DNA from: Conexibacter sp. CPCC 205762
GTDB lineage: Bacteria > Actinomycetota > Thermoleophilia > Solirubrobacterales > Solirubrobacteraceae
DNA: 64,000 nt
Assembly (NCBI RefSeq): GCF_030646155.1
Contig: NZ_JAUTDN010000003.1
Span: 1-64,000, forward strand
Direction of reading: 5' to 3'
Both the position numbers and the translations under genes were made by a program. The notes beneath the pieces were generated by a model. That model saw nothing but the letters and a program-made list of their open reading frames with translations. It was not told where the DNA came from and made no database searches. Positions within the stretch are counted from its first letter, which is position 1; the number at the start of each line of letters is the position of its first letter. This document shows positions 1 to 64,000 of this stretch, one piece after another.

Positions 1-214
1 CGGCCGCATGCACCAGCTTGACCGGGAACGACGAGCGCCGGCCGAGCAGCTGCGCCGCCGGCAGCATCAGCACGCCGGCGCCGCCGGCGCCGAGGAAGAA
101 GAGGTTCTGCGCGCCGCCGTCGAGCAGCTCGGCGATCGTTCTGCGCAGCGGGTCGGCAAGGGCGATCGCGCCGCTCTCGATCGCGCGGAAGCGGTCCGCG
201 TCGAAGTTCAGCAT
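1..214 (-). CDS. SIS-domain sugar-phosphate deglycase/isomerase, FrlB-like (partial, N-terminus only)
   Basis: Only the first 71 codons lie in the window; the gene runs off the left edge. The visible part opens with a helical stretch (MLNFDADRFRAIESGAIALA) and then a strand and glycine-rich turn (residues about 33-45, LFFLGAGGAGVLMLP), as at the start of SIS domains in FrlB/GlmS-type enzymes. SIS proteins of this kind cleave phosphorylated Amadori products (fructosamine-6-phosphates) or isomerise sugar phosphates. A GAGAGGAC ribosome site sits 8 bases before the ATG. It is the last visible gene of the operon that starts with an FrlD-like kinase at 11151, so a FrlB role is attractive, but with no active-site residue visible the substrate is inference. 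Confidence 0.6.
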   Translation of the reverse strand, partial: MLNFDADRFRAIESGAIALADPLRRTIAELLDGGAQNLFFLGAGGAGVLMLPAAQLLGRRSSFPVKLVHAA

Positions 215-252
215 CGGGTGTGTCCTCTCGGTGTCGTGGTGGGGGTGGTGCG

Positions 253-657
253 TCAGCTGCTCTGGAGCCAGAACTCGCGCAGGTCGGCGCAGCGGCCGTC
301 GGCGTCGAAGCGCAGCAGCAGCGCCGCCGCCAGCTCGACCTGCTCGCCGTCGCGCACGAAGCGCGCCCGCCAGGCGGTCGCGGCGCGGTCGCCGTCGACG
401 ACCGGCTCCTCGACCTCCAGCCTCAGCTCGCTCTGCGCGGCGAGCGCCTGCGTCCAGTGGGCGACGACCTGCTCGCGGCCGCGCAGGCCGGGGCCGAACG
501 GGTCGAACGTGTAGGCGGCGTCGGCGGCGAACAGCGCGCCGGCCGCCGCCGCGTCGCCGCCGCGCCAGGCGGCGGCGTAGGCGGCGACCCAGGCGTGCGC
601 GTCGGCCGGCGCCGCGCCGCCCGTCGTGCCGCCCGTGCTCGGCGCCGCGTCGCTCAT
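253..657 (-). CDS. NTF2-like / SnoaL-type protein
   Basis: A 134-residue protein. After a low-complexity Gly/Thr/Ala-rich start comes an NTF2-like cone-fold pattern: a helix with WVAAYAAAWRGGD, then ALFAADAAYTFDPFGP, then strands ending in ADLREFWLQSS. Such proteins are small hydrolases, isomerases or accessory subunits with a hydrophobic pocket. The ATG overlaps the stop of the hydantoinase B gene by ATGA, so translation is coupled and it belongs to the same catabolic operon. Its reaction cannot be read from sequence. The overlap makes the start well supported. Confidence 0.75.
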   Translation of the reverse strand: MSDAAPSTGGTTGGAAPADAHAWVAAYAAAWRGGDAAAAGALFAADAAYTFDPFGPGLRGREQVVAHWTQALAAQSELRLEVEEPVVDGDRAATAWRARFVRDGEQVELAAALLLRFDADGRCADLREFWLQSS

Positions 658-2345
658 GTCGTGACCTCGGCGAGCCCGTAGACCTCCGCCGCCGCCTGCG
701 CCGAGACGCGGCCGGCGCGCACGTCGGCGGCGACCTCCGCGCGGTCGCGCGAGCGCGGGTCGCCGACGCCGCCACCGCCGCCGGCGCGCATCGAGACGAC
801 CTCGCCCGGCTGCACGACGAACTCGCCCTTGCTCTGCACCGGGACCGGCTCCTCGCCGTCGCGCAGCAGGTGGATCGAGGCGCTTCTGCCCGCCAGGCCG
901 TCGTCGAGGCCCGGCGCCGCGAAGCGCGCGTCGGACTGCTCGGACTCGGAGATGCAGAAGACCGGCTCGTCGCCGAGCACGCGGTAGTCGGCGCGGATCC
1001 CGAGCCCGCCGCGCTGCTTGCCGGCGCCGCCCGAGTCGGTCTGCAGCTCGTACCGCTCGACGCGGATCGAGTAGTTCATCTCGACCGTCTCGGCGGGGAT
1101 GATCGCGCAGTTGGAGGCGTGCACGTCGAGCGCGTCGCCGCCGTCGTGGCCGCTCGTCGCGCCCGCGCCGCCGGAGACCTGCGCCAGCAGCACGACTCTC
1201 TGCCCCGTCTTCGGCGAGCGCGTCTCGGGGATGAAGACCGGGTAGCCGCTGAACCAGCCGGCCGAGCCGGTCTCCGGCGCGGCCTGCACGAGCGCGCGCG
1301 TGAGCACGTCGCAGAGCCGCTCGGAGGTGAGGTGGCGGTCGGAGGTCGCGGCCGGGAACTCGGGGTTGAAGAGGTTGCCCTTCGGCACCTCCAGCGTGAC
1401 CGGCTCCAGACAGCCCTCGTTGAACGGGACGTCGGCGCTCTGCACGCAGCGGACCGCGTAGTGGATGTCGGAGATCGTCGTCGAGTACGGGCAGTTCATG
1501 CCGCTCACGCGCTGCTGCGCGCTGCCCGACAGGTCGACGCTGAGCGACTCGCCGCTGATCGTGATGCGCGCGTGCACGCGCACCGGCTCGTCGAACTTGC
1601 GCCCGTCGTTGTCGAGGAAGCCCTCGGCCTCGTAGACGCCGTCGGCCAGCTCGCCGATCCGCTGGCGCGTGCGCGCCGCCGCGTAGGCGATCAGCCCGTC
1701 GACGATCTCCAGGAACTCCTCGCTGCCGTGGCGCTCGGCCAGCACCGCCAGCCGCCGCTCGCCCGTGCGCGCCGCGGCGATCTGCGCGCGGATGTCGCCG
1801 AGGTTCATCGTCGGGTTGCGGACGTTGGCGCCGATGATGTCGTAGACGGCCTCGTTGCGCCGGCCGCCCTCCTCCAGCTTGATCGCCGGATACATCACGC
1901 CCTCCTCGAACACGGACTGGTTCGAGGCCGCGCAGGTGCCGGGCAGGCGCCCGCCCCAGTCGGCGTGGTGGGCGACCGTGCCGGAGAAGCCGACGAGGCG
2001 GTCGGAGCCGTCGAAGACCGGCACGAAGATGTTGACGTCGGAGGTGTGGACGCCGCCCATGTACGGGTGGTTCATCAGCAGCACGTCGCCGCGGTTGATG
2101 TCCTCGCCCCACTTGTCGATCAGCGCCCGCAGCGCCGGCCCCATCGAGGCCAGCAGCGTCGGGATGTCGATCGCGGTCGCCAGCAGCCGCCCGCGCGGGT
2201 CGAACAGCGCGCACGAGTAGTCGAGCATGTCCTTCACGACCGACGTCATCGCGGTGCGGTAGAGCGACGTGCGCATCTCCTCCGCGATCGTCTCCAGCGA
2301 GTGGCGCACGACCTCGGTCGTGATCGGGTCCTTGACGGTGGTCAT
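654..2345 (-). CDS. hyuB: ATP-dependent hydantoinase/oxoprolinase subunit B (HyuB)
   Basis: A 563-residue HyuB/oxoprolinase-beta protein, the usual length for this subunit. Recognisable family blocks are PITTEVVRHSLETIAEEM near the N-terminus, LLMNHPYMGGVHTSDV, TVAHHADWGG, the FNEGCLEPVTLEVPKG block and the C-terminal glycine-rich MRAGGGGGVGDP. With subunit A it forms an ATP-dependent enzyme that opens cyclic amides such as hydantoins, N-methylhydantoin or 5-oxoproline. The same family also includes acetone and acetophenone carboxylases, so ring opening is likely but not proven. Its ATG overlaps the hyuA stop (ATGA) and its own stop overlaps the next gene, so all three are translationally coupled. 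Confidence 0.9.
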   Translation of the reverse strand: MTTVKDPITTEVVRHSLETIAEEMRTSLYRTAMTSVVKDMLDYSCALFDPRGRLLATAIDIPTLLASMGPALRALIDKWGEDINRGDVLLMNHPYMGGVHTSDVNIFVPVFDGSDRLVGFSGTVAHHADWGGRLPGTCAASNQSVFEEGVMYPAIKLEEGGRRNEAVYDIIGANVRNPTMNLGDIRAQIAAARTGERRLAVLAERHGSEEFLEIVDGLIAYAAARTRQRIGELADGVYEAEGFLDNDGRKFDEPVRVHARITISGESLSVDLSGSAQQRVSGMNCPYSTTISDIHYAVRCVQSADVPFNEGCLEPVTLEVPKGNLFNPEFPAATSDRHLTSERLCDVLTRALVQAAPETGSAGWFSGYPVFIPETRSPKTGQRVVLLAQVSGGAGATSGHDGGDALDVHASNCAIIPAETVEMNYSIRVERYELQTDSGGAGKQRGGLGIRADYRVLGDEPVFCISESEQSDARFAAPGLDDGLAGRSASIHLLRDGEEPVPVQSKGEFVVQPGEVVSMRAGGGGGVGDPRSRDRAEVAADVRAGRVSAQAAAEVYGLAEVTT

Positions 2346-4399
2346 CGGGCCTCCGGCAGGTAGGTGAGGACGAGGTTGCTCCAGCGGTCGACCGACAGCT
2401 CGACGCCGGGGATGACGACGGTCGTCGCCTCGCGCTCCTCGACGATCGCGGGGCCGCTGGCGCGCTGGCCGGGCCGCAGCGAGGCGCGCTCGTAGACGGG
2501 CGCGTCGACCCAGCCGGTCTCGCGGAAGAAGACCCTGCGGGTCGCGCGCGGCTCCGGCGTGCCGGGCGTCTCGGCGACCTCCTCCAGCGGCGGCCGCGGC
2601 AGGTCGCCGAGCGCGGCGACGCCGACGGCGACCAGCTCGACCGCGTCGGCGGGGTTGCTGTGGCCGAACTCGCGGTCGTGCTCGACGTGGAACCGCTGCA
2701 CGAGCGCGGCGAGGCCGGCCTCGTCGAGCGTCGCGTCGTCGAAGGTCAGCTCGACGGCGTTGTCCTGCCACGTGTAGCGCAGCCGCGCCATGCGGTGGAC
2801 GCGCACGTCGCGCGCGAGGCCGTGCAGCGCCGCGAGCCGCTCGCGCGCCTCGGCGACGAGCGGCAGGTAGCGCTCCTCGATCGCCGCGACCGTCAGCTCC
2901 GCCAGCGGCCGCTCGACCGGCCGCACGACGTCGTGGCGCAGCTCGGCGTTGACGAGCCCGAAGGCCGAGAAGGCGCCCGGGTGCAGCGGCACCAGCACGC
3001 GCGGCACGTCGACCAGCCGGCCGACGCTGAGCGCGTGCATCGCGCCCGCGCCGCCGTAGGCGAGCAGCGCGAAGTCGCGCGGGTCGTAGCCGCGGTTGAC
3101 GGAGACGACGCGCACGCCGCGCGCCATCACCGCGTCGGCGATGTCGAGGATCCCGGCGGCGGCCGCGTCGACGTCGAGCCCGAGCGGCGTCGCGACGTGC
3201 TCCTGGATCGCGGCGCGCGCCGCCTCGACGTCGAGCGTCATCTCGCCGCCGAGGAACGAGGCCGGGTCGATCCGCCCGAGCGCGATCTGCGCGTCGGTCG
3301 TCGTCGGGCGCGTGCCGCCGCGGCCGTAGCAGGCCGGTCCGGGCTGGGCGCCCGCGCTCTCGGGGCCGACGCGCAGCAGGCCGCCGGCGTCGACGTAGGC
3401 GAGCGAGCCGCCGCCTGCGCCGATCGTGTGGATGTCGACCTGCGGCACCTTCACCGGCCGGCCGTCGAACGACGACTCGCGCTCCAGCCGCGGTCTGCCG
3501 TCGGCGATCAGGCAGATGTCGGTCGACGTGCCGCCCATGTCGAACGTGATCTGGTTTCTGTACTCCTCGACGGCCGCCAGGCGGGCCGCCGCGATCACGC
3601 CGGCGGCGGGGCCGGAGAGGATCATCTTGTGCGGGTTGACGGCCGCCTCGGCCGCGCTCATCACGCCGCCGGAGGACTGCATCACGAAGAACGGCGCGGT
3701 CACGCTCTGCTCGGCGAGGCCGCGGTCGAGCGCGGCGATGTAGTCGGCGATCAGCGGCTGCAGCGAGGCGGCGATGACCGTCGTGGAGGCGCGCGGGTAC
3801 TCCTTGATCTCCGGGCAGACGTCGCTGGAGAGCGCGACCGAAACCTCCGGCAGGCGCTCGCGCAGGGCGGCGCCGAGGCGCTGCTCGTGGTCGCCGTTCT
3901 GGAAGCTGAAGAGGAGGCAGACGGCGACGGCGCGGACGCCCGCGGCGCGCACCTGCTCGACGAGCGCGTCGATCGCGGAGTCGTCGAGCGCGCGCACGAC
4001 GGCGCCCTCGCGGTCGAGCCGCTCCGGCACCTCGAAGACCAGCTCGCGCCCGATCAGCGGCGCCGGCTTGACGAGGCCGAGGTCGAACATGTCGTGCCGC
4101 TTCTGCGTGCCGATCTCCAGCACGTCGCGGAAGCCCGCGGTCACCAGCAGCGCGGTCGGCGCCAGCTTCAGCTCCAGCAGCGCGTTGGTCGCGACCGTCG
4201 AGCCGTGGGCGAAGACGCCGAGCGCGCCGGTGTCGACGCCGCGCCCGTCGCGCAGCTTGCGGATCGCCTCGATCACGCCCTGCTCCGGGTTGGCGGGGGT
4301 CGAGCTGACCTTGTCGACGAGCACGCGCTGCTCCGTCTCGTCATAGGCGATGACGTCGGTGAAGGTGCCGCCGACGTCGATGCCGAGCAGAGTGCTCAT
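2342..4399 (-). CDS. hyuA: ATP-dependent hydantoinase/oxoprolinase subunit A (HyuA)
   Basis: A 685-residue ASKHA-fold subunit. It opens with the nucleotide-binding LLGIDVGGTFTDV motif and carries the second family signature TFDMGGTSTDICLI in the middle, followed by HTIGAGGGSLAYVD and GPACYGRGG. It phosphorylates or activates the carbonyl of a cyclic amide for hydrolysis together with subunit B. GGAG lies about 9 bases before the ATG. The M20 hydrolase gene ends 40 bases upstream and hyuB overlaps downstream. Substrate candidates are hydantoins, N-methylhydantoin, oxoproline or an imidazolone/hydantoin-type adduct; the kinase, deglycase and sugar transporter in the same operon hint at a glycated substrate. 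Confidence 0.92.
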   Translation of the reverse strand: MSTLLGIDVGGTFTDVIAYDETEQRVLVDKVSSTPANPEQGVIEAIRKLRDGRGVDTGALGVFAHGSTVATNALLELKLAPTALLVTAGFRDVLEIGTQKRHDMFDLGLVKPAPLIGRELVFEVPERLDREGAVVRALDDSAIDALVEQVRAAGVRAVAVCLLFSFQNGDHEQRLGAALRERLPEVSVALSSDVCPEIKEYPRASTTVIAASLQPLIADYIAALDRGLAEQSVTAPFFVMQSSGGVMSAAEAAVNPHKMILSGPAAGVIAAARLAAVEEYRNQITFDMGGTSTDICLIADGRPRLERESSFDGRPVKVPQVDIHTIGAGGGSLAYVDAGGLLRVGPESAGAQPGPACYGRGGTRPTTTDAQIALGRIDPASFLGGEMTLDVEAARAAIQEHVATPLGLDVDAAAAGILDIADAVMARGVRVVSVNRGYDPRDFALLAYGGAGAMHALSVGRLVDVPRVLVPLHPGAFSAFGLVNAELRHDVVRPVERPLAELTVAAIEERYLPLVAEARERLAALHGLARDVRVHRMARLRYTWQDNAVELTFDDATLDEAGLAALVQRFHVEHDREFGHSNPADAVELVAVGVAALGDLPRPPLEEVAETPGTPEPRATRRVFFRETGWVDAPVYERASLRPGQRASGPAIVEEREATTVVIPGVELSVDRWSNLVLTYLPEAR

Positions 4400-4439
4400 G
4401 GGGTGGTTCTCCAGGTGGTGGTGATGGGACGGGCGAGGG

Positions 4440-5816
4440 TCACGGCGCGACTCCGCAGAAGTCGATCGCCGCGAGCGCGACGGCGGCGGCGCAGGTCTTC
4501 AGCTGCTCCAGCTCGATCCCCTCGTCGGCGCTGTGCGCGCGGCGCAGGTCGCCGGGGCCGAAGACGACCGCCGGGATCCCGGCCGCCTCCAGGAAGGAGG
4601 CGTCGGTGACGGCCGCGAAGCCGCTGCGATGGTCCGGGCCGGGCGCGGGCGTCGGCGCACCGGTGACCTGCTCGCGCGCCTGCGCGAGCGCCTGCACGAC
4701 CGGCGCCTCCCACGTGGTCGACGCGGCCGGCCAGTTGCCGAGCCAGTCGATCCGCGGCGGGGTGTCGCGCAGCCACGGGTCGAGCGCGGCGGCGGTCGCG
4801 ATCCGCCACTCCAGCTCGGCGCGCACGTCCTCGGCGGCCTCGTCGGGCGGATACCAGGCGAGCACGTCCAGCTCGGCGCGGTCGGCGAGGTAGGCGGGGC
4901 TGGGCGTGCCGGCGTCGGCGTGCAGCGCGCCGGGGTTGATCGTGAAGAAGCCGGGCGCGAAGGCCGGGTGGCTTCTCGTCTGGCCCCACTCCTGCTCCAG
5001 CTCCTGGAGCGCGCGCACGATCAGCAGCGCCTTCTCGACCGCGTTGACGCCGACGTCGCTGCCGGCGCCGCCTGGGCGGACGGCCTCGCCGCGGTTGCCG
5101 GCGTGGGTCGCGCGGCCGTCGATCGTGACGCGGAAGACGTGGTTGCCGGCCGACAGCGGCGAGAGCGACAGCGGCTCAGGGGTCGAGGAGGGCTCGAGCA
5201 CGATCGCGCCGATCCGCTCGGCGTCCGGAGGGGAGTCGACGCCGAGCGCCGCGAGCGCCGCGGCCGTCGCCGCGCTCGTGCCCAGCTCGTGCTGCATCTG
5301 CTCCTCGCCGACGACGCACTGGACGCAGAGGTCGCCGGCGAGCGCGACGCCCGCGTCGCGCAGCGCGCGCACGGCCAGCCAGCCGGCCGCGAGGCCGCCC
5401 TTCATGTCGGTCGCGCCGAGCCCGAGCAGCTCGCCGCCGCGCCGCTCGGGTCTCCACGGGTCGGCCATCGTCCAGGTCTCGCGGCGGACCGGCGGGACGG
5501 TGTCGACGTGGCCGTTGAGGATCAGCGCGCGGCCGTCGCCGGCGCCGGCGAGCGTCGCGACGAGGTTCGGCCGCACCGGGTCGGACGCGACCCGCTCGGT
5601 GCGCAGCCCGAGCGCCAGGTAGCGCTGCTCCAGCAGCGCGACGCAGCGCGCCTCGCCGCCGGCCGCGGCGGTGCCGTCGATGCCGGGGAAGGAGGGGTTG
5701 GTCGAGTCGATCGCGACCAGCTCCTCGAGCAGCTCGACGGCGTCGTCGAAGGCGGCGTCGACCGCCGCGCGGACGCGCGCGGCGAGGTCGGTCGCGGTGG
5801 GGTCGGTCGCGGTCAC
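4440..5816 (-). CDS. M20-family metallohydrolase (ArgE/DapE/N-carbamoylase-like)
   Basis: A 458-residue M20 peptidase-family amidohydrolase. Metal and catalytic positions are visible: NGHVDTVPP (His and Asp), GATDMKGG (bridging Asp), GEEQMQ (general-base Glu plus metal Glu), HAGNRGEAVRPG in the dimerisation lid, and a late metal His in RRAHSADEG. Members remove N-acyl or N-carbamoyl groups from amino acids or cleave dipeptides. Next to hydantoinase genes an N-carbamoyl- or N-acyl-amino-acid hydrolase fits best. The GTG start overlaps the stop of the FAD oxidoreductase (GTGA); the reading frame continues upstream, but this overlap decides the start. Confidence 0.85.
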   Translation of the reverse strand: MTATDPTATDLAARVRAAVDAAFDDAVELLEELVAIDSTNPSFPGIDGTAAAGGEARCVALLEQRYLALGLRTERVASDPVRPNLVATLAGAGDGRALILNGHVDTVPPVRRETWTMADPWRPERRGGELLGLGATDMKGGLAAGWLAVRALRDAGVALAGDLCVQCVVGEEQMQHELGTSAATAAALAALGVDSPPDAERIGAIVLEPSSTPEPLSLSPLSAGNHVFRVTIDGRATHAGNRGEAVRPGGAGSDVGVNAVEKALLIVRALQELEQEWGQTRSHPAFAPGFFTINPGALHADAGTPSPAYLADRAELDVLAWYPPDEAAEDVRAELEWRIATAAALDPWLRDTPPRIDWLGNWPAASTTWEAPVVQALAQAREQVTGAPTPAPGPDHRSGFAAVTDASFLEAAGIPAVVFGPGDLRRAHSADEGIELEQLKTCAAAVALAAIDFCGVAP

Positions 5817-7327
5817 GGACGGTCCTCCGTCGTCGGCATGGAAGGGGTCAGCGCGGCGAGGCGGCGGTCGAGCCAGCGCGCGCGGCGGCCGGCGTCGTCG
5901 GCAGCGCCGTTGCGGCGCACGGCGGCGCGCACGAGCTGCGCGCCGGCCCAGCGGATCGGGTCGGGCGGGAAGTTGAACACGGGCTGGTCGACGAGGCCGC
6001 TGCGCGACCACTCGTCGTCGGCGTCGAGCGCGAGGCTGGCGAGGATCCTGCCGCCGATCACCGACTGCGCGACGCCGCTGCCGCTCCAGCCGACGCCGTA
6101 GAGGACCGACGGGTTGGCCTCCATGCGGCCGAAGATCGGCAGGTGCGAGAGCGTGCGGTCGACCGGGCCCGACCAGGTCTGCTCGACCGGCAGGTCGTTC
6201 AGCATCGGGTAGACGCGGCGGAAGGCGGCGGTCGCGTCGCGCGCGAACTTCGGCGAGCGCTCGAAGCCGCTCCCGATCCGCCCGTTCAGCGCGACGGCGC
6301 CGCCGCCGCGGCCGAGCACGACGCGGCCGTCGGCGCTGCGCTGGTAGTAGAGCACGCGCATCTGCGAGTCGCAGATCGCCGCGCCGTCCTTCCAGCCGAT
6401 CGCGTCGAGCCGCTCGGGCGCGCGGCGGGTCGCGATCACGTCGCTGGCGACGACGAACATCCGCCGCGAGAACTGCGGCAGGGACGCCGCCCAGGCGCCG
6501 GCGGCGAGCACGACGCGAGCTGCGTCGAGCGTGCCGCCGGCGCCGGTGCGAAGCCGCGTCAGGGCGCCTGGGGACGTGGCGCCCGGCGCGGCCGGGGCGG
6601 GGTCGATCGAGCGCACGCGCGTGTGCTCGTGGATCGTCACGCCGGCCTGCAGCGCCAGTCTGCGCAGGCCGCGCGCGAGCTTCGCCGGCTGGACGGTGCC
6701 GCCGGCCGGCTCCCAGATGCCGCCGAGGTGGACCGGCGAACCGGTCCGGGCGGCCACTTCTTCAGCGGTCAGGTGACGGTAGGGACGGCCGCCGTGGCGC
6801 TCGGCCCGCGCGACGACCTCCTCCCACGCGCCCAGCTGCGCCGGCGTCGTCGCCGTCCACAGCCAGCCGTCGCGGCGGAGGTCGAAGTCGAGGCCCTCGT
6901 CCTGCAGCGCCTCCAGCTCGTCGAGCGCGGCCTCGGAGGCGCGCGCCAGGCGCACCGCCTCCGCGGTCCCGCAGAGGGCGGCGAGGTTCTCCAGCCGCTC
7001 CCACCAGGAGTGGATCTGACCGCCGTTGCGGCCCGAGGCGCCGCCGCCGCAGACGTCGCCTTCCAGCAACGTCACCGACAGCGACGGCTCGCGCCGCTTC
7101 AGCTCCAGCGCCGTCCACAGGCCGACGTAGCCGCCGCCGACGATCGCGACGTCGGCGCGCGCCGCTCCGAGAAGCGGCGGCGCGTCGGCCGCGGTCGCGG
7201 CGGCGGGCTCGTCGAGCGCATCCAGCAGCCACAGCGAGCGGTGCGGAGGGGCTCCCGACCCCTCGTCTCCGCGCACCCCGCCGTCGAGCCGCAGCTGCGC
7301 CCGTCGTATCGCGTCCCTGCCCGTCAC
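5813..7327 (-). CDS. FAD-dependent amine oxidoreductase (DAO family, PuuB-like)
   Basis: A 504-residue DAO-family flavoenzyme. The FAD-binding Rossmann motif is VAIVGGGYVGLWTALELKRR at about residues 59-78, followed by the GASGRNGGQ block typical of gamma-glutamylputrescine, sarcosine and N-substituted amino-acid oxidases. It probably oxidises a secondary or primary amine bond of the imported compound. It starts with GTG 4 bases after the end of the transporter binding-protein gene and overlaps the M20 gene downstream, so it is in the operon. A paralogue with the same FAD and GASGRNGG blocks lies at 55696-57118. Confidence 0.85.
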   Translation of the reverse strand: MTGRDAIRRAQLRLDGGVRGDEGSGAPPHRSLWLLDALDEPAAATAADAPPLLGAARADVAIVGGGYVGLWTALELKRREPSLSVTLLEGDVCGGGASGRNGGQIHSWWERLENLAALCGTAEAVRLARASEAALDELEALQDEGLDFDLRRDGWLWTATTPAQLGAWEEVVARAERHGGRPYRHLTAEEVAARTGSPVHLGGIWEPAGGTVQPAKLARGLRRLALQAGVTIHEHTRVRSIDPAPAAPGATSPGALTRLRTGAGGTLDAARVVLAAGAWAASLPQFSRRMFVVASDVIATRRAPERLDAIGWKDGAAICDSQMRVLYYQRSADGRVVLGRGGGAVALNGRIGSGFERSPKFARDATAAFRRVYPMLNDLPVEQTWSGPVDRTLSHLPIFGRMEANPSVLYGVGWSGSGVAQSVIGGRILASLALDADDEWSRSGLVDQPVFNFPPDPIRWAGAQLVRAAVRRNGAADDAGRRARWLDRRLAALTPSMPTTEDRP

Positions 7328-7331
7328 GTCG

Positions 7332-8363
7332 TTACTTCGCTGCGCGGTAGAGCAGCTTCTCGATGTCCGGGTCGGCGACGTTGTCTCTCGTCGCGATCAC
7401 CGGGTCGAGCAGCGTGTCTTCCGGTCTCGTGCCGTTGTCGAGGTAGTCGACGATCTGTCTGACGCCCAGCTCGCCGGCGGTGTAGACCTGCTGCACGACG
7501 AGCGCGTCGATCAGGCCGCGTCTCATCAGCGTGACCTCCTGCGGGTCGGCGTCCATCCCGACGACGCTGATCGCGTCGGCCTTGCCGGCGTTCTCGACGG
7601 CGTTGGCGGTGCCGATCGCGGCGTTCGTCCAGGAGGCGAAGATGCCTCTCAGGTCGGGGTCGCGCTTGATCAGGCCGTTGACGTTGGCGGCGACGTCGGC
7701 GAGGTCGCCTCTGTCGTAGGTCTCGCCGATGCTTCTGAGGCCGGGGTAGTCGGGCAGCGCCGCTCTCCAGCCGCGCTGGCGCGCGTCGACCGACTCGATG
7801 CCGGGGACGTAGCCCTCGTAGGCGACGTTGCCTCTGCCGTCGAGCAGTCTGTCCATCACCTCGGCGGCCATTCTGCCGGCCGCCTCGTTGTTGGTTCCGA
7901 TGAACGACAGCCGCACCGACGGGTCGGCGACGTCGGCGTCGAGCATGATCACCGGGATTCTCTGCGACTGCAGCTGGCGGATCGGCGCGACCATGCCGCG
8001 GTTGTCGACGGCGGTCATCAGGACCGCGTCGGGCTTGCGCGCCATCACCGACTGCAGCGTCGCGGTCTGCGACGGCAGGTCCGCGGTGCGCGGCGCCTGC
8101 CAGTCGACCTCGACGCCGAGCTTCTCGGCCTCGGCCTGGGCGCCGGCGTTGAGGGTGATGTAGAACGACGACTCCTCATTCGTGATGAGGGCGATCTTGT
8201 ACTTCTCTCTCGCCTTGCCGGCATCGGAGCCGGAGGACGATGTGGTCGAACCGCTTGAACCGCTCGACGACGAGTCGTTGTCGTCGGAGCTGCCACAGGC
8301 GGCCAGCACCAGCACGAGCGCAGCGAGTGCGACGCCCGCGAGCGAGCGCAACAGCTTGGACAC
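7332..8363 (-). CDS. Substrate-binding lipoprotein of sugar-type ABC transporter (RbsB-like)
   Basis: A 343-residue periplasmic-binding protein type 1. It begins with GTG, preceded by AAGGAGAGG. A lipoprotein signal ends in a LAAC lipobox at about residues 18-21, followed by a Ser/Gly/Asp linker. The mature domain starts KYKIALITNEESSFYITLNAG and shows the family features DAVLMTAVDNRGMVAPIRQL and FIGTNNEAAGRMAAE. RbsB-type proteins bind pentoses, hexoses, polyols or glycated compounds and deliver them to the membrane permease. The gene follows the permease by 49 bases. The ligand is unknown; operon context suggests a sugar-amine conjugate. Confidence 0.9.
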   Translation of the reverse strand: MSKLLRSLAGVALAALVLVLAACGSSDDNDSSSSGSSGSTTSSSGSDAGKAREKYKIALITNEESSFYITLNAGAQAEAEKLGVEVDWQAPRTADLPSQTATLQSVMARKPDAVLMTAVDNRGMVAPIRQLQSQRIPVIMLDADVADPSVRLSFIGTNNEAAGRMAAEVMDRLLDGRGNVAYEGYVPGIESVDARQRGWRAALPDYPGLRSIGETYDRGDLADVAANVNGLIKRDPDLRGIFASWTNAAIGTANAVENAGKADAISVVGMDADPQEVTLMRRGLIDALVVQQVYTAGELGVRQIVDYLDNGTRPEDTLLDPVIATRDNVADPDIEKLLYRAAK

Positions 8364-8412
8364 GGATCCTCTCCTTGTGAAGCGATGGGACACGGGGACG
8401 AAGACGGGGGTT

Positions 8413-9494
8413 TCAGCCCTGCTGGGCGCGTCGGCGCCGCAGCTGGTCGACGTAGACGGCACCGAGCAGCACCAGGCCGACCGCGACGTTCTGCCAGAAC
8501 GGGTCGATCGCCATGATCACGAAGCCGTTCAGCAGCACGGCCGGGATCAGCGCGCCGATGACGGTGCCCGACATGCGGCCGCGGCCGCCGAACAGGCTGG
8601 TGCCGCCGATCACGACCGCCGAGATCGCGGCGAGCGCGTCCTCGGTGTGGCCGGAGACGGAGGCGGTGTTGAAGCGGGCGAGGTCGATCACGCCGACGAT
8701 CGCCGCCAGCACGCCCATCAGCACGTACAGGATCAGCAGGTGGCGGCCGACGTTGATGCCGGCGCGCGCGGCCGAGTCGGGGTTGGCGCCGATCGCGTAG
8801 GTGCGCAGGCCGAAGCGGGTCCAGCCGAGGATCACCCACAGGATCCCGGTCACGACGATCGCGACGACGACCGGCCACGGGATCACGCCGAAGAGCGAGC
8901 CGAGGCCGAAGAACTCCTGCAGCTGGATCGGCGCGCCCTGGACGTTGAGGCCGCCGGTCCAGACCTGCGCGAGGCCGAGGATCACGCCCGCCGTCGCGAG
9001 CGTCGCGATGAAGGCGGGGATCTTCGCGCGGACGGCCAGCAGGCCGTTGACGAGGCCCCAGCCGAGCCCGACCAGCAGCGACGCGCCGATCCCCAGCAGC
9101 AGCGCCAGGAAGAGGTGCGGATGGTTCAGCTGCGCGACGTCGATCGTCACGTCGCCGGCCAGCGCCGCCATCACCTTCGCCGCGACGACGGCGGTGAAGA
9201 CGACGATCGCGCCGATCGAGAGGTCGAGCCCAGCGGCGATCAGCAGGAAGGTCATGCCGGCCGCGAGGATCAGCATCGTCGAGGCGTCGAGCGCGACGTT
9301 TCTGAGGTTGTCGAGCGACAGGAACGAGCCCGACGGCGCGAGCACCGAGAAGACGACGATGATCAGCAGCAGGATGCCGGCGATCGTCAGCGACTCGTAG
9401 CGCTCGGCGCGCTTCTGCGCGCGCTCGGCCTTGCGGTCGGCGGCGGGGTTCTGCGCGGGCGCGGGCGTCTGCGCGCCGCTCTCGGCGGTGGTGC

Positions 9495-9498
<4 letters not shown>
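8413..9498 (-). CDS. ABC transporter permease, RbsC family
   Basis: A 361-residue hydrophobic permease of the BPD_transp_2 type (RbsC/XylH/FrcC). About ten membrane spans are visible, with family blocks SIGAIVVFTAVVAAKVM, PAFIATLATAGVILGLAQ, NPDSAARAGINV and the VIGGTSLFGGRGR motif near the C-terminal third. It works with the lipoprotein at 7332-8363 and the ATPase at 9495-10280. Its ATG overlaps the ATPase stop (ATGA). A charged cytoplasmic N-terminus of roughly 40 residues precedes the first span. Confidence 0.92.
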
Positions 9499-10266
<768 letters not shown>

Positions 10267-10280
<14 letters not shown>

Positions 10281-11151
10281 CGCCGTTCCTCCTTTGCTTC
10301 GTTGCCACAACCGCGGCGCGCGCGGCGGCCTCCTGCGAGACCGCCGCCGTCGCCGCCTGGGGAAAGCCGCCGAAGCGCGTGCAGCACTCGGCCGCCGCCT
10401 CGGTTCCGCGCGCCGCGCACTCGACCAGCGGCCGCTCGTGCAGCAGCAGCGCGGTCAGGAACGCGGCGATGTAGCTGTCGCCGGCGCCGAGCGTGTCGAC
10501 GACGTCGACCTGCTGCGCCGGGACGAAGACGATCTCCTCGGCGTCGCCGGCGAGGCTGCCGTGCCGGCCGCAGGTGACGACGGCGGTGCGGGCGCCGCCC
10601 GCGAGCGCCTGGGTGAGGAGCGCGCGGGCGCCGTCGTCGGCGGTCGCCTCCCACGAGTAGAAGGCGACGGCGAGGCCGCTCAGCCGCTCGGTGCGGTGGC
10701 GCGTCGAGAAGTCGTAGCTGACGCGGCCGCCGCGCTGCGCGAGGCCGCCGACCGCGTGGTCGAAGTCGCTGACCGTCGAGCAGTGCGCGATCGCGGCGCC
10801 GGCGGCGAAGTCGAGGTCGGCCGCGCTCGGGCGGTAGTCGGCGGTGACACCGAAATCCTCGTGCGCGAGCAGCCGCTCGCCTTCCTCGGTCACCTCGATC
10901 ATCGTCACCCCAGTGCTGCCCGCAAGCGTGGTGAGGTGACTGGCATCGACGCCCTGCACGGCCAGCTCGGCGCGCAGCAGCTCACCATCGGGATCTGGCC
11001 CGACGGCTCCCATGTATGCACTGCGCAGACCGGTCCGGGCCCAGTTGACCGCGACGTTGACGGCGTTGCCGCCGGCGGCGCGGACGCCGAGCGCCCGGTA
11101 ATGGTCCACACAGTTGTCGCCGAGCGCGACGAGTCGCTCGCCGTCGGACAA
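10267..11151 (-). CDS. PfkB-family kinase, fructoselysine 6-kinase (FrlD)-like
   Basis: A 294-residue PfkB (ribokinase-fold) kinase and first gene of the operon. The start ALGDNCVDHYRALG and the GGNAVNVAV substrate loop (residues 27-35) closely resemble FrlD, which phosphorylates fructoselysine and related Amadori products on C6. The ATP-site/base motif DTLGAGDSYIAAFL is at about 219-232, with the catalytic Asp in GAGDS. The start codon is TTG preceded by AAGGAGAGGAAG. Together with the SIS-domain gene at the end of the operon it suggests kinase plus deglycase chemistry. A simple sugar kinase remains possible. Confidence 0.82.
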
Positions 11152-11250
11152 TTCGCTTCCTCTCCTTACGCATGCTGGCGTGCGGGCAGGGGCAGCTTGT
11201 GATCACGCTGTCGCGTTTTCACGGTGAAGCCCAGCTCGCTCGTCCTCACT

Positions 11251-11268
11251 TCTGATAGCGCTCTCAGA
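11251..11268. promoter_or_regulatory. LacI-type operator O1
   Basis: TCTGATAGCGCTCTCAGA is a palindrome with one mismatched pair around the central AGCGCT. It is the copy nearest the kinase-first operon. Two near-copies follow at 11296 and 11353, and a LacI-family gene begins at 11393, so this is almost surely its binding site. Confidence 0.8.
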
Positions 11269-11282
11269 TGAGCACTGGCGGC

Positions 11283-11291
11283 ATCGTAACA
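11283..11291 (-). promoter_or_regulatory. Possible extended -10 of the kinase operon
   Basis: On the minus strand TGTTACGAT gives a TGn-TACGAT extended -10 element between operators O1 and O2, which would place the start of transcription just upstream of O1 and O1 in the early transcribed region. No good -35 is visible at 17 bases. The assignment is by eye only. Confidence 0.35.
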
Positions 11292-11295
11292 CAGC

Positions 11296-11313
11296 TCTGA
11301 TAACGCTCTCAGG
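11296..11313. promoter_or_regulatory. LacI-type operator O2
   Basis: TCTGATAACGCTCTCAGG is the second copy of the operator, centred 45 bases from O1 and 57 from O3. It would overlie the -35 region of the minus-strand promoter. Confidence 0.75.
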
Positions 11314-11352
11314 ACAGATGGAGAAAATTCGACCATCGCCTTTTGGACATTG

Positions 11353-11370
11353 TCTGAGAGCGCTATCAGT
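11353..11370. promoter_or_regulatory. LacI-type operator O3 (autoregulatory)
   Basis: TCTGAGAGCGCTATCAGT is the third copy, in inverted orientation relative to O1. It covers the -35 position of the lacI promoter, whose -10 is TATACT at 11379, so the repressor should control its own gene. Confidence 0.78.
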
Positions 11371-11378
11371 CGAAGGCG

Positions 11379-11384
11379 TATACT
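11379..11384 (+). promoter_or_regulatory. -10 box of lacI-type gene (leaderless)
   Basis: TATACT lies 8 bases before the first of three consecutive GTG codons. Transcription should begin at or next to the start codon, giving a leaderless mRNA; no Shine-Dalgarno sequence is present. Confidence 0.6.
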
Positions 11385-11392
11385 CGCCGATC

Positions 11393-12424
11393 GTGGTGGT
11401 GACGATTCGAGATGTGGCGGCCCTCGCAGAGGTGTCGCAGGCGACCGCGGCGCGTGCGCTCGGCGGTTACGGCTACGTCAGCTCAGCGTCGAGAAGAGCG
11501 GTGCTGGCGGCGGCCGAGCAGCTGGGCTACCGGCCCAACAACGTCGCCCGTGCGCTGGTCTCGGGCACGACCCGCACGATCGGCCTGATCGTCGGCGACA
11601 TCGAGAACCCTTTCTTCGCCGCCGCCGCGCGCGGCCTCGCCGACGTGGTCGAGGACGAGGGCTACACGCTGCTGCTGGCCAACTCCGACGAGGACCTCGA
11701 GCGCGAGCGGCAGGCGGTCGACGTCTTCCGCACCCAGCTTGTCGACGGCCTCGTCGTCGCGCCCGTCAGCGGCAACGACGGCACGCACCTGAGAGTGCTC
11801 GCGGCCGACCGCCGGCCGCTGGTGCTGATGGACCGCGCGATCCGCGGCCTGCAGGTCGACACGGCGCTGGTCGACAACCCCGGCGGCGCCCGCAGCGCGG
11901 TGCGCCACCTGCTTGCGTGCGGCCACGACCGCATCGGCGTCGTCAGCGACGCAGCCGAGATCTCCTCGACCGCGGAGCGCCTGCGCGGCTACCGCAGAGC
12001 GCTGCGCGACGCGGGGATCGAGCCCGAGCCCGGCCTCGTGTCGGTCGGCCCCTCGACGCGGGCCGGCGGCTACCAGGCGGCGCGCGCGCTGCTGGAGCGC
12101 GCCGACCGCCCGCGCGCGATCTTCACGCTCAACAACTTCATGACCGCGGGCGCGGTCCGCGCGATCCGCGATCTCGGCCTCTCGATCCCCGGCGACGTCG
12201 CCCTGGTGGCATTCGACGAGCTGGAATGGACGACCCTGGTCGATCCGCCGATCACCGTCGTCGCCCAGCCGGTCGCCGAGCTCGGCCGCACCGTCGGCTC
12301 GCTCCTGCTCGCCCGTCTCCGCGGCGACGACAGCCCGCCCAAGCGCACCCGCCTCCGCACCGAGCTGATCGTCCGCGGCTCCTGCGGCCCCCTGCTCTCC
12401 AGCATCACCCCCGCGCGCGCCTGA
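11393..12424 (+). CDS. LacI-family transcriptional repressor
   Basis: A 343-residue LacI/GalR regulator. The N-terminal helix-turn-helix and hinge read TIRDVAALAEVSQATAARAL, then YRPNNVARALVSGTTRTIGL, followed by a periplasmic-binding-like sensor domain (GLIVGDIENPFFA, FTLNNFMTAGAVRAIRDLG, VALVAFDELEWT). Three GTG codons in a row (11393, 11396, 11399) could start it; 11393 is preferred because of the TATACT box 8 bases upstream. It is divergent from the catabolic operon and three operators lie between, so it should repress that operon and itself, with a sugar-like compound as inducer. Confidence 0.92.
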   Translation: MVVTIRDVAALAEVSQATAARALGGYGYVSSASRRAVLAAAEQLGYRPNNVARALVSGTTRTIGLIVGDIENPFFAAAARGLADVVEDEGYTLLLANSDEDLERERQAVDVFRTQLVDGLVVAPVSGNDGTHLRVLAADRRPLVLMDRAIRGLQVDTALVDNPGGARSAVRHLLACGHDRIGVVSDAAEISSTAERLRGYRRALRDAGIEPEPGLVSVGPSTRAGGYQAARALLERADRPRAIFTLNNFMTAGAVRAIRDLGLSIPGDVALVAFDELEWTTLVDPPITVVAQPVAELGRTVGSLLLARLRGDDSPPKRTRLRTELIVRGSCGPLLSSITPARA

Positions 12425-12912
12425 CGCGACGGCCGCCCGCCGCGCTCGCCCACCTCCACACGCTCGCCGAGCGCACCCTCGACGCCCACGAACGCCGCGC
12501 CGGCGAGCTGCGCGCCCGCCTCGCCCCGGTCCTCGCCGCCGGCGCCGCCGCCACCGCCCTGCTGACCCCGCAGGCGCTCACCGCCGTCCACCACGGAGCC
12601 CCGCTCAGCGCCGCGGTCCTTCTCCTCACGGCAGCGGGTGCGTTCCTCACGATGCTCGCGATCAGGCAGTTCCTGAGCCAGCGTCTGCACGCGGAGACGC
12701 TGCAACCCGACCGCATCCACAGCATGCTCGCCGCGCGTGACGCGCTTGCCGACGAGTCTCGCTACCACGAGGCGATGATCGCCTTCCTCGGCAGAGCGTG
12801 CCGGATCGCAACAGCCGGGGCAGACGCGCTCCATCGTCAGTTCACAGCGATCTTGTGGGGAATCCTCTTTGTGCTGTGTGGACTTGCGCTGACGGCGGTC
12901 GTAGCGTGGTGA
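12421..12912 (+). CDS. Small integral membrane protein of unknown function
   Basis: About 163 residues with codon use like its neighbours. An N-terminal charged helix (HTLAERTLDAHERRAGELRA) is followed by hydrophobic segments LAPVLAAGAAATALLTP, AAVLLLTAAGAFLTMLAI and a C-terminal GILFVLCGLALTAVVAW, with a polar helix between the second and third. I do not recognise the family. No ATG, GTG or TTG lies in frame between the lacI stop and the first hydrophobic segment; the only candidate is a CTG overlapping the lacI stop (CTGA). The start is therefore uncertain. Its stop overlaps the next gene's GTG. Confidence 0.6.
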   Translation: MTRRPPAALAHLHTLAERTLDAHERRAGELRARLAPVLAAGAAATALLTPQALTAVHHGAPLSAAVLLLTAAGAFLTMLAIRQFLSQRLHAETLQPDRIHSMLAARDALADESRYHEAMIAFLGRACRIATAGADALHRQFTAILWGILFVLCGLALTAVVAW

Positions 12913-13181
12913 CCATGCGCTGGGTACGCCGCAGACACGGCAGATACATCGACTGGGACGCCTGGGAGCCGAAGCCCTTCCCGAGCGAGGACGCCTGGAC
13001 CGAATACAGGCGGGGAGGCCCGACCCCGGACGTGCCGATGTGGGTCTTCAACGACCGTCGCAACCGGCCGGGGATGGAGCCGGAGGAGTACGCGGCGATG
13101 CCATGGTGGGAGAGACTCCGCTGGGGTCACACGTGGTGGGATCCGCGCGATCGCAGCAAGTTTGAGCGAATCTGGGGCTAG
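12909..13181 (+). CDS. Tryptophan-rich hypothetical protein
   Basis: A 90-residue soluble protein of unknown function with nine tryptophans. Blocks include RYIDWDAWEPKPFPSEDAW, PMWVFNDRRNRPGMEPEEY and PWWERLRWGHTWWDPRD. The GTG overlaps the stop of the membrane protein gene (GTGA), and an ATG lies two codons later. Tight coupling to the membrane protein suggests that the two act together. No signal peptide and no known motif were seen. Confidence 0.65.
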   Translation: MTMRWVRRRHGRYIDWDAWEPKPFPSEDAWTEYRRGGPTPDVPMWVFNDRRNRPGMEPEEYAAMPWWERLRWGHTWWDPRDRSKFERIWG

Positions 13182-13185
13182 TCAG

Positions 13186-13218
13186 GCGAGCCGAGCTGCG
13201 CTCGCGGGCTCAGCTCGC
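13186..13218. terminator. Bidirectional hairpin between convergent genes
   Basis: GCGAGCCGAGC pairs with GCTCAGCTCGC (11-base stem with one G-T type mismatch, 11-base loop) right after the Trp-rich gene and over the end of the convergent secreted-protein gene. There is no T-run. Confidence 0.45.
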
Positions 13219-15393
13219 GACGGTCAGGGTGATCGTCTTGGTGGTCGGCTTTGCGGGTCTCGGCGGCTGGTAGACGAGCGTCAGCCTGTGTCTGCCGCGC
13301 GGGAGGCGGAGGCGGAGGGCCGCGGTGCCTCTGCGCGACAGTCTGCTCGCTCTCACGAGCGTTCTGCCGTTGCGGCGCAGCGCGACGGTGCCGCCTCTGC
13401 CGCCGCCGACGGTGACCGTCAGCGTGAACGGTCTGCCGGCGCGCGCCCGGCCCGCTCTGACCGCGATCCGCGGCGCCGTCGCGGTGCCGCCTCTGCCGGC
13501 GCTGCTTCTGCCGGGGCTCGCAGCTCTTCTGCCGGGCGAGGCCGGTGGCGAGGTCACCGTCATCGTCGCCGCCGCCGATCGCGCCGGCTGCACGAGCGGG
13601 TCGCCGTCGTAGACCGCCTCGAAGCTGTGCGCCCCGGGGGCGAGCGTCGTGGGCAGGGCGAGCGTGGCGCTGCCGGCGAGCAGCGGCGCGCTGGCGAGCT
13701 CGGTCGCGCCCTCGCGCAGGTGCACGACGCCGCTCGCGACCGCGCCGACCGCGTTCACCGACACCGTCGCCCCGGCCGAGGCGCCGGCCGCGACGCTTGC
13801 AGGGACGTTCAGCGCGACGGTCGGGACCGCCCGCGCGCCGATGCAAGCGGAGCGGTCGGAGCGGACGCCGCCGAGCGTCGCGTAGCCGAAGACGGCCTCG
13901 CCGGGAAGCGGCGCGAGCGCCGGCGGCGAGAGGCTGGCGTCGCCGACGCCGACGCCGTCGGTCGTCACGGTGCGCGTGCCGAGCAGTCGCGCCTCGCCGT
14001 CTGAGGCGCCGCAGCTCGCGGCGGCGTACCAGTCGACCGTGTAGGTCGTTCTGACCTGGTCCTCGACCCGCCCCCGCACGGCCGGCGCGATCGCACCGGC
14101 GGCCGCCACGGGGATCGGTGCTCTCGGTCTGCCGTCGCCTCCGCCGCCGCCGGGTGGCGGGGGCGGATCTCTGACGACGGTCACGGAGACCGGCGGCGCG
14201 GTTCCGTAGAGCAGGTTGCCCTTCGAGTCGGACGCCTCGACTCTCGACATGAGCGTGTCGGTGCCCAGGCCGACGCCCGCGATCACCGCCGTCGCTCTGA
14301 TCGACTCGCCCGGCATCAGCACGGCATCAGGGGGCGCGTTCTCGCTGCCGATCATCGTCGCGCTGCCGGTGCGGTTCAGCACCGACAGGTACCAGCGGAC
14401 CGATCTCAGCGGCGCGACCCCGCCGACCGCTCTCGCCGTCACCGTGACGGTGCGGGCGTATGCGGCGCCGAGCCCGAGCTGCGACCCGCCGGGATCGATC
14501 GCGACGTCGAGCGTGCCGGTCGGAAGCGGGCTGGTCGTCCCTTCGATGTCGCTGTTCGCGAGATTCACGTCGGCGCCGCTGAAGCGCTGTCCGGCGACCG
14601 TCGCCGGCCCTGCCTCGCCGCGCGGATACGGGCCCGGGTAGAGGTGCCAGCTGCCGCTCCCGGCCGGCAGCGGCAACCGCCAATAGGGGTCGTATCTGGC
14701 GTCGCCGCCGCTGCCCGAGACGCGGACGCAGTCGACGCCCGCCGTCGCGGTCGTGTCGAAGATTCTGCTGCTGTCGACGCAGGCGCCGAACGTCGGCGTC
14801 GTGCCTCTCCGGACCGCGTACATGTACAGCGGCGAATAGCCTCTCGCGCCCGGCGCTGTGACCGTCACCCAGCGCCACTTCGGCCGCACGTAGAGCAGCC
14901 AGCCGACCTTTCTCGTCGGCGTCTGCCCCGACTGCAGCGCGGCGACGATCGGCTGCCAGACGTCGCCCCCGTCGCCGATCCCGTGCGGGCTGTAGACGAC
15001 CGTGCAGCTCGGGTCGCTGCCCCCGCAGCCCGACTGGACCGCAGCCGGATTCCCGCCGCTGAGCGTCGGCTGGATCTTCCAGGCGATCGACCAGTAGATG
15101 CACGTCTGCCCTATCGAGCCTCTGCAGCTCGGGATGATCGGCTGATCCCACGGGATCGGCGCCTCCAGCCCCGAGTCGAGTCTGACCGTCGCGCCGTACT
15201 CGACGATCTGACCCGCGCCGACCTGCACCCCGGTGCCGTATATCGGGTTGCAGCCGGCGACGTAGTACATGCAGTCGGGCACGGGTGGCACGTCGGCGCG
15301 CGCGGCCGCCGGCGCAAGCAGCGCGAGGGCCGCCAGCACGGCGACGCCCAGCAGCGCGAGCAGCACGCCGAGGCGGGAGCGGAGGCTGGTCAT
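13210..15393 (-). CDS. Secreted Ig-like repeat protein
   Basis: A 727-residue exported protein. A signal peptide (SLRSRLGVLLALLGVAVL and AAARA) is followed by a cysteine-containing region of about 220 residues (DCMYYVAGCNPIYGTG, CRGSIGQTCIYW), then beta-rich Ig-like modules, a Pro/Gly hinge at about residue 400-415, a Big_3/Big_5-like module with HLREGATELAS and GAHSFEAVYDGDP, and a basic Arg-rich C-terminal module. Such proteins are surface or extracellular scaffolds; no catalytic motif is seen. An alternative ATG lies 7 codons upstream at 15414. The gene stands alone between convergent and same-strand neighbours. Confidence 0.75.
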   Translation of the reverse strand: MTSLRSRLGVLLALLGVAVLAALALLAPAAARADVPPVPDCMYYVAGCNPIYGTGVQVGAGQIVEYGATVRLDSGLEAPIPWDQPIIPSCRGSIGQTCIYWSIAWKIQPTLSGGNPAAVQSGCGGSDPSCTVVYSPHGIGDGGDVWQPIVAALQSGQTPTRKVGWLLYVRPKWRWVTVTAPGARGYSPLYMYAVRRGTTPTFGACVDSSRIFDTTATAGVDCVRVSGSGGDARYDPYWRLPLPAGSGSWHLYPGPYPRGEAGPATVAGQRFSGADVNLANSDIEGTTSPLPTGTLDVAIDPGGSQLGLGAAYARTVTVTARAVGGVAPLRSVRWYLSVLNRTGSATMIGSENAPPDAVLMPGESIRATAVIAGVGLGTDTLMSRVEASDSKGNLLYGTAPPVSVTVVRDPPPPPGGGGGDGRPRAPIPVAAAGAIAPAVRGRVEDQVRTTYTVDWYAAASCGASDGEARLLGTRTVTTDGVGVGDASLSPPALAPLPGEAVFGYATLGGVRSDRSACIGARAVPTVALNVPASVAAGASAGATVSVNAVGAVASGVVHLREGATELASAPLLAGSATLALPTTLAPGAHSFEAVYDGDPLVQPARSAAATMTVTSPPASPGRRAASPGRSSAGRGGTATAPRIAVRAGRARAGRPFTLTVTVGGGRGGTVALRRNGRTLVRASRLSRRGTAALRLRLPRGRHRLTLVYQPPRPAKPTTKTITLTVAS

Positions 15394-15474
15394 GTCGGCC
15401 GCAGCCTGGCGCATCCGCGCGCGCCAGGCAACAACCAGGAGCCCCGCTACGCAGGTTCCACGTAGATCGACCGG

Positions 15475-16107
15475 TCAGGTGCCGGTGTAGAAGCGGTACG
15501 TGCGCTCGGCGCGCTCCGCGGCCACCGCTGCGTCGCCGCCATCGGCCGCGTCGGCCTCGCCCCAGGCGTCGGCGCTCTCGCGCAGGTAGGCGACCCCTTC
15601 CGATGAGCCGACCCACGCCTGCGCCGCCGCCGGGTCGACCTGGACGCCGCCGCCGTCGAGGTGCATGCCGAGCCCGAGCAGCGCCAGGTCCCAGCCGACC
15701 CCGACCGCGCCCGGACCGTACTGCGTCCAGCGCTCGTCGTCGACGTGCGCGATGTGCCGCAGCTCGAAGCGCGTCGTCTCCGGGCCCTCCGCGGTCAGCT
15801 GCAGCTCGATCCAGCTGACGTCACCGCCGTGCTCCCAGGTCGCCGCGAACGAGTGCGGCGGGTCACAGGCCTCGATCGTGCCGCCGGCGTTGCCCTCCAG
15901 CTGGTATCTGCCGCCGACCTTCAGCTCCCCGCTGACGGGCAGGAACCAGCGCGGGATCCGCTCGGGGTCGGTGCACGCCTCCCACAGGTCGGCGAGCGAG
16001 GTCGGGTAGCTGCGCGCGATCGTCAGCACGCGCGCCTCGCCGGCTTCCAGCACGCGTCTGCCGAGCGTGCGGCGGATGGGATCGGCGTGCGATTCGCTGT
16101 CGGTCAT
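15475..16107 (-). CDS. SRPBCC/AHSA1-type protein
   Basis: A 210-residue START/Bet v1-like protein of the activator-of-Hsp90 homologue type. Typical blocks are ARVLTIARSYPTSLADLWEA, DPERIPRWFLPVSGELKVGG and RYQLEGNAGGTIEACDPPHS. These proteins bind small hydrophobic ligands, and many are paired with an ArsR regulator. Its ATG overlaps the stop of the ArsR gene (ATGA), so the two are co-translated. The ligand is unknown. Confidence 0.87.
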   Translation of the reverse strand: MTDSESHADPIRRTLGRRVLEAGEARVLTIARSYPTSLADLWEACTDPERIPRWFLPVSGELKVGGRYQLEGNAGGTIEACDPPHSFAATWEHGGDVSWIELQLTAEGPETTRFELRHIAHVDDERWTQYGPGAVGVGWDLALLGLGMHLDGGGVQVDPAAAQAWVGSSEGVAYLRESADAWGEADAADGGDAAVAAERAERTYRFYTGT

Positions 16108-16463
16108 CTCGTCTCTCCGTGATCAGGTTCCGTTGCCAGTCGGCGTGCCCGCTTGCCGCGCGCGATCTCCGTCCCGAGCGCGTCGAGATGCGGCGTCCAG
16201 AAGCGGCGGAAGCCGTCGAGCCAGGCGTCGACCTCTCTCAGCGGCGCCGCCTCGACCGCGTACAGCCGGCGCGTCCCCTCCGGCCGCACGCGCGCAAAGC
16301 CGTGCTCGCGCAGCACGCGCAGGTGCTGCGAGACGGCCGGCTGGGAGATCCCGAACTCGGCCTGGACGACCGCGCCGAGCTCGCCTGCGGGCCGCTCGCC
16401 GTCGGCCAGCAGCTCGAGGATCCGCCGCCGCACGGGGTCGCCCAGCACGTCGAAGGCATGCAC
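16104..16463 (-). CDS. ArsR-family transcriptional regulator
   Basis: A 119-residue winged-helix regulator: FDVLGDPVRRRILELLADGE, FGISQPAVSQHLRVLREHGF and RPEGTRRLYAVEAAPL give a complete ArsR fold. No metal-binding Cys pair is seen, so a metal sensor is unlikely; the ArsR-SRPBCC pairing is common for regulators of unknown ligand. It starts with GTG and has a promoter placing the transcription start almost on the start codon. Confidence 0.9.
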   Translation of the reverse strand: MHAFDVLGDPVRRRILELLADGERPAGELGAVVQAEFGISQPAVSQHLRVLREHGFARVRPEGTRRLYAVEAAPLREVDAWLDGFRRFWTPHLDALGTEIARGKRARRLATEPDHGETR

Positions 16464-16472
16464 GCGACGGAG

Positions 16473-16500
16473 AGTATCGCCAGAGATTTATATAAGTCAA
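16473..16500 (-). promoter_or_regulatory. Promoter of arsR-SRPBCC operon
   Basis: On the minus strand TTGACT and GATACT are separated by 16 bases, with an AT-rich TATATAAAT spacer that is unusual in this GC-rich sequence and may be the ArsR operator. The -10 ends 9 bases before the GTG, indicating a leaderless transcript. Confidence 0.6.
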
Positions 16501-16525
16501 TGCCGATGTAGACGCACGCGGCGAC

Positions 16526-16990
16526 TCACGCGCCGTCGGCCGCCGAGCGCCCGCTGACGCGGAAGCGCACGGTCGCCGCGGGCACGGCCGGCAGCACGAC
16601 GAAGTGCGTGTGCAGGTGCGCGACGCTGCCGCCGTTGAAGCGCATGTCGCCGCTGCGCTCGACGGTCGCCGTCGCCAGCGGCGCGTGGCGCGCCTTCAGC
16701 ATCCGCTTGATCGCCCACAGCTCCGCGCCGGCCGCGTCGGGCAGCTCGTCGAACGCCGTCACGTGCCGCTCGGCGACGATCAGATAGTGGTGCTCGGCCC
16801 CCGGATAGGGGAAGGCGTTGCGCGTCACCCACCAGTGCTCGCCGGCGTGCTCGACCGGCTGCGGGTGCTCGTGCTCGCGGTGCTCGGGGCAGAAGATGCA
16901 GATCCGCTCGCGCTCCAGCCGCTGCATCCGCGCGAGCTGCTCGGGCTCGCGCGCGGCCGCGAGGTCGTAGAGCGCGTCAGCGTCGCTCAT
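16526..16990 (-). CDS. HIT-family nucleotide hydrolase/transferase
   Basis: A 154-residue HIT protein. The histidine triad HLHTHFVVLP is intact near residue 125, preceded by a CIFC pair and His residues that may bind zinc, and by the strand HHYLIVAERHVTAFDELPDA. HIT enzymes hydrolyse or transfer nucleotide phosphoramidates or dinucleoside polyphosphates. It overlaps the end of folA by 14 bases, so it is the third gene of a thyA-folA-HIT operon and may act on nucleotides. Confidence 0.85.
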   Translation of the reverse strand: MSDADALYDLAAAREPEQLARMQRLERERICIFCPEHREHEHPQPVEHAGEHWWVTRNAFPYPGAEHHYLIVAERHVTAFDELPDAAGAELWAIKRMLKARHAPLATATVERSGDMRFNGGSVAHLHTHFVVLPAVPAATVRFRVSGRSAADGA

Positions 16991-17456
16991 GGACCCGGAA
17001 GGCGAAGCGGTGGCCGTTCTCCTCGCGCGTCTCGCCCGCCTCGACACAGGTCCACTCGTCCGCGTCAAGCAGCGGGAAGACCGCGTCCCCCTCCACGTCG
17101 CCCTCGACGTGCGTGATGTAGCAGCGCTGCGCCAGCGGCAGCGCCTCGGCATAGGTGGCGCTGCCGCCGATCACGAAGCAGTCATGGTCGCAGGCGGCGA
17201 GCGCCTCGGCGAGCGAGCCGAACAGCTCGGCGCCGTCCGGCGCGTACGCCGGGTCACGCGAGAGCACGACGTTGCGACGACCGGGCAGCGGCCGGAATCT
17301 CGCCGGGATCGACTCCCACGTCCTGCGCCCCATCACGACGGTGCCGCCGTGCGTGATCGCTCTGAACTGTCTGAGGTCGCTCGGCAGCCGCCACGGCAGG
17401 TCGCCGTCGCGGCCGATCGTGCCGTTGGCGGCGTGCGCGACGACGATCGCGATCAC
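16977..17456 (-). CDS. folA: Dihydrofolate reductase
   Basis: A 159-residue DHFR of standard length. Visible are the substrate loop VAHAANGTIGRDGDLPWRLP with its Asp, the VVMGRRTWESIP cofactor motif, RRNVVLSRDP, and FVIGGSATYAEAL. It reduces the dihydrofolate made by thymidylate synthase back to tetrahydrofolate. The GTG start overlaps the thyA stop (GTGA), so the two enzymes of the cycle are translationally coupled. Confidence 0.96.
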   Translation of the reverse strand: MIAIVVAHAANGTIGRDGDLPWRLPSDLRQFRAITHGGTVVMGRRTWESIPARFRPLPGRRNVVLSRDPAYAPDGAELFGSLAEALAACDHDCFVIGGSATYAEALPLAQRCYITHVEGDVEGDAVFPLLDADEWTCVEAGETREENGHRFAFRVHERR

Positions 17457-18361
17457 GTCAGCACCGGGATGCCGCGGATCGCCGGATGCGGGTCGTAGTC
17501 GAGCAGCTCGAAGTGCTCGGCGCGGAAGTCGTGGATGTCGTCGATCGCTCTGCCGGCCGCCGTCAGCTGCAGCGTCGGCAGCGGGCGCGGCTCACGCGCG
17601 AGCATCTCCCTGACCGCGTCGACCTGGTTGGCGTAGATGTGCGCGTACTGGATCCAGTGCACGTACTCGACCAGCTCGTAGCCGGTCAGCTGCTCGATCA
17701 TCAGCCCCAGCGCCGTGTACTGAGCCATGTTCGAGGGGACGCCGATCGGCGTGTCGCCCGAGCGCTGGTTGTGGACGAGGTGGAGCTTGTCGCCGAAGAC
17801 GAGCGCGTGGATCCAGCCGTGGCAGGGCGCGATCGTGTTGCGCGACTTGACGCCGGCCTCGCGGTGGTTGGCGTTCGGGATCCACGGGCTCATCAGCGCC
17901 GTGCGGTCGTTCGGCAGGTCCTTCAGCTTCTGGATCAGGTGCGGCAGCTGGTCGAAGCCGGGGTCGTCGCCGTCGAGGTCGGTCGTGAAGTTGCGGAAGG
18001 CGTGACCATAGGAGCCGGGGCCGAGGTCGCCCGCCTGCAGGCCGCGCGACTCGGACTTGGCCGGCGTCGCCCACGCGTCCCACCAGTCGCAGCCGAACGC
18101 GCGCAGCTGCTCCAGCGTGCGGGCGCCGTTGATGAAGGCGCACAGCTCGCCGATCGCCTTGTTGACGAAGCCTCTGATCGAGCGCTCGGTGATGACGGCA
18201 GCGCCCTGCGCCATCGGGAAGCGCATCGCGTAGCCGGCGAGCGCGTAGGCGTCCTCGCCCTGCTTCGTCTCGACGCGGACGCCGTCGTCGAGGATCGCCT
18301 GCAACATGTCGCGGTAGGCGGTGCTGGGACGCCGCTCGGCGGCTGGCAGGTAGTTCGGCAT
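17453..18361 (-). CDS. thyA: Thymidylate synthase (divergent ThyA)
   Basis: A 302-residue ThyA. The catalytic Cys is at about 180 in NTIAPCHGWIH, followed by the phosphate/dUMP motif QRSGDTPIGVPSNMAQYTAL (199-218), the ANQVDAVREMLAREPRPLP block and the terminal DYDPHPAI. It methylates dUMP to dTMP with methylene-tetrahydrofolate. The CHGWIHALV stretch differs from the CHAFFQFYV form of enterobacterial ThyA, so it is divergent, but all catalytic parts are kept. It heads the thyA-folA-HIT operon and is divergent from the nucleotidyltransferase at 18408, 46 bases away. Confidence 0.9.
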   Translation of the reverse strand: MPNYLPAAERRPSTAYRDMLQAILDDGVRVETKQGEDAYALAGYAMRFPMAQGAAVITERSIRGFVNKAIGELCAFINGARTLEQLRAFGCDWWDAWATPAKSESRGLQAGDLGPGSYGHAFRNFTTDLDGDDPGFDQLPHLIQKLKDLPNDRTALMSPWIPNANHREAGVKSRNTIAPCHGWIHALVFGDKLHLVHNQRSGDTPIGVPSNMAQYTALGLMIEQLTGYELVEYVHWIQYAHIYANQVDAVREMLAREPRPLPTLQLTAAGRAIDDIHDFRAEHFELLDYDPHPAIRGIPVLT

Positions 18362-18407
18362 GTGGGTCTGTCGCTCGCCTCGGTGGCCGCTATCGTTTGC
18401 GCGTCCG

Positions 18408-18995
18408 ATGGTAGCCAGCAGCGGCATTCTCAGCCCCAACGTCAACTTCGAGGACCGGCTCGTCGGATCGCTCGACGAGATGACGCGCACGGTCAGCCAC
18501 CTGAAGGGGCTCGGCTACAGGATCGTGCTCACGTCGGGCTCGTTCGACCTGATCCACCTCGGCCACGTCAAGTACCTGGCGAAGGCGAAGGAGCAGGGCG
18601 ACGTGCTCGCCGTCGGCGTCGACAGCGACGCGAAGATCCGCCGCCGCAAGGGCGACGACCGGCCGATGGTGCCGCAGGCCGAGCGGCTGGAGATGCTCGC
18701 CCACCAGCGCCCGGTCGACCTCATATACCTGAAGGACGACGACGAGACGAGATGGGCGCTGATCAAGGCGGTCGCGCCCGACGTGCTCGTGCTGACCGCC
18801 GACCACTCCTACAGCGCCGACGACCAGCGTGCGCTGCTGGAGTTCTGCGGCCGCGTCGAGGTGCTCGAGCGGCAGGCGTCGGTGACGACCTCCGAGCGGA
18901 TCCGGCAGATGTACATGCACCTCGGCGACAGGCTCGGCCCGAAGCTCGCCGAGGTCCTCCCGGGGCTGATCGACAGCATCCTGCGCAGGTCGTGA
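18408..18995 (+). CDS. Nucleotidyltransferase, RfaE/cytidylyltransferase-like
   Basis: A 195-residue HxGH-type nucleotidyltransferase. The motif TSGSFDLIHLGHVKYLAKAK and the second half VLAVGVDSDAKIRRRKG are clear, and the C-terminal TTSERIRQM matches the ISSTxI-like motif. Relatives attach AMP or CMP to sugar or polyol phosphates, or to pantetheine or nicotinamide phosphates. It begins just downstream of a TATCGT box (18391) and is followed after 4 bases by the deaminase-fusion gene, so the two form an operon divergent from thyA. The substrate is not predictable from this sequence. Confidence 0.85.
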   Translation: MVASSGILSPNVNFEDRLVGSLDEMTRTVSHLKGLGYRIVLTSGSFDLIHLGHVKYLAKAKEQGDVLAVGVDSDAKIRRRKGDDRPMVPQAERLEMLAHQRPVDLIYLKDDDETRWALIKAVAPDVLVLTADHSYSADDQRALLEFCGRVEVLERQASVTTSERIRQMYMHLGDRLGPKLAEVLPGLIDSILRRS

Positions 18996-18999
18996 GCGC

Positions 19000-19884
19000 A
19001 TGAGCGCCGCCGTCGTGGCGTACGTGCCGGTCCTGCACGAGGGCTACCGGCGCTTCCTCGACGCGCACGGCCGCGACCTGCCGCTGCATCTGATCGGCCC
19101 GTCGCTGCACGCGGACCAGCGGCCGCTGGCGAAGGACGTGCGGGCGCTGCCGGCTGAGGTGGTGCGGGACGCGATCGACGCGCTCGGGATCTGCTCGTCG
19201 GTGACCGTGCTGGATCTCGCGGGGGTGGAGGCGCTGGCCGCGGCCGGGACGTCGCTGACGCTGCCGGCCGAGGACGTCTCCTACGCCGTCGTCGAGCGCT
19301 GGCTGCCGCGCAACCCGGTCCGCTACGACCCGGTCTTCCTGCGCTGGGACAAGACGAAGACGGTGCAGCTGCTGCAGCCGCGCCCCGATCGCGTCGTCTC
19401 GGAGACGATCGCGCTGGCGGCGCTGGTGGGCGCCAGAGAGCTGGCTGCCGCGGCCGAGGCCGAGGCCGATCGCAGCGCCGACTGGTGGCGCCAGGTCGGC
19501 GCCGCGATCCGCTTCGCCGACGGCACGCTCGCCGCCACCGTCAACGAGCACCTGCCGCACCCGCTCGCGCCCTACGTCGTCGGCGACCCGCGCGCGAACT
19601 TCTCCAAGGGCGTCCACCTGGAGCTGTCGACGGCCGCCCACGCCGAGGCGCGCCTGATCGCCGACGCCGCCCGCCGCGGCGTCGCGACCGCCGGCGCGGT
19701 CGTCTACGTGACCGACTTCCCCTGCCCGCCGTGCGCGAAGCTGCTGGCCGGCGCCGGCGTCGCCCGCGTCTACTACCGCAGCGGCTACGCCGTGCTCGAC
19801 GGCGAGGACGTGCTGCGCGACGCGGGCGTGGAGATCGTGCGCGTGAAGGCGCCGGTGCGCGCTCAGTCGCCGGGCAGCACGTAG
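19000..19884 (+). CDS. Deaminase-fold protein: dCMP-deaminase-like domain with an uncharacterised N-terminal domain
   Basis: A 294-residue protein. Residues about 160-285 form a zinc-dependent deoxycytidylate-deaminase domain: HAEARLI (His214, catalytic Glu216) and PCPPC (Cys242, Cys245), with VYVTDFPCPPCAKLLAGAG. Residues 1-155 (AYVPVLHEGYRRFLDAHGRD, RWLPRNPVRYDPVFLRWDK) are an extra domain I do not recognise. dCMP deaminase makes dUMP, the thyA substrate, which lies one gene pair away. It follows the nucleotidyltransferase by 4 bases. Alternatively it could deaminate another pyrimidine. Confidence 0.8.
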   Translation: MSAAVVAYVPVLHEGYRRFLDAHGRDLPLHLIGPSLHADQRPLAKDVRALPAEVVRDAIDALGICSSVTVLDLAGVEALAAAGTSLTLPAEDVSYAVVERWLPRNPVRYDPVFLRWDKTKTVQLLQPRPDRVVSETIALAALVGARELAAAAEAEADRSADWWRQVGAAIRFADGTLAATVNEHLPHPLAPYVVGDPRANFSKGVHLELSTAAHAEARLIADAARRGVATAGAVVYVTDFPCPPCAKLLAGAGVARVYYRSGYAVLDGEDVLRDAGVEIVRVKAPVRAQSPGST

Positions 19885-20255
19885 TCGAGCGTCAGCCGCT
19901 CGTGCGCGACGCGCGCGGAGCCGGCGATCCCCGCCAGCTCGCCGGTGCCCGACTGCGGCACGATCCAGCCGAACTGCAGCGGCGCGCCGTCGGGCGCCTG
20001 GGCGGCGCCGTGCTGGAGCACGAAGCTGCCGCGGCGGCCGTCGAGCACGCCGGTGATCCGCTCCATCGCGATGTAGCCCTGCTGGTCGCAGGTCTGCACC
20101 TCGCCGACGGCCTCGCCCTCCAGCGGCCCCGTGTAGCGCTTCGCCAGCAGCACGCGCGCCAGCAGCGGGCCGTCCGGCGGACGCAGGTGGAGCGGGTCGC
20201 CGGCGTCGTAGCCGGCCTCTTCCCAGCGCGTGATCTCGAACACGATCTCGGTCAT
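19863..20255 (-). CDS. DUF3224-family protein
   Basis: A 130-residue beta-barrel-type protein: FEITRWEEAGYDAG, LAKRYTGPLEGEAVGEVQT, RGSFVLQHGAA and VPQSGTGELAGIAGSAR match the DUF3224 pattern. The function is unknown. Its end overlaps the deaminase gene convergently by 22 bases. A TACGGT box lies 6 bases before its ATG, indicating a leaderless mRNA. Confidence 0.85.
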   Translation of the reverse strand: MTEIVFEITRWEEAGYDAGDPLHLRPPDGPLLARVLLAKRYTGPLEGEAVGEVQTCDQQGYIAMERITGVLDGRRGSFVLQHGAAQAPDGAPLQFGWIVPQSGTGELAGIAGSARVAHERLTLDYVLPGD

Positions 20256-20387
20256 CGCGCCACCGTAGGCGCCGCCGCGCGCGATGGCTTGGAAGGACGC
20301 GACAGCGATCGGGAGACGACAGCGGCTCCCGAGACCTCCTGACGGCGGTACAGTTGGCGTATTCGGGGCAGCGAGGAGAGGGTGCAG

Positions 20388-20822
20388 ATGCGGGGGGTTC
20401 GTCTGACGGCATGCGCGGCGGTCGTGTTGGCGCTGCTGTGGAGCGCGGGCGTGGCGACGGCGCGCACGGTCAACATCGATGAGGCCGTCAAGCTGCACCT
20501 CGTGCGCAAGTCGGGCAACACGCTGTACGAGGCCGGCAGCGCGACCGGCACCCTGCCCGGCAACGTCTCCGCCGTCTTCCAGATATCGGTCACGAGCGTC
20601 AGCGGCACCGTCACGATCTACCCGCGCGGCGGCTCGCTCACGATCAGCGTCGCGGGCACGCCCAGGTCGGCCGGCATGAGAGCCCGCTTCGGCGGGACGA
20701 TGCGCGTCGTCAGAGGCAGCGGCAAGTTCCGCGGCGCGAGCGGCAGCGGCACCTTCTCCGGCGTCGTCAACCGCCGCACCTGGGACGTCAAGGTCGACGC
20801 CGACGCGCGGCTCACCTACTAG
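20388..20822 (+). CDS. Small secreted protein
   Basis: A 144-residue exported protein. A signal peptide (VRLTACAAVVLALLWSAGVA, cleavage after ATA) precedes a beta-rich domain with RKSGNTLYEAGSATGTLPG and a Gly/Ser-rich repeat GSGKFRGASGSGTFSGVV. GAGGAGAG lies 7 bases before the ATG, which is preferred over a GTG two codons earlier. The next secreted-protein gene begins on the base after its stop codon. The function is unknown; related short proteins look like secreted beta-barrels or allene-oxide-cyclase-like folds. Confidence 0.75.
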   Translation: MRGVRLTACAAVVLALLWSAGVATARTVNIDEAVKLHLVRKSGNTLYEAGSATGTLPGNVSAVFQISVTSVSGTVTIYPRGGSLTISVAGTPRSAGMRARFGGTMRVVRGSGKFRGASGSGTFSGVVNRRTWDVKVDADARLTY

Positions 20823-21608
20823 ATGCCCCGACGGCGCCTTGCCGCGTCGCTGACGCTCCTCCTGCTGGCATCCGCCGCCGCGATCTGCGCGCCGGCTGCG
20901 TTCGCCGCCGCGCCCGTGCGGCTCGCCGTCGGCTTCGCGCCCGACGCCCGCCTCGGCGCGATGACACCGATCACGGCTGAGCTGCGGATCGACCCGCACA
21001 TCCGCCCCGCCCCGCTGACGAGCATGACGCTGCAGTACCCCGGCAGCCTCGGCATCACGACGAGCGGCCTCGGCCTCGCCGGCTGCCGGCGGCCGGCGGC
21101 GGACTTCCAGCTCGTCTCGATCGATGCGATCGGCCTCGCCGGCTGCTCGGCGAACGCGGTGATGGCGCTCGGCGACGCCCATGCGCAGGTGCGGATCGGG
21201 ACCTATCGCTTCGCCGCCACCGCGAAGGTGACTGTGCTGGCCGGCGTCTATGGCGACGACGGGCTCGGCCTCGTCGCCTTCGTCGACGGCATCAACCCGC
21301 TCGGCTACAAGCTCGCCTATCACGGCGTCGCCGGCAGCTCTCCAGCGCCGTTCGGCGGCCAGTTGGGGATCACGCTGCCGACGATCCCCGACCTGCCCGA
21401 CGACGCCAGCTTCGCGCTGACGCGGCTGCGCCTGTCGATCGGCGACCCGCGGATCGTCTACGTCGACCGCGGGAGACGCTTCCGGCCGGACGGGATCGAG
21501 CTGCCGCGGCGCTGCCCGCGCGGCGGCTTCCGCTTCCGCGCCGAGCTGGGCTTCGACGACGGCAGCAGCACAAAGGTCGAGACGCGCACCGCCTGCCCGC
21601 GCCGCTAG
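20823..21608 (+). CDS. Secreted protein of unknown function
   Basis: A 261-residue exported protein. A signal peptide (RRRLAASLTLLLLASAAA to AFA) is followed by a beta-rich mature part with ADFQLVSIDAIGLAGCSANA and a C-terminal CPRGGFRFRAELGFDDGSS region; four or five cysteines may form disulfides. The ATG abuts the stop of the upstream secreted-protein gene (TAGATG), so both are made from one transcript. It converges on murD2 with a 4-base overlap. No family is recognised. Confidence 0.7.
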   Translation: MPRRRLAASLTLLLLASAAAICAPAAFAAAPVRLAVGFAPDARLGAMTPITAELRIDPHIRPAPLTSMTLQYPGSLGITTSGLGLAGCRRPAADFQLVSIDAIGLAGCSANAVMALGDAHAQVRIGTYRFAATAKVTVLAGVYGDDGLGLVAFVDGINPLGYKLAYHGVAGSSPAPFGGQLGITLPTIPDLPDDASFALTRLRLSIGDPRIVYVDRGRRFRPDGIELPRRCPRGGFRFRAELGFDDGSSTKVETRTACPRR

Positions 21609-23119
21609 CCAGCCGCCTCGACGGCAGCGCGGAAGCGCTCGCCACGGGCGATGAAGTCGCGGTAGTGGTCGTAGCTGGGGGCGGCGGGCGAGAGCAGGAT
21701 GACGGCGGGCGCCTCCCGCGCGGCGTCGGAGGCGGACGGCGTCCCTCGCGCGGCGTCGGACGCGGGCGACGACGCGGCGAGCGCCGTCGCGAGGTCGCGC
21801 GCGAGCGCGACGGCCTCCTCCATCCCACCGGCCGCGACCGCGCGGGCCGCGGGCACGCCGGCCGCGCGCGCGGCGGCGACGACCCGCTCGCCGGTGCTCG
21901 GCAGGCCGACGACGGCGGCGCCGCGCGCCGCGAGCGCGCGGCCGAGCGGGGCGTAGTCCTGGCTGCGATCCTGCCCGCCGGCGAGCAGCACGACGGCGCG
22001 GTCGGCGTAGCTGTCGAGCGCCGCGATCGCCGACTCGGGCGTGGTCGAGATCGAGTCGTCGACGAACAGCAGCCCGTCGCGCTCGGCGACCGGCTCGAGC
22101 CGATGCGGCAGCGCGCGGAAGCCGTCGAGCGCGGCCGGCAGCGGCGGCAGCGCGATCCCGGCCGCCTCCAGCGCTGTCAGCGCGGTGCAGAGGTTGCGCG
22201 CGTTGTGCGCGCCGCGCAGCGGCAGCGCGGCGGTCGGGATCGCGACCTCGCCGCCCCCCGCGGACGCCGCGCCGGCCGCCGCACGCGCCTCGCCGCGCGC
22301 GACGCCATCGCCCGTCACGTGCCACCCGCCGGGTCCGCCGAACGGCGCCAGCTCGACACCGGCCCCGCGCGCGACGGTCGCGGCGCGCGCGTCGCCCGCG
22401 ATCCGCGCCGCCTCGCCGGCCGCCTCGCTCGCGCCCGTGTCGCCGACGACCGCGACGCGCACGCCCGGCAGCGTCAGCAGGCGCAGCTTGTCGGCCTGGT
22501 AGGCCTCCTCGGATCCGTGCCAGTCGACGTGCTCGCGGTAGAGGTTCGTCACGATCGCGACCTCGGTGCCGGTCGCCAGGTCGGCGATCTGGTAGCTCGA
22601 CAGCTCGATCACGGCCAGCTCGGCCGGCGGCGCGTCGAGCAGGTCGAGCGCCGGCACGCCGATGTTGCCGGCGAGGTCGGTGGCGACGCCGGCGGCGCGC
22701 GCGAGGTGGGCGATCAGCGCCGCGGTCGTGCTTTTGCCCTTCGTGCCGGTGACGCCGATCACGCCGCGGCCGCCGCGCTCGGCCAGCCACAGCGAGGTCG
22801 CGGTCGTCACCGGCGTGCCGCCGGCGCGCAGCGCGAACAGCTCCGGGCGGTGGATCGAGACGCCCGGCGAGCGCACGACCGCGTCGCATGCGCGCAGCGC
22901 CTCGACCGCCTCCGCGGCGCCGACCACGACCCGCGCGCCGACCGACTCGGCCAGCGCGCTCACGCCCGCGTCGACGCTCCCGTCCGCGCGCGCGTCGGCC
23001 GCGACGACGGCGATCCGCGCACGCGGCAGCCGGTTCGCGAGCTGCCGCGCGAAGGAGCTGATCTCGCGGCCGGCGCCCCAGACGCCGACGACCTTCCCGT
23101 CAAGCTCCGAGAAGCGCAC
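21605..23119 (-). CDS. murD2: UDP-MurNAc-L-Ala--L-glutamate ligase MurD2
   Basis: A 504-residue Mur ligase. The ATP loop GVTGTKGKSTTAALIAHLA is at about 122-140, with NIGVPALD, ELSSYQIADL and the carbamylated-Lys/Asn region NLYREHVDWHGSEEAYQADK. It differs from ordinary MurD in its N-terminal Rossmann part (VVGVWGAGREISSFARQL) and is coupled by a 20-base overlap to a MurL gene. MurD2 adds L-Glu rather than D-Glu to UDP-MurNAc-L-Ala in Xanthomonas, after which MurL inverts it. The start is GTG. A short Ser-Asp-Ala-Ala-Arg repeat lies near the C-terminus. Confidence 0.88.
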   Translation of the reverse strand: MRFSELDGKVVGVWGAGREISSFARQLANRLPRARIAVVAADARADGSVDAGVSALAESVGARVVVGAAEAVEALRACDAVVRSPGVSIHRPELFALRAGGTPVTTATSLWLAERGGRGVIGVTGTKGKSTTAALIAHLARAAGVATDLAGNIGVPALDLLDAPPAELAVIELSSYQIADLATGTEVAIVTNLYREHVDWHGSEEAYQADKLRLLTLPGVRVAVVGDTGASEAAGEAARIAGDARAATVARGAGVELAPFGGPGGWHVTGDGVARGEARAAAGAASAGGGEVAIPTAALPLRGAHNARNLCTALTALEAAGIALPPLPAALDGFRALPHRLEPVAERDGLLFVDDSISTTPESAIAALDSYADRAVVLLAGGQDRSQDYAPLGRALAARGAAVVGLPSTGERVVAAARAAGVPAARAVAAGGMEEAVALARDLATALAASSPASDAARGTPSASDAAREAPAVILLSPAAPSYDHYRDFIARGERFRAAVEAAG

Positions 23120-24500
23120 GGACGTGAGGCATGAGGGCGTCGGGGACGTCGTGCTCGTCGCTCAGCGCGAGCACCGCGTCGAGGTCGCCGTCGGCCGGCG
23201 GATGCGCCGGCAGCGCCTCGTCGACCAGCCGCCGCACGACCGCGTGGTCGCGCCACTGCTCCTGCGCGGCGATCAGGCGGATCGCGGCGAGGCTCTCCTG
23301 CTCCTCGCCGACGCACTCGAACGGCTTGTGGCCGCCGGTCGCGGTCAGCAGCGCGAAGCCGTCGTACTGCTGCGGCTCGGCGAGCAGGTCTCTGCCGAAC
23401 ACCTCGGCCAGATGCGCGGGCGCGTTGAAGGGCGCGAGGATCAGGTAGACGAAGCGGCACTTGGGACAGTCGCCGCACCACGATCTCGCCCGCAGCGCCG
23501 GGTCGATGCGGAAGATCGCGTTGCAGGAGGTGAAGACCGGGTGGTACTGCTCGAAGCGTGAGAAGGCGCGTGCGATCGCCAGCTCGGAGGCCGGCCGCAG
23601 CAGCGAGAAGAGGTCCGGCGGCGCGCCGACCTCGGCCAGCGCGGCGCGCAGCAGCCGCTCGGCGCGGAGGCTCTTGGAGAACTGGTGGTTGACGTCGATC
23701 CCGTCCCACGCGACGTTGCCCTGCGAGGCCGAGCGCTCGTTCGCGAGCGCGACCGCGTCGTAGTCGTGCAGCGCCGCCGTCAGCAGCGCGACGCAGGAGA
23801 CGATCGCCGTCACCGGCACGTGGCCGTTGAGCGCGCCGGCGCGGTTGAGCGCGCCGATCCCGGGGTCGAGTCTGCGCCGCGCGAGCAGGTGCGGCAGGCC
23901 GGCGACCTCGACGGTGCGGACGATCGGCGCGGCGTCGCCGATCGAGAACAGCGCCAGCTCGATCCCGGAGCGGCGGACCGCCTCCAGCGCGACGACCGAG
24001 TCCTTGCCGCCGCCGACCGGCACGAGCACTCTGCGCGGCGCCTGCGCGCGCGGGCGGGCGGCGCCGGGCGCGGCGGCGGCGCCCGCCTCGCCGGCCCACG
24101 TCCCGTCACGCGGAAAGACCGGACGCGGCAGCGCGTCGAGTCTGTTCGTGAAGGCGAACTCGCCGAGCCCCTCCGAGTAGAGCGCCTCCAGCAGCGCCGC
24201 GGCGGCCGGCCCCGGATGCGCGCCCTCCAGCGCGACCGCCGGCGGCGCGGCGGTCTTGAAGTAGCTGACGCCGGTGACCCAGTGCAGCAGCGCCAGCAGC
24301 CCATCGACGCGGGCGCGGTCGGCGTCGCTGACGCGCGTCCCCGCCGGCAGCGTGAAGCGCTCCTCGAACGCGATCGCGTCGTCGAGCGCGTAGCCCAGCG
24401 TCACGACGCCGTCGTCGCTCAGCGCGCGCGTCGTGAAGCGGAAGCTCGAGAACGCGGCGGGGTCGAAGCGCTCGGTCGGCTGCGCGGCGTCGGTGCTCAT
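23100..24500 (-). CDS. murL: UDP-MurNAc-L-Ala-L-Glu epimerase MurL
   Basis: A 466-residue protein matching the MurL family. A PP-loop-like ATP motif VLVPVGGGKDSVVALEAVRR is at 158-177, with the family block GHVPVTAIVSCVALLTAAL, ALANERSASQGNV, a WCGDCPKCRFVYLIL Cys motif and a GGHKPFECVG block. MurL uses ATP to epimerise the terminal L-Glu of UDP-MurNAc-L-Ala-L-Glu, replacing glutamate racemase. The ATG is chosen because GGAGAGCG lies directly before it; a TACGCT box 8 bases upstream may give a very short leader. It is followed by murD2 with a 20-base overlap. Confidence 0.88.
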   Translation of the reverse strand: MSTDAAQPTERFDPAAFSSFRFTTRALSDDGVVTLGYALDDAIAFEERFTLPAGTRVSDADRARVDGLLALLHWVTGVSYFKTAAPPAVALEGAHPGPAAAALLEALYSEGLGEFAFTNRLDALPRPVFPRDGTWAGEAGAAAAPGAARPRAQAPRRVLVPVGGGKDSVVALEAVRRSGIELALFSIGDAAPIVRTVEVAGLPHLLARRRLDPGIGALNRAGALNGHVPVTAIVSCVALLTAALHDYDAVALANERSASQGNVAWDGIDVNHQFSKSLRAERLLRAALAEVGAPPDLFSLLRPASELAIARAFSRFEQYHPVFTSCNAIFRIDPALRARSWCGDCPKCRFVYLILAPFNAPAHLAEVFGRDLLAEPQQYDGFALLTATGGHKPFECVGEEQESLAAIRLIAAQEQWRDHAVVRRLVDEALPAHPPADGDLDAVLALSDEHDVPDALMPHVRALLGA

Positions 24501-24580
24501 CGCTCTCCAGCGTAGTGGTCCCATCGCGCGGGTAGCGCTGTGACAGGACCCGCAGACGACCACCCGGCGAGGTGAGGCCG

Positions 24581-24754
24581 ATGCCGCCCAGAGGCGTCAG
24601 AAGAGGCAGCAAGCGCGACCGCCAGTACAGACACGTCAAGCAGTCGCAGCTCGATCAGGGCAGAAGCGAGAGACGCGCCGAGGAGATCGCGGCGCGCACG
24701 GTCAACAAGGAGCGCGCCCGCAGCGGCGAGTCGAGAACCCGCTCGCGCAGCTGA
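24581..24754 (+). CDS. Small basic protein, 'plasmid stabilization protein' type
   Basis: A 57-residue very basic protein with the conserved run KRDRQYRHVKQSQLDQGRS and EEIAARTVNKERAR, seen in a widespread small family often labelled plasmid stabilization protein. The label does not imply a plasmid; the role is unknown and the protein probably binds nucleic acid. GAGGTGAGG precedes the ATG. It is divergent from murL. Confidence 0.8.
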   Translation: MPPRGVRRGSKRDRQYRHVKQSQLDQGRSERRAEEIAARTVNKERARSGESRTRSRS

Positions 24755-24770
24755 CGACGACGGCCGCCGC

Positions 24771-26312
24771 TCACCTGCCGAGCCGCGTGAGCGAGCCGGC
24801 CATCCACAGCATCTGGTCGTTCGACAGTCTCTTCTGGAGCGTGTTCGAGATCCAGTAGACCGCCTGCGGGGTGCGCCAGGCGACCAGCCGCAGCTTCGTG
24901 CCGTCGTACCAGAGGTCGAGCTTCTTGCCGTTGACGGTGCGGTGGTCCGAGGAGGGGTTTCTGAGGATCGGCGGGTCGCTCCAGCGCAGGCCCTGCACGC
25001 CGACGTAGTTGCCGGGGCCGCCGTAGGGGATCACGAGCCGGTAGGCGGCCTTCATCCCGGCGGGCGTCTTCGTGCGGTAGACGATCGGGTAGCCGCCCTC
25101 GGCGCCGCGGTTGTCGGGCGCGTAGGTCGCGCCGGCCGGCAGCAGCCGCGGGTAGTAGACGGGGAAGGTGACCGGGCCGAGCGAGATCGCGTACTGCTTG
25201 CCGGTCTCCGCCATGTCGGCGAGGCCGAGGCTCGCGGCCGTCGGCGCGCTCGCGGGGCGACCTCTGCGACCGCCCCTTCTGCCGCCACGGCGTCTCGCGG
25301 CCCTGGCGGCCGGCGGCGCCGGCGCGTCGTCGGGGTCGAGCAGCTCCGCGCGCACGCGCCGCAGGTCGGCCGCGGTCGTCTGCAGGTACTGGATGCCGTC
25401 CGGCGCTCTGTAGTCGGTCGGCTCGAGCGCGACCTGCTGGATCGGTCTTCTGGCCGAGAAGGCGACCAGTCTCAGCAGCTTCAGCAGCGAGGAGACCGAC
25501 TGCAGGTCGGCGTCGGTGTGCATCCGTCTGCCGATCACGCTCGTCAGCTGGTGCGGGTCGTCGAGGAAGCGGTCGGCGCTGTACTGCGAGCGCACCTGGC
25601 GCAGGAAGTCCTGCTGGCGGGCGCCGCGCACGAGGTCGTTGTCGAGGTGGCGGTAGCGGACGTAGTCGAGCGCTCTCTCGCCGCACATCAGCTGGTAGCC
25701 GGGATTGACGTCGATCTCGGCGTACTGGTCGGTGCCGGGGCCGTTTCTGTGCCAGTAGCGGTGATCGACGTCGACGTAGACGCAGCCGATCGTGTCGATC
25801 GCCTCGCGGAAGCCTCTGAACTCGACGTTCGCGATGTGGTTGATGCGGATCCCCAGCAGCCGCGAGATCACTCTCGCCGTCAGCGCCTCGCCGCCGACCG
25901 TGTAGGTCTCGTTCAGCTTCACGGGGCCGTAGGCAGCGCCTCTCCAGCTGAAGGAGACCATCAGGTCGCGCGGGATCGAGAGGACGGTCGTCGCGGGCGC
26001 GTCGGGGTCGATCCGCACGAGCATCATCGTGTCCGAGCGGGCGTCGCCGGCGCCGGTGCCGTAGCGGTGGTCGGAGCCGATCAGCAGCAGCGTCTGCGGC
26101 TCGCCCGCGTCAGCCCGCGATATCACCGCCTCGGCGCCGCTGATCGTGCCGCCGGCGCGCAGGTCGTCGACGAAGCTCTGCACGTTCAGCAGGCCGGCGG
26201 TCGCGGTCGCGCCCGCCGTCAGCACGACGACGATCACGGCCGCGAGGACGAACCGGGCCCAGCTGCGGCGCTGGCCAGGCGCCGGGAATCTGTCTGGCGC
26301 GTTCGCGTCCAT
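24771..26312 (-). CDS. LytR-CpsA-Psr (LCP) cell-wall glycopolymer ligase with extra C-terminal domain
   Basis: A 513-residue type II membrane protein: cytoplasmic N-terminus, one span at about 19-42, then an LCP domain with SDTMMLVRIDP, VLSIPRDLMVSF, KLNETYTVGG and NHIANVEFRGFREAIDTIG, carrying the Arg/Asp residues that bind the polyprenyl-phosphate substrate. LCP enzymes attach teichoic acids, arabinogalactan or capsule to peptidoglycan. After an Ala/Arg/Gly-rich linker (RRGGRRGGRRGR) comes a domain of about 150 residues (FPVYYPRLLPAGATYAPD, LDLWYDGTKLRLVAWR) not usual in LCP proteins. It lies beside the murL-murD2 wall genes. Confidence 0.87.
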   Translation of the reverse strand: MDANAPDRFPAPGQRRSWARFVLAAVIVVVLTAGATATAGLLNVQSFVDDLRAGGTISGAEAVISRADAGEPQTLLLIGSDHRYGTGAGDARSDTMMLVRIDPDAPATTVLSIPRDLMVSFSWRGAAYGPVKLNETYTVGGEALTARVISRLLGIRINHIANVEFRGFREAIDTIGCVYVDVDHRYWHRNGPGTDQYAEIDVNPGYQLMCGERALDYVRYRHLDNDLVRGARQQDFLRQVRSQYSADRFLDDPHQLTSVIGRRMHTDADLQSVSSLLKLLRLVAFSARRPIQQVALEPTDYRAPDGIQYLQTTAADLRRVRAELLDPDDAPAPPAARAARRRGGRRGGRRGRPASAPTAASLGLADMAETGKQYAISLGPVTFPVYYPRLLPAGATYAPDNRGAEGGYPIVYRTKTPAGMKAAYRLVIPYGGPGNYVGVQGLRWSDPPILRNPSSDHRTVNGKKLDLWYDGTKLRLVAWRTPQAVYWISNTLQKRLSNDQMLWMAGSLTRLGR

Positions 26313-26327
26313 CCCCTCCCGGGGAGC

Positions 26328-27812
26328 CTAATGGATGGCGACCGCCGGCTCGGCCGTCTCCTGCTCCACGACCGCTTCCTGCTGTGCCGGCGCGGCCGGC
26401 TGGCGCAGCACCAGCAGCGCGACGACGAGCGCGGCGAGCGTGAGGCCGGCGGCGACGACGAAGGCGAGGTGGTAGCCGCCGGTGAGCGCGGCCGTCGCGC
26501 CCTCGCCGGCCGCTCTGAGCGTCTCGGTGCGGGTCGCCGACAGCGTCGCCAGCACCGCCAGGCCGAGTGCGCCGCCGACCTGCGCGGTCGTGTTGACGAG
26601 GCCCGAGGCGAGGCCGGCGTCCTGCGGCGTCGCGCCCGACATCGCCAGGTTCATCAGGGCCGGGAAGCAGAGGCCGGCGCCGGTGCCGAGCAGGACGGTG
26701 ACCGGGAAGACGTCGAGCCAGTAGCCGCCGTCGACCGGCGCGCGGCCGAACCACAGCAGCGCGAGCGCGATCAGCACCAGCCCCGGCAGCACGACGAGGC
26801 GGGCGCCGTAGCGGGTCACGAGCGGCTCGCTGAAGCGCACCGACAGCGTGCCCATCACGAGCGTCGTCGGCAGGAAGGCGAGGCCGATCTCGAGCGGGTC
26901 GTAGCCGAGCACGCGCTCGAGGTAGAGCGAGCCGAGGAAGAAGGTGCCCATCATCCCGGCGACGCACAGCACCTGCACGACGTTGGCGCCGGAGACGTTG
27001 CGCGAGCGGAAGATCCGCAGCGGCACGAGCGGCGTTCTCGCGGTCGCCTCGCGCCAGACGAAGGCGGCCAGCAACAGCAGCGACAGCGCGCCCAGCAGCA
27101 GCGTCTCGCCGGCGCCCCAGCCCTTCTCGGCGGCCGGCTTGACGATCGTGAAGACGCCGACCATCAGCGCGCTCGTGATCAGCAGCGCGCCGCTGACGTC
27201 TGCGCCGGCAGCGGCGCCGATGCCTCTGTCGGACTCGACCAGGCGCGCCGCGAAGAGCGCGGTCGCGATCGCGATCGGGAGGTTGACGAAGAAGATCCAG
27301 TGCCACGAGATCGCCTCGGTCAGGATGCCGCCGGCGAGCAGGCCGACGGAGCCGCCGGCGGAGGCGACGAAGGCGAAGACGCCGATCGCCTTCGCCTGCT
27401 CGCGCGGCTCGGGGAACATCGTCACGATCATCCCGAGGATGACGGCCGAGGTCATCGCGCCGCCGGCGCCCTGCACGAAGCGGGCGGCGACGAGCATGCC
27501 CGACGACTGCGAGACGCCGCAGACCATCGAGGCGACGGTGAAGACGAGCAGCCCGGCCATGAAGACGCGCTTGCGGCCGAGCATGTCGCCGAGCCGGCCG
27601 GCCAGCAGCATCAGCGAGCCGAACGCGATCAGGTAGGCGTTGACGACCCAGGCGAGGCCCGACTGCGAGAAGCCGAGGTCGTCCTGGATCGACGGCAGCG
27701 CGACGTTCACGACGGTCGCGTCGAGCACGATCATCAGCATCCCCGTGCAGAGGACGTAGAGCGCCAGCCAGCGGTGGCGGTCTGGCGGTGCGGCGGGTGT
27801 CGTCGGTTCCAT
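26328..27812 (-). CDS. DHA2-family MFS drug exporter (EmrB/QacA type)
   Basis: A 494-residue, 14-span major facilitator. Motif LDATVVNVALPSIQDDLG in span 1, WVVNAYLIAFGSLMLLAGRL, and the motif A-like GRLGDMLGRKRVF mark the proton-antiport DHA2 family that expels hydrophobic drugs and dyes. The ATG at 27812 has GGAGAG 7 bases upstream. The gene follows a TetR regulator gene by 80 bases on the same strand and is probably regulated by it. Substrates are unknown. Confidence 0.9.
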   Translation of the reverse strand: MEPTTPAAPPDRHRWLALYVLCTGMLMIVLDATVVNVALPSIQDDLGFSQSGLAWVVNAYLIAFGSLMLLAGRLGDMLGRKRVFMAGLLVFTVASMVCGVSQSSGMLVAARFVQGAGGAMTSAVILGMIVTMFPEPREQAKAIGVFAFVASAGGSVGLLAGGILTEAISWHWIFFVNLPIAIATALFAARLVESDRGIGAAAGADVSGALLITSALMVGVFTIVKPAAEKGWGAGETLLLGALSLLLLAAFVWREATARTPLVPLRIFRSRNVSGANVVQVLCVAGMMGTFFLGSLYLERVLGYDPLEIGLAFLPTTLVMGTLSVRFSEPLVTRYGARLVVLPGLVLIALALLWFGRAPVDGGYWLDVFPVTVLLGTGAGLCFPALMNLAMSGATPQDAGLASGLVNTTAQVGGALGLAVLATLSATRTETLRAAGEGATAALTGGYHLAFVVAAGLTLAALVVALLVLRQPAAPAQQEAVVEQETAEPAVAIH

Positions 27813-27892
27813 CGCGATCTCTCCAGTGTCTGTTCCCAACTCTCTGCCTGCTCTGACGAGGCGGGCGCCGGGAACTCATCGGTCGCGGCCGG

Positions 27893-28561
27893 TCAATGCG
27901 CCAGGAAGCGCCGCTCGATCCCGTCGAGCACCGCCTCCAGCGCGGTCTCGAAGGTCTCCTCGCGCGCGCGCCGCTGACCTGGCGGGAAGACGCGCGTCAT
28001 GCGCGGGAAGCTGGCCGCGTCGGCGTCCTGCAGGCGCTCCTCCAGCTGGCTGTCCTCGCGCAGCGTGAGCGTGTGCAGCGCATGGCCCATCGTCCACTCG
28101 TGGACGATCGTGAGGGCCGTCCAGGCGTCGGCCGGCGCGGCGTTCAGCCCGGCGACGGCGGCCGCCGACTGCTCGGCGCGGCGCAGCAGGTTGGGGCCGA
28201 CGCGGGCCGCTCTGCCGAACGTCTGCAGCATCCACGGGTGGGCGACGTAGACGGCGTGCGCGCGGCGCGCGATCGCCGACAGCGCGGCGCGCCAGTCGTC
28301 CGGCAGCGGCTCCTGCACGAGCAGCTCGCCGCTGACCTCGTTGAGCATCAGCGCGACGAGGTCGTCCTTGGAGGCGATGTGCGTGTAGAGGCTCATCGGC
28401 CGCATCTCCAGCGCGCCGGCGACTCTGCGGATCGAGACCGCGTCGAGCCCCTGCGCGTCGGCGAGCGCGAGCGCGGTCGCGACGATCCGGGCGCGCGTGA
28501 GCCCGCCGGCCGGCGCCGGCTCGGGCTCTTCCCAGACGAGGTCCGCGGCGCGGTTGGGCAT
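27893..28561 (-). CDS. TetR-family regulator with TetR_C-type sensor
   Basis: A 222-residue regulator. The helix-turn-helix reads LTRARIVATALALADAQGLDAVSIRRVA and MRPMSLYTHIASKDDLVALM; the sensor part is of the type found in tetracycline-class TetR_C proteins. It lies between two DHA2 exporter genes, one downstream on the same strand and one divergent at 28693, and a long inverted repeat lies 20 bases upstream. It should repress the exporters until a drug binds. A GATACC box 9 bases before the ATG suggests a leaderless mRNA. Confidence 0.9.
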   Translation of the reverse strand: MPNRAADLVWEEPEPAPAGGLTRARIVATALALADAQGLDAVSIRRVAGALEMRPMSLYTHIASKDDLVALMLNEVSGELLVQEPLPDDWRAALSAIARRAHAVYVAHPWMLQTFGRAARVGPNLLRRAEQSAAAVAGLNAAPADAWTALTIVHEWTMGHALHTLTLREDSQLEERLQDADAASFPRMTRVFPPGQRRAREETFETALEAVLDGIERRFLAH

Positions 28562-28580
28562 CGGCGGGAGGGTATCCGCC

Positions 28581-28612
28581 GTACCCTGTATCGGCTTAAC
28601 GATACGGTGTAC
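28581..28612. promoter_or_regulatory. TetR operator (inverted repeat)
   Basis: The arms GTACCCTGTATCG and CGATACGGTGTAC flank GCTTAA; the outer GTAC and inner GTATCG parts pair perfectly. It lies between the divergent tetR and exporter genes, where one repressor could control both directions. Confidence 0.75.
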
Positions 28613-28692
28613 GGCGCCGTGTCCGCACGCGACCTCCGGACGTTTGCACCCCTGTGCGGGGTCAGACGTCCGGTCCTCCCGACTGGAGTCCG

Positions 28693-30162
28693 ATGAGCCC
28701 GCCCCGCCTCCTCCCCACCGCCGTCGTCGTCACGCTCGGCGCGGCGCTGTCGATCCTCGACACGACCGTCGTCACCGTCGCGCTGGAGACCCTCGGGCGC
28801 GAGCTGGGCGCCTCGCTGACGACGCTCCAGTGGGTCGCGACCGCCTATCTGCTCGCGCTCGCGACGACGATCCCGCTGACCGGCTGGGCAGCCGACCGCT
28901 TCGGCGCCCGCCGCCTCTTCCTCGCCGCCGTCGGCGCCTTCACCGCCGCCTCCGCGCTGGCCGGGCTGGCCTGGTCGGCGGAGGCGCTGATCGCCTTCCG
29001 CGTGCTGCAGGGCCTCGGCGGCGGGCTGATCATGCCGGCCGGGATCGTGCTCGTCGGCGAGGCGGCCGGACCGCAGCGGATGGCGCGCACGATGAGCGCG
29101 ATCGGGATCCCGCTGCTGGTCGCGCCGGCGCTCGGCCCGCTCGTCGGCGGCGCCCTGCTCGACGCCGTCTCGTGGCGCTGGGTCTTCCTCGTCAACCTCC
29201 CGATCGGCCTGCTCGTGCTGGCGCTCGCGACGCGGCTGCTGCCGCCGCAGGCGCCCCCGCGCCCGGCGCTCGCGCTCGACCGCCGCGGCCTGCTGCTGCT
29301 CGCGCCGGGACTCGTCGCGCTCGTCTACGGCCTCTCTCGCATCGCGGCCGACGGCGTCGCGGGAGGCGGCGCGGCGGCCGTCTCGCTGCTCGGCGTCGCG
29401 CTGACGCCGGCCGCGCTGCTCCCGCTCGCCACCGGCGCGCTGCTGCTGGCGGCGTTCACGCGGCACGCGCTGCGCACGCGCGACCCGCTGCTCGAGCTGC
29501 GACTGCTGCGCGAGCCGGCCGTCGGCGCCGCCGCGCTCGCGCTGCTGCTGCTCGGCGGCGCCTTCCTCGGCGCGCTCTTCCTGCTGCCGCTGGAGCTGCA
29601 GACGGCGCGCGGCGCGACGCCGCTTCAGACCGGCCTGCTGCTGCTCCCGCAGGGCGTCGCGGCGGCGCTCGCGATCGCGCTGGCGGGGCGGCTGTCCGAG
29701 CGCGTCGGCGCCGGCCGCATCGTGGCCGCCGGGCTGCTGCCGTTCGCGCTCGCGCTGCTGTGGCTGACGCGGATCGGCGCGAGCGCGCCGACGACCGAGC
29801 TGTGCGGAGCGCTGGCGCTGTTCGGGCTCGGGATGGGCGCGACGATGATGCCGGCGATGACCGCCGCCTACGCGCCGCTGCAGCGAGCCCAGGTCGCGCG
29901 CGCGACCGCGCTGCTGACCGTCGTCCAGCGGCTCGGCAGCTCGCTCGGCGCCGCGCTCGCGGCGGTCGCGCTGACGCACGGCCTCGGCGGCGCGAGCAGC
30001 GCGGACGCCACCGCCCGCGGCGCCGCCCCCGCATGCCTCGACGACGCCTTCGCGAGCGCGCTGCGCTGGCCGCTGCTGCTGGTCCTGCTTGCGCTCGGCC
30101 CGGCAGTCGTGCTGGCGGGCCGCAGACTCAGTAGAGCGCAGGCAGCGGCGCCGCGGCCGTGA
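28693..30162 (+). CDS. DHA2-family MFS drug exporter
   Basis: A 489-residue, 14-span exporter: LDTTVVTVALETLGRELG in span 1, WVATAYLLALATTIPLTGW, ADRFGARRLFLAAVG (motif A) and FRVLQGLGGGLIMPAG (antiporter motif C region). GGAG lies 6 bases before the ATG. It is divergent from the tetR gene and likely under the same operator. Its end overlaps the SIR2 gene convergently by 35 bases. Confidence 0.9.
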   Translation: MSPPRLLPTAVVVTLGAALSILDTTVVTVALETLGRELGASLTTLQWVATAYLLALATTIPLTGWAADRFGARRLFLAAVGAFTAASALAGLAWSAEALIAFRVLQGLGGGLIMPAGIVLVGEAAGPQRMARTMSAIGIPLLVAPALGPLVGGALLDAVSWRWVFLVNLPIGLLVLALATRLLPPQAPPRPALALDRRGLLLLAPGLVALVYGLSRIAADGVAGGGAAAVSLLGVALTPAALLPLATGALLLAAFTRHALRTRDPLLELRLLREPAVGAAALALLLLGGAFLGALFLLPLELQTARGATPLQTGLLLLPQGVAAALAIALAGRLSERVGAGRIVAAGLLPFALALLWLTRIGASAPTTELCGALALFGLGMGATMMPAMTAAYAPLQRAQVARATALLTVVQRLGSSLGAALAAVALTHGLGGASSADATARGAAPACLDDAFASALRWPLLLVLLALGPAVVLAGRRLSRAQAAAPRP

Positions 30163-32080
30163 CCGCGAGGCCGCGCCCGGAGCCGCCGGACAGCGCGCTC
30201 GCGGTCGCCGCGACCAGCCCCGCCTCGGGATCATGCGCAAGCGCGTCGAGTGCCGCCGCATCATCGGCCGCCGCCGCGCCGACGAGCGTGATCCGTCGCA
30301 ACTGGAGGCGGGAGCGCGTGCGCCGCGCCGCGTCGCCGAGGAGCCGCTCGCAGCGGCTGCGATCGCCGACGACGCGGGCGTGCTCGGCCAGCAGCACGAG
30401 CGTGTCGACGGCATTGAAGCTCGGAGCGCGACGACCGACCGTCCCGTCGAACCGCAGCACCTGCTCCAACCGTCCGGCAACGCCGCCGGGTCCGTGCTCG
30501 TGCCAGTCGAGCAACACGTTCGCGAGCTGCTCGTCGGCCAGATAGCTCGGATGCGCGATCCGCTCTCTCGCGAAGCGCACGAACGGATCGGAGAGCCGCT
30601 CGCGGGCGTCAGCGACACGCCCCTCGCAGAGTGCGAGCAGCGTGTCGTCGAGGTGCAGCCACGCAGCCCAGTTGAAGCCGATGTGCGGCATCCGCTCGCC
30701 GTAGGCGGCAACGACCTCGCGCCGACGCGCGGGCTGCCAGCGCTGGCGCTCGATCCACGCGAGGTTGTAGGCGGCCATCGCCTCCAGCAGCGGTTGCGGC
30801 CGTTCCCGCCGGCGCAGCTCGTCGAGCGCCGACTGCGCGTCGGCCGCGGCGGCAGTGAGCTGGCCGTCGCGCTTGAGCTTGGAGGAGAGCCGCACGAGCA
30901 GGTCGGCGCTGCCGGCGTGGCGAGAGCCGCGCAGGCGAGCGAGGTCGCGCTCGTCGCCTGGGCGCTGCGGCTGCGCGTCCAGCAGCGTCGCGTACATCCG
31001 CCACGGCTCGAACGCGTCTCGCACACGCGGCAGCCGCAGCGCGACCCGCAGCAGCGCGAGCTCCGCCGCACCCACCGGGCGGAGGTCGTAGCCGGCGCTG
31101 CGCAGCAGGCGCGACAGCGCACGCGGCCGCAGCACCCACGGATCGCTCAGCAACGCGCGGGCGTACGCGCGGCGCGCGTGGGCCGAACCGCGGAACTGAC
31201 CGTCGGCGACCGCCTTCAGCGACCAGGTCGCGACGAGCGGCGACACGGGCAGCGGGCCTGGATCGGGTGGTGCGACGAGCGGCGGCAGCGGACGGCTGTC
31301 AGATCCGGCGGAGAGCTGCTGCAGTGCCTGCGACGGCGCGCCGAGACGAACCATCGTCGCGGGGCCGAATCGCGCCTGCAGCTGCGCCGCGTTCGCCCGC
31401 CCGTGACCGGCGGCGTCGTCGAACTCCCACCACTCGACGCGCGTCGCGCCCGGCAGCCCCCGCAGCAGCGCCGGAACGACGTCGAGGTCGGCCCCGCGAT
31501 AGCCGAACAGCCGCACGTCGCGCCCGGCGCAGTCCTCCCGCAGCCGTTCGAGCCAGGTGCCGCCCAGCTCGCGCCAGACGTCGGTGGAGCGGAACAACAG
31601 CGGATAGTCGTGGACGCGCGGCTCGCGTGGCGGATCGCCGCTCTGCGGAAAGCTGCCGTGCGGCTTGAGCAGCAACAGCTCGCCCGGGCGCGCGACCGCG
31701 CCGGCCGGTGACGCCGTCGCCGCAATCACCCGGCACGGGATTCCGTCGATCGACGCCGCCCGCTCTATCAGCGTGTCGAAGTTGGTCGTCCAGACGCGCG
31801 CACCGGCGGCACCGAGCCGCGCGATCGCATGGTGGTTCGGCCCGGGCCGATGCGGCTCGCACTCCTGCCACATCGTCCGCCGCACCCGCTCGCGGGTCTC
31901 CTCGCGCCCGTCGTCGAGCGCTTGGAACAGCAGCTCGGGTGCGAACTGGTCGACGCCGATCTCGGCGCACGCGCCGGGGCCGACCAGCGGTCTCAGGAAG
32001 ATGTCACGGAGACGCTTGAAGTCGGGTGCTCCGCTCTCGACCGAGACGCCAGCACCGACGAACAGCGTCATGTCACTCAC
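30128..32080 (-). CDS. SIR2-domain protein with helical C-terminal region (possible anti-phage NADase)
   Basis: About 650 residues. Residues 5-230 form a SIR2_2-type NAD-binding domain: LFVGAGVSVESGAPD at 6-20, the catalytic-type WTTNFD with Asn100 and Asp102, LLLKPHGSF with His141, and RLFGYRGADLD at 190-200. The rest is alpha-helical with TPR-like repeats (MAAYNLAWIERQRW, WAAWLHLDDTLLALCEG) and no second catalytic motif. Related stand-alone SIR2 proteins in defence systems destroy NAD+ on infection; here that is inference. Start GTG 32080 is chosen because a GATACC box lies 6 bases upstream; an earlier GTG at 32095 is possible. Confidence 0.78.
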   Translation of the reverse strand: MSDMTLFVGAGVSVESGAPDFKRLRDIFLRPLVGPGACAEIGVDQFAPELLFQALDDGREETRERVRRTMWQECEPHRPGPNHHAIARLGAAGARVWTTNFDTLIERAASIDGIPCRVIAATASPAGAVARPGELLLLKPHGSFPQSGDPPREPRVHDYPLLFRSTDVWRELGGTWLERLREDCAGRDVRLFGYRGADLDVVPALLRGLPGATRVEWWEFDDAAGHGRANAAQLQARFGPATMVRLGAPSQALQQLSAGSDSRPLPPLVAPPDPGPLPVSPLVATWSLKAVADGQFRGSAHARRAYARALLSDPWVLRPRALSRLLRSAGYDLRPVGAAELALLRVALRLPRVRDAFEPWRMYATLLDAQPQRPGDERDLARLRGSRHAGSADLLVRLSSKLKRDGQLTAAAADAQSALDELRRRERPQPLLEAMAAYNLAWIERQRWQPARRREVVAAYGERMPHIGFNWAAWLHLDDTLLALCEGRVADARERLSDPFVRFARERIAHPSYLADEQLANVLLDWHEHGPGGVAGRLEQVLRFDGTVGRRAPSFNAVDTLVLLAEHARVVGDRSRCERLLGDAARRTRSRLQLRRITLVGAAAADDAAALDALAHDPEAGLVAATASALSGGSGRGLAVTAAAPLPALY

Positions 32081-32085
32081 GTTTC

Positions 32086-32091
32086 CGGTAT
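32086..32091 (-). promoter_or_regulatory. -10-like box of SIR2 gene
   Basis: GATACC on the minus strand lies 6 bases before GTG 32080. The same box occurs before the tetR at 28561. This suggests a leaderless start. Confidence 0.4.
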
Positions 32092-32155
32092 CCACGGGGG
32101 CGGCTGATCCTCGCAGGCGATGTCACACGACGCGCCGCCACGGCGTCAAGGAGTC

Positions 32156-32626
32156 ATGAGCATGCACACCACTCCCCGTATCGACCTCTTCTCCAGCGCC
32201 GCCGCGCCGATGGCCGCGATGGTGCGGCTGGAGGAGCGGATCGAGCTGGACGCGACGATCCGCGAGCTGGTCAAGCTGCGCGCCTCGATCGTCAACGGCT
32301 GCGCCTTCTGCATCGACATGCACTGGACCGAGGCGCGCAGAGCCGGCGAGTCCGAGCTGCGGCTGGCGCAGGTCGCCAGCTGGGATGAGAGCCCGTACTT
32401 CGACGCCCGCGAGCGGGCCGCGCTGGCGCTGACCGACGCGATCACCGCGGTCGGCGAGACGCGCGTTCCGGATCCGGTCTGGGAGGCCGCCGCCGAGCAG
32501 TTCGAGCAGGCCGAGCTGGCCAACCTCGTCGTGCAGATCGCGGCGATCAACTTCTGGAACCGCGCGGCGATCGCGGCCCGCTCGCTGCCGGCCAGCTGGG
32601 GCGCGGGCGCGGAGGCGACGGCATGA
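32156..32626 (+). CDS. Carboxymuconolactone decarboxylase/AhpD-like peroxidase
   Basis: A 156-residue AhpD-like protein: VRLEERIELDATIRELVKLRAS, then the redox CAFCIDMHWTEARRAGES motif with the CxxC pair and relay His, then ALALTDAITAVGE. Such proteins are alkylhydroperoxidases. AAGGAG lies upstream; a second ATG two codons later (32162) has better spacing. The stop overlaps the next gene (ATGA), so it is coupled to the FAD oxidase. Confidence 0.9.
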   Translation: MSMHTTPRIDLFSSAAAPMAAMVRLEERIELDATIRELVKLRASIVNGCAFCIDMHWTEARRAGESELRLAQVASWDESPYFDARERAALALTDAITAVGETRVPDPVWEAAAEQFEQAELANLVVQIAAINFWNRAAIAARSLPASWGAGAEATA

Positions 32627-34011
32627 GCGCGACCGGCCTCGGCGCGCTGCGCGAAGCCGTCCGCGGCTCCGTCACGCTGCCCGGCGACGACGGCTGGGAC
32701 GCCGCCCGCCAGCCGTTCAACCTCGCCGCCGACCAGCGGCCGGCGGCGGTCGTCCACGCCGCCGACGGCGACGACGTCGCGGCCGCGGTCGCAGCCGCCC
32801 GCGCCGCCGGACTGCGCGTCGCGCCGCAGGGGACCGGCCACGGCGCCGGCGCGCTCGGCCCGCTCGACGACGCGCTGCTGCTGCGCACGACGCGGCTCGA
32901 CAGCGTCTCGATCGACGTCGAGCGCCACACCGCCCGCGTCGGCGCCGGCGCGATCTGGCGGCCGGTCGCCGAGCAGGCGAGCCCGCACGGCCTCGCGGCG
33001 CTGCACGGCTCCTCGCCGACGGTCGGGATCGCCGGCTACACGCTCGGCGGCGGGCTCGGCTGGCTGTCGCGGCTGCACGGGCTGGCGTCGGAGTCGGTCC
33101 GCGCGATCGAGCTGGTGACCGCCGACGGCCGCGCGCTGCGCGCCGACGCCGACAGCGAGCCGGAGCTGTTCTGGGCGCTGCGCGGCGGTGGCGGCGGCTT
33201 CGGCGTCGTGACGGCGCTGGAGTTCGACCTCCATCCGCTGCCGCACGCCTACGGCGGCGGGCTGTTCTGGCCCGGGGCGGACGCCGAGGCCGTCCTGTCC
33301 GCCTACGCCGCCTGGGCGCCGGAGCTGCCCGACACCGTCTCGACGACGGTGCGGCTGCTGAGAGTGCCGCCGCTGCCGACCGTGCCGGAGGCGCTGCGCG
33401 GCAGAACGCTGGTCGACGTCGGGCTCGTCGTCGCCGACACCGAGGCGGCCGGCAGGGAGCTGGTCGCGCCGCTGCTGGCCGGCCTGCCGAGCCCGCTGAT
33501 CGACAGATTGGCGCCGCTGCCGCCGGCCGCGCTGGCGCAGGTCCACGGCGACCCGGAGGAGCCGCTGCCGGGCTGCGGCCACCACACGCTCCTGGAGGCG
33601 CTTCCGGCGGAGGCGATCGCCGCGCTGCTGGAGGTCGCCGGGCCGCAGTCGGGCAGCCCGCTGGTGAGCGTCGAGCTGCGCGCGCTCGGCGGCGCGCTGG
33701 CGCGCCGCACGCCGGGCGCGGGCGCGCTGGGGACGCTCGACGCCGCCTTCGCGCTGTACGCGGTCGGCGTCCCGTTCACGCCGAGCGGCGACGACCTGCG
33801 CGCGGTCGTGGAGGAGCGGCTGGAGGCGGTCGTGACGGCGCTGCGCCCGTGGGCGGCGCCGACCGGCTTCCTCAACTTCGCCGACCGGCCCGGCGGCGAC
33901 AGCGCGGCGCTCTTCGCCGCCGACACGCACGCGCGCCTGCTGGCGGTCAAGCGCGCCGTCGACCCCGAGGGGCTGATCGTCGCCGGCAATCCGCTGACGC
34001 TGCCGGCGTAG
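32623..34011 (+). CDS. FAD-linked oxidoreductase (BBE/6-hydroxynicotine-oxidase-like)
   Basis: A 462-residue PCMH-type flavoprotein. The FAD domain shows APQGTGHGAGALGPLDD, in which His is the likely covalent flavin attachment, then TVGIAGYTLGGGLGWLSRLHG and WALRGGGGGFGVVTALEF. The usual second Cys for bicovalent FAD before TVG is replaced by Ser-Pro, so attachment is probably through one residue. The C-terminal BBE motif ends LNFADRP and HARLLAVKRAVDPEGLI. Substrates range from sugars to alkaloids. It is coupled to the AhpD-like gene, which may clear the peroxide it makes. Confidence 0.88.
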   Translation: MSATGLGALREAVRGSVTLPGDDGWDAARQPFNLAADQRPAAVVHAADGDDVAAAVAAARAAGLRVAPQGTGHGAGALGPLDDALLLRTTRLDSVSIDVERHTARVGAGAIWRPVAEQASPHGLAALHGSSPTVGIAGYTLGGGLGWLSRLHGLASESVRAIELVTADGRALRADADSEPELFWALRGGGGGFGVVTALEFDLHPLPHAYGGGLFWPGADAEAVLSAYAAWAPELPDTVSTTVRLLRVPPLPTVPEALRGRTLVDVGLVVADTEAAGRELVAPLLAGLPSPLIDRLAPLPPAALAQVHGDPEEPLPGCGHHTLLEALPAEAIAALLEVAGPQSGSPLVSVELRALGGALARRTPGAGALGTLDAAFALYAVGVPFTPSGDDLRAVVEERLEAVVTALRPWAAPTGFLNFADRPGGDSAALFAADTHARLLAVKRAVDPEGLIVAGNPLTLPA

Positions 34012-34018
34012 ACGCGGC

Positions 34019-34024
34019 TACGAT
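34019..34024 (+). promoter_or_regulatory. -10 box of MOSC gene (leaderless)
   Basis: TACGAT lies 7 bases before the ATG at 34032, and there is no ribosome-binding sequence between them. Confidence 0.45.
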
Positions 34025-34031
34025 CGTCTCC

Positions 34032-34667
34032 ATGACGGGGACGCTGCTGTCGGTCAACGTCGGCCAGCCGGAGCCGATCGGATTCAGAAAGGGCCAGCCG
34101 GTCGGCTCGGCGATCCGCAAGCGCCCGGTCGCGGGGCGCGTGCGGGTCGCGGGCATCAACGTCGCCGGCGACCGCCAGGCCGACCTGCTCGTCCACGGCG
34201 GTCCCGACAAGGCCGTCTACGCCTACGCGCGCGAGGACGGCGACTGGTGGGCGAGCGAGCTGCACCGCGAGATCCCGCCCGGCGAGCTGTTCGGCGAGAA
34301 CCTCACGACGCGAGGGATCGACTGCACCAACGCGGTGATCGGCGAGCGCTGGCGGGTCGGCTCGACGCTGCTGGAGGTCTGCCAGCCGCGCGTCCCCTGC
34401 TACAAGCTCGGCCTCCGCTTCGACGATCCGAAGATGCTGAAGCGGTTCGCGCTCGCCTCACGCCCTGGCGCCTACCTGCGGATCGTCGAGGAGGGCGAGA
34501 TCGGCGCCGGCGACGCGATCGAGCTGCTCGACCGCCCCGGCCACGGCGTCACGATCCGGATGGTCGCCGACGCGCTGCTGCTGGACGAGACGCTGCTGCC
34601 CGAGCTGCTGCCGGCGACCCAGCTGCCGGCCCCGCTGCACGCCTGGATCGAGCAGCGGGCGGAGTAG
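34032..34667 (+). CDS. MOSC-domain protein (YiiM-like)
   Basis: A 211-residue MOSC protein: LLVHGGPDKAVYAYAREDGD, PPGELFGENLTTRG and CQPRVPCYKLGLRF carry the conserved Cys expected to bind the molybdenum cofactor. YiiM-type proteins reduce N-hydroxylated bases and similar compounds. It starts 20 bases after the FAD oxidase but has its own -10 box. Confidence 0.9.
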   Translation: MTGTLLSVNVGQPEPIGFRKGQPVGSAIRKRPVAGRVRVAGINVAGDRQADLLVHGGPDKAVYAYAREDGDWWASELHREIPPGELFGENLTTRGIDCTNAVIGERWRVGSTLLEVCQPRVPCYKLGLRFDDPKMLKRFALASRPGAYLRIVEEGEIGAGDAIELLDRPGHGVTIRMVADALLLDETLLPELLPATQLPAPLHAWIEQRAE

Positions 34668-34685
34668 CCCGCGCGGGCCGGCTAC
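34664..34685. terminator. Bidirectional hairpin between MOSC gene and ilvA
   Basis: GTAGCC and GGCTAC pair around a 10-base GC-rich loop that itself can fold (GCCCGCGCGGGC). Each arm contains the stop codon of one of the convergent genes. Confidence 0.5.
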
Positions 34686-35950
34686 AGCAGGAAGGTGAAG
34701 ATCGGCGAGCCGGGCGGGACCGGGTCGATCTGCAGCGGCGAGCGCTCCATCCGGCCGAGCAGGCCGGGCAGGTCGGCCGCGCGGTCCAGCTCGATGCCGA
34801 CGAGCGCCGGGCCGGTCTCGCGGTTGTTCTTCTTGACGTACTCGAACAGCACGATGTCCTCGCCCTGCGCCAGCACCTCGTCGAGGAAGTGCCGCAGCGC
34901 GCCCGGCTCCTGCGGGAAGGTGACGAGGAAGTAGTGGCGCAGGCCCTCGTGCACCATCGAGCGCTCGACGATGTCGCCGTAGCGCGAGACGTCGTTGTTG
35001 CCGCCGGAGACGACGCAGACGACCGCGCCCTGCGGCGGCCGCCGCAGATAGCCGCGCGCGGCGGCGCTGGCGAGCGCGCCGGCCGGCTCGGCGATGATCC
35101 CGTCCGACTGGTAGAGGTCGAGCATCTCGGTGCAGACGGCGCCCTCCGGCACGGCGACGATCTCGTCCACCAGATCGCGCGCGAGCGGGTAGGTCAGCTC
35201 GCCGACGCGGCCGACGGCGGCGCCGTCGACGAACGTGTCGACGTGCGCGAGCGAGACCGGCCCGCCGGCGCTCAGCGCCGCGCCCATGCTGGCCGCCCCG
35301 GCCGGCTCGGCGCCGACGACGCGCACGCCGGGATGGTGGCGCTTGAGCCACAGCGCGATCCCGCCGATCAGCCCGCCGCCGCCGACCGGCACGACGACCG
35401 TGTCGATCGCGCAGCCCTGCGCCGCCGCCTGCTCGGCCAGCTCGCGCCCGACCGTCCCCTGCCCGGCGATCGTGCGCGCGTCGTCGAAGGGATGGACGTA
35501 GACGGCGCCGGTCGCGGCCGAGTCGGCGTGCGCGGCGGCGCTCGCCTCGTCGTAGGAGCGCCCGGCGATCACCGGCTCGATCCACTCGCCGCCGATGTCG
35601 GCGATCCGCTGCCGCTTCTGCCGCGGCGTGTTCGTCGGCAGGAAGACGCGCCCCCTGATCTTCAGCTCGCGGCAGGCGAACGCGAGCCCCTGCCCGTGGT
35701 TGCCGGCCGAGGCGCAGACGACCCCGCGCCCCCGCTCCTGCTCGCTCAGCCCAGCGATCAGGTTGTACGCCCCGCGCGCCTTGTAGGAGCGGCAGACCTG
35801 CATGTCCTCGCGCTTCAGCAGCAGCGGCACCGACAGCAGCGACGACAGCCGCTCGCTGGGTTCGAGCGGGGTCCGCTTGACGACGGGAGCCAGCCGCTCT
35901 GCGGCGCGCTCGATCGCCTCGGCGGTCAGGTCGGAAGCGGCGGCGGTCAT
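34682..35950 (-). CDS. ilvA: Threonine dehydratase (threonine ammonia-lyase)
   Basis: A 422-residue PLP enzyme. The PLP lysine lies in CRSYKARGAYN, the substrate loop is ASAGNHGQGLAFA, the glycine cradle VPVGGGGLIGGIALWLK, and SGGNNDVSRYGD ends the catalytic domain. The last 80 residues (HYFLVTFPQEPGALRHFLDE) form a single ACT-like regulatory domain, as in short IlvA forms. It makes 2-oxobutanoate from threonine for isoleucine synthesis or threonine catabolism. The ATG at 35950 gives the standard N-terminus; upstream frame sequence has no family match. Confidence 0.93.
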   Translation of the reverse strand: MTAAASDLTAEAIERAAERLAPVVKRTPLEPSERLSSLLSVPLLLKREDMQVCRSYKARGAYNLIAGLSEQERGRGVVCASAGNHGQGLAFACRELKIRGRVFLPTNTPRQKRQRIADIGGEWIEPVIAGRSYDEASAAAHADSAATGAVYVHPFDDARTIAGQGTVGRELAEQAAAQGCAIDTVVVPVGGGGLIGGIALWLKRHHPGVRVVGAEPAGAASMGAALSAGGPVSLAHVDTFVDGAAVGRVGELTYPLARDLVDEIVAVPEGAVCTEMLDLYQSDGIIAEPAGALASAAARGYLRRPPQGAVVCVVSGGNNDVSRYGDIVERSMVHEGLRHYFLVTFPQEPGALRHFLDEVLAQGEDIVLFEYVKKNNRETGPALVGIELDRAADLPGLLGRMERSPLQIDPVPPGSPIFTFLL

Positions 35951-36037
35951 CGAGGTGAACTTACCGCCTGCGGCCGGCCGGGCCCGCCGTGGCTCGCCGC
36001 GGTAACGTCTGCGCCGTCCAGGCACCCGAGTCGGGAG

Positions 36038-36469
36038 ATGTCGCACGTGGGACTTGATCGGTCGGAGGGCGAGGCGCTGTTCCGCCTGCTCGAAAGCCCC
36101 GAGACGTCGCCGGCGTTCTTCGAACGCGTCGCGGACGACGTGCGCTGGACCGTGATGGGCACGCACTCGATCGCGGGCACGTACAGCTCCAAGGCGGAGT
36201 TCTTCGAGAAGACCTTCGCGCGGCTGGCGCCGCTGATGCGCGAGGGCATCCATCTGCGGCTGCTGGGCCTGGTCGTCGACGGCGACACGATCGTCGCGGA
36301 GCTGCAGGCGAACTCGACGACGCTCGAGGGCGCTCCCTACGACAACGCGCTCTGCTGGGTCTGCCGCTTCGACGGCGAGCAGATCGTCGAGGTGCGCGCG
36401 TACCTCGACTCGGCGATGATCAGCTGGACGGTCGAGCGCAACGAGCGGCTCGCCGCGACGCGCGGCTGA
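36038..36469 (+). CDS. SnoaL-like (NTF2-fold) protein
   Basis: A 143-residue NTF2-like protein of the ketosteroid-isomerase/SnoaL group: FFERVADDVRWTVMGTHSIAGTY, LLGLVVDGDTIVAELQANS, YDNALCWVCRFDGEQIVEVRAYLDSAM. Function is unknown. A GTG three codons later (36047) has a better spaced GGGAG and may be the true start. It stands alone between ilvA and an exporter. Confidence 0.85.
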   Translation: MSHVGLDRSEGEALFRLLESPETSPAFFERVADDVRWTVMGTHSIAGTYSSKAEFFEKTFARLAPLMREGIHLRLLGLVVDGDTIVAELQANSTTLEGAPYDNALCWVCRFDGEQIVEVRAYLDSAMISWTVERNERLAATRG

Positions 36470-36527
36470 GCGCTCACACCGCGGGGGGGCGCGCGGTCGA
36501 CCGGCGTGAGCGCGGTGTGCGGATGCT

Positions 36528-36551
36528 GTGAGCGCCGTCGCCGATGCTCAC
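36528..36551. promoter_or_regulatory. Inverted repeat before exporter gene
   Basis: GTGAGC and GCTCAC flank 12 bases just before the ATG of the third exporter. A further GTGAGC half-site lies about 20 bases upstream. It could be an operator; the regulator is unknown. Confidence 0.35.
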
Positions 36552-36554
36552 GGC

Positions 36555-38027
36555 ATGAGCACCACGGCCCCCACTCCTCTCGCCACCCCGCAGCCGTCGT
36601 CGCGCGCCTACCCGTCGCTGCGAGCGGCCTGGATCCCGCTCGCCGCCCTCTGCCTCGCCTTCTTCGTCGAGATGGTCGACAACACGCTGCTGTCGATCGC
36701 CCTGCCGACGATCGGCCGCGACCTCGGCAGCGGCACGACCGGCCTGCAGTGGGTCACCGGCGCGTACTCGCTGACCTTCGGCGGCCTGCTCCTCACCGCC
36801 GGCTCGATCGCCGACCGCTTCGGGCGGCGGCGCGTCCTGCTGGTCGGGCTGGGCGTGTTCGGCGCGCTGAGCCTCTGCGTCGTCTTCGTCCACTCCGCGG
36901 GCGAGCTGATCGCGCTGCGCGCCGGTCTCGGCGTCGCAGCCGCGGCGATGGCGCCGATCACCAACTCGCTCGTCTTCCGCCTCTTCGACGACAAGACGCT
37001 GCGCATGCGCGCGATGACCGTGATGATCGTCGTCGGCATGTCGGGGTTCGTCCTCGGCCCGCTGCTCGGCGGCACCGCGCTGGCGCACGTGAGCTGGGAG
37101 TGGCTGCTCGTCGTCAACGCCCCGATCGCGCTGATCGCCTGCATCGGCGTCCGCCTCGGCGTCGCGGCCGACCGCGCGGAGGACCTGACCGGCGACAGGC
37201 TCGACCTGCCCGGCGCCGCCCTCAGCGTCGCGACGATCGGCCTCGCCTGCTACTCGCTCACCAGCGGCGTCGAGCACGGCTGGGCCGCGGCCGGCACGCT
37301 CGCCGCGATCGCCGGCGCGATCGCCGCCGGCATCGCCTTCGTGCGCCACGAGCGCCGCAGCGCGTCGCCGATGCTCGACCTCAGCCTCTTCTCCAACGGC
37401 ACCGTCCGCGGCGCCACGATCGCGCAGGCGGGCACGTCGATCGCGATGGCCAGCGTGATGTTCGGGCTGATCCTGCACTTCCAGTACGCCTACGGCTGGT
37501 CCCCGGTGCGGGCCGGCCTCGCGAACCTGCCGATCATCGTGACGATGCTGCTCGCGACCCCGGTCTCCGAGGGCCTCGCGAAGCGGTTCGGTCACCGCGT
37601 CGCCTGCCTCGTCGGCGCCGCCCTGCTCGCCGGCTCGCTGCTCGGGCTCTCGTGGGGCGTCTCCCACGGGTATCTCGCGATCGCCGTCTCGATGGTCTTC
37701 CTGACGATCGGCCTGCGGACGATCATGACGATCTGCGCCGTGGCCCTGGTCGAGGCGATGCCGGCGAACCGCACGTCGATCGGCACCGCGCTGAACGACA
37801 CCGCCCAGGAGGTCGGCACGAGCGTCGGCACCGCCGTCGTCGGCACGCTGATCGCCGTCCTGGTCACGACGTCGCTGCCCGCCGGCACGTGGAGCCACGA
37901 GCTCGTGACCTCGTTCTTCCACGGCGAGCGGATCAGCTACGGCGTCCTCGCGATCGTCGTCGGGCTGATCGCCGGCTACGGCGCCCACACGCTCACCGAC
38001 TCGCGCTCCACCGAGGAGCCGGCGTGA
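36555..38027 (+). CDS. DHA2-family MFS exporter
   Basis: A 490-residue, 14-span exporter: FFVEMVDNTLLSIALPTIG, LQWVTGAYSLTFGGLLLTAG and ADRFGRRRVLLVGLGVFG. It is the third DHA2 gene within 12 kb but has its own upstream region with a GTGAGC...GCTCAC inverted repeat (36528-36551). The ATG at 36555 has no clear ribosome site; a GTG at 36528 is in frame. It converges on the BTAD regulator gene with one base between stops. Confidence 0.88.
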   Translation: MSTTAPTPLATPQPSSRAYPSLRAAWIPLAALCLAFFVEMVDNTLLSIALPTIGRDLGSGTTGLQWVTGAYSLTFGGLLLTAGSIADRFGRRRVLLVGLGVFGALSLCVVFVHSAGELIALRAGLGVAAAAMAPITNSLVFRLFDDKTLRMRAMTVMIVVGMSGFVLGPLLGGTALAHVSWEWLLVVNAPIALIACIGVRLGVAADRAEDLTGDRLDLPGAALSVATIGLACYSLTSGVEHGWAAAGTLAAIAGAIAAGIAFVRHERRSASPMLDLSLFSNGTVRGATIAQAGTSIAMASVMFGLILHFQYAYGWSPVRAGLANLPIIVTMLLATPVSEGLAKRFGHRVACLVGAALLAGSLLGLSWGVSHGYLAIAVSMVFLTIGLRTIMTICAVALVEAMPANRTSIGTALNDTAQEVGTSVGTAVVGTLIAVLVTTSLPAGTWSHELVTSFFHGERISYGVLAIVVGLIAGYGAHTLTDSRSTEEPA

Positions 38028-38028
38028 G

Positions 38029-41000
38029 TCAGGCGCCGACGGCCGCCGGGTCGAGCCGCCGCAGGGCCGCGTCGCGCCCCTGCCAGCGGCCTGCGCTGAA
38101 CGCGGCGTCGTAGGCGTCGACCCCGAGCGTCTCCCGCAGGTGCGCGCTCAGGCGGGCGATGTCGGGGTCGGTGCGGTCCTCGGCGCCGCGCAGGCGGGCG
38201 GCCGCGCCGAGGATCTCGGCGGCCGCGGCCGCGTCTCCGGCGCGGCTCGCGTAGGCGGCGGCCGCGACGCCGACGAGCGCGGCGATCGGCAGGTCCTCGG
38301 TCCCGACCGCCGCGGGGTAGGCGACCGCCAGGTGATCGCGCGCCGTCTCCAGGTCGCCGTCGTCGACGGCGATCAGGATCGCGGAGGCGCGGACGCCCGC
38401 CTCGAGGTGACCGCGCTCCGGCCGGCCGGGCTTCACACGCGCGACCGTCCTGAGCGCGGCGGCGATCAGCTCGCGAGCCTCGTCGGCGTGCCCGAGGTGC
38501 CAGCTGATGCGGGCCAGGAACGCCCCGGTGAACGCCGACTCGACGCTGCCGACGTCGGTCGCGCCGCGCGAGCGGCGGGCGTAGTCGCGGGCGCCCTTGA
38601 CGTCGCCCCCGCGCCAGCGGACGCCGGCGATGTCGAGCAGCAGCCGCGCGTTGTCGCTGTCGGCGCCGACCTCCTGGAGCAGCCCGCGCGCCTCCTCCAG
38701 CGCCGCCGCGGCGCCCTCGAGGTCGTCCTCGAGCATCCGCAGGCTGGCGAGCGCGCTCAGCGTCGTCGCCAGGCCCCAGCGCTCGCCGAGCGCGCGGAAG
38801 GCGACGAGCGCTTCCTCGACGTGGCGCCGGACGCCTTCGACGTCGCCGTCGTTCTCGGCCGCCTGCGCGAGTGCGAGCGGGACGGTCGCACGGACCCACG
38901 CGTCGTCGCTCGCCCGCGCGCGAACGAAGAGCCGCTCGGCGCGCGAACGATCCGACGAGAACCAGGCCATGATCGGCGCGGCGGCGGCCGCCAGCGGACG
39001 CGGCGACAGGTCCAGCTCGTCGAGGTCGTCGAGCACCGCCGTGAAGTCGTGGTCGACGTCGTCGGTCAGGGCGTCGCCCTCCAGCAGCAGCAGGCTCTCG
39101 GCGATGAGGCGGTCGAGCGGGTCGGCGGCTCCGGGGACGGCGTGCGCCACGCGGACCGCCGCCGTCGCGTCGTTGGGGCTGCCGGACAGCACCCAGAACC
39201 AAGCGAGCGAGACCGCCAGGCGCAGGGCGCTGCGCGCGTCGCCGGCGTCGGCGAACCAGCGCAGCGCGGCGAGCAGGTTGTCGCGCTCGGCCTGGAGACG
39301 GCGGAACCACGGCAGCTGCTCGGGCCCGCGCAGGTACGCGTCGGCCTCGTCGGCCAGCGCGGCGAAGAAGCGGGCGTGCGCGGTGCGCGTGGGGGACAGC
39401 TCGCGCTGCTCGGAGAGCCGGTCGATGCCGTACTCGCGGATCGTCTCGAGCATCCGGTAGCGCGGTGCGTCGCGGTCGACGAGGACCAGCAGCGAGCGGT
39501 CGACGAGCGACGCGAGCAGGTCGAGCACCGCCTCGGCGTCGAGGCCGTCGTCGGCGCAGACCGCGGCGGCGCTCGCCGGCGTGACGCCGGCGGGGAAGAC
39601 GGCCACGCGCCGGGCGACGAGCCGCTCGTCCTCGGTCAGCAGCTCCCAGCTCCAGTCGACGACGGCGCGGAGCGTCTGCTGACGCGGCAGCGCGGCGCGG
39701 CTGCCGCCGGTGAGCAGGCGGAAGCGGTCGTCCAGGCGGGCGGCGATCTGGGGCGCGGGCAGGGACCGCAGGCGCGCCGCGGCGAGCTCGATCGCCAACG
39801 GCAGGCCGTCGAGGCGCCGGCAGATCTCCACGACGCTGGCGACGGTCGCGGCGTCGACCGCGAACCCCGGCGCGGCGTCGGCGGCGCGGTCGGCGAACAG
39901 GCGCACCGCGGGGTGCTCGAGCGCGGTCTGCGCGTCGGCGTCGGCCGGGGGCAGGCCCAGCGGCGGGACCATCTCCAGCCGCTCGCCGGCGATGCCGAGC
40001 GGCTCGCGGCTGGTCGCGACGATCCGCAGCCGCGGGCAGTGCGCGAGCAGCTGGTCGGCGAGCACGGCCACTGCGGCGACGAGGTGCTCGCAGTTGTCGA
40101 GCACGAGGACGGTCTCGCGCTCGGCCAGGACGTCGAGCAGATGCGCCACCGGGTCGCTGTCGGGCGCTGCGCCCGCGCCGGCGGACTGCCGCAGCAGGCG
40201 CGCCTCGCGCAGGCCGAGCGCCCCGAGGACGCCCGTGCCGACGTCGTGCGGATCGCTGATCGTCGCGAGCTCGACCATCCAGACGCCGTCCGCGGCCCGG
40301 CCGACCTGACGCCCCGCGACCTCCGCGGCCAGGCGCGTCTTGCCGGCGCCGCCGGGACCGATCAGGGTCACGAGGCGGTGCTCGGCGAGGACCGTGTCGA
40401 GGCGCTCGACCTCCTCGGCGCGGCCGACGAAGCTCGTGAGCGAGAAGCGCAGGTTCGTGCGGCGGGTCCCAGTGGGGGCGGCGGCCGCCGGCACGGGTGC
40501 GGCGGGCGCCTCAGCGGCAGTGCCGTCGATGACGGCGAGGTGGACGGCGCGGAGGTCGGCGGAGGGGACTGCGCCGAGCTCGGCGTCGAGCCGGACGCGG
40601 ATCTGCTCGTAGGCGTCGAACGCCTCTGCCGCGCGACCCGCCGCCGCCAGCGCCCGCATCCGCTGCGCGGCGAGCCGCTCGTGGAGCGGGTGGGCGGCCG
40701 TCAGCCGGTCGAGCTCGGTGACCAGTTCGGCGCCGCCGCCCAGCAGCAGGTCCGCCTCGATGCGGTCGGTCGTCGCGGCCAGGCGCAGCGCCTCGAGGCG
40801 GTCGGCCGCCTCGGATGCGAACCGCTGGGCGGTCGCGAGCTCGCCGAGCGCCGGGCCGCGCCAGCTCGCGAGCGCGTCGCGCAGGAGACGCGCCGCGTCC
40901 GCGACCTCTCCAGCACGCAGCGCCGCCGCACCCGCCCGCGCAGCCGCCTCGAACGCGAGCGCGTCGACGTCGGCGGGCGCGAGCTCCAGCCGGTAGCCCG

Positions 41001-41247
41001 CGGCGCCGGAGCGGACCGCGTCCGATCCCAGCGCGCGCCGCAGCCGCGAGACCAGCGCCTGCAGCGCGTGGCCGGCGTCGGCCGGCGGCGTCTCCTCCCA
41101 GATCGCGTCGATCAGCGCGCGCGGGCTGACCTCCCGCCCCGCATCGAGCGCAAGCCGCACCAGCAGCGCCCGCACGCGACCGCCCGCGACGGGCACGAGG
41201 CGCTCATCGCGCCTGACCTCCAAGGCTCCCAGAACGCCCACGCGCAC
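38029..41247 (-). CDS. AfsR/BTAD-family transcriptional regulator with NB-ARC ATPase and TPR region
   Basis: A 1072-residue signal-integrating regulator. In order: an OmpR-type winged helix (about 1-90, VGVLGALEVRRDERLVPVAG), a BTAD domain (about 95-245, LDAYEQ-like FDAYEQIRVRLDAELG), an NB-ARC/AAA ATPase (Walker A LIGPGGAGKTRLAAEVAG near 300, TVLVLDNCEHL as Walker B, ATSREPLGIAGERL), and a long helical TPR-like C-terminus. Such regulators switch on secondary metabolism or exporters. Start codon GTG. Its N-terminus overlaps the end of the beta-helix gene by 44 bases. No biosynthetic cluster is seen here; the convergent exporter is a possible target. Confidence 0.92.
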   Translation of the reverse strand: MRVGVLGALEVRRDERLVPVAGGRVRALLVRLALDAGREVSPRALIDAIWEETPPADAGHALQALVSRLRRALGSDAVRSGAAGYRLELAPADVDALAFEAAARAGAAALRAGEVADAARLLRDALASWRGPALGELATAQRFASEAADRLEALRLAATTDRIEADLLLGGGAELVTELDRLTAAHPLHERLAAQRMRALAAAGRAAEAFDAYEQIRVRLDAELGAVPSADLRAVHLAVIDGTAAEAPAAPVPAAAAPTGTRRTNLRFSLTSFVGRAEEVERLDTVLAEHRLVTLIGPGGAGKTRLAAEVAGRQVGRAADGVWMVELATISDPHDVGTGVLGALGLREARLLRQSAGAGAAPDSDPVAHLLDVLAERETVLVLDNCEHLVAAVAVLADQLLAHCPRLRIVATSREPLGIAGERLEMVPPLGLPPADADAQTALEHPAVRLFADRAADAAPGFAVDAATVASVVEICRRLDGLPLAIELAAARLRSLPAPQIAARLDDRFRLLTGGSRAALPRQQTLRAVVDWSWELLTEDERLVARRVAVFPAGVTPASAAAVCADDGLDAEAVLDLLASLVDRSLLVLVDRDAPRYRMLETIREYGIDRLSEQRELSPTRTAHARFFAALADEADAYLRGPEQLPWFRRLQAERDNLLAALRWFADAGDARSALRLAVSLAWFWVLSGSPNDATAAVRVAHAVPGAADPLDRLIAESLLLLEGDALTDDVDHDFTAVLDDLDELDLSPRPLAAAAAPIMAWFSSDRSRAERLFVRARASDDAWVRATVPLALAQAAENDGDVEGVRRHVEEALVAFRALGERWGLATTLSALASLRMLEDDLEGAAAALEEARGLLQEVGADSDNARLLLDIAGVRWRGGDVKGARDYARRSRGATDVGSVESAFTGAFLARISWHLGHADEARELIAAALRTVARVKPGRPERGHLEAGVRASAILIAVDDGDLETARDHLAVAYPAAVGTEDLPIAALVGVAAAAYASRAGDAAAAAEILGAAARLRGAEDRTDPDIARLSAHLRETLGVDAYDAAFSAGRWQGRDAALRRLDPAAVGA

Positions 41248-42670
41248 CCACCAACTCTTGCACGCCGGAGGCGCGCGAACCGCGTGGCGGTCCGAAGCGG
41301 CCGTGACGGTCGTTGCCGGTGCCGCGCTGGTAGGCCGCGAAGCCTCTGTATCTGATCGTTCTCCACTGGAAGCGGGCGGCGGCGGGCGGGGCGCCGCGGA
41401 CCCACCAGGTGTTGCCGTCGACGACGTTGCCGCTGTTCTCCCGGTAGGGGTTGGCGAGCAGGATCGCCTGGCTGTTGGCGACGAAGGTGTTGCGGAGGAT
41501 CTGCGAGTCGTGGACCTGGAACTGCAGCAGCAGCTCGCCGTTGCCGCTGTGGAGCGTGTCGTTGTCGACGAAGGTGTTGCCGATCACGCGCGCGCCGACC
41601 GTCTTCCCGCGTCTGCGGTCGTAGCCGCCCATCGCGAGGCCGATCGAGGTGCTGCGGCTGACGCGGTTGCCGCGCACGAGCACGTTCGCGGTTCTGCCGT
41701 TCGCGTGCTCGCTCGCCAGCTCGATGCCGATGTTGGAGGTCTCGACGACGTTGCGGAGGATCTCGATGTCGCGCCCGCCGTCGACGTAGATGCCGTCGGC
41801 GCAGCGGCAGTTGCCGCCGTTGGGCTCGGCGTAGGCGGGGTTGCCGAGCGAGTCGATCCGCTCGACGCGGTTGTCGGCGATCAGGCCGTCGCGGGCCCAG
41901 TCGTTGCGCGGGGCGGTGCCCTCGTAGCCGATCGCGTCGATGCCGATGTTGTCGTTGCGGAAGACGTGGTTGCGGACGATCCGCCAGCCGCGCACGTTGC
42001 CGTTGACGACGACCGCCTCGCTGGAGCCGAGCTTGTTGTCGTGGACGCGGTTGCGGCTGATCGTGACGTCGTGGATCGGGCGGCGGCCGTCGGTCCCGTA
42101 GACGGCGATGCCGTGGGCGTTGCCGCCGCGGGTGCGGATGCCGTGGACGTCGAGCCCGCTCAGCACGACGTGGTGCGAGGCGCCGGTGACGTAGACGCCG
42201 ACCGGCACCGAGCGGTCGCTGAGGTCGACGTGGTCGGTCAGCTCGAAGCCCTCGAAGCGCAGGTGGGCGCGGCCGTCGACCCTGATCAGCGGGCGCGTCC
42301 CGCTCGACACCGCCGCCGACGCGCCGGCGCCCGAGATCGTGACGTGCTCGCCGGGGTGGGCGCGGAAGACGATCGGCGCGCCCGGCCGGCCCGAGACGCG
42401 CACGTCGACCAGCTCTCTGTAGGTGCCGGCGCGCACGTCCACGACGCTGCCGGGCGTCGCGGCGCGAGCCGCGCGCGAGATCGTCCGCCAGGGGCGCGCG
42501 GCCGTGCCCGGGTTGGCGTCGTCGCCGCTCGGCGCGACGGTGAAGCGCTGCCCCGCGGCAGACGTGGCGGGCGCGGCCGGCGCGGCGCCCGGCACGACGC
42601 CGGCGCCGAGCAGCAGCGCCAGCAGGCCGCCGGCCAGGAGCGCGCGCGTTGGCTGTGCAGTCGTTCGCAT
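41204..42670 (-). CDS. Secreted right-handed parallel beta-helix protein
   Basis: A 488-residue exported protein. The signal peptide (LLAGGLLALLLGAGVVPGAA) is followed by the typical entry motif FTVAPSGDDANPGTAARPWR and repeating beta-helix turns: ISRNRVHDNKLGSSEAV, VRNHVFRNDNIGIDAIG, ILRNVVETSNIGIELAS, ILRNTFVANSQAILLANP. Such folds are polysaccharide lyases, hydrolases or carbohydrate-binding proteins. It follows the DUF4832-type gene by 7 bases, so both are co-transcribed and may act on one extracellular polysaccharide. Confidence 0.85.
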   Translation of the reverse strand: MRTTAQPTRALLAGGLLALLLGAGVVPGAAPAAPATSAAGQRFTVAPSGDDANPGTAARPWRTISRAARAATPGSVVDVRAGTYRELVDVRVSGRPGAPIVFRAHPGEHVTISGAGASAAVSSGTRPLIRVDGRAHLRFEGFELTDHVDLSDRSVPVGVYVTGASHHVVLSGLDVHGIRTRGGNAHGIAVYGTDGRRPIHDVTISRNRVHDNKLGSSEAVVVNGNVRGWRIVRNHVFRNDNIGIDAIGYEGTAPRNDWARDGLIADNRVERIDSLGNPAYAEPNGGNCRCADGIYVDGGRDIEILRNVVETSNIGIELASEHANGRTANVLVRGNRVSRSTSIGLAMGGYDRRRGKTVGARVIGNTFVDNDTLHSGNGELLLQFQVHDSQILRNTFVANSQAILLANPYRENSGNVVDGNTWWVRGAPPAAARFQWRTIRYRGFAAYQRGTGNDRHGRFGPPRGSRASGVQELVGARGRSGSLGGQAR

Positions 42671-42677
42671 CGGTGCC

Positions 42678-44249
42678 TCAGTCCAGGTTGGGTCGCAATG
42701 TCAGTGTGCCGTCGGCGTTGGGCTTCGGCGTGCAGGCCCAGGTGACGGGGTAGCGGACGCCCTTCACCTCCAGCTCGGCGCGCAGCCGCAGGCCGCGCCA
42801 GTCGGTCCCGCGCGGCAGCCGCAGCTGCGCCTGGCGGATCTTGCCCGGGTGCGGGTAGCCGGGATCGAGGCTGCCGCCGGCCAGCCGTCTGCCGTCTCTC
42901 GTCTCGACGCTGATCCGCAGCGCGCCCGGGACCGCGGCGACGCCGTCGTTGGTGACGCCGACGACGAGGCCGGGGCGGCCGTCCTTCTCGTAGGCCCAGA
43001 TCAGCGTCGGCCGCACGCGGTAGCCGATCCGCGCGCGGATCTCCTCGAAGATGCCGGGGAAGCGGTCGGCGTAGCGCTGCAGGTTGCGGACCGAGATGCC
43101 GTGGAAGTTCCACAGCGACCAGTAGTTGGGGCCGACGTCGAGCACGTGCCGCATCGTGTTCTCGACGCGGCTGATGTTGGCCGGGTTGCTCGACGGGCCG
43201 GGCAGCTGCGGGCGCATCCCGACCTCCAGCATCGCGCCCGTCCACGGCGGCCGGTTGGAGATCTGGTCGATCTGCGTGTTCTCGATGAAGACGGTGTCGG
43301 TCCGCAGCCAGTTGAACGAGCGGACGGTGCGGTCGACCAGCTCCGAGTTGCCGACGCGGCTGAAGTCGGGCTGCGTGTTGGTGACCAGCGGCGTTCTCTT
43401 CCACAGCTTGCGCTGGTGCTCGAACATCCGCACCCAGGTCTTCTCGGCGACGGCGTAGCTCGGGAAGGGGTTGTTCTCGAACGGCCACGTGTGGCCCTCG
43501 CCCCAGAAGCCGTACATGAACGTGTCGACCGTCTCGACGAGCGGATGGCCGTCGTACTGCTCGGCCAGCCGCTCGACCAGGTCGCGCCACGCCGACTGGA
43601 AGAACGGGTGGTCGTAGCGCGGCTCGAAGTACGCTCTCTCGCCCCAGCGGTCCTCGCCCGCGTAGCCGCTCAGTCTGACCATCGGCACGCGCTCGAGCAC
43701 GAAGTCGGGCAGCGCCTCGACGCCGTAGTCGGGCGCCCGCATCTGGATCCGGAAGCAGACGCGCTTGCCGTGCTGCTTCGCCGCCGCGAAGGCGCGGTGC
43801 CAGTAGGCGGGGAAGCGCAGTCTGCCCGGCACCGGCTGGATCTCGCGCCAGGTCGGGCGGATGTAGATCTTGTCGCCGAGCGGGAAGGCGACGAGCCGCT
43901 CGACCTCCTTCAGCTTGTCGGTCGCGTCGATCTCGTCCAGACCCTGGTCGGCGACGATGTAGGTGATCAGCCCCTTGCCGAAGCCGCGGTTGGGCTCGCG
44001 GTGGGCGACCGTCGCCATCATCACGTCGCTGTCGGGCACCACCGACTCGGGCGCGTACTGCGGGAACGGCCCCTGGTTGAGGCGGTTCGAGATGCGCGGG
44101 CCGGAGCCGAAGTTCGCGTCCTCGAAGTTGTCCGCCGGGACGAACGCGGCCTGGGCCTGCGGCTGCTCGCCCGCGAGCGCGCGGCCGGGGGCGACGGCGG
44201 ATGCGAGCGCGGCGATGCCGCCTGTGCGCAGGAACGAACGACGATCCAT
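42678..44249 (-). CDS. Tat-exported DUF4832-type glycoside-hydrolase-like protein
   Basis: A 523-residue protein with a Tat-like signal (MDRRSFLRTGGIAALASA). The mature part looks like a TIM-barrel of the DUF4832/DUF4874 type: DKIYIRPTWREIQPVPGRLR, KRVCFRIQMRAPDYG, ETVDTFMYGFWGEGHTWPFE, and a C-terminal beta domain with GLVVGVTNDGVAAVPGALR. The Glu residues in the FWGEGH region are candidate acid/base residues. GGAGGGAAG lies directly before the ATG. It is the first gene of a two-gene operon with the beta-helix protein. Confidence 0.82.
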   Translation of the reverse strand: MDRRSFLRTGGIAALASAVAPGRALAGEQPQAQAAFVPADNFEDANFGSGPRISNRLNQGPFPQYAPESVVPDSDVMMATVAHREPNRGFGKGLITYIVADQGLDEIDATDKLKEVERLVAFPLGDKIYIRPTWREIQPVPGRLRFPAYWHRAFAAAKQHGKRVCFRIQMRAPDYGVEALPDFVLERVPMVRLSGYAGEDRWGERAYFEPRYDHPFFQSAWRDLVERLAEQYDGHPLVETVDTFMYGFWGEGHTWPFENNPFPSYAVAEKTWVRMFEHQRKLWKRTPLVTNTQPDFSRVGNSELVDRTVRSFNWLRTDTVFIENTQIDQISNRPPWTGAMLEVGMRPQLPGPSSNPANISRVENTMRHVLDVGPNYWSLWNFHGISVRNLQRYADRFPGIFEEIRARIGYRVRPTLIWAYEKDGRPGLVVGVTNDGVAAVPGALRISVETRDGRRLAGGSLDPGYPHPGKIRQAQLRLPRGTDWRGLRLRAELEVKGVRYPVTWACTPKPNADGTLTLRPNLD

Positions 44250-44453
44250 GTCTTCCCTCCAAGGAGACGATGCGCTCACGTGCGAGCGCCAGTCCTGATC
44301 GGATGCGCACCGTATTCCTTTAACCAATCATTTACAAGCATGGATTCAGCCCGAAAATGATCACTCTTGCTGCGCGTTTTGCCCGCTGAGATCGCCGCGC
44401 GTCCGTCCGCGGACGCCTGCGGGCGAGCGCGCATCGGCGAGCGCGCGCGTGGC
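44250..44453. promoter_or_regulatory. AT-richer intergenic region between divergent secreted-protein genes
   Basis: This divergent spacer contains an island (about 44310-44370) with GTATTCCTTTAACC and CATTTACAAGCATGG, much more AT-rich than its surroundings. It should hold the promoter of the Tat-protein operon on the minus strand (TTGTAAATG, then GGAATACGG). No clear palindrome was found. Confidence 0.4.
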
Positions 44454-44459
44454 TAGGTT
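44454..44459 (+). promoter_or_regulatory. -10 box of small secreted-protein gene (leaderless)
   Basis: TAGGTT lies 6 bases before the ATG at 44466, with no ribosome-binding sequence between. Confidence 0.4.
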
Positions 44460-44465
44460 GCTCGC

Positions 44466-44912
44466 ATGGCCCACCGCACCCTCTCCACCCTGCTCGCCGC
44501 CGTCGCGCTGCTGCTCGCGGCCGCCGCGCCGTCGCTCGCCGCGCTGCCGCGGGCGCTGACGCAGGAGCGCCCGGCGTTCGCCGTCAGACCGGCTCAGATC
44601 AGCTACACCGGCGACGGCACCGGCATCCTCGGCGGCCGGCGCAGCGGCGGCGACCGCTTCGGCCGCATCGCGTGGAGCGCCTGGACGCAGCGCTCCGCGC
44701 AGGGCCGCGGGCAGGTCTGGCTCAACGACTGCCGGCCCGACTGCGCCGGCGGCAGCTTCTCGCCGCGCCCGGTGCGGATCGTCCTCTCACAGCCGCGCGC
44801 GGGCAAGTTCCGCCTGCTGACGATCCGCTACCGCTACCGCGGCAAGCCGGTCCTCGACCGCCGCTCGGTCGAGCACCACGGCCGCTACTGGACCTACGGG
44901 ATCGCCCGCTGA
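44466..44912 (+). CDS. Small secreted protein of unknown function
   Basis: A 148-residue exported protein. Signal peptide LSTLLAAVALLLAAAAPSLA, then a domain with FAVRPAQISYTGDGTGILGG, a NDCRPDCAGG Cys pair and RPVRIVLSQPRAGKFRLLTI. No family is recognised; the domain looks all-beta. It converges on the LysE-type exporter gene. Confidence 0.75.
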   Translation: MAHRTLSTLLAAVALLLAAAAPSLAALPRALTQERPAFAVRPAQISYTGDGTGILGGRRSGGDRFGRIAWSAWTQRSAQGRGQVWLNDCRPDCAGGSFSPRPVRIVLSQPRAGKFRLLTIRYRYRGKPVLDRRSVEHHGRYWTYGIAR

Positions 44913-44923
44913 GCCGCTGACGC

Positions 44924-45547
44924 TCAGACGGCGCCGAGCAGCAGCGTCAGGCCGAGCGCGCACATGATCGCCGCGATCGCGCCGTCGAGCACGCGCCAGG
45001 CGGCGGGCCTGGCGAAGAGCGGGCGCAGCGTCGCCGAGCCATAGCCGAGCGCGCTGAACCAGATCACGCTGCCGCAGCCCATGCCGGCGGCGAACCACCA
45101 GCGCTGGTCGCCGTGGGCGTCGGCGGCGGTGCCGGCGAGCACGACCGTGTCGAGGTAGACGTGCGGGTTGAGCCACGTCAGCGCGAGCGTCGTCAGCAGG
45201 ATCGCGAGCGGGCCGCGCGCCGCGCGCGCGCCGTCGTCGCCGGCGGCCGCGCTGCCGCCGCGCCAGGCACGGCGGGCGGCGAAGACGGCGTAGGCGAGCA
45301 GGAAGGCGGCGCCGCCGATGCGCGCGCCGTCGGCGAGCGCGGGCGCGGCGTTCAGCAGCGCGCCGGCGCCGGCGACGCCGAGCGCGATCAGCAGCACGTC
45401 GGAGGTCGCGCAGACGGCGACGACGACGCCGCGGTGCTCGCGCAGCAGGCCCTGCCGCAGCACGAAGGCGTTCTGGGCGCCGATCGCGACGATCAGCGAG
45501 AGGCCGAAGGTGAGACCGGCGACGGCGGCGAGCAGGGCGGAGGACAT
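44924..45547 (-). CDS. LysE/ArgO-family amino-acid exporter
   Basis: A 207-residue membrane protein with five or six spans. The N-terminal IVAIGAQNAFVLRQGLLREH block and TWLNPHVYLDTVVLAG are hallmark LysE/ArgO motifs. It exports basic amino acids such as arginine or lysine. It is divergent from an ArgP-like LysR gene, the usual arrangement, with a 73-base spacer. Confidence 0.93.
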   Translation of the reverse strand: MSSALLAAVAGLTFGLSLIVAIGAQNAFVLRQGLLREHRGVVVAVCATSDVLLIALGVAGAGALLNAAPALADGARIGGAAFLLAYAVFAARRAWRGGSAAAGDDGARAARGPLAILLTTLALTWLNPHVYLDTVVLAGTAADAHGDQRWWFAAGMGCGSVIWFSALGYGSATLRPLFARPAAWRVLDGAIAAIMCALGLTLLLGAV

Positions 45548-45607
45548 CGGCGCCAGATGGTGCGGCGCCCACCCGATGAAGTCCAGCGAAAGTTTCTGCT
45601 GTACCTG

Positions 45608-45613
45608 TAGCGT
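45608..45613 (+). promoter_or_regulatory. -10 box of lysR gene (leaderless)
   Basis: TAGCGT lies 7 bases before GTG 45621. No Shine-Dalgarno sequence is visible. Confidence 0.4.
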
Positions 45614-45620
45614 TGCTTCA

Positions 45621-46514
45621 GTGGGCGGCTACGACTCGCAGCAGCTGCGCGCGCTTGCCGCGATCGCCGACGCCGGCTCGCTCGACGCCGCCGCGAGCGC
45701 GCTGGCGCTGACGCCGTCGGCGGTCAGCCAGCGGCTGCGCGCGCTCGAACGCGCCTGCGGCCAGGTGCTGGTCGTGCGCAGCCGGCCGATCGCGCTGACG
45801 GCAGCCGGCGAGGCGGTGCTGCGGCTGGCGACGCAGGTCGCGCTGCTGGAGGAGGAGACGCACCGCGAGCTGGCGGGCGAGCAGGCCGGCGCGGCGGCGC
45901 GCACGCCGCTGGCGGTCGCCGTCAACGCCGACTCGCTCGCGACCTGGTTCCTGCCGGCGGTCGCGCCGCTGGCGGACGCGATCGAGCTGCGGGTCCAGCG
46001 CGAGGACGAGGGTCTGACCTCGGAGCTGCTGCGCCGCGGCGTCGTGATGGCGGCGGTGACGACGCAGGCCGAGCCGGTCGCCGGCTGCGAGTCGACCGCG
46101 CTCGGGGTGATGCGCTACCGGCCGATGGCGGCGCCGGGCTTCGCGCGGCGGTGGTTCGCCGGCGCCGACGCCGACGCCTTCCGCCACGCCCCCGTCGTCA
46201 CCTTCGACGCCGCCGACCAGCTCCAGCAGCGCTTCCTGCGGCGGCAGACCGGCGCCGACCCGCGGCCGCCGTTCCACCTCGTGCCCGCCTCGGCCGATTA
46301 CCTGCGCGCGATCGAGCTGGGCTTCGGCTGGGGGCTCGTGCCGGAGCCGCAGCTCGCCGGGCGGGCCGCCGACTACGACGGCCTCGTCGCGCTCACGCCC
46401 GACCACCTCGACGTCGCGCTGCACTGGCAGCGCTGGTCGCTGCGCACCGCCTCGCTGAGAGCCCTCACCGTCGCCGTCCTGACCGCCGCCCGCAGCGAGC
46501 TGCGTCAGCCCTGA
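45621..46514 (+). CDS. LysR-family regulator, ArgP/LysG-like
   Basis: A 297-residue LysR regulator. The helix-turn-helix reads QLRALAAIADAGSLDAAASALALTPSAVSQ (given in part) with RLRALERACGQVLVVRSRP; the effector domain includes AVAVNADSLATWFLPAV, characteristic of ArgP/LysG. It should activate the divergent exporter gene when cytoplasmic arginine or lysine is high. GTG start supported by the -10 box at 45608. Its end overlaps the GNAT gene convergently by 10 bases. Confidence 0.92.
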   Translation: MGGYDSQQLRALAAIADAGSLDAAASALALTPSAVSQRLRALERACGQVLVVRSRPIALTAAGEAVLRLATQVALLEEETHRELAGEQAGAAARTPLAVAVNADSLATWFLPAVAPLADAIELRVQREDEGLTSELLRRGVVMAAVTTQAEPVAGCESTALGVMRYRPMAAPGFARRWFAGADADAFRHAPVVTFDAADQLQQRFLRRQTGADPRPPFHLVPASADYLRAIELGFGWGLVPEPQLAGRAADYDGLVALTPDHLDVALHWQRWSLRTASLRALTVAVLTAARSELRQP

Positions 46515-47041
46515 GCGGCCGCGCCCGGGTCGCGCAGCTCGCCCGCGAGCAGGTCCATCAGCAGGCCGTCGTGCCACGTCCCGTCGAGGCCGCGCTCGTA
46601 CTGGCGCAGCAGCCCGACCGGTCTGAAGCCGATCTTCGCGTAGACCGAGATCGCGACCGCGTTGTCGGCCGCCGGGTCGATCGTCAGGCGGTGGTGGCCG
46701 CGCCGCTCCAGCAGGAAGCGCGCGAGCGCGACGAGCGCGTCGGTGCCGACGCCGCGGCCGTGCACGCCCGGGTCGACGGCGATGTCGATGCCGGCGTGGC
46801 GGTACTGCGGCGTCGTCTCCTCCCAGCTCTGGATCAGACCGGCGACGCTGCCGCCATCCTCCGGCAGGACGATCGCGTAGCTGGTCTCGTTCTCCTGCGG
46901 CTCGATCAGATCGCCGAGGTCGTCCTCCTGCTCGCCCCACCAGCGCAGCACGCCCGGGTGGGCGAGGATCGCCCGCAGCGCCGGCACGTCGTCGCGCGTG
47001 ACCGGCCGCAGCAGCACCTGCCGTCCAGAGATCGTCTCCAT
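46505..47041 (-). CDS. GNAT acetyltransferase, AAC(6')-I-like
   Basis: A 178-residue GNAT protein of the RimJ/AacA4 type: VLLRPVTRDDVPALRAILAH, WWGEQEDDLGD, GIDIAVDPGVHGRGVGTDAL (the acetyl-CoA loop) and ISVYAKIGFRPVGLLRQYER. It resembles aminoglycoside 6'-acetyltransferases in length and block order, but resistance cannot be claimed; housekeeping relatives exist. The start ATG has no strong ribosome site. Confidence 0.85.
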   Translation of the reverse strand: METISGRQVLLRPVTRDDVPALRAILAHPGVLRWWGEQEDDLGDLIEPQENETSYAIVLPEDGGSVAGLIQSWEETTPQYRHAGIDIAVDPGVHGRGVGTDALVALARFLLERRGHHRLTIDPAADNAVAISVYAKIGFRPVGLLRQYERGLDGTWHDGLLMDLLAGELRDPGAAAQG

Positions 47042-47104
47042 CGGCTGAAGTCTGCCCCCTGACGAGCGGTGTTGCGACCGCCCGAAGCTGGGCAGGGCCC
47101 GCCC

Positions 47105-47860
47105 ATGACCCATTCGAACTCACGTCTGTTCCTATTCCTGGCGAGCGCCACCGCGGCAGCCGCATTCGGCGTCGCGACGCTGCCAGACGCCGCCGCGGCG
47201 GCGACCCGCTACGAGACCGAGGGGACCTACGGGACCGTTCGCAACGGCCCCGGCGGCGACCTCGCCTCCGGCTACGTGCTCGGCAACCTCTACGCCAGCT
47301 CCGGCGCCGGACCGAACGTCGGCGGGACCGAGCACTTCGACCTGATCCGCAAGAGCGCCGACGGCAACTGGGGCTACGGCTACGCGTACGGCCACTACGG
47401 CACGTGGGGCGGCGGCCACTGCGGCTGGGTGCTGATGGACGGGATGCACAACACCGGCACGACGACCTCGGCCTCCTGCCCGCCGGTCGGCGCCGACACG
47501 CCCAGCGACGACGCGCTCGACGCGAGCAGCCTCTTCAAGCCGGGCACGTGGGTCTCCGGCACCGGCGGCGGCACCGTCCAGCCGGCGGTGATCGTCAGCT
47601 GCGGCAACCCGTACGCGTATGGCAACTACGACCCCGCGACCGGCACCTTCGCGAACAAGTACCCGGTGGCGCTGCCGGCCGGCCGCGGCACGAGCGGCCA
47701 TGCCGGCGTCAGCTCCGGCTACAGCGGCTTCGGCACGCGCTACCAGACGGCCGACGGCAGGGCCTGGCTGATCAAGGACACCGAGAGCCCGGCCGGCGGC
47801 GGCGTGTACACGGTGCCGAACTGGCACTTCGTGCGCTCGGAGTGCATCCAGCGCTTCTAG
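47105..47860 (+). CDS. Secreted protein of unknown function
   Basis: A 251-residue exported protein. A signal peptide (LFLFLASATAAAAFGVATLP) is followed by Gly/Tyr-rich sequence with SH3-like character: TYGTVRNGPGGDLASGYV, GNWGYGYAYGHYGTWGGGHC, and the C-terminal GVYTVPNWHFVRSECIQRF. Four Cys may form two disulfides. It may be a surface or cell-wall-binding protein; no catalytic motif is seen. It precedes the ABC-F gene by 22 bases. Confidence 0.75.
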   Translation: MTHSNSRLFLFLASATAAAAFGVATLPDAAAAATRYETEGTYGTVRNGPGGDLASGYVLGNLYASSGAGPNVGGTEHFDLIRKSADGNWGYGYAYGHYGTWGGGHCGWVLMDGMHNTGTTTSASCPPVGADTPSDDALDASSLFKPGTWVSGTGGGTVQPAVIVSCGNPYAYGNYDPATGTFANKYPVALPAGRGTSGHAGVSSGYSGFGTRYQTADGRAWLIKDTESPAGGGVYTVPNWHFVRSECIQRF

Positions 47861-47882
47861 TCCGTCAACATGCAGGGCCGCG

Positions 47883-49688
47883 ATGGCCGCCGCTCCCCGC
47901 AATCTCGTCAACCTCAAGTCCGTCGGCAAGGGCTACGGCAGCCGTGAGGTGCTCGACGACGTCACGCTCGGCGTCAACGCCGGCGACCGGATCGGGATCG
48001 TCGGCCTCAACGGCGGCGGCAAGTCGACGCTGCTGAAGCTGATCGGCGGCAGCGAGCAGCCCGACCGCGGCCAGGCGACGCGGCTGACCGGCCTGCACCT
48101 CGCGACGATCGCCCAGGCCGACGAGCTGGACGGCTCAAAGAGCGTCCGCGACCAGCTCGTCGGCGGCCGCGCCGATCACGAGTGGGCCGCCGACGCGCGC
48201 TTCCGCACCGTCCTCGACGGCCTCCTCGGCGGCGTCGAGATGAGCCGCTTCCCGCAGGGCCTCGACACGCCCGTCGAGCCGCTGTCGGGCGGCGAGCGGC
48301 GGCGGATCGCGCTCGCGAAGCTGCTGCTCGGCGAGCCCGACCTGCTGCTGCTGGACGAGCCGACCAACCACCTCGACGTCGAGGGCGTCGACTGGCTCGC
48401 GCGCCACCTCGCGGCGCGCAGAGGGTCGATGGTCGTGATCACCCACGATCGCTGGTTCCTCGACGCCGTCTGCACGCACACGTGGGAGGTCGTCGACGGC
48501 AACGTCCACCAGTACGAGGGCGGCTACGCGGCCTACGTGCTGGCGCGCGCCGAGCGCGACCGCCAGGCGGCGACGCGCGAGGAGAAGCGCGTCCAGCTCG
48601 TGCGCAAGGAGCTGGCCTGGCTGCGCCGCGGGCCGCCGGCGCGGACCTCCAAGCCGAAGTTCCGGATCGAGGCCGCCAACGCCCTGATAGCCGACGAGCC
48701 GGCCGCGCGCGACACCGTCGAGCTGCTCAGATTCGCCAGCGCGCGGCTCGGCGGCAAGGTGCTCGACGCCGAGGAGGTCTCGCTCGCCTACGGCGACAAG
48801 GTGCTGCTGCGGAGCGCGACCTGGCGCCTCGGTCCGGGCGACCGCGTCGCGCTCGTCGGCGTCAACGGCTCCGGCAAGACGACGCTCGTGAAGCTGCTCG
48901 CCGGCGAGCTGGAGCCGAGCAGCGGCGTCGTCGAGCGGGGGCAGACGGTCAGACTGGCGCACCTGTCGCAGGACGCGGTCGAGCTGGACGGCAGCCTGCG
49001 CGTGCTGGAGTCGCTGGAGCGCGTGCGCGGGCGGATCCAGCTCGGCGACGGCGCCGAGCTGACCGCCGGCCAGCTGTGCGACCGCTTCGGCTTCCGCGGC
49101 GCGAAGGCGCGCACCTTCGTCAGGGACCTCTCCGGCGGCGAGCGCCGGCGGCTGCAGCTGATGCGGCTGCTGATGGGCGAGCCGAACGTGCTGCTGCTGG
49201 ACGAGCCGACCAACGACCTCGACGTCGACACGCTGACGGCGCTGGAGGACCTGCTCGACGGCTGGCCCGGCACGCTCGTCGTCGTCTCCCACGACCGCTA
49301 CTTCGTCGAGCGCGTGACCGACAACGTCTACGCGCTCGGCCTCGACGGCAAGGTCCGCCACCTGCCGCGCGGGATCGAGCAGTACCTGGAGGAGCGGCAC
49401 GCCGAGGGCGCGCCGGTCGCGACGCGCGCGAGAGCCGCCGCGGCCCCCGCCGCGAGACCGGCGCTCGGCGGCGGCGAGGCGCGCGCGCTGCGCAAGGAGG
49501 TCCAGCGGCTGGAGCGGGCGCTGGAGAAGATGGACGCGCGCGAGGCCGACCTGCACCAGCGGATGGCGACCGCCGCGACCGACCCCGGCGCGCTGCGCGA
49601 GCTGGGCGACGAGCAGACCGCGATGGCGAGCGAGCGCGACGAGCTGGAGGCCGCCTGGATGGAGGCCTCCGAGACGCTCGAAGGCTGA
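47883..49688 (+). CDS. ABC-F family ATPase (Uup-like)
   Basis: A 601-residue soluble ABC-F protein with two ATPase domains: Walker A GLNGGGKST and GVNGSGKTT, two LSGGERRR signatures, two LLLDEPTN Walker B motifs, a linker with KRVQLVRKELAWLRRG, and a C-terminal coiled coil (EVQRLERALEKMDAREADLH), as in Uup. ABC-F proteins act at the ribosome or on branched DNA; Uup-type members affect translation and DNA repair. No membrane partner is expected. Confidence 0.93.
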   Translation: MAAAPRNLVNLKSVGKGYGSREVLDDVTLGVNAGDRIGIVGLNGGGKSTLLKLIGGSEQPDRGQATRLTGLHLATIAQADELDGSKSVRDQLVGGRADHEWAADARFRTVLDGLLGGVEMSRFPQGLDTPVEPLSGGERRRIALAKLLLGEPDLLLLDEPTNHLDVEGVDWLARHLAARRGSMVVITHDRWFLDAVCTHTWEVVDGNVHQYEGGYAAYVLARAERDRQAATREEKRVQLVRKELAWLRRGPPARTSKPKFRIEAANALIADEPAARDTVELLRFASARLGGKVLDAEEVSLAYGDKVLLRSATWRLGPGDRVALVGVNGSGKTTLVKLLAGELEPSSGVVERGQTVRLAHLSQDAVELDGSLRVLESLERVRGRIQLGDGAELTAGQLCDRFGFRGAKARTFVRDLSGGERRRLQLMRLLMGEPNVLLLDEPTNDLDVDTLTALEDLLDGWPGTLVVVSHDRYFVERVTDNVYALGLDGKVRHLPRGIEQYLEERHAEGAPVATRARAAAAPAARPALGGGEARALRKEVQRLERALEKMDAREADLHQRMATAATDPGALRELGDEQTAMASERDELEAAWMEASETLEG

Positions 49689-49763
49689 CGGTCGTCCGCA
49701 GTTTGCGGGCGTTCGCGGCGGCGGCGCGCCGCGCGTGGGCGCGGCCTGCGACCCTGTGCGGCG

Positions 49764-50984
49764 ATGGCAGACGTCGATTCGCTCCAGAACTCCGAGGAGG
49801 CCGTGGCGCAGCAGCGTCAGGAGGCCGCCGAGAAGGCCCGCGAGGCCGCGCTCGAGCAGCTGCGCAAGGCGCCGCTCGCCGACACCGCCCTGAAGACGCA
49901 GCGCCGCGTCGAGGCGAAGCTCGACCAGGTCAGAAACTCGACCAACATGCGCGAGGGCCCGCTGCCGGAGGTCGAGGAGCTGGCGATCTCGCTGCTGGAG
50001 ACCGGTCTGCTGCACCCGCCGCTGGTGCGCGAGACCGGCGACGAGGCGATCCCCTACGAGCTGGTCGCCGGCTTCCGCCGCGTCGCCGCGATGCGGCTCG
50101 TCGACGAGGCCGAGGGCGAGCCGCGCACGTGGGCCTTCGACCTGCGCGTCGGGATGAGCCGGCGCGAGGCGCTGACGCTCCAGTTCGCCGAGAACTTCCA
50201 CCAGAGAAAGCCCGAGCCGATCATGTTCGCCCGCGCCGTGCGGCAGATCATGATCGAGGACCCGGCGCTGACGGCGGCCGAGGTCTCGCGCCTCACCGGC
50301 GCCCCGGCCGACTGGACGCGCGGCGCGCTGAAGCTGCTCGACCTGCCGGCGATCGCCGACCGCGTCGAGGCCGGCGACCTCGCCTTCACCGCCGCCGACA
50401 TGGTCCGGCGCGCGATCTCGACCGGCCGCGTGGACGAGAGAGAGGGCGTCGAGCTGGCGCAGAAGGCCGCCGACGGCGAGATCACGACCGGCGAGCTGAG
50501 AAGAGCGGTCGGCTACGTGCCGCCGAAGCCGGAGGGCTACGACGAGCTGGCGAGCGAGCTCGACAGAGCCCGCTGGGAGGCGAGACAGAACGGCGCCGCC
50601 GACCGCGCCGCCGACGCCGACCAGCGCGACTGGGAGTCCGGCGGCCACGTGCAGGATCCCGGCTACGGCGCGAACGCGAGCGGCGCCGGCCCGGTCGACC
50701 CGGCCGCCGGCGGCGCCCGCCCCGACACGAGCGGCGGCCAGAGCGCGGAGGAGGCCGAGCGGCGCGCCTCCGAGCTGGACGCCTACCTGCTCGGCCGCGT
50801 CCTCAACGACCTCGCCGACGACTACCGCGAGCTGCTCGGCATCGTCGACGACGGCGAGTCGTTCCAGTACGCCTTCGCGCTGCGGCCGTACGAGCGCGTC
50901 GCGGCGCTGCGGATGCTGGCGAGAAAGCTGCTCGAGTCCGACCCCAACCCGCCGGCCGAGCTGAGCCACCTGGCGCGGGCCTGA
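49764..50984 (+). CDS. Orphan ParB-like nuclease/CTPase-domain protein
   Basis: A 406-residue protein with a Glu/Ala-rich N-terminal helix, then a ParB/Srx-type domain: LAISLLETGLLHPPLVRE, YELVAGFRRVAAMRL, LTLQFAENFHQRKPEPIMFA, and a helix-turn-helix region LTAAEVSRLTGAPADWTRGAL. A Gly/Ala-rich linker and a C-terminal helical domain follow. Chromosomal ParB normally sits with ParA; no parA is here, so this is a paralogue, perhaps a transcription factor or nucleoid protein. Arg codons include AGA in 8 of about 42 positions. Confidence 0.85.
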   Translation: MADVDSLQNSEEAVAQQRQEAAEKAREAALEQLRKAPLADTALKTQRRVEAKLDQVRNSTNMREGPLPEVEELAISLLETGLLHPPLVRETGDEAIPYELVAGFRRVAAMRLVDEAEGEPRTWAFDLRVGMSRREALTLQFAENFHQRKPEPIMFARAVRQIMIEDPALTAAEVSRLTGAPADWTRGALKLLDLPAIADRVEAGDLAFTAADMVRRAISTGRVDEREGVELAQKAADGEITTGELRRAVGYVPPKPEGYDELASELDRARWEARQNGAADRAADADQRDWESGGHVQDPGYGANASGAGPVDPAAGGARPDTSGGQSAEEAERRASELDAYLLGRVLNDLADDYRELLGIVDDGESFQYAFALRPYERVAALRMLARKLLESDPNPPAELSHLARA

Positions 50985-50998
50985 GCCCGGCCGCCGAC

Positions 50999-51025
50999 GC
51001 TGCCGCGGCTCAGCGCCGCGGCAGC
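50999..51025. terminator. Bidirectional hairpin terminator
   Basis: GCTGCCGCGG and CCGCGGCAGC form a perfect 10-base stem with a 7-base loop between the convergent parB-like and SecD-domain genes, overlapping the end of the latter. There is no T-run. Confidence 0.6.
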
Positions 51026-52563
51026 AGCTCGATCAGCCTCGGTATCGGCCCGCTCTGCAGCAGCAGCGCCAGCTGATCCGCGTCGCCGGCCGTGGAGCCG
51101 CCCCGGATCGCCAGCCCGTTCTGACCGTCGATCCCGTCCGGGAGCCGGTTCGGATCGATCGACGGCACCGACAGCAGGCGGCCGCCGAGCACGAGCGCGA
51201 TGTGCTGCGCGACCTCCGCGGAGCTCGCCCCCGGCAGCGCCAGCGACTGCCCGCGCTGCGAGACGGCGCGCGTGAGGTCGTGCAGCCGCTGCTGCCCGCG
51301 CGCGTCGAAGCGCACCGTCACCTGCGGCTGCCCGCTGGTCGAGCCGACCTCGGCGCCGCGCACGTCGGCGCCGGTCAAGGCCGCCTCCCCGCGCAGCACG
51401 AAGAAGCGCGCGCGGGGGTCGTTGCGCGCGAGCGGCGCACTGCGACCGCCGGGGAGCGCCTGGACGACGCGCGCGCCGTCGCCGACGCCGCGGGCGAGCC
51501 CTCTCGCCGTCAGCAGCGTCACCCTGCTGCCCTCGCCGGCGAGCCGGCTGACGCGCTCCGCCGCTCTCGATCCCGCCGCCTGCGCCGCCGCGACCGTGCG
51601 GCCGTCCGCCAGCAGCACGCTCTGCTCCCAGTCGAGCAGCTCCAGCCGCCCCGGCGCCAGCAGCGCGCGCACCGCGACCGCGTCGGGGCTGCTGCCCGCG
51701 ACGTCGACGGTGAGGCGGCTGCCGAAGCCCATCGCCTGCACGCTCGCGCCGGGGAGCGCGAGCCGCCGCAGCGCGCTCTCGGCGGCTGCGACCGCCCCGT
51801 CGCCCGTGGCGGTCGCGTAGGAGTACCGCCGCCAGCCCGGCTGACGCTCCGGCGCGAAGGCGCCGATCTCCAGCCGCTGCGGCTGCGAGCGCCCGCCGCC
51901 GATCGACGTCGAGCCGTTCGGCCGCGGGTCGATCTCGACCTCGCTGGCGCCCGCCAGCGGCAGCTCGACGGCGAACGGGCTGACCGCGACCGCGGTCGCC
52001 GCGTCGGCCCCGAGTCTGACGCTGTCGGAGAGCGGGCCGACGGTCGTCCGCGGCCCTCCGCCGCCGGGCGCGAGCACGTGGATCGCCACCTGCACGCCCT
52101 CCGCCGCGAGCCCGCTGACGACGACGCGGTCGCCGGACCGCTGCGCCTGGACCCAGGCGGCGCCGGAGCCGAGCTGCTCGCTCAGCGCCGGCAGCGTGCC
52201 GCAGATCGTGTTGCCCTCGGGGCTGCGGTCGTCGTCGCGATGGGCGCAGACGACCCGCCCGCCGAGCAGGCTCAGGAGCGCCGGGCCGTGCTCGGCGACG
52301 TGCCTGCCGAAGCGCTCTCTCGCCGGCTGCGACGGCGCGTCGCCGCCCGCGAACGGCTGCGCGGCGACGACCGCCGTCACGAGCAGCAGCGTCAGCGCCG
52401 CGCCGGCCGCGCGCTGGAGCTGCCGGCGTCGGCGCCGGCGGCGCTGCGCCTGGGCCGCGTCGATCAGGCGCGCGCCGATGCGCGCGAGCGGATCGGCGGA
52501 GCCGTGGCTGTCGGAGCCGTGGCCGTCGGTGCCGGCCGTGGTCGGGTCGTCCCGCTCGCTCAT
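51010..52563 (-). CDS. Membrane protein coupled to ECF sigma factor, with SecD-P1-like outer domain
   Basis: A 517-residue protein: cytoplasmic N-terminal about 70 residues (DPLARIGARLIDAAQAQRRR), one span (AAGAALTLLLVTAVVAAQPF), then a large outer part. The last 270 residues match the P1 ectodomain of SecD block for block: LLAPGRLELLDWEQSVLL, VTVRFDARGQQRLHDLTR, QHIALVLGGRLLSVPSIDP, LPDGIDGQNGLAIRGG and QLALLLQSGPIP. There is no multi-span SecD membrane part, so it is not a translocase. The ATG overlaps the sigma-factor stop (ATGA), the position usual for an anti-sigma factor. An anti-sigma role is inference; no ZAS zinc motif is seen. Confidence 0.8.
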   Translation of the reverse strand: MSERDDPTTAGTDGHGSDSHGSADPLARIGARLIDAAQAQRRRRRRRQLQRAAGAALTLLLVTAVVAAQPFAGGDAPSQPARERFGRHVAEHGPALLSLLGGRVVCAHRDDDRSPEGNTICGTLPALSEQLGSGAAWVQAQRSGDRVVVSGLAAEGVQVAIHVLAPGGGGPRTTVGPLSDSVRLGADAATAVAVSPFAVELPLAGASEVEIDPRPNGSTSIGGGRSQPQRLEIGAFAPERQPGWRRYSYATATGDGAVAAAESALRRLALPGASVQAMGFGSRLTVDVAGSSPDAVAVRALLAPGRLELLDWEQSVLLADGRTVAAAQAAGSRAAERVSRLAGEGSRVTLLTARGLARGVGDGARVVQALPGGRSAPLARNDPRARFFVLRGEAALTGADVRGAEVGSTSGQPQVTVRFDARGQQRLHDLTRAVSQRGQSLALPGASSAEVAQHIALVLGGRLLSVPSIDPNRLPDGIDGQNGLAIRGGSTAGDADQLALLLQSGPIPRLIELLPRR

Positions 52564-53138
52564 CGCATCCGCTCCTCTCTCAACGCCGCCATCCGCAGGC
52601 CGACGCGGCGCAGCCCGCGGTGGACCCGCGCGCGCACGTTCTCCTCGCTCGTCGCGAAGCGCTCCGCCAGCTCGTCGTAGCCGCGCTCGTCGACGACCCG
52701 CGCCAGCACCGCCGCGCGCTGCGTCTCCGGCAGGTCGCCGACGAGCCTCAGCGCGAGCGCCCCGTCCGCCTCGGCGCTCAGCCGCCGCTCGACGCTCGTC
52801 AGCTCGTCCTCGCTGAACGCCAGCTCGCTGATCCCGAGCCGCTGCAGCGCCGCGTCGGCGGTGCGCGCCCGCCGCTGCGAGTCGATCAGCTTGTGGTTCG
52901 CGATCCCGAACAGCCACGCCCGCACCGGCGCCTCGCCCGCGCGGTAGCGGTGGGCCGACTGCAGCGCCGCGGCGAACACCTCGGCGGTCAGGTCGAGCGC
53001 CTGCTCGGTCGAGCGCGTGCGCGAGCGCAGGTAGGCGAGCACCGCCGGCGCGTGCCGCTCATAGACCGGCCCGAAGGCGGCCGGGTCGCGGCGCGTGGCG
53101 GCCAGCAGCCGCTCGTCGGATTGGTCGTCTCGCCCCAT
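52560..53138 (-). CDS. ECF-type RNA polymerase sigma factor
   Basis: A 192-residue sigma-70 family ECF factor. Region 2 reads FGPVYERHAPAVLAYLRSR and RAWLFGIANHKLIDSQRRAR; region 4 reads LPETQRAAVLARVVDERGY and YDELAERFATSEENVRARVH. It directs RNA polymerase to stress promoters and is coupled by ATGA to the SecD-domain membrane protein, its likely partner. A GGTTCC/GGAACC inverted repeat lies just before its ATG. Confidence 0.93.
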   Translation of the reverse strand: MGRDDQSDERLLAATRRDPAAFGPVYERHAPAVLAYLRSRTRSTEQALDLTAEVFAAALQSAHRYRAGEAPVRAWLFGIANHKLIDSQRRARTADAALQRLGISELAFSEDELTSVERRLSAEADGALALRLVGDLPETQRAAVLARVVDERGYDELAERFATSEENVRARVHRGLRRVGLRMAALREERMR

Positions 53139-53144
53139 CTACAC

Positions 53145-53161
53145 GGTTCCTCGCAGGAACC
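53145..53161. promoter_or_regulatory. Inverted repeat before ECF sigma gene
   Basis: GGTTCC-TCGCA-GGAACC lies 7 bases before the sigma gene ATG. GGAAC is a common -35 core of ECF promoters, so this may be an autoregulated ECF promoter (GGAACC followed by CGTGTAG on the minus strand) or a repressor site. Confidence 0.4.
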
Positions 53162-53185
53162 CGGCCCCCTGTGACAGCGAACCTC

Positions 53186-53191
53186 TACGCT
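53186..53191 (+). promoter_or_regulatory. -10 box of hypothetical gene (leaderless)
   Basis: TACGCT lies 6 bases before GTG 53198 and decides this start over a GTG at 53171. Confidence 0.4.
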
Positions 53192-53197
53192 GACAGA

Positions 53198-53983
53198 GTG
53201 AGCGACGACGAGCAGCCGGGCCGCGCGATCGTGCGGCTGGCGGCCGAGACGGTCGCGCCGGTCGGCGACGTCGTGACGGTGCTGCGCGCGAAGGCGGCGG
53301 CGCTGGAGCGGCTCGCCGCCGAGGTCGAGCAGCTGCGGGACGAGGGCTGGCGGACCGAGGGGGCGGTCGGGATCGCCTTCTCGCTCGGCGTCGACGGCGT
53401 CCACGTCGAGCGCGACGTCAGCGGCTTCGACGAGCTGGAGCGGCTCGCGCGCACGCTCGCGCCGGGGACCGTGCTGCACTGGCACCGCCACGACCGCTCG
53501 TGGCGCTCGGGCGGCTGGATCGCCGGGCTGCCGGCCGTCCTGCAACTGGGCGAGACCGACGACCTGCCGGTGATCGTGCAGTCGACCCGCTCCGGCCGCC
53601 AGACCCGCTGCGAGGACCAGCAGGAGCTGGTCGCGGCGATCCGCCTGCATCTGACCGAGGTGCGCGACGCGTTCGAGGCCGACCCGCTGCTGCGCTCGCG
53701 CGCGCAGCCGGTGCGCGACCAGCTCGCGGCGCTCGACGCCGGCGAGGCGCCGCAGGTCTTCTACCGCTTCGAGGGCTCGCCGGAGGCGGAGGACCCGCTC
53801 ACCGCCGCGCACATGATCCACGTCACGCCGGCCGCGCTGGCGAGCTGGGAGGGCTTCCAGGACGGGGTCTCCGGCGAGCCGCTGTACGAGGGCGACACGC
53901 GCCTGGAGGGGCTGACCGGGATCGCCTTCCGCGACGGCTACCGCCGTGGCGAGCAGGCGGCGCCTCAGGCGCCGCTGGCGTAG
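53198..53983 (+). CDS. Hypothetical protein
   Basis: A 261-residue soluble protein with no motif I recognise. An N-terminal coiled-coil-like helix (VTVLRAKAAALERLAAEVEQ) is followed by mixed alpha/beta sequence: VLHWHRHDRSWRSGG, LAALDAGEAPQVFYRFEGS, GLTGIAFRDGYRRGEQ. It is divergent from the ECF sigma gene and could be a target of it. Its end overlaps the convergent pucR gene by 19 bases. Confidence 0.7.
   Translation: MSDDEQPGRAIVRLAAETVAPVGDVVTVLRAKAAALERLAAEVEQLRDEGWRTEGAVGIAFSLGVDGVHVERDVSGFDELERLARTLAPGTVLHWHRHDRSWRSGGWIAGLPAVLQLGETDDLPVIVQSTRSGRQTRCEDQQELVAAIRLHLTEVRDAFEADPLLRSRAQPVRDQLAALDAGEAPQVFYRFEGSPEAEDPLTAAHMIHVTPAALASWEGFQDGVSGEPLYEGDTRLEGLTGIAFRDGYRRGEQAAPQAPLA
53957..53975. 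terminator. Bidirectional hairpin between hypothetical gene and pucR
   Basis: GCGGCGCC-TCA-GGCGCCGC is a perfect 8-base stem with a 3-base loop, lying inside the 3' ends of both convergent genes. Confidence 0.5.
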
Positions 53984-55563
53984 CCGCGCGCGAGCAGCGC
54001 GACGTGCAGCGTCAGCAGCTGCTCTGGGTCGCCGAGGTCGACGCCCAGCAGCTGCTCGATCCGCGTCAGGCGGTGGTAGAGCGCCTGCCGGTTGAGGTGC
54101 AGCGCGCGTGCGGTCTCGGCCTTCTGGCCGCCGTTGGCCAGCAGCGCCTCCAGCGTCGGCGTCAGCACCAGCTTGCGCTGGCGATCGTGCGCGGCGAGCG
54201 GGCCGAGCACGCGCTCGGCGAAGGCGATCAGCTCGGCGTCGTCGCGCGCCGCCCACAGCAGCCGCCGCAGCTCCAGCGCGGCGGCGTCGTGCCACGGCCG
54301 CGGCGGCAGCGCCGCCGCCGCGGCGGCGCTCTGCTCGCCGCGCCGCAGCTCCGCACCGGCCGCCTCCGGCGCGCACGCGCGGCCGGCCGCGACGACGACC
54401 CGCTCCGCCCCGACCCGTCTGACGAGCGCGCCGCGCAGCAGCTCGGCGGCGGCGTCGGCGGCGCGGGCGCGGTCGTCGTCCCCCCTGAGGGAGATGAGCG
54501 CCAGCACCGCCGCGCTGTCGCCGCGCCGCCCGGCGACGGCCTCCCAGCCGCGGTCGGCCAGCAGCCGCTGCCAGTCGCGCAGGGCGGCGTCCCAGTCGGC
54601 CCCGGCCGGCGGCGCGTCGACGACGGCCGCGAGCGGCAGCAGCAGCTGCGGCACTCTCGCCAGGCCCGCAGCGAGCAGCGCGCGGCCGACCGCGGCCGGC
54701 GCGACACGGCCGTCGGCGAGGCTGACGAGCAGCGAGCCGCGCTCGCGTGCCGCCAGCTCCTCCTCCTGCCGCGCGCGCAGCAGCGCGAGCGCGACGACCG
54801 CGGCGGCCTGGTCGAGCGCGACCCCAGCCAGCGCGTCGTTGGGCGACCGCAGCTCGGCGACGAGCAGCCGCCCGTCCTGCGTCGAGGCGCCCATCCGCAC
54901 GGTCGTGGCGCGCGCGGCCGGGGCGCCCGGCCGCCGCGCCGCCTCCCAGCGCTCCAGCGGGTCGCCGCCGAAGCCCTCCGGCAGCGCGTGCGACAGCAGC
55001 CGCCCGTGCGGGTCCTCGAGGAAGACCGGCGCCCGCAGCGTCGCCGCCAGCGCCGCCAGCACGGCCGGGATCCCCTCGCCGTCGAGCATCAGCTCGGTCA
55101 GCTCGCGCTGGATCTGCTCGCCGCGCCGCAGCAGCGCGTACTGGGCCGACACCAGCTCGGTGTGGATCGCCTCGGTGACGGCGACGAACGGGATCTCGCG
55201 CCGCAGCACGATCAGCGGCAGCTCCTGCGCGGCGGCGGCGTCGACCAGCGCGGCCGGCGGCTCCGCGAAGACGGTCCCCAGCTCGATCACGAGCGCCGCC
55301 GCGCCGCGCGCGGCGAGCGCCTGCGTGAAGCGGCGCTGCTCGGCGGCGCGCGCGCCGATCCCCATCCCCGTCGTCAGCAGCATCTCGCCGCCGGTCAGCA
55401 GCGCGGCGATGTTGCGCACCTCGCCGGCGTGCACCCAGCGCAGCGGCCGGTCGAGCTGGCCCGCGCCGGCGAGCAGCTCGGGCAGGCCCGCGCGCAGCGC
55501 GGGCAGCTCCAGCGCGCGGCGGACGGTGATCGCGGGGAGGGGGCTGTCGTCGCGGGCGGTCAT
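53965..55563 (-). CDS. PucR-family transcriptional regulator
   Basis: A 532-residue regulator. The N-terminal PucR domain (VRRALELPALRAGLPELLAG, RPLRWVHAGEVRNIAALLTG, GEMLLTTGMG) is followed by a middle GAF-like region and a C-terminal helix-turn-helix: LEALLANGGQKAETARALHL and NRQALYHRLTRIEQLLGVDL. PucR regulators control purine, amine and amino-acid use. It is divergent from the FAD amine oxidase gene and probably activates it and the aminotransferase-dehydrogenase genes beyond. Confidence 0.9.
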   Translation of the reverse strand: MTARDDSPLPAITVRRALELPALRAGLPELLAGAGQLDRPLRWVHAGEVRNIAALLTGGEMLLTTGMGIGARAAEQRRFTQALAARGAAALVIELGTVFAEPPAALVDAAAAQELPLIVLRREIPFVAVTEAIHTELVSAQYALLRRGEQIQRELTELMLDGEGIPAVLAALAATLRAPVFLEDPHGRLLSHALPEGFGGDPLERWEAARRPGAPAARATTVRMGASTQDGRLLVAELRSPNDALAGVALDQAAAVVALALLRARQEEELAARERGSLLVSLADGRVAPAAVGRALLAAGLARVPQLLLPLAAVVDAPPAGADWDAALRDWQRLLADRGWEAVAGRRGDSAAVLALISLRGDDDRARAADAAAELLRGALVRRVGAERVVVAAGRACAPEAAGAELRRGEQSAAAAAALPPRPWHDAAALELRRLLWAARDDAELIAFAERVLGPLAAHDRQRKLVLTPTLEALLANGGQKAETARALHLNRQALYHRLTRIEQLLGVDLGDPEQLLTLHVALLARGYASGA

Positions 55564-55695
55564 CGGCGAGATCGCGCTTGTCACCTGCCAACCCGTCGCA
55601 GCGTGGGCGGGCCGGTGCGACAGAGCGTCGCAACTCGCGCCCGCGGGCTTCGCACGGGCGCTCGCGCAGGATACCGTCGCCGTCATCGCATACCC

Positions 55696-57118
55696 ATGGC
55701 CGAAGACCCCGCCGAGCGCCGCCGACCGCGCGCGCTACGCCAGCGCCAGCACGACGCCGTACTGGCTCGACGCGCTCCCGCCGCGTGAGCCGCAGCCGCC
55801 GCTGCGCGGCGCCGCCGAGACCGACCTCTGCATCGTCGGCGGCGGCTTCACCGGCCTGTGGGCGGCGCTGCACGCCAAGCGCGAGCGGCCCGAGCGGGAG
55901 GTGCTGCTGCTGGAGGCGGCGACGATCGCCTTCGGCGCCAGCGGCCGCAACGGCGGCTTCGTCTCCAGCTCGCTGACGCACGGCATCGCCAACGGCCTCG
56001 ACCGCTTCCCGCAGGAGATCGAGCTGCTGGAGCGGCTGGGGCTGGAGAACTTCGCCGGCATGCGCGAGGACATCCGCGCGCACGGGATCGACTGCGGCTG
56101 GGAGGAGACCGGCTCGCTCGCGCTGGCGCAGGAGCCGCACGAGCTGGCATGGCTGGAGGAGGAGGTCGAGCAGGCGCGCCGCTACGGGCACGACGCCGAG
56201 CTGCTCGACGCCGCGACGGTCGCGCGCGAGGTGCGCTCGCCGCTCTACCTCGGCGGCTCGCTGATCCGCAGCGGTGAGGCGCTCGTCGACCCGGCGCGGC
56301 TCGCCGCCGGCCTGCTCGACGCGGCGCTGGCGGCCGGCGTGCGCGTCCACGAGCACAGCGCCGCGCTGTCACTCCAGCGCGAGCAGGACGGCCGTGTCAC
56401 GGTGACGACCGCCGCCGGCCAGGTGCGGGCGCGCAACGTGCTGCTCGGCACGAGCGCCTTCCCGCCGCTGCTGCAGCGGCTGCGCCAGTACATCGCGCCG
56501 GTCTACGACTACGTGCTCGTGACCGAGCCGCTGAGCACGGCGCAGATCGAGGCGATCGGCTGGCGCGGCCGCCAGGGCCTCGCCGACTGCAGCAACCAGT
56601 TCCACTACTACCGCCTGACCGCCGACGACCGCATCCTGTTCGGCGGCTGGGATGCCGTCTACCGCTACGGCGGCCCGGTCTCGACGCGGATGGACGACGC
56701 CGGCGAGGAGACCTTCGCGGTCCTCTCGCAGCATCTCGCGACGCTCTTCCCGGTGCTCTCCGACGTCCGCTTCAGTCACCGCTGGGGCGGCGCGATCGAC
56801 ACCTGCAGCCGCTTCTTCCCGTTCTTCGGGACCGCGCTCGGCGGCAGCGTCAGCTACGCCGTCGGCTACACCGGCCTCGGCGTCAGCGCGACCCGCTTCG
56901 GCGCCCAGGTCGCGCTCGACCTGCTCGACGGCCGCGAGAGCGAGGCGACCCGCACCCGCTACGTCCGCACGAAGCCGCTGCCGTTCCCGCCCGAGCCGCT
57001 GCGCAGCGCCGTGATCCAACTGACGCGCAACCGGCTCGCGGCCGCCGACCGCAACGGCGGCGAGCGCGGTCTGTGGCTGCGCACGCTCGATCGTCTCGGG
57101 CTCGGTTTCGACTCCTGA
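55696..57118 (+). pseudogene. FAD-dependent amine oxidase (DAO, PuuB-like) with apparent one-base frameshift near the start
   Basis: A complete DAO flavoenzyme body of about 470 residues: TDLCIVGGGFTGLWAALHAK (FAD loop), GASGRNGGFVSSS, FHYYRLTADDRILFGGWD and VGYTGLGVSATRFGAQVALD. Its frame is open upstream but has no ATG, GTG or TTG near the expected start. An ATG at 55696 reads MAEDP and falls out of frame at the CCCC run 55707-55710; with one C fewer it would read MAEDPPSAADRARYASAS in frame with the body. Either the locus is frameshifted, the base is an error, or a non-standard start is used. It likely oxidises a polyamine-derived amine. Confidence 0.8.
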
Positions 57119-57213
57119 GCGGTCAGCGCACCCGCGCGGCCGTCACCTTCTCCCACACCGCATTCAGGGGTGACAGGTCACTCTTGACATCTGCCGGTAT
57201 CTTCATCGGCGCG

Positions 57214-57657
57214 ATGGCGATGTCCGAGCCTCCCGAGCGCAGCCCCGCGCGCGTCGGCTACCTGATCGCACGCGCCGACAGAGGCGTTCGTCGCGGCGTG
57301 GCGACGCGGATCGCGCCGCACGACCTGAGCCTGCCGCAATACACGGCGCTGTCGCTGCTGCGCGAGCGCGGCGGCCTCTCCAACGCGCAGCTCGCGCGCC
57401 GCATCTTCGTCACGCCGCAGTCGATGGCGGCGGTGATCGTGTCGCTGGAGGAGCGCGGCCTGATCGAGCGCACGCCGGCCGCCGGCCGCGTGCTCAGAAC
57501 GGAGCTGACGAGCGCCGGCCGGCGCGTGCTCGACGCCTGCGACACGCTCGTCGACGCCTACGAGCAGGAGCTGCTGGCGGAGCTGTCGCCCCGCCAGCGG
57601 ACCGCGTTGCGCGAGGCGCTCGCGAAGATCGCGCGCGCCGCCGAGACGCGCGACTGA
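57214..57657 (+). CDS. MarR-family regulator
   Basis: A 147-residue winged-helix regulator: LPQYTALSLLRERGGLSNAQ, LARRIFVTPQSMAAVIVSLE, ERGLIERTPAAGRVLRTELT. A second ATG lies two codons later. The upstream region has repeated TGACA elements (57171-57189) that may be part of its operator or promoter. It lies between the amine oxidase and the dehydrogenase-aminotransferase genes and may regulate them. Confidence 0.88.
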   Translation: MAMSEPPERSPARVGYLIARADRGVRRGVATRIAPHDLSLPQYTALSLLRERGGLSNAQLARRIFVTPQSMAAVIVSLEERGLIERTPAAGRVLRTELTSAGRRVLDACDTLVDAYEQELLAELSPRQRTALREALAKIARAAETRD

Positions 57658-57661
57658 TCCG

Positions 57662-59173
<1,512 letters not shown>

Positions 59174-59174
59174 G

Positions 59175-60575
59175 TCAGGCAGCTCCGATTGTTGCTGTGT
59201 CCGTGAGGCTCATGTGCTCGCCGGCGTCGGTCAGGACGTCGGCCAGCCGGTCGACGATCTCGTCGAGCACGGCCGTGTCGCTGATCAGCGGCGGGGCGAT
59301 CTGCAGGACCGAGTCGCCGCGGTCGTCAGCGCGCGCGATCAGGCCGGCGTCGAGCAGCCGGCCGGGCAGGAAGCCGCGCAGCAGGCGGTCGCGCTCGGGC
59401 TTGTCGAAGGTGCGGTCGTGCTCGTCGCCGACCAGCTCCATCGCCCAGAAGTAGCCGCGCCCGCGGACGTCGCCGACGATCGGCAGCGCCAGCAGCTCCT
59501 TCAGCCGGCGCTCCAGGTGTGCCTCGCTCTCGCGCACGTTCTGGAGGATGCCCTCTCGCTCGAAGATCTCGATGTTCTTCAGCGCGACGGCGGCGCTGAC
59601 GGGGTGGCCGCCGAAGGTGATGCCGTGCCGCAGCGGCACGCCGGAGCTGTGGATCGTCGCGGCGACGCGGTCGCTCACGAGCACCGCGCCCATCGGCGCG
59701 TAGGCGGAGGTGATCCCCTTCGCGGTCGTGGCGATGTCGGGCACGACGCCCTCCCGCTCGCTGCCGAGCCAGTGGCCGAGCCGTCCGAAGCCGCAGATCA
59801 CCTCGTCGGCGACGAGCAGCGCGCCGACCTCGTCGGCGATCTTGCGCAGCCCCGCCCAGTAGCCGGGCGGCGCGACGAGGCAGCCGCCGGCGTTCTGGAC
59901 CGGCTCGGCGATGATGATCGCGACCTCGTCGCGGCCGGCGGCCTCGATCGCGTCGCGCACCTCCTGCAGCAGGCGCGCGCAGTGGGCGGCCGGGTCGCCG
60001 CCGTCGGGCGCGCGGAAGCTGTTGGTGTTGGAGACGTGCGTGACGTCGATCGCGGGCGCTCCGAACGGCTCCTTGAAGCCGGGCACGCCGGTGAAGCTCA
60101 GCGCCCCGAGCGTCACGCCGTGGTAGGCGCGGTCGCGCGCGATCGCCTTCAGCCGCTGCGGCTCGCCCGTGGCGACGAAGTGCTCGCGGACGATCTTCCA
60201 CATCGTCTCGACCGACTCCGAGCCGCCGTTGGTGAAGAAGACGTGGTTGAGGTCGCCCGGCATCAGCTCGGCGAGCTTCTGCGCCAGCGCGATCGCCGGC
60301 GGGTGCGCCGTCGCCCAGTTGGTGTTGAACGCGAGCTTCTGCATCTGCCCGCTCGCCGCCGCCGCCATCTCCTCGCCGTACGAGTAGCCGAGCTGCGAGC
60401 AGAAGAGGCTCGACAGCGCGTCCACGTAGCGCCGGCCCGCCGTGTCGAACACGTACGGCCCCTCACCCCGCTCCAGCACCAGCAGGTCGCGCTCGCCGCC
60501 ATACGCGGCCGCATGGTTGGTGAAGTGCAGGAGCAGATGCTCCCGCGCGCTCTCGTGCAGGGCGGAATGACTCAT
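59175..60575 (-). CDS. Class III omega-aminotransferase
   Basis: A 466-residue PLP aminotransferase: FTNGGSESVETMWKIVREHF, AYHGVTLGALSFTG, IIAEPVQNAGGCLVAPPGYW, LLVADEVICGFGRLG and the PLP lysine in TTAKGITSAYAPMGA. Relatives use beta-alanine, GABA, putrescine or taurine with pyruvate. Followed after one base by mmsA, beta-alanine-type substrates fit best. The start is the ATG giving MSHSALHESAREH; its ribosome site is weak. Confidence 0.9.
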   Translation of the reverse strand: MSHSALHESAREHLLLHFTNHAAAYGGERDLLVLERGEGPYVFDTAGRRYVDALSSLFCSQLGYSYGEEMAAAASGQMQKLAFNTNWATAHPPAIALAQKLAELMPGDLNHVFFTNGGSESVETMWKIVREHFVATGEPQRLKAIARDRAYHGVTLGALSFTGVPGFKEPFGAPAIDVTHVSNTNSFRAPDGGDPAAHCARLLQEVRDAIEAAGRDEVAIIIAEPVQNAGGCLVAPPGYWAGLRKIADEVGALLVADEVICGFGRLGHWLGSEREGVVPDIATTAKGITSAYAPMGAVLVSDRVAATIHSSGVPLRHGITFGGHPVSAAVALKNIEIFEREGILQNVRESEAHLERRLKELLALPIVGDVRGRGYFWAMELVGDEHDRTFDKPERDRLLRGFLPGRLLDAGLIARADDRGDSVLQIAPPLISDTAVLDEIVDRLADVLTDAGEHMSLTDTATIGAA

Positions 60576-60673
60576 GCCAGCACCATCCCGCCCCCACCCG
60601 CCGCCCACCATGCGCAACCCGTCGGAATCTCGCGCGCGCATGCGGACGGGGTGTGTGGCGGGCTCGCCCGCGC

Positions 60674-61126
60674 TCAGCCGGGCAGCTGCTGCGCCAGCCG
60701 CTGCAGCGCGCGCTCGTTGCCTCTGCGCAGCAGCGAGCGCACGAGCGGGGCGAGGGCGCGGTCCAGCAGCGGCGCCTGCTCCCAGGCGTAGGTGAAGGAG
60801 ACGCGCGTGCCGCCGGCGGGCAGCTCGGCCAGCTCGTAGGTGCCGACGCCGACGCGTCTGCCGCCGGCGCTGACGTTGCGCTCGACGATCCGCTCCGGGG
60901 CGGTGGCCGCGACGACCTCGATCTCGACCGGCTCGCGGCGGCCGCCGGCGGTCGAGTGCACGTGGGCGCGCGCGCCGACGCCGGCCGCCGGAGCGCCCGG
61001 CGGGTAGCTCCAGTCGACCAGCATGTGGTCGGTGAACGGCTGATGGTTCGCCATCACGTCGAGGAAGGCGAAGACGTCCGGCCGGTGCTGCGGGACGTCG
61101 ATCGAGACAGTCACGGGCTTGGGCAT
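60674..61126 (-). CDS. SRPBCC (polyketide cyclase-like) protein
   Basis: A 150-residue START-like protein: VTVSIDVPQHRPDVFAFLDV, ANHQPFTDHMLVDW, GTYELAELPAGGTRVSFTY. It likely binds a hydrophobic ligand. It is divergent from a TetR gene 27 bases away, and a perfect palindrome covers the spacer, so it should be repressed by that TetR. Confidence 0.85.
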   Translation of the reverse strand: MPKPVTVSIDVPQHRPDVFAFLDVMANHQPFTDHMLVDWSYPPGAPAAGVGARAHVHSTAGGRREPVEIEVVAATAPERIVERNVSAGGRRVGVGTYELAELPAGGTRVSFTYAWEQAPLLDRALAPLVRSLLRRGNERALQRLAQQLPG

Positions 61127-61128
61127 GA

Positions 61129-61144
61129 TGTACCGGATGGTACA
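61129..61144. promoter_or_regulatory. Operator shared by SRPBCC and tetR genes
   Basis: TGTACC-GGAT-GGTACA is a perfect 6-base-arm palindrome between two divergent genes. It overlaps the -10 box (TACACT at 61141) of the tetR gene. Confidence 0.75.
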
Positions 61145-61146
61145 CT
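61141..61146 (+). promoter_or_regulatory. -10 box of tetR gene (leaderless)
   Basis: TACACT lies 7 bases before GTG 61154, partly inside the palindromic operator. Confidence 0.5.
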
Positions 61147-61153
61147 TCGCGCA

Positions 61154-61744
61154 GTGGCCCGTCGAGACGCTCGCGAACGACTGCTCGAACGGGCGCTCGC
61201 GCACATCGAGCAGCGCGGCATCAGCGATCTCTCGCTGCGCGAGCTGGCGGCCGCGATCGGCACCAGCCACCGCATGCTGATCCACCACTTCGGCTCCCGC
61301 GAGGGCCTCTGGGTCGCGGTCATCAGAACGGTCGAGCAGCGCCAGCGCGACGCGCTCGCCGCCCTCCTGCCGACGCTCGGCGACGACCTCGGCGAGGCGA
61401 TGCGGGCCTGGTGGCGCCACCTCGCCGACCCGCTCCTGCACCCCAACGAGCGGCTGTTCTTCGAGCTGTACGGTCAGGCGCTGCAGGGCCGCCCGGGCAC
61501 GACCGAGCTGCTCGACGGGATCGTCGACGACTGGCTCGAGCCGGCCGTCTCGATCAACGTCGCCCACGGCCTCGACCCCGACGCCGCCCGCGCCCACGCA
61601 CGGCTCGGCATCGCCGTCACCCGCGGCCTGCTGCTCGACCTGCTGGCGACCGGCGACGTCGAGGGAACGACGCGCGCGTTCGACGCCTGGGTCGCCCTCA
61701 CCGTCCCGGCGCTCAGAGCGCCGCGCGCCGAGGCAAGCGACTAG
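61154..61744 (+). CDS. TetR-family regulator
   Basis: A 196-residue regulator with helix-turn-helix ARERLLERALAHIEQRGISD, LSLRELAAAIGTSHRMLIHH and FGSREGLWVAVIR, and a helical sensor domain. GTG start from the -10 box 7 bases upstream. It should regulate itself and the divergent SRPBCC gene through the TGTACC-GGTACA site. Its end overlaps the Fic gene convergently by 4 bases. Confidence 0.9.
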   Translation: MARRDARERLLERALAHIEQRGISDLSLRELAAAIGTSHRMLIHHFGSREGLWVAVIRTVEQRQRDALAALLPTLGDDLGEAMRAWWRHLADPLLHPNERLFFELYGQALQGRPGTTELLDGIVDDWLEPAVSINVAHGLDPDAARAHARLGIAVTRGLLLDLLATGDVEGTTRAFDAWVALTVPALRAPRAEASD

Positions 61745-62742
61745 CGCGACGCGCCGGCGTCGAGATCGCGCGCAGCGACGCGGCAGGCGACCAGGCGGGT
61801 CCAGACGGCGCCTTGCCCAGATCCCTCGACGCCGATCTCACCCTCCCGGCGCAGCTCGGTCAGGACCAGCCGGAAGGTCGGATCGCTGATGCCGTGCAGC
61901 GCGGCGCGCAGGTCGCGCAGGCGGAACGTCCGGCCGAACGCGAACATCAGCACGTGGCGCCGCGCGACCTCCTGCTTGGTCAGCCCGGCCGTGCTGCGCG
62001 CCGCCGCGATCCGCCCCTCGAAGTCGTCGTAGCTCTCGCCGAGGACCGTCACGAGGTACTCGATCCACGGCCACAGGTCGTGCTCGCCCTCGTGCCAGCC
62101 GACCTGGCTCTGGCGCAGCGCGGCGTAGTACGACTGCTTCGAGGCGTAGATGCGCTGCTCGACGCTGGCGTAGCGCGCGACGCCGTAGTCGTTGCGCAGC
62201 AGCTCGTTCGTCGTCAGCAGCCGCGCCAGCCGCCCGTTGCCGTCCGCGACCGGGTGGATCGCCAGCAGGTCGAGCACGAATGCGCCCAAGAGCAGCAGCG
62301 GGTGCGCGACCGCTCGCTCGCAGGCGTCGCGGTACCGCTCGACCAGCTCGGTCAGCAGGAACTCCGTCTCCTGCCACGGCGGCGGTCTGAAGATCAGCTG
62401 CCGCCGGCCGGTCTCGTCGTAGAAGACGATCTCGTTGTCGCCGTGCTTGAGCCGCCCGCCCTGCCCGCCGGAGTGGAGATAAAGCTGCCGGTGCAGATGC
62501 AGCAGCAAGGGCAGCGAGACCCGCTCCACCGGTTCCGCCGCCATCAAGCCTTCGATCGCGTCGCGATAGCCGGCGAACTCGCGCTCGTTGCGGTTGCGCA
62601 TCCGCGCGTCGGCCTGGCGGACGAGCTTCTCCGCGCGCGCGGGCTCGACCTCGTGCCCCTCGATCGCGGTCGACACCATGATCGACGCGACGCGCGTCTG
62701 CAGCGCGAGGCTGTCGAGCAGCTCTGGCTGCCGCAGACGCAC
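61741..62742 (-). CDS. Fic-domain AMPylase-type protein
   Basis: A 333-residue Fic protein. The active-site motif HPVADGNGRLAR at 163-174 keeps the catalytic His and the phosphate-binding GNGR (Phe replaced by Val). An inhibitory S-x-x-x-E-G motif (STAIEG, Glu28) lies in the N-terminal helix, so it is a class II self-inhibited enzyme. A winged-helix-like C-terminus follows (RLRDLRAALHGISDPTFRLV). It transfers AMP or another group onto a protein. GTG start only 3 codons after the upstream tetR stop in the same frame; the N-terminus is shorter than usual. Confidence 0.87.
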   Translation of the reverse strand: MRLRQPELLDSLALQTRVASIMVSTAIEGHEVEPARAEKLVRQADARMRNRNEREFAGYRDAIEGLMAAEPVERVSLPLLLHLHRQLYLHSGGQGGRLKHGDNEIVFYDETGRRQLIFRPPPWQETEFLLTELVERYRDACERAVAHPLLLLGAFVLDLLAIHPVADGNGRLARLLTTNELLRNDYGVARYASVEQRIYASKQSYYAALRQSQVGWHEGEHDLWPWIEYLVTVLGESYDDFEGRIAAARSTAGLTKQEVARRHVLMFAFGRTFRLRDLRAALHGISDPTFRLVLTELRREGEIGVEGSGQGAVWTRLVACRVAARDLDAGASR

Positions 62743-62751
62743 GAGCGCGTC

Positions 62752-63363
62752 TCAGCGCAGCATTCTCAGCACGAGATCGGCGTGCAGGCGGCCGATCGAC
62801 TCGGGGTCGCCGCCGCGCTGGGGGGCGTACCAGCGGGCCGAGTCGACGCCGAGCGAGAGGATCGCGCGGACCGTGCCCTGGAGGTCGTCGACGCGCAGCT
62901 CGCCGCTGTCGGCGCCGCGGCGGATCTCGTCGGCGATCAGGCGCTCGGTCGCCTGCCGCAGCGCGAGTATCTCGGCGAACCGCTCCGGCGGCAGCGCGCG
63001 CAGCTCGTGCGCGGTCACCTGGCCGAGCGTCGCGAAGCGCGCGTGCCAGGTCGAGAAGGCGGTCACGAAGGCGGCCGTCCGCTGCGACGGGGTCTGCTGC
63101 GCGTCCATCGCCGCGCGCGCCTCCTCCAGCACCGACTCGTGCCCGATCCGCATGATCTCGTGGAGCATCTCGACCTTCGAGCGGTAGTGCACGTAGACGG
63201 CGGCCGGGCTCATGCCCGCGCGCTTGGAGATGTCGCGCGTGGTCGCCGCCTCGAAGCCGCGGTCGGCGAAGGCGTCGAGCGCCGCGAGCAGCAGCCGGCG
63301 GGAGCTCTCCGGCTCGACGTGCGCCCAAAGTTCGGCGTACAGCCGGACCGTCTCGTCTTCCAT
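62752..63363 (-). CDS. TetR-family regulator
   Basis: A 203-residue regulator: helix-turn-helix RRLLLAALDAFADRGFEAAT, TRDISKRAGMSPAAVYVHYR and SKVEMLHEIMRIG; an all-helical sensor follows. It is followed by the fic gene in the same frame after its TGA, so the two share a transcript. It is divergent from the zinc-binding-type gene at 63500, with a palindromic operator between. A longer GTG start at 63420 is possible but its extra sequence is low-complexity. Confidence 0.88.
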   Translation of the reverse strand: MEDETVRLYAELWAHVEPESSRRLLLAALDAFADRGFEAATTRDISKRAGMSPAAVYVHYRSKVEMLHEIMRIGHESVLEEARAAMDAQQTPSQRTAAFVTAFSTWHARFATLGQVTAHELRALPPERFAEILALRQATERLIADEIRRGADSGELRVDDLQGTVRAILSLGVDSARWYAPQRGGDPESIGRLHADLVLRMLR

Positions 63364-63464
63364 GCCGACAGGATCGCCGATGCGCGGCGGAAACGGCCCC
63401 GTCACGGGCGCGGGCGCCACCTTCTGACAGTTCCGGATTGCACGGATCGGTGTGATGTGCCACT

Positions 63465-63480
63465 CTAAGCAAGCGCTTAG
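63465..63480. promoter_or_regulatory. TetR operator CTAAGC-AAGC-GCTTAG
   Basis: A perfect palindrome with 6-base arms (CTAAGC, GCTTAG), AAGC centre, lies 20 bases before the GTG of the zinc-binding-type gene. It is the likely site of the divergent TetR. Confidence 0.72.
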
Positions 63481-63499
63481 TCACTGAAGGAGAGAACCC

Positions 63500-63979
63500 G
63501 TGCTCTACCAGTTCAGCCGCGCTATGTACCGAGCCCTCGCCGACGACGTCGCCGAATCGCCCGGACCGTGCGCAAACGACCGCAGCAACCACATCCGCGT
63601 CCTGCGCGCATGCGAGACGACGCTCGACCGGATGGCGACCGACCGGTGGTACTTCGCGAAGCCCACACGGAGCCTGATCCGCGAGCTGCGCCCGTACTTC
63701 CCGCTCGGTGCGCAGGCCCACATGAACTCCGTCGTGGAGCGCTACCTGGCGCTCGCCGACGAGGCGATCGAAGAGCAGTTCGAGCGTGGATACGACTTCG
63801 CCGGGAACCGCCTCTGCTGTCGCGCGATGACGCGCAAGGGCACGCCCTGCCAGCGCCTCCCGCATCCGCGCAACGGCTACTGCCCCTCGCACCAGCACCT
63901 CGCCGACGCCGACGAGCTGGCGCACACGCGCGTCGAGGCGGCGAACATCCCGCTCGAGCGGGTCGCCGTCGCAGCCTGA
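63500..63979 (+). CDS. Putative zinc-binding protein of unknown function
   Basis: A 159-residue protein. Residues 1-100 are helical (RVLRACETTLDRMATDRWYF, LADEAIEEQFERGYDFAG). The C-terminal part has C-x9-C-x10-C-x2-H (Cys107, Cys117, Cys128, His131) with the CxAxTRKGxPC-type block seen in short zinc-binding proteins. AAGGAGAG precedes the GTG by 6 bases. I do not recognise the full family. It is divergent from the tetR-fic genes. Confidence 0.75.
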   Translation: MLYQFSRAMYRALADDVAESPGPCANDRSNHIRVLRACETTLDRMATDRWYFAKPTRSLIRELRPYFPLGAQAHMNSVVERYLALADEAIEEQFERGYDFAGNRLCCRAMTRKGTPCQRLPHPRNGYCPSHQHLADADELAHTRVEAANIPLERVAVAA

Positions 63980-64000
63980 GCACAGCCGTCCCCGCACAGA

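Follow-up and report, generated by a model that had tools for sequence, protein, structure and literature searches.

Gene content and local setting of the SIR2-TPR locus

The analyzed window is the initial 64 kb of a contig of 354 kb, which belongs to a 6.1-Mb genome assembled in 116 contigs; its GC content is ~74%. It contains a minus-strand gene for a protein combining a SIR2 domain with a helical, TPR-like C-terminal region, referred to as SIR2-TPR in the following (Table 1). The open frame and the SIR2_2 protein claimed by the original prediction are real: the frame spans 655 codons plus stop without interruption, its codon-position GC of 0.79/0.55/0.88 is coding-like on the minus strand, and SIR2_2 (PF13289) is matched with 27.3 bits (E 4.3e-06) against a Pfam gathering score of 24.5. 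Translation could start at a GTG at 32095 or at a GTG at 32080; all residue numbers are counted from the former and would be lower by 5 with the latter. A 540-residue frame at 30089–31711 on the opposite strand was taken to be a high-GC artefact.

Table 1 Coordinates and basis of the features of the SIR2-TPR gene, and genomes carrying its homologues
Feature	Position in the window or genome	Strand	Basis
SIR2-TPR gene	30128..32095	-	Open frame; SIR2_2 above Pfam cut-off; coding-like codon positions
SIR2_2 domain, ~residues 6-225	31421..32080	-	Pfam, PADLOC, NCBIfam and PDB sequence matches; Foldseek to ThsA, KomC and SIR2/HerA
GAGVS nucleotide-binding motif, residues 14-18	32042..32056	-	Sequence; five-row alignment
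TTNFD motif, residues 103-107, with N105 and D107	31775..31789	-	Sequence; alignment to DSR2 N133 and D135
HG motif, H146-G147 (PHG context)	31655..31660	-	Sequence; H146 on DSR2 H171
C-terminal helical (TPR-like) region, ~residues 286-655, proposed sensor	30131..31240	-	Structure models
SIR2-TPR homologue L020	G492		
SIR2-TPR homologue L032	Streptomyces sp. SolWspMP-5a-2		
SIR2-TPR homologue L033	Actinomycetota MAG		
SIR2-TPR homologue L034	Symbioplanes lichenis		

SIR2-TPR and a convergent MFS gene (28654–30162) overlap at their 3' ends. On the 5' side, SIR2-TPR faces genes for a carboxymuconolactone decarboxylase/AhpD-type protein (frame 32120–32626) and a FAD-linked oxidase. With a GC3 of 0.880, SIR2-TPR shows the lowest value among the 32 genes compared; the 31 other window genes, which we selected from the gene calls, have a mean of 0.953 (sd 0.022, minimum 0.902).

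The SIR2 domain and its catalytic residues

The G-A-G-x-S motif is invariant across an alignment of the window protein with four homologues (L020, L032, L033 and L034). The catalytic-type residues described as intact by the original prediction (Asn100, Asp102 and His141) correspond to N105, D107 and H146 in our numbering and align by phmmer with N133, D135 and H171 of DSR2 (numbers from a 1005-residue chain). In a DSR2 study, the N133A/H171A double mutant is the inactive control (PMC10973363), and the Asn and Asp of TTNxD are reported to be required for immunity by PaAvs5 (PMC12931631). A sequence scan of the window protein revealed six cysteines and neither a CxxC zinc pair nor a Walker A or GK[ST] motif. 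Without the CxxC pair, the protein lacks the zinc site found in deacylase sirtuins. When the structure model was compared using Foldseek, the antiphage SIR2 proteins ThsA, KomC and SIR2/HerA ranked first, and FAM118B and Avs5 also matched the SIR2 part. By analogy, the SIR2_2 domain is expected to be an NADase.

An alternative explanation is that the protein is a regulatory or housekeeping sirtuin, which uses NAD+ for deacylation or ADP-ribosylation and selects its substrate via the TPR part. The metabolic and transport neighbors in the window, the metabolic ones around L033 and weak NCBIfam matches to deacylase models (E 1.3e-04 to 5.9e-04) would be in line with this, but the scores of these models are far below their cut-offs (~20 versus 221–320 bits) and the lacking zinc-binding cysteine pairs led us to reject a NAD-dependent deacylase of the CobB/Sir2 type. 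Considering also the leading rank of antiphage SIR2s in Foldseek and the absence of the gene from 100 relatives, we regard a housekeeping role as quite unlikely.

The C-terminal helical region

Built from four sequences, the window protein's AlphaFold2 model is of low confidence (pLDDT 53.7, pTM 0.38) and is all-helical from ~residue 286 onward, over ~370 residues. Various TPR proteins follow the SIR2 matches of this model in Foldseek, which is weak for the C-terminal half due to the low model confidence. The model of the homologue L032 is more confident, with a pLDDT of ~85–93 over most of residues 370–640, and displays a row of helix hairpins. Using VIA-align, its C-terminal region matched chains that we take to be APC5 (Z ~24), domain III of MalT (Z 22.7, 317 aligned, rmsd 4.1) as well as Rap and NprR (Z ~22), in a list from which the absence of a family does not imply its exclusion. 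From these comparisons, the C-terminal region of L032 is confidently modeled as a TPR superhelix. The window protein has no TPR call in Pfam, and the sole Pfam TPR line across the five family members has an E-value of 6; the models of both proteins nevertheless support the TPR-like helices that had been proposed from sequence. In the window protein, these helices probably represent a sensor of infection.

A small family with the same layout

A search of genomes sampled across the phylum yielded the homologue in G492 (L020), and an alignment of the window protein with this homologue brought three further loci (L032, L033 and L034). With 649–667 residues, depending on the starts we chose, the four proteins are similar in length to the window protein. 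They are mutually 43–52% identical across the whole chain, share the same layout and all end with an F-x-C tail, which the window protein does not have. BLAST aligned the window protein to the four in the SIR2 half only (32–37% identity, E 3.7e-23 to 1.5e-13), where the sequences are clearly homologous. In a tree of SIR2 domains, it groups with the four (support 92/90) on a long branch of 1.21 changes per column. By sequence, it is thus a divergent relative of these proteins. The original prediction had described a stand-alone protein of a type that could not be matched; this holds insofar as no named system matches beyond the SIR2 part, but given the relatives of the same layout, the protein belongs to a small family and is not alone.

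As MAFFT forces an end-to-end alignment, we compared the C-terminal half separately. It was not found by hmmsearch with a profile of the four relatives. Smith–Waterman comparison with each of the four resulted in z-scores of 6.1–7.5, with none of 300 shuffles scoring as high. The same is true for the 267 control frames, of which at most 266 are independent, since the coordinates of the top one (L066_2975_4504-) identify it as part of the window gene. Ten other SIR2 proteins scored 40–96, compared to 138–189 for the four. An hhalign match (E 2.5e-26, span 5–594) is attributed mainly to the SIR2 half. Altogether, the sequence comparisons give a mixed picture of homology in the C-terminal half, with weaker support than in the SIR2 half.

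The divergence of the window protein raises the question of whether it is a decaying or diverged remnant, in which the SIR2 half is kept and the C-terminal sensor no longer works. The long branch, the missing F-x-C tail and a C-terminal half that escapes the family profile would be consistent with decay. However, a frame of 655 uninterrupted codons with coding-like codon positions and all motifs intact argues against it, and we consider this scenario very unlikely.

Distribution across genomes, plasmids and phages

At an E-value of 0.001, only the own genome matched the window protein among 101 genomes (own plus 100 relatives), and the single protein gave no match when used to scan the species genomes. 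In the class sample, 12/399 genomes matched at E 0.01, own included; the 11 others are partial matches, some to canonical sirtuins or apparently by chance. The phylum sample contained 9/396 matching genomes at E 0.001, again including the own; among the other eight, only G492 showed a strong match with the same layout. The family profile matched 10/396 genomes of the phylum sample and 3/399 of the class sample (own included). Apart from the own genome and G492, which score by construction because both are rows of the profile, these matches cover the SIR2 part only. Within the class of G492, 1/24 genomes matched, namely G492 itself.

No match for the window, L020 or L032 proteins was obtained by tblastn in 72,556 plasmid records, and tblastn against phage sequences as well as a search of viral contigs with the family alignment gave nothing useful; two viral-contig matches are proteins of 1047 and 1066 residues, aligned in the SIR2 part only.

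Among the places fetched around relatives of the MFS and FAD-oxidase genes, a single one, in G005, is syntenic. Here, the two MFS genes are conserved at identities of 74% and 60%, followed by a different gene, and no SIR2 gene was called as a match to the window within the syntenic 19-kb stretch; the argument for an empty site thus comes from one genome. The low GC3 and the absence of the gene from relatives as well as from the syntenic G005 site fit a horizontal gain.

Neighborhoods of the window gene and its homologues

The genes surrounding SIR2-TPR in the window look metabolic or transport-related. Among ten neighbors, PADLOC gave no match at 0.001 except for a weak one to TRIP13 (E 0.0002) in a large gene at 38029–41247, which from its sequence appears to encode a regulator; this agrees with the earlier statement that no known defence gene adjoins. 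A gene at 36528–38027 (+) encodes an MFS transporter matching the Tet(43) tetracycline efflux model with 776.9 bits (E 8.9e-234), below the cut-off of 999. Elsewhere in the window, a MurL-like gene at 23100–24563 (-) was observed in this actinobacterium-like genome (NCBIfam MurL_Xanthmoales, 430.9 bits, E 4.2e-129, below the cut-off of 700); the start of the adjoining frame at 21605–23119 (-) looks Mur ligase-like by eye.

The homologues are found in different surroundings. The L034 homologue is oriented divergently from a DSR1-like gene (L034 2771–6238, minus strand) for a 1155-residue SIR2 protein (PADLOC Dsr1, E 1.2e-60; weak DUF4020 match). A stretch in which GC3 drops to ~0.6–0.7, and which harbors an ImmA/IrrE-like peptidase gene (CapP, 1.5e-15), has L020 at its end. 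Convergent to the G492 gene, two overlapping genes are located at L020 13856–14782 and 14754–16349 (+); one is near NA37 (23.9 versus a Pfam cut-off of 24.6 bits) and the other is matchless. Two genes lie between L032 and an nSTAND1-WD40 gene, and the neighbors of L033 look metabolic. The sole non-SIR2 match between the neighbors of the five loci is a TetR-like pair, so no partner gene is suggested. No neighbor recurs across the five loci, which supports the single-gene layout assumed from the window.

The patchy presence of the gene and the low-GC3 stretch around the G492 homologue could also reflect a SIR2 toxin involved in a different type of conflict, acting in a toxin–antitoxin pair, in plasmid exclusion or as a mobile element's own guard. 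Since no recurring neighbor offers itself as a possible antitoxin and the plasmid records contain no match, we judge this explanation unlikely.

Comparison with known SIR2 systems

Matches of the window protein in Pfam, NCBIfam and PADLOC 2.0.0 (2023) are confined to its SIR2 part.

The protein resembles DSR2 and DSR1 in being a single protein with an N-terminal SIR2 domain carrying the same Asn and His and a long helical C-terminus, and DSR2 chains came first for the L032 model in Foldseek, at low TM-scores of 0.17–0.25. However, DSR2 has ~1005 residues and the DSR1 models ~1250, compared to 655 here, and the sequence matches to DSR2 end with the SIR2 part. Identity with DSR1 was rejected, as the NCBIfam Dsr1 equivalog cut-off is missed by far (22.2 versus 1400 bits, residues 10–130 only). 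With Avs5, described as having a SIR2 domain with GAGxS and TTNxD and C-terminal repeats including TPR (PMC12931631), the protein shares both motifs, but TPR directly follows SIR2; with neither Walker A/GK[ST] nor a Pfam match to an NTPase family such as STAND, Avs5 (SIR2-STAND) was ruled out.

ThsA is the best PADLOC match (SIR2 residues 8–148, E 1e-08) and the best Foldseek match of the window model, but the C-terminus of the window protein is helical and TPR-like. Thoeris was dismissed, there being no PADLOC match to a ThsB TIR partner among the ten neighbors; likewise, SIR2-HerA and SIR2-pAgo were discarded, with no HerA or pAgo PADLOC match among these and no recurring neighbor. KomC of Kongming, the best PDB profile match by sequence (E 3.9e-08), shares the SIR2 NADase domain, but consists of SIR2 alone (264 residues) and works with KomB, whereas the window protein has a fused C-terminal region of 370 residues. 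Finally, the PADLOC single-gene candidate PDC-S65, represented by models of 503 and 592 positions, matches with E 2.6e-07 and 4.2e-07, but only at residues 81–148 and with nothing in the C-terminal region; our literature search found no paper on it. The SIR2-TPR layout was found neither in the literature, judged by titles and the starts of abstracts, nor in Pfam, NCBIfam or PADLOC. Overall, the protein appears to be an uncommon variant of the DSR/Avs5/Thoeris kind.

Proposed function

We consider it fairly probable that the gene product is an anti-phage effector working as a single protein, combining a SIR2 NADase with its own TPR sensor; we infer NADase activity, gating and phage protection from the likeness to DSR2, Avs5 and ThsA. 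In the resting cell, the SIR2_2 domain would be an autoinhibited, inactive NAD+ hydrolase. Binding of a phage ligand or of one made during infection to the C-terminal TPR superhelix might then alter how the protein packs or assembles, upon which the SIR2 domains would destroy NAD+ and cause growth arrest of the infected cell.

This reading is based on the SIR2_2 match above cut-off with Asn and His aligned to DSR2, the lack of CxxC and Walker A motifs, the antiphage SIR2s leading in Foldseek, the TPR superhelix of L032 and four relatives of the same layout, joined to the window protein in the tree. Further points are the absence from 100 relatives and from the G005 place, the lowest GC3 of the window genes compared, the DSR1-like gene beside L034 and the low-GC3 stretch of L020. 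Counted against it are the metabolic or transport-looking neighbors of the window gene and the metabolic-looking ones of L033, the lack of a PADLOC defence gene among ten neighbors save the weak TRIP13 match, the C-terminal half missed by the family profile, the low-confidence model and the restriction of the empty-site argument to a single genome.

As a more tentative and rather doubtful extension, the family could constitute a new single-gene defence type, so far from Actinomycetota only, whose SIR2 NADase would be controlled directly by a MalT/RRNPP-like TPR receptor, with no ATPase step in between; the signal might be a peptide or phage protein in the groove of the superhelix. If the proposed function is right, the protein would add a compact effector–sensor design to the SIR2 defence kind, in which the enzyme is joined directly to a TPR receptor and does without both the STAND ATPase found in Avs5 and the partner genes seen in Thoeris. 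The library models that we used label such proteins by their SIR2 part only. The homologues in named Streptomyces and Symbioplanes strains make the family testable in laboratory actinomycetes.

Further SIR2 lineages

Two other SIR2 groups were observed among the loci. Proteins of ~1050 residues at L026 1985–5170, L028 10829–13960, L035 6938–10081 and L036 436–3636, two of them on viral contigs, form one supported clade in the SIR2 tree and have a C-terminal half that is PIWI-like by eye. A separate lineage of ~600–670 residues (frames as called) comprises L021 8935–10779, L023 8563–10362, L024 9595–11430 and L027 9078–11093. Its C-terminal half, where compared (L017, L018 and L040), does not resemble that of the window protein, and the lineage stems from four actinobacterial genomes with a tree support of 100/99.

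What the first reader, a model, noticed from the sequence alone, without database searches (positions are those of the whole stretch)
51010..53161. ECF sigma factor paired with a one-span SecD-P1-domain protein
The gene coupled to the sigma factor has a cytoplasmic part, one span and a large outer part matching SecD P1 block for block (LDWE, GQQRLHDL, ALVLGGRLLSVPSIDP, DGIDGQNG, LALLLQSGPIP). Anti-sigma factors with such an ectodomain are not known to me. P1 of SecD interacts with exported chains, so this may sense protein secretion or unfolded outer proteins and release the sigma factor.
Basis: partly seen in the sequence, partly recalled or inferred. Interest (0 to 1): 0.7.

Follow-up and report, generated by a model that had tools for sequence, protein, structure and literature searches.

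The report
Sigma-factor membrane partner with SecD ectodomain
A soil bacterium of the genus Conexibacter has a gene-switching sigma factor whose paired one-span membrane protein carries, on the outside, a spare copy of the part of the protein-export machine SecD that handles exported chains, so it may let the cell sense the state of protein export.

Summary
Window 52560-53138 (-) encodes an ECF sigma factor. Overlapping it by 4 bp, 51010-52563 (-) encodes a 517-aa one-span protein whose ectodomain contains a whole SecD P1 domain: Pfam SecDF_P1_head E=4.6e-15, 54% identity to the P1 head of the genome's own SecDF, and T. thermophilus P1 3aqo at Z 13.9 over 201 residues.

The pair occurs in three Conexibacter species (a fourth genome has the partner at a contig end) and, with a more distant sigma factor, in two genomes of another genus; one Conexibacter has an empty site. 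The wider sigma family is always followed by a one-span protein with a short constant cytosolic tail (helix plus arginines) and an interchangeable ectodomain (19 BLAST-unrelated kinds among 31). That tail, not P1, is the sigma-linked part: of 37 tail hits outside the training loci, 27 lie directly behind a sigma gene. The operon has a conserved ECF-type promoter, found once per genome and only in genomes with the pair.

Most likely: an autoregulated sigma/anti-sigma-type operon that took up SecD P1 as its sensor. Anti-sigma activity and the ligand (exported or unfolded chains, or the translocon) are inferred, not shown. New variant of a known kind.

The parts
52560..53138 (-). ECF sigma factor gene, 192 aa (sigma2 and sigma4 only)
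   Evidence: Pfam Sigma70_r2 5.2e-15, Sigma70_r4_2 2e-11; orthologues 79.8% and 70.4% identical in two other Conexibacter
51010..52563 (-). one-span membrane partner with SecD P1 ectodomain, 517 aa; ATGA overlap with the sigma gene
52423..52494 (-). conserved cytosolic tail motif, residues 24-47 (DPLARIGARLIDAAQAQRRRRRRR)
   Evidence: found (E 0.005) by a profile trained only on partners without P1; among the most conserved stretches of the Conexibacter partners
52351..52407 (-). transmembrane span, residues about 53-71
   Evidence: hydropathy
51859..52176 (-). membrane-proximal beta-sandwich, residues about 130-235, Ig/FN3-like (weak assignment)
   Evidence: Z 6-8.6; no Pfam match; C. arvalis and the g13 partners are too short to hold it
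51019..51837 (-). SecD P1 domain (base and head), residues 243-515
   Evidence: 3aqo_C Z 13.9, rmsd 3.4, 201 aligned
51040..51414 (-). P1 head subdomain, residues 384-508 (PF22599)
   Evidence: 52% mean identity to Conexibacter SecD against 24% in the base
53149..53176 (-). candidate autoregulated ECF promoter TGTCACA-N14-TGCGAGG, ending 10 nt before the sigma ATG (transcript would be nearly leaderless)

Best explanation
The locus is an autoregulated two-gene signalling operon. The ECF sigma factor is made together with a single-pass membrane protein that most probably holds it inactive at the membrane (anti-sigma type). The partner is modular: a short constant cytosolic tail that goes with this sigma family (one helix followed by arginines), one span, and an exchangeable outer sensor. 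In this lineage the sensor is a SecD P1 domain copied from the Thermoleophilia-type SecDF without its transmembrane proton channel. When the P1 head binds its ligand, most plausibly an exported or unfolded polypeptide or a part of the Sec translocon, the partner is thought to change shape or be cut and to let go of the sigma factor, which then transcribes its own operon and few or unknown further targets. Shown: domain identity, gene coupling, conservation, tail family, conserved promoter. Inferred: sigma binding, inhibition, ligand, and how the signal is passed on.
For: P1 identity. A low-confidence model made from partner sequences alone also finds SecDF as its top 8 hits. Conserved pair: same sigma-partner overlap in G000, G004 and G005, with the partner alone at a contig end in G002; empty site in G003. 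Second lineage: G205 and G206 of genus g13 have an ECF sigma with a 4-bp overlap to a tail-span-P1 protein. Modular tail: 30 of 30 sigma homologues with enough flanking sequence are followed by a partner, 24 of them with the same 4-bp overlap; 31 ectodomains fall into 19 BLAST-unrelated groups, among them LytR_C and BNR. A tail profile trained without P1 partners finds 27 of 37 early-start hits directly behind sigma genes, where about 0.02% is expected, including this protein (E 0.005) and the C. arvalis one (8e-4); late-start hits 0 of 25. Promoter: GTCACA upstream of 32 of 34 sigma homologues against 1.2 in shuffles; TGTCACA-N13-15-TGCGARG once each in G000, G004 and G005, always before this sigma, and absent from three congeners without the pair. 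Sensor-like decay: the P1 head is kept better (52%) than the base (24%) relative to SecD.
Against: The tail matches no known anti-sigma domain, and at about 25 conserved residues it is shorter than the class I domains. No co-structure could be predicted with these tools. No other genes with the strict promoter were found, so the response is unknown. P1 in the partners evolves far faster than in SecDF (terminal branches 0.9-2.3 against about 0.1-0.2 in Conexibacter SecDs), so ligand conservation is doubtful.
Confidence: 0.68

Rival explanations
1. The partner is an anti-sigma-type protein, but the P1 domain is only a reused scaffold: it now binds some unrelated envelope ligand (as LolA-like or lysozyme-binding ectodomains do elsewhere) and has nothing to do with protein export.
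For: Fast divergence of the P1 copies; sister partners use many unrelated ectodomains; loss of a roughly 60-aa SecD segment in all partners but the G002 one; only 17 residues invariant across the six partners and Conexibacter SecDs.
Against: The head, the part that handles chains in SecD, is preferentially kept in the window protein and G002 (52% and 58%); P1 was linked to this kind of tail in two genera.
Confidence: 0.35
2. The membrane protein is not an inhibitor but a secretion-side effector: it joins the Sec translocon as an extra P1 arm, and the sigma factor only controls its expression.
For: P1 is a working part of SecDF; the operon's own promoter is the only strict match in the genome.
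Against: All about 30 relatives of the sigma factor are followed by the same tail with unrelated ectodomains, which fits a sigma-contacting tail better than a translocon part; the membrane domain that drives SecDF is missing.
Confidence: 0.12
3. Decayed SecD duplicate: a P1 fragment landed behind the sigma gene and is retained by chance, with no sensing role.
For: Very fast evolution; presence and absence inside the genus (3 of 7 genomes lack it).
Against: Intact 294-567-aa frames in six genomes, conserved fold residues (D311-W312-E313, R437-G438, G477, G505), conserved ATGA or GTGA coupling, promoter and tail, and recurrence in a second genus.
Confidence: 0.05

Closest known systems
ECF sigma / membrane anti-sigma pairs (RpoE-RseA, SigW-RsiW; class I anti-sigma domains)
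   Same: Two-gene operon with translational coupling, autoregulated promoter, one-span partner with cytosolic N-terminus and outer sensor
   Different: No class I anti-sigma domain found; tail about 25 conserved residues against about 101 on average (PMC7406223); ectodomain is SecD P1
Class II anti-sigma factors (CnrY-CnrH)
   Same: Short cytosolic segment; anti-sigma domains under 50 aa may be class II (PMC7406223); CnrH is among the solved relatives of this sigma
   Different: CnrY has two helices; here one conserved helix before the arginines; no detectable sequence link
SecD/SecDF P1 domain (T. thermophilus 3aqo, 5yhf)
   Same: Whole P1 fold, base plus head; nearest sequences are Thermoleophilia SecDFs
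   Different: No SecD membrane domain or proton relay, no SecF; one span on the N-terminal side; fast evolving; carried by a sigma operon
CU044_5270 family (NCBIfam NF038083)
   Same: Single-span proteins; three of the more distant sigma partners match it over nearly full length (below its cut-off) and a few others weakly in tail plus span
   Different: The window protein itself does not match; the ectodomain is unrelated
ECF41 sigma factors
   Same: -35 element TGTCACA with a spacer of about 16 bp (PMC3426412)
   Different: The window sigma has no C-terminal regulatory extension; -10 is CGAGG rather than CGTC; it has a membrane partner, which ECF41 lacks

Membership tests
ECF sigma factors | sigma2 and sigma4 domains, no sigma1.1 or sigma3 | tested here: met
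   Pfam, 192 aa; above NCBIfam sigma70-ECF cut-off, 67.1 against 42.9 bits
ECF sigma factors | autoregulated bipartite promoter | tested here: inconclusive
   conserved GTCACA-N-CGA type element upstream; sequence evidence only, activity not testable here
Membrane anti-sigma factors | coupled to the sigma gene, single span, cytosolic N-terminal tail | tested here: met
   ATGA overlap and hydropathy; topology inferred
Membrane anti-sigma factors | recognised class I anti-sigma domain | tested here: not met
   no Pfam or NCBIfam anti-sigma hit in the window protein; tail about 52 aa
Membrane anti-sigma factors | binds and inhibits the cognate sigma factor | not testable with these tools
   needs two-hybrid, pull-down and reporter assays
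Class II anti-sigma (CnrY-like) | short two-helix domain wrapping sigma2 and sigma4 | tested here: inconclusive
   short tail fits; profile of the tail finds no anti-sigma chain in PDB; no complex model possible
SecD/SecDF | P1 domain | tested here: met
SecD/SecDF | six-span SecD membrane domain with the conserved charged residues, plus SecF | tested here: not met
   frame ends at residue 517 just after P1; SecD model scores 38.6 against cut-off 244.4
CU044_5270 family | NF038083 over cut-off | tested here: not met
   no hit for P0001 at E<=1
ECF41 | C-terminal extension fused to the sigma factor | tested here: not met
   192 aa, only sigma2/sigma4 hits

The most novel reading that the evidence does not exclude
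The SecD P1 ectodomain works as a direct sensor of protein export (free exported or unfolded chains, or idle Sec translocons) coupled to an ECF sigma factor, within a so far undescribed family of sigma-tethering membrane receptors that share one minimal tail and swap their outer domains freely.
Probability: 0.33. Interest if true: 0.85.

Novelty: new variant of a known kind. Interest (0 to 1): 0.6.

Why it matters
A known monitor of Sec activity works through translation arrest (VemP of Vibrio, which controls secD2/F2; PMC11470409 abstract). A sigma regulator that uses a piece of the export machine itself as antenna would be a different way to measure secretion. More broadly, the locus exposes a family of ECF partners in Thermoleophilia with a roughly 25-residue constant tail and at least 19 unrelated ectodomains. 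If the tail proves to be a minimal anti-sigma domain, it would give a simple receptor format whose outer part can be exchanged, and testable functions for dozens of unannotated genes.

Tried and rejected
(1) First genome-contig scan with the single protein found no relative; an alignment was needed. (2) P1 origin: the tree groups the six partners weakly (64/100) and does not put them inside the Conexibacter SecDs; long branches make the donor and the number of captures undecidable. (3) One origin of the P1-linked sigmas: the sigma tree splits the two genera (starred branches require two changes, 0 of 200 bootstraps join them), but the AU test does not reject one clade (p 0.22), so two independent captures are likely, not proven. 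(4) Recent gene conversion from SecDF: no exact shared DNA stretch of 14 bp or more in the window genome. (5) More P1 pairs: none among 396 genomes sampled over the phylum, nor among the listed matches in 399 of the class, besides those found; only the top candidates per genome were scored there, so distant cases could be missed. (6) Fold of the ectodomain from partner sequences alone: low confidence (pLDDT 50), but SecDF is still its top hit. (7) Tail against PDB and Pfam: only weak, unrelated hits. (8) A 17-bp palindrome GGTTCCTCGCAGGAACC at 53146-53162 overlaps the candidate -10, but by eye it is not kept in G004 or G005. (9) Literature: no paper found in the held library on a SecD-like anti-sigma ectodomain or on ECF partners of Thermoleophilia.

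Full report
WHAT IS THERE. The minus strand carries an ECF sigma gene at 52560-53138 (192 aa; sigma2 and sigma4 only) and, overlapping its stop by 4 bp (ATGA), a 517-aa gene at 51010-52563. The second protein has a cytosolic tail of about 52 aa, one span (residues about 53-71) and an ectodomain of about 446 aa. Residues 243-515 are a SecD P1 domain. PF22599 matches at 56 bits (cut-off 27). The SecDF of the same genome (994-aa frame at G000:C1) shares 54% identity over 141 aa of the head. An AlphaFold2 model from seven sequences (mean pLDDT 69.9, mostly 70-90 in P1) has SecDF as its only PDB hits below 1e-3 and aligns with T. thermophilus P1 3aqo_C at Z 13.9, rmsd 3.4, 201 residues. That alignment contained three SecD rows. 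A second model from partner sequences alone was poor (pLDDT 50) but still ranked SecDF first. Residues 130-235 look like an Ig/FN3 sandwich (Z 6-8.6, weak). C. arvalis and the g13 partners are too short to hold this part, so P1 is the common sensor part.

DISTRIBUTION. Orthologous pairs with the same overlap occur in Conexibacter sp. CPCC 206217 and C. arvalis DSM 23288. A Solirubrobacterales MAG (G002) has the partner at a contig end, its sigma being off the contig. Full-length matches occur in 4 of 7 genomes of the genus and nowhere else among 232 genomes of the order. In G003, which lacks the pair, the flanking ParB-like gene and the 270-aa gene lie side by side: an empty site. Two genomes of another genus of the family (G205, G206) hold a second form: a more distant ECF sigma (40-42% identity) overlapping a 294- or 318-aa protein made of tail, span and P1. 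Searches over phylum and class samples showed no further pair. Three other genomes of the order have P1 alone on apparent lipoproteins without a sigma gene next to them.

THE TAIL IS THE SIGMA-LINKED PART. The sigma factor belongs to a large family in this order. In 30 of 30 homologues with enough flanking sequence, the next gene encodes a one-span protein, in 24 with the same 4-bp overlap. The tails share a pattern close to L-x-x-L-E-x-E-L-x-x-A-A-x-R followed by arginines; the ectodomains do not resemble each other: 31 fall into 19 groups at BLAST level, including LytR_C, BNR repeats and CU044_5270-like ones. A profile built from 18 tails of partners without P1, searched blindly in seven genomes, gave 37 early-start hits outside the training loci. 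Of these, 27 start directly behind a sigma gene, where chance would give a fraction of about 2e-4. They include the window protein (E 0.005) and the C. arvalis one (8e-4). Hits that matched only the arginine/span part were never next to a sigma gene (0 of 25). So the P1 protein is one member of a constant-tail, variable-ectodomain family.

PROMOTER. GTCACA stands upstream of 32 of 34 sigma homologues (1.2 expected from dinucleotide shuffles). For the window orthologues the element is TGTCACA-N13-15-TGCGARG, at 53149-53176 here, 10 nt before the ATG. The pattern was drawn from these sequences, so finding them is not a test. What is informative is that it occurs only once in each of the three genomes and not at all in three congeners without the pair. 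This fits autoregulation and a narrow strict regulon. ECF41 factors use the same -35 (PMC3426412), but this sigma lacks their C-terminal extension.

EVOLUTION. P1 in the partners has terminal branches of 0.9-2.3 against about 0.1-0.2 for Conexibacter SecDs, while the sigma factors stay 70-80% identical. In the window protein the P1 head, which handles chains in SecDF, is kept better (52% to Conexibacter SecD) than the base (24%); 17 residues are invariant across all six partners and the Conexibacter SecDs. A segment of roughly 60 aa present in SecD is missing from all but the G002 partner. No sign of recent gene conversion. In the sigma tree the Conexibacter P1-linked sigmas sit with siblings whose partners have other ectodomains (96/93), and the g13 ones sit elsewhere; the AU test does not exclude a single clade (p 0.22). 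The simplest reading is ectodomain exchange on a stable sigma-tail unit, probably twice for P1.

MECHANISM. Shown by sequence: coupling, family tail, P1 fold, promoter. Following from established knowledge of ECF systems (PMC8103513, PMC7406223): a co-transcribed one-span protein with an N-terminal cytosolic tail usually tethers and inhibits the sigma factor. Inferred: the tail binds the sigma; a P1 ligand releases it. SecD P1 is held to act on precursor proteins at the exit of SecYEG (PMC9508474), so exported or unfolded chains, or the translocon, are the natural ligand guess, at about one in three. The main rival is P1 as a scaffold reused for another ligand.

VERDICT. As a system it is a new variant of the ECF sigma / membrane regulator kind, with an ectodomain not found described in the papers that could be searched. 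Anti-sigma activity is unproven, and the tail does not match a known anti-sigma domain.

Noticed in passing
L036:4734-5792 (-), L037:4465-5550 (-), L139:2063-3049 (-): Stand-alone SecD-P1 proteins with apparent lipoprotein signals in three genomes of the order, without an adjacent sigma gene: P1 has been reused as an exported module more than once.
   Followed up: partly
L041-L070, downstream of each sigma hit: Large family of ECF-linked one-span proteins with a constant short tail and unrelated ectodomains (LytR_C, BNR repeats, CU044_5270-like in L063/L067/L068); most have no annotation.
   Followed up: yes
L059:2033-2230 (+), L060:2037-2294 (+): Two sigma partners whose frames hold little more than tail and span (65 and 85 aa); natural truncations or frameshifts that could be used to test what the tail does alone.
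   Followed up: no
window 53146-53162: Perfect palindrome GGTTCCTCGCAGGAACC overlapping the candidate -10 just before the sigma start codon; by eye not conserved in the orthologues.
   Followed up: partly
window 53171-53983 (+): Divergent 270-aa gene with no Pfam family, a constant neighbour of the pair and also present at the empty site in G003.
   Followed up: partly
window 49764-50984 (+): Conserved protein with a weak ParB_N match next to the pair; in C. arvalis it lies elsewhere in the genome.
   Followed up: partly
G018, G025, G009: Some Solirubrobacterales genomes hold 10 or more copies of this sigma type (18 sigma hits in G018), many followed by the tail protein: a marked lineage-specific expansion.
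   Followed up: no
upstream of 32 of 34 sigma homologues: Shared GTCACA -35-like element with differing -10 elements (CGAGG, CAAGG, CGACTA and others), suggesting that promoter specificity within the family is set mainly by the -10.
   Followed up: partly
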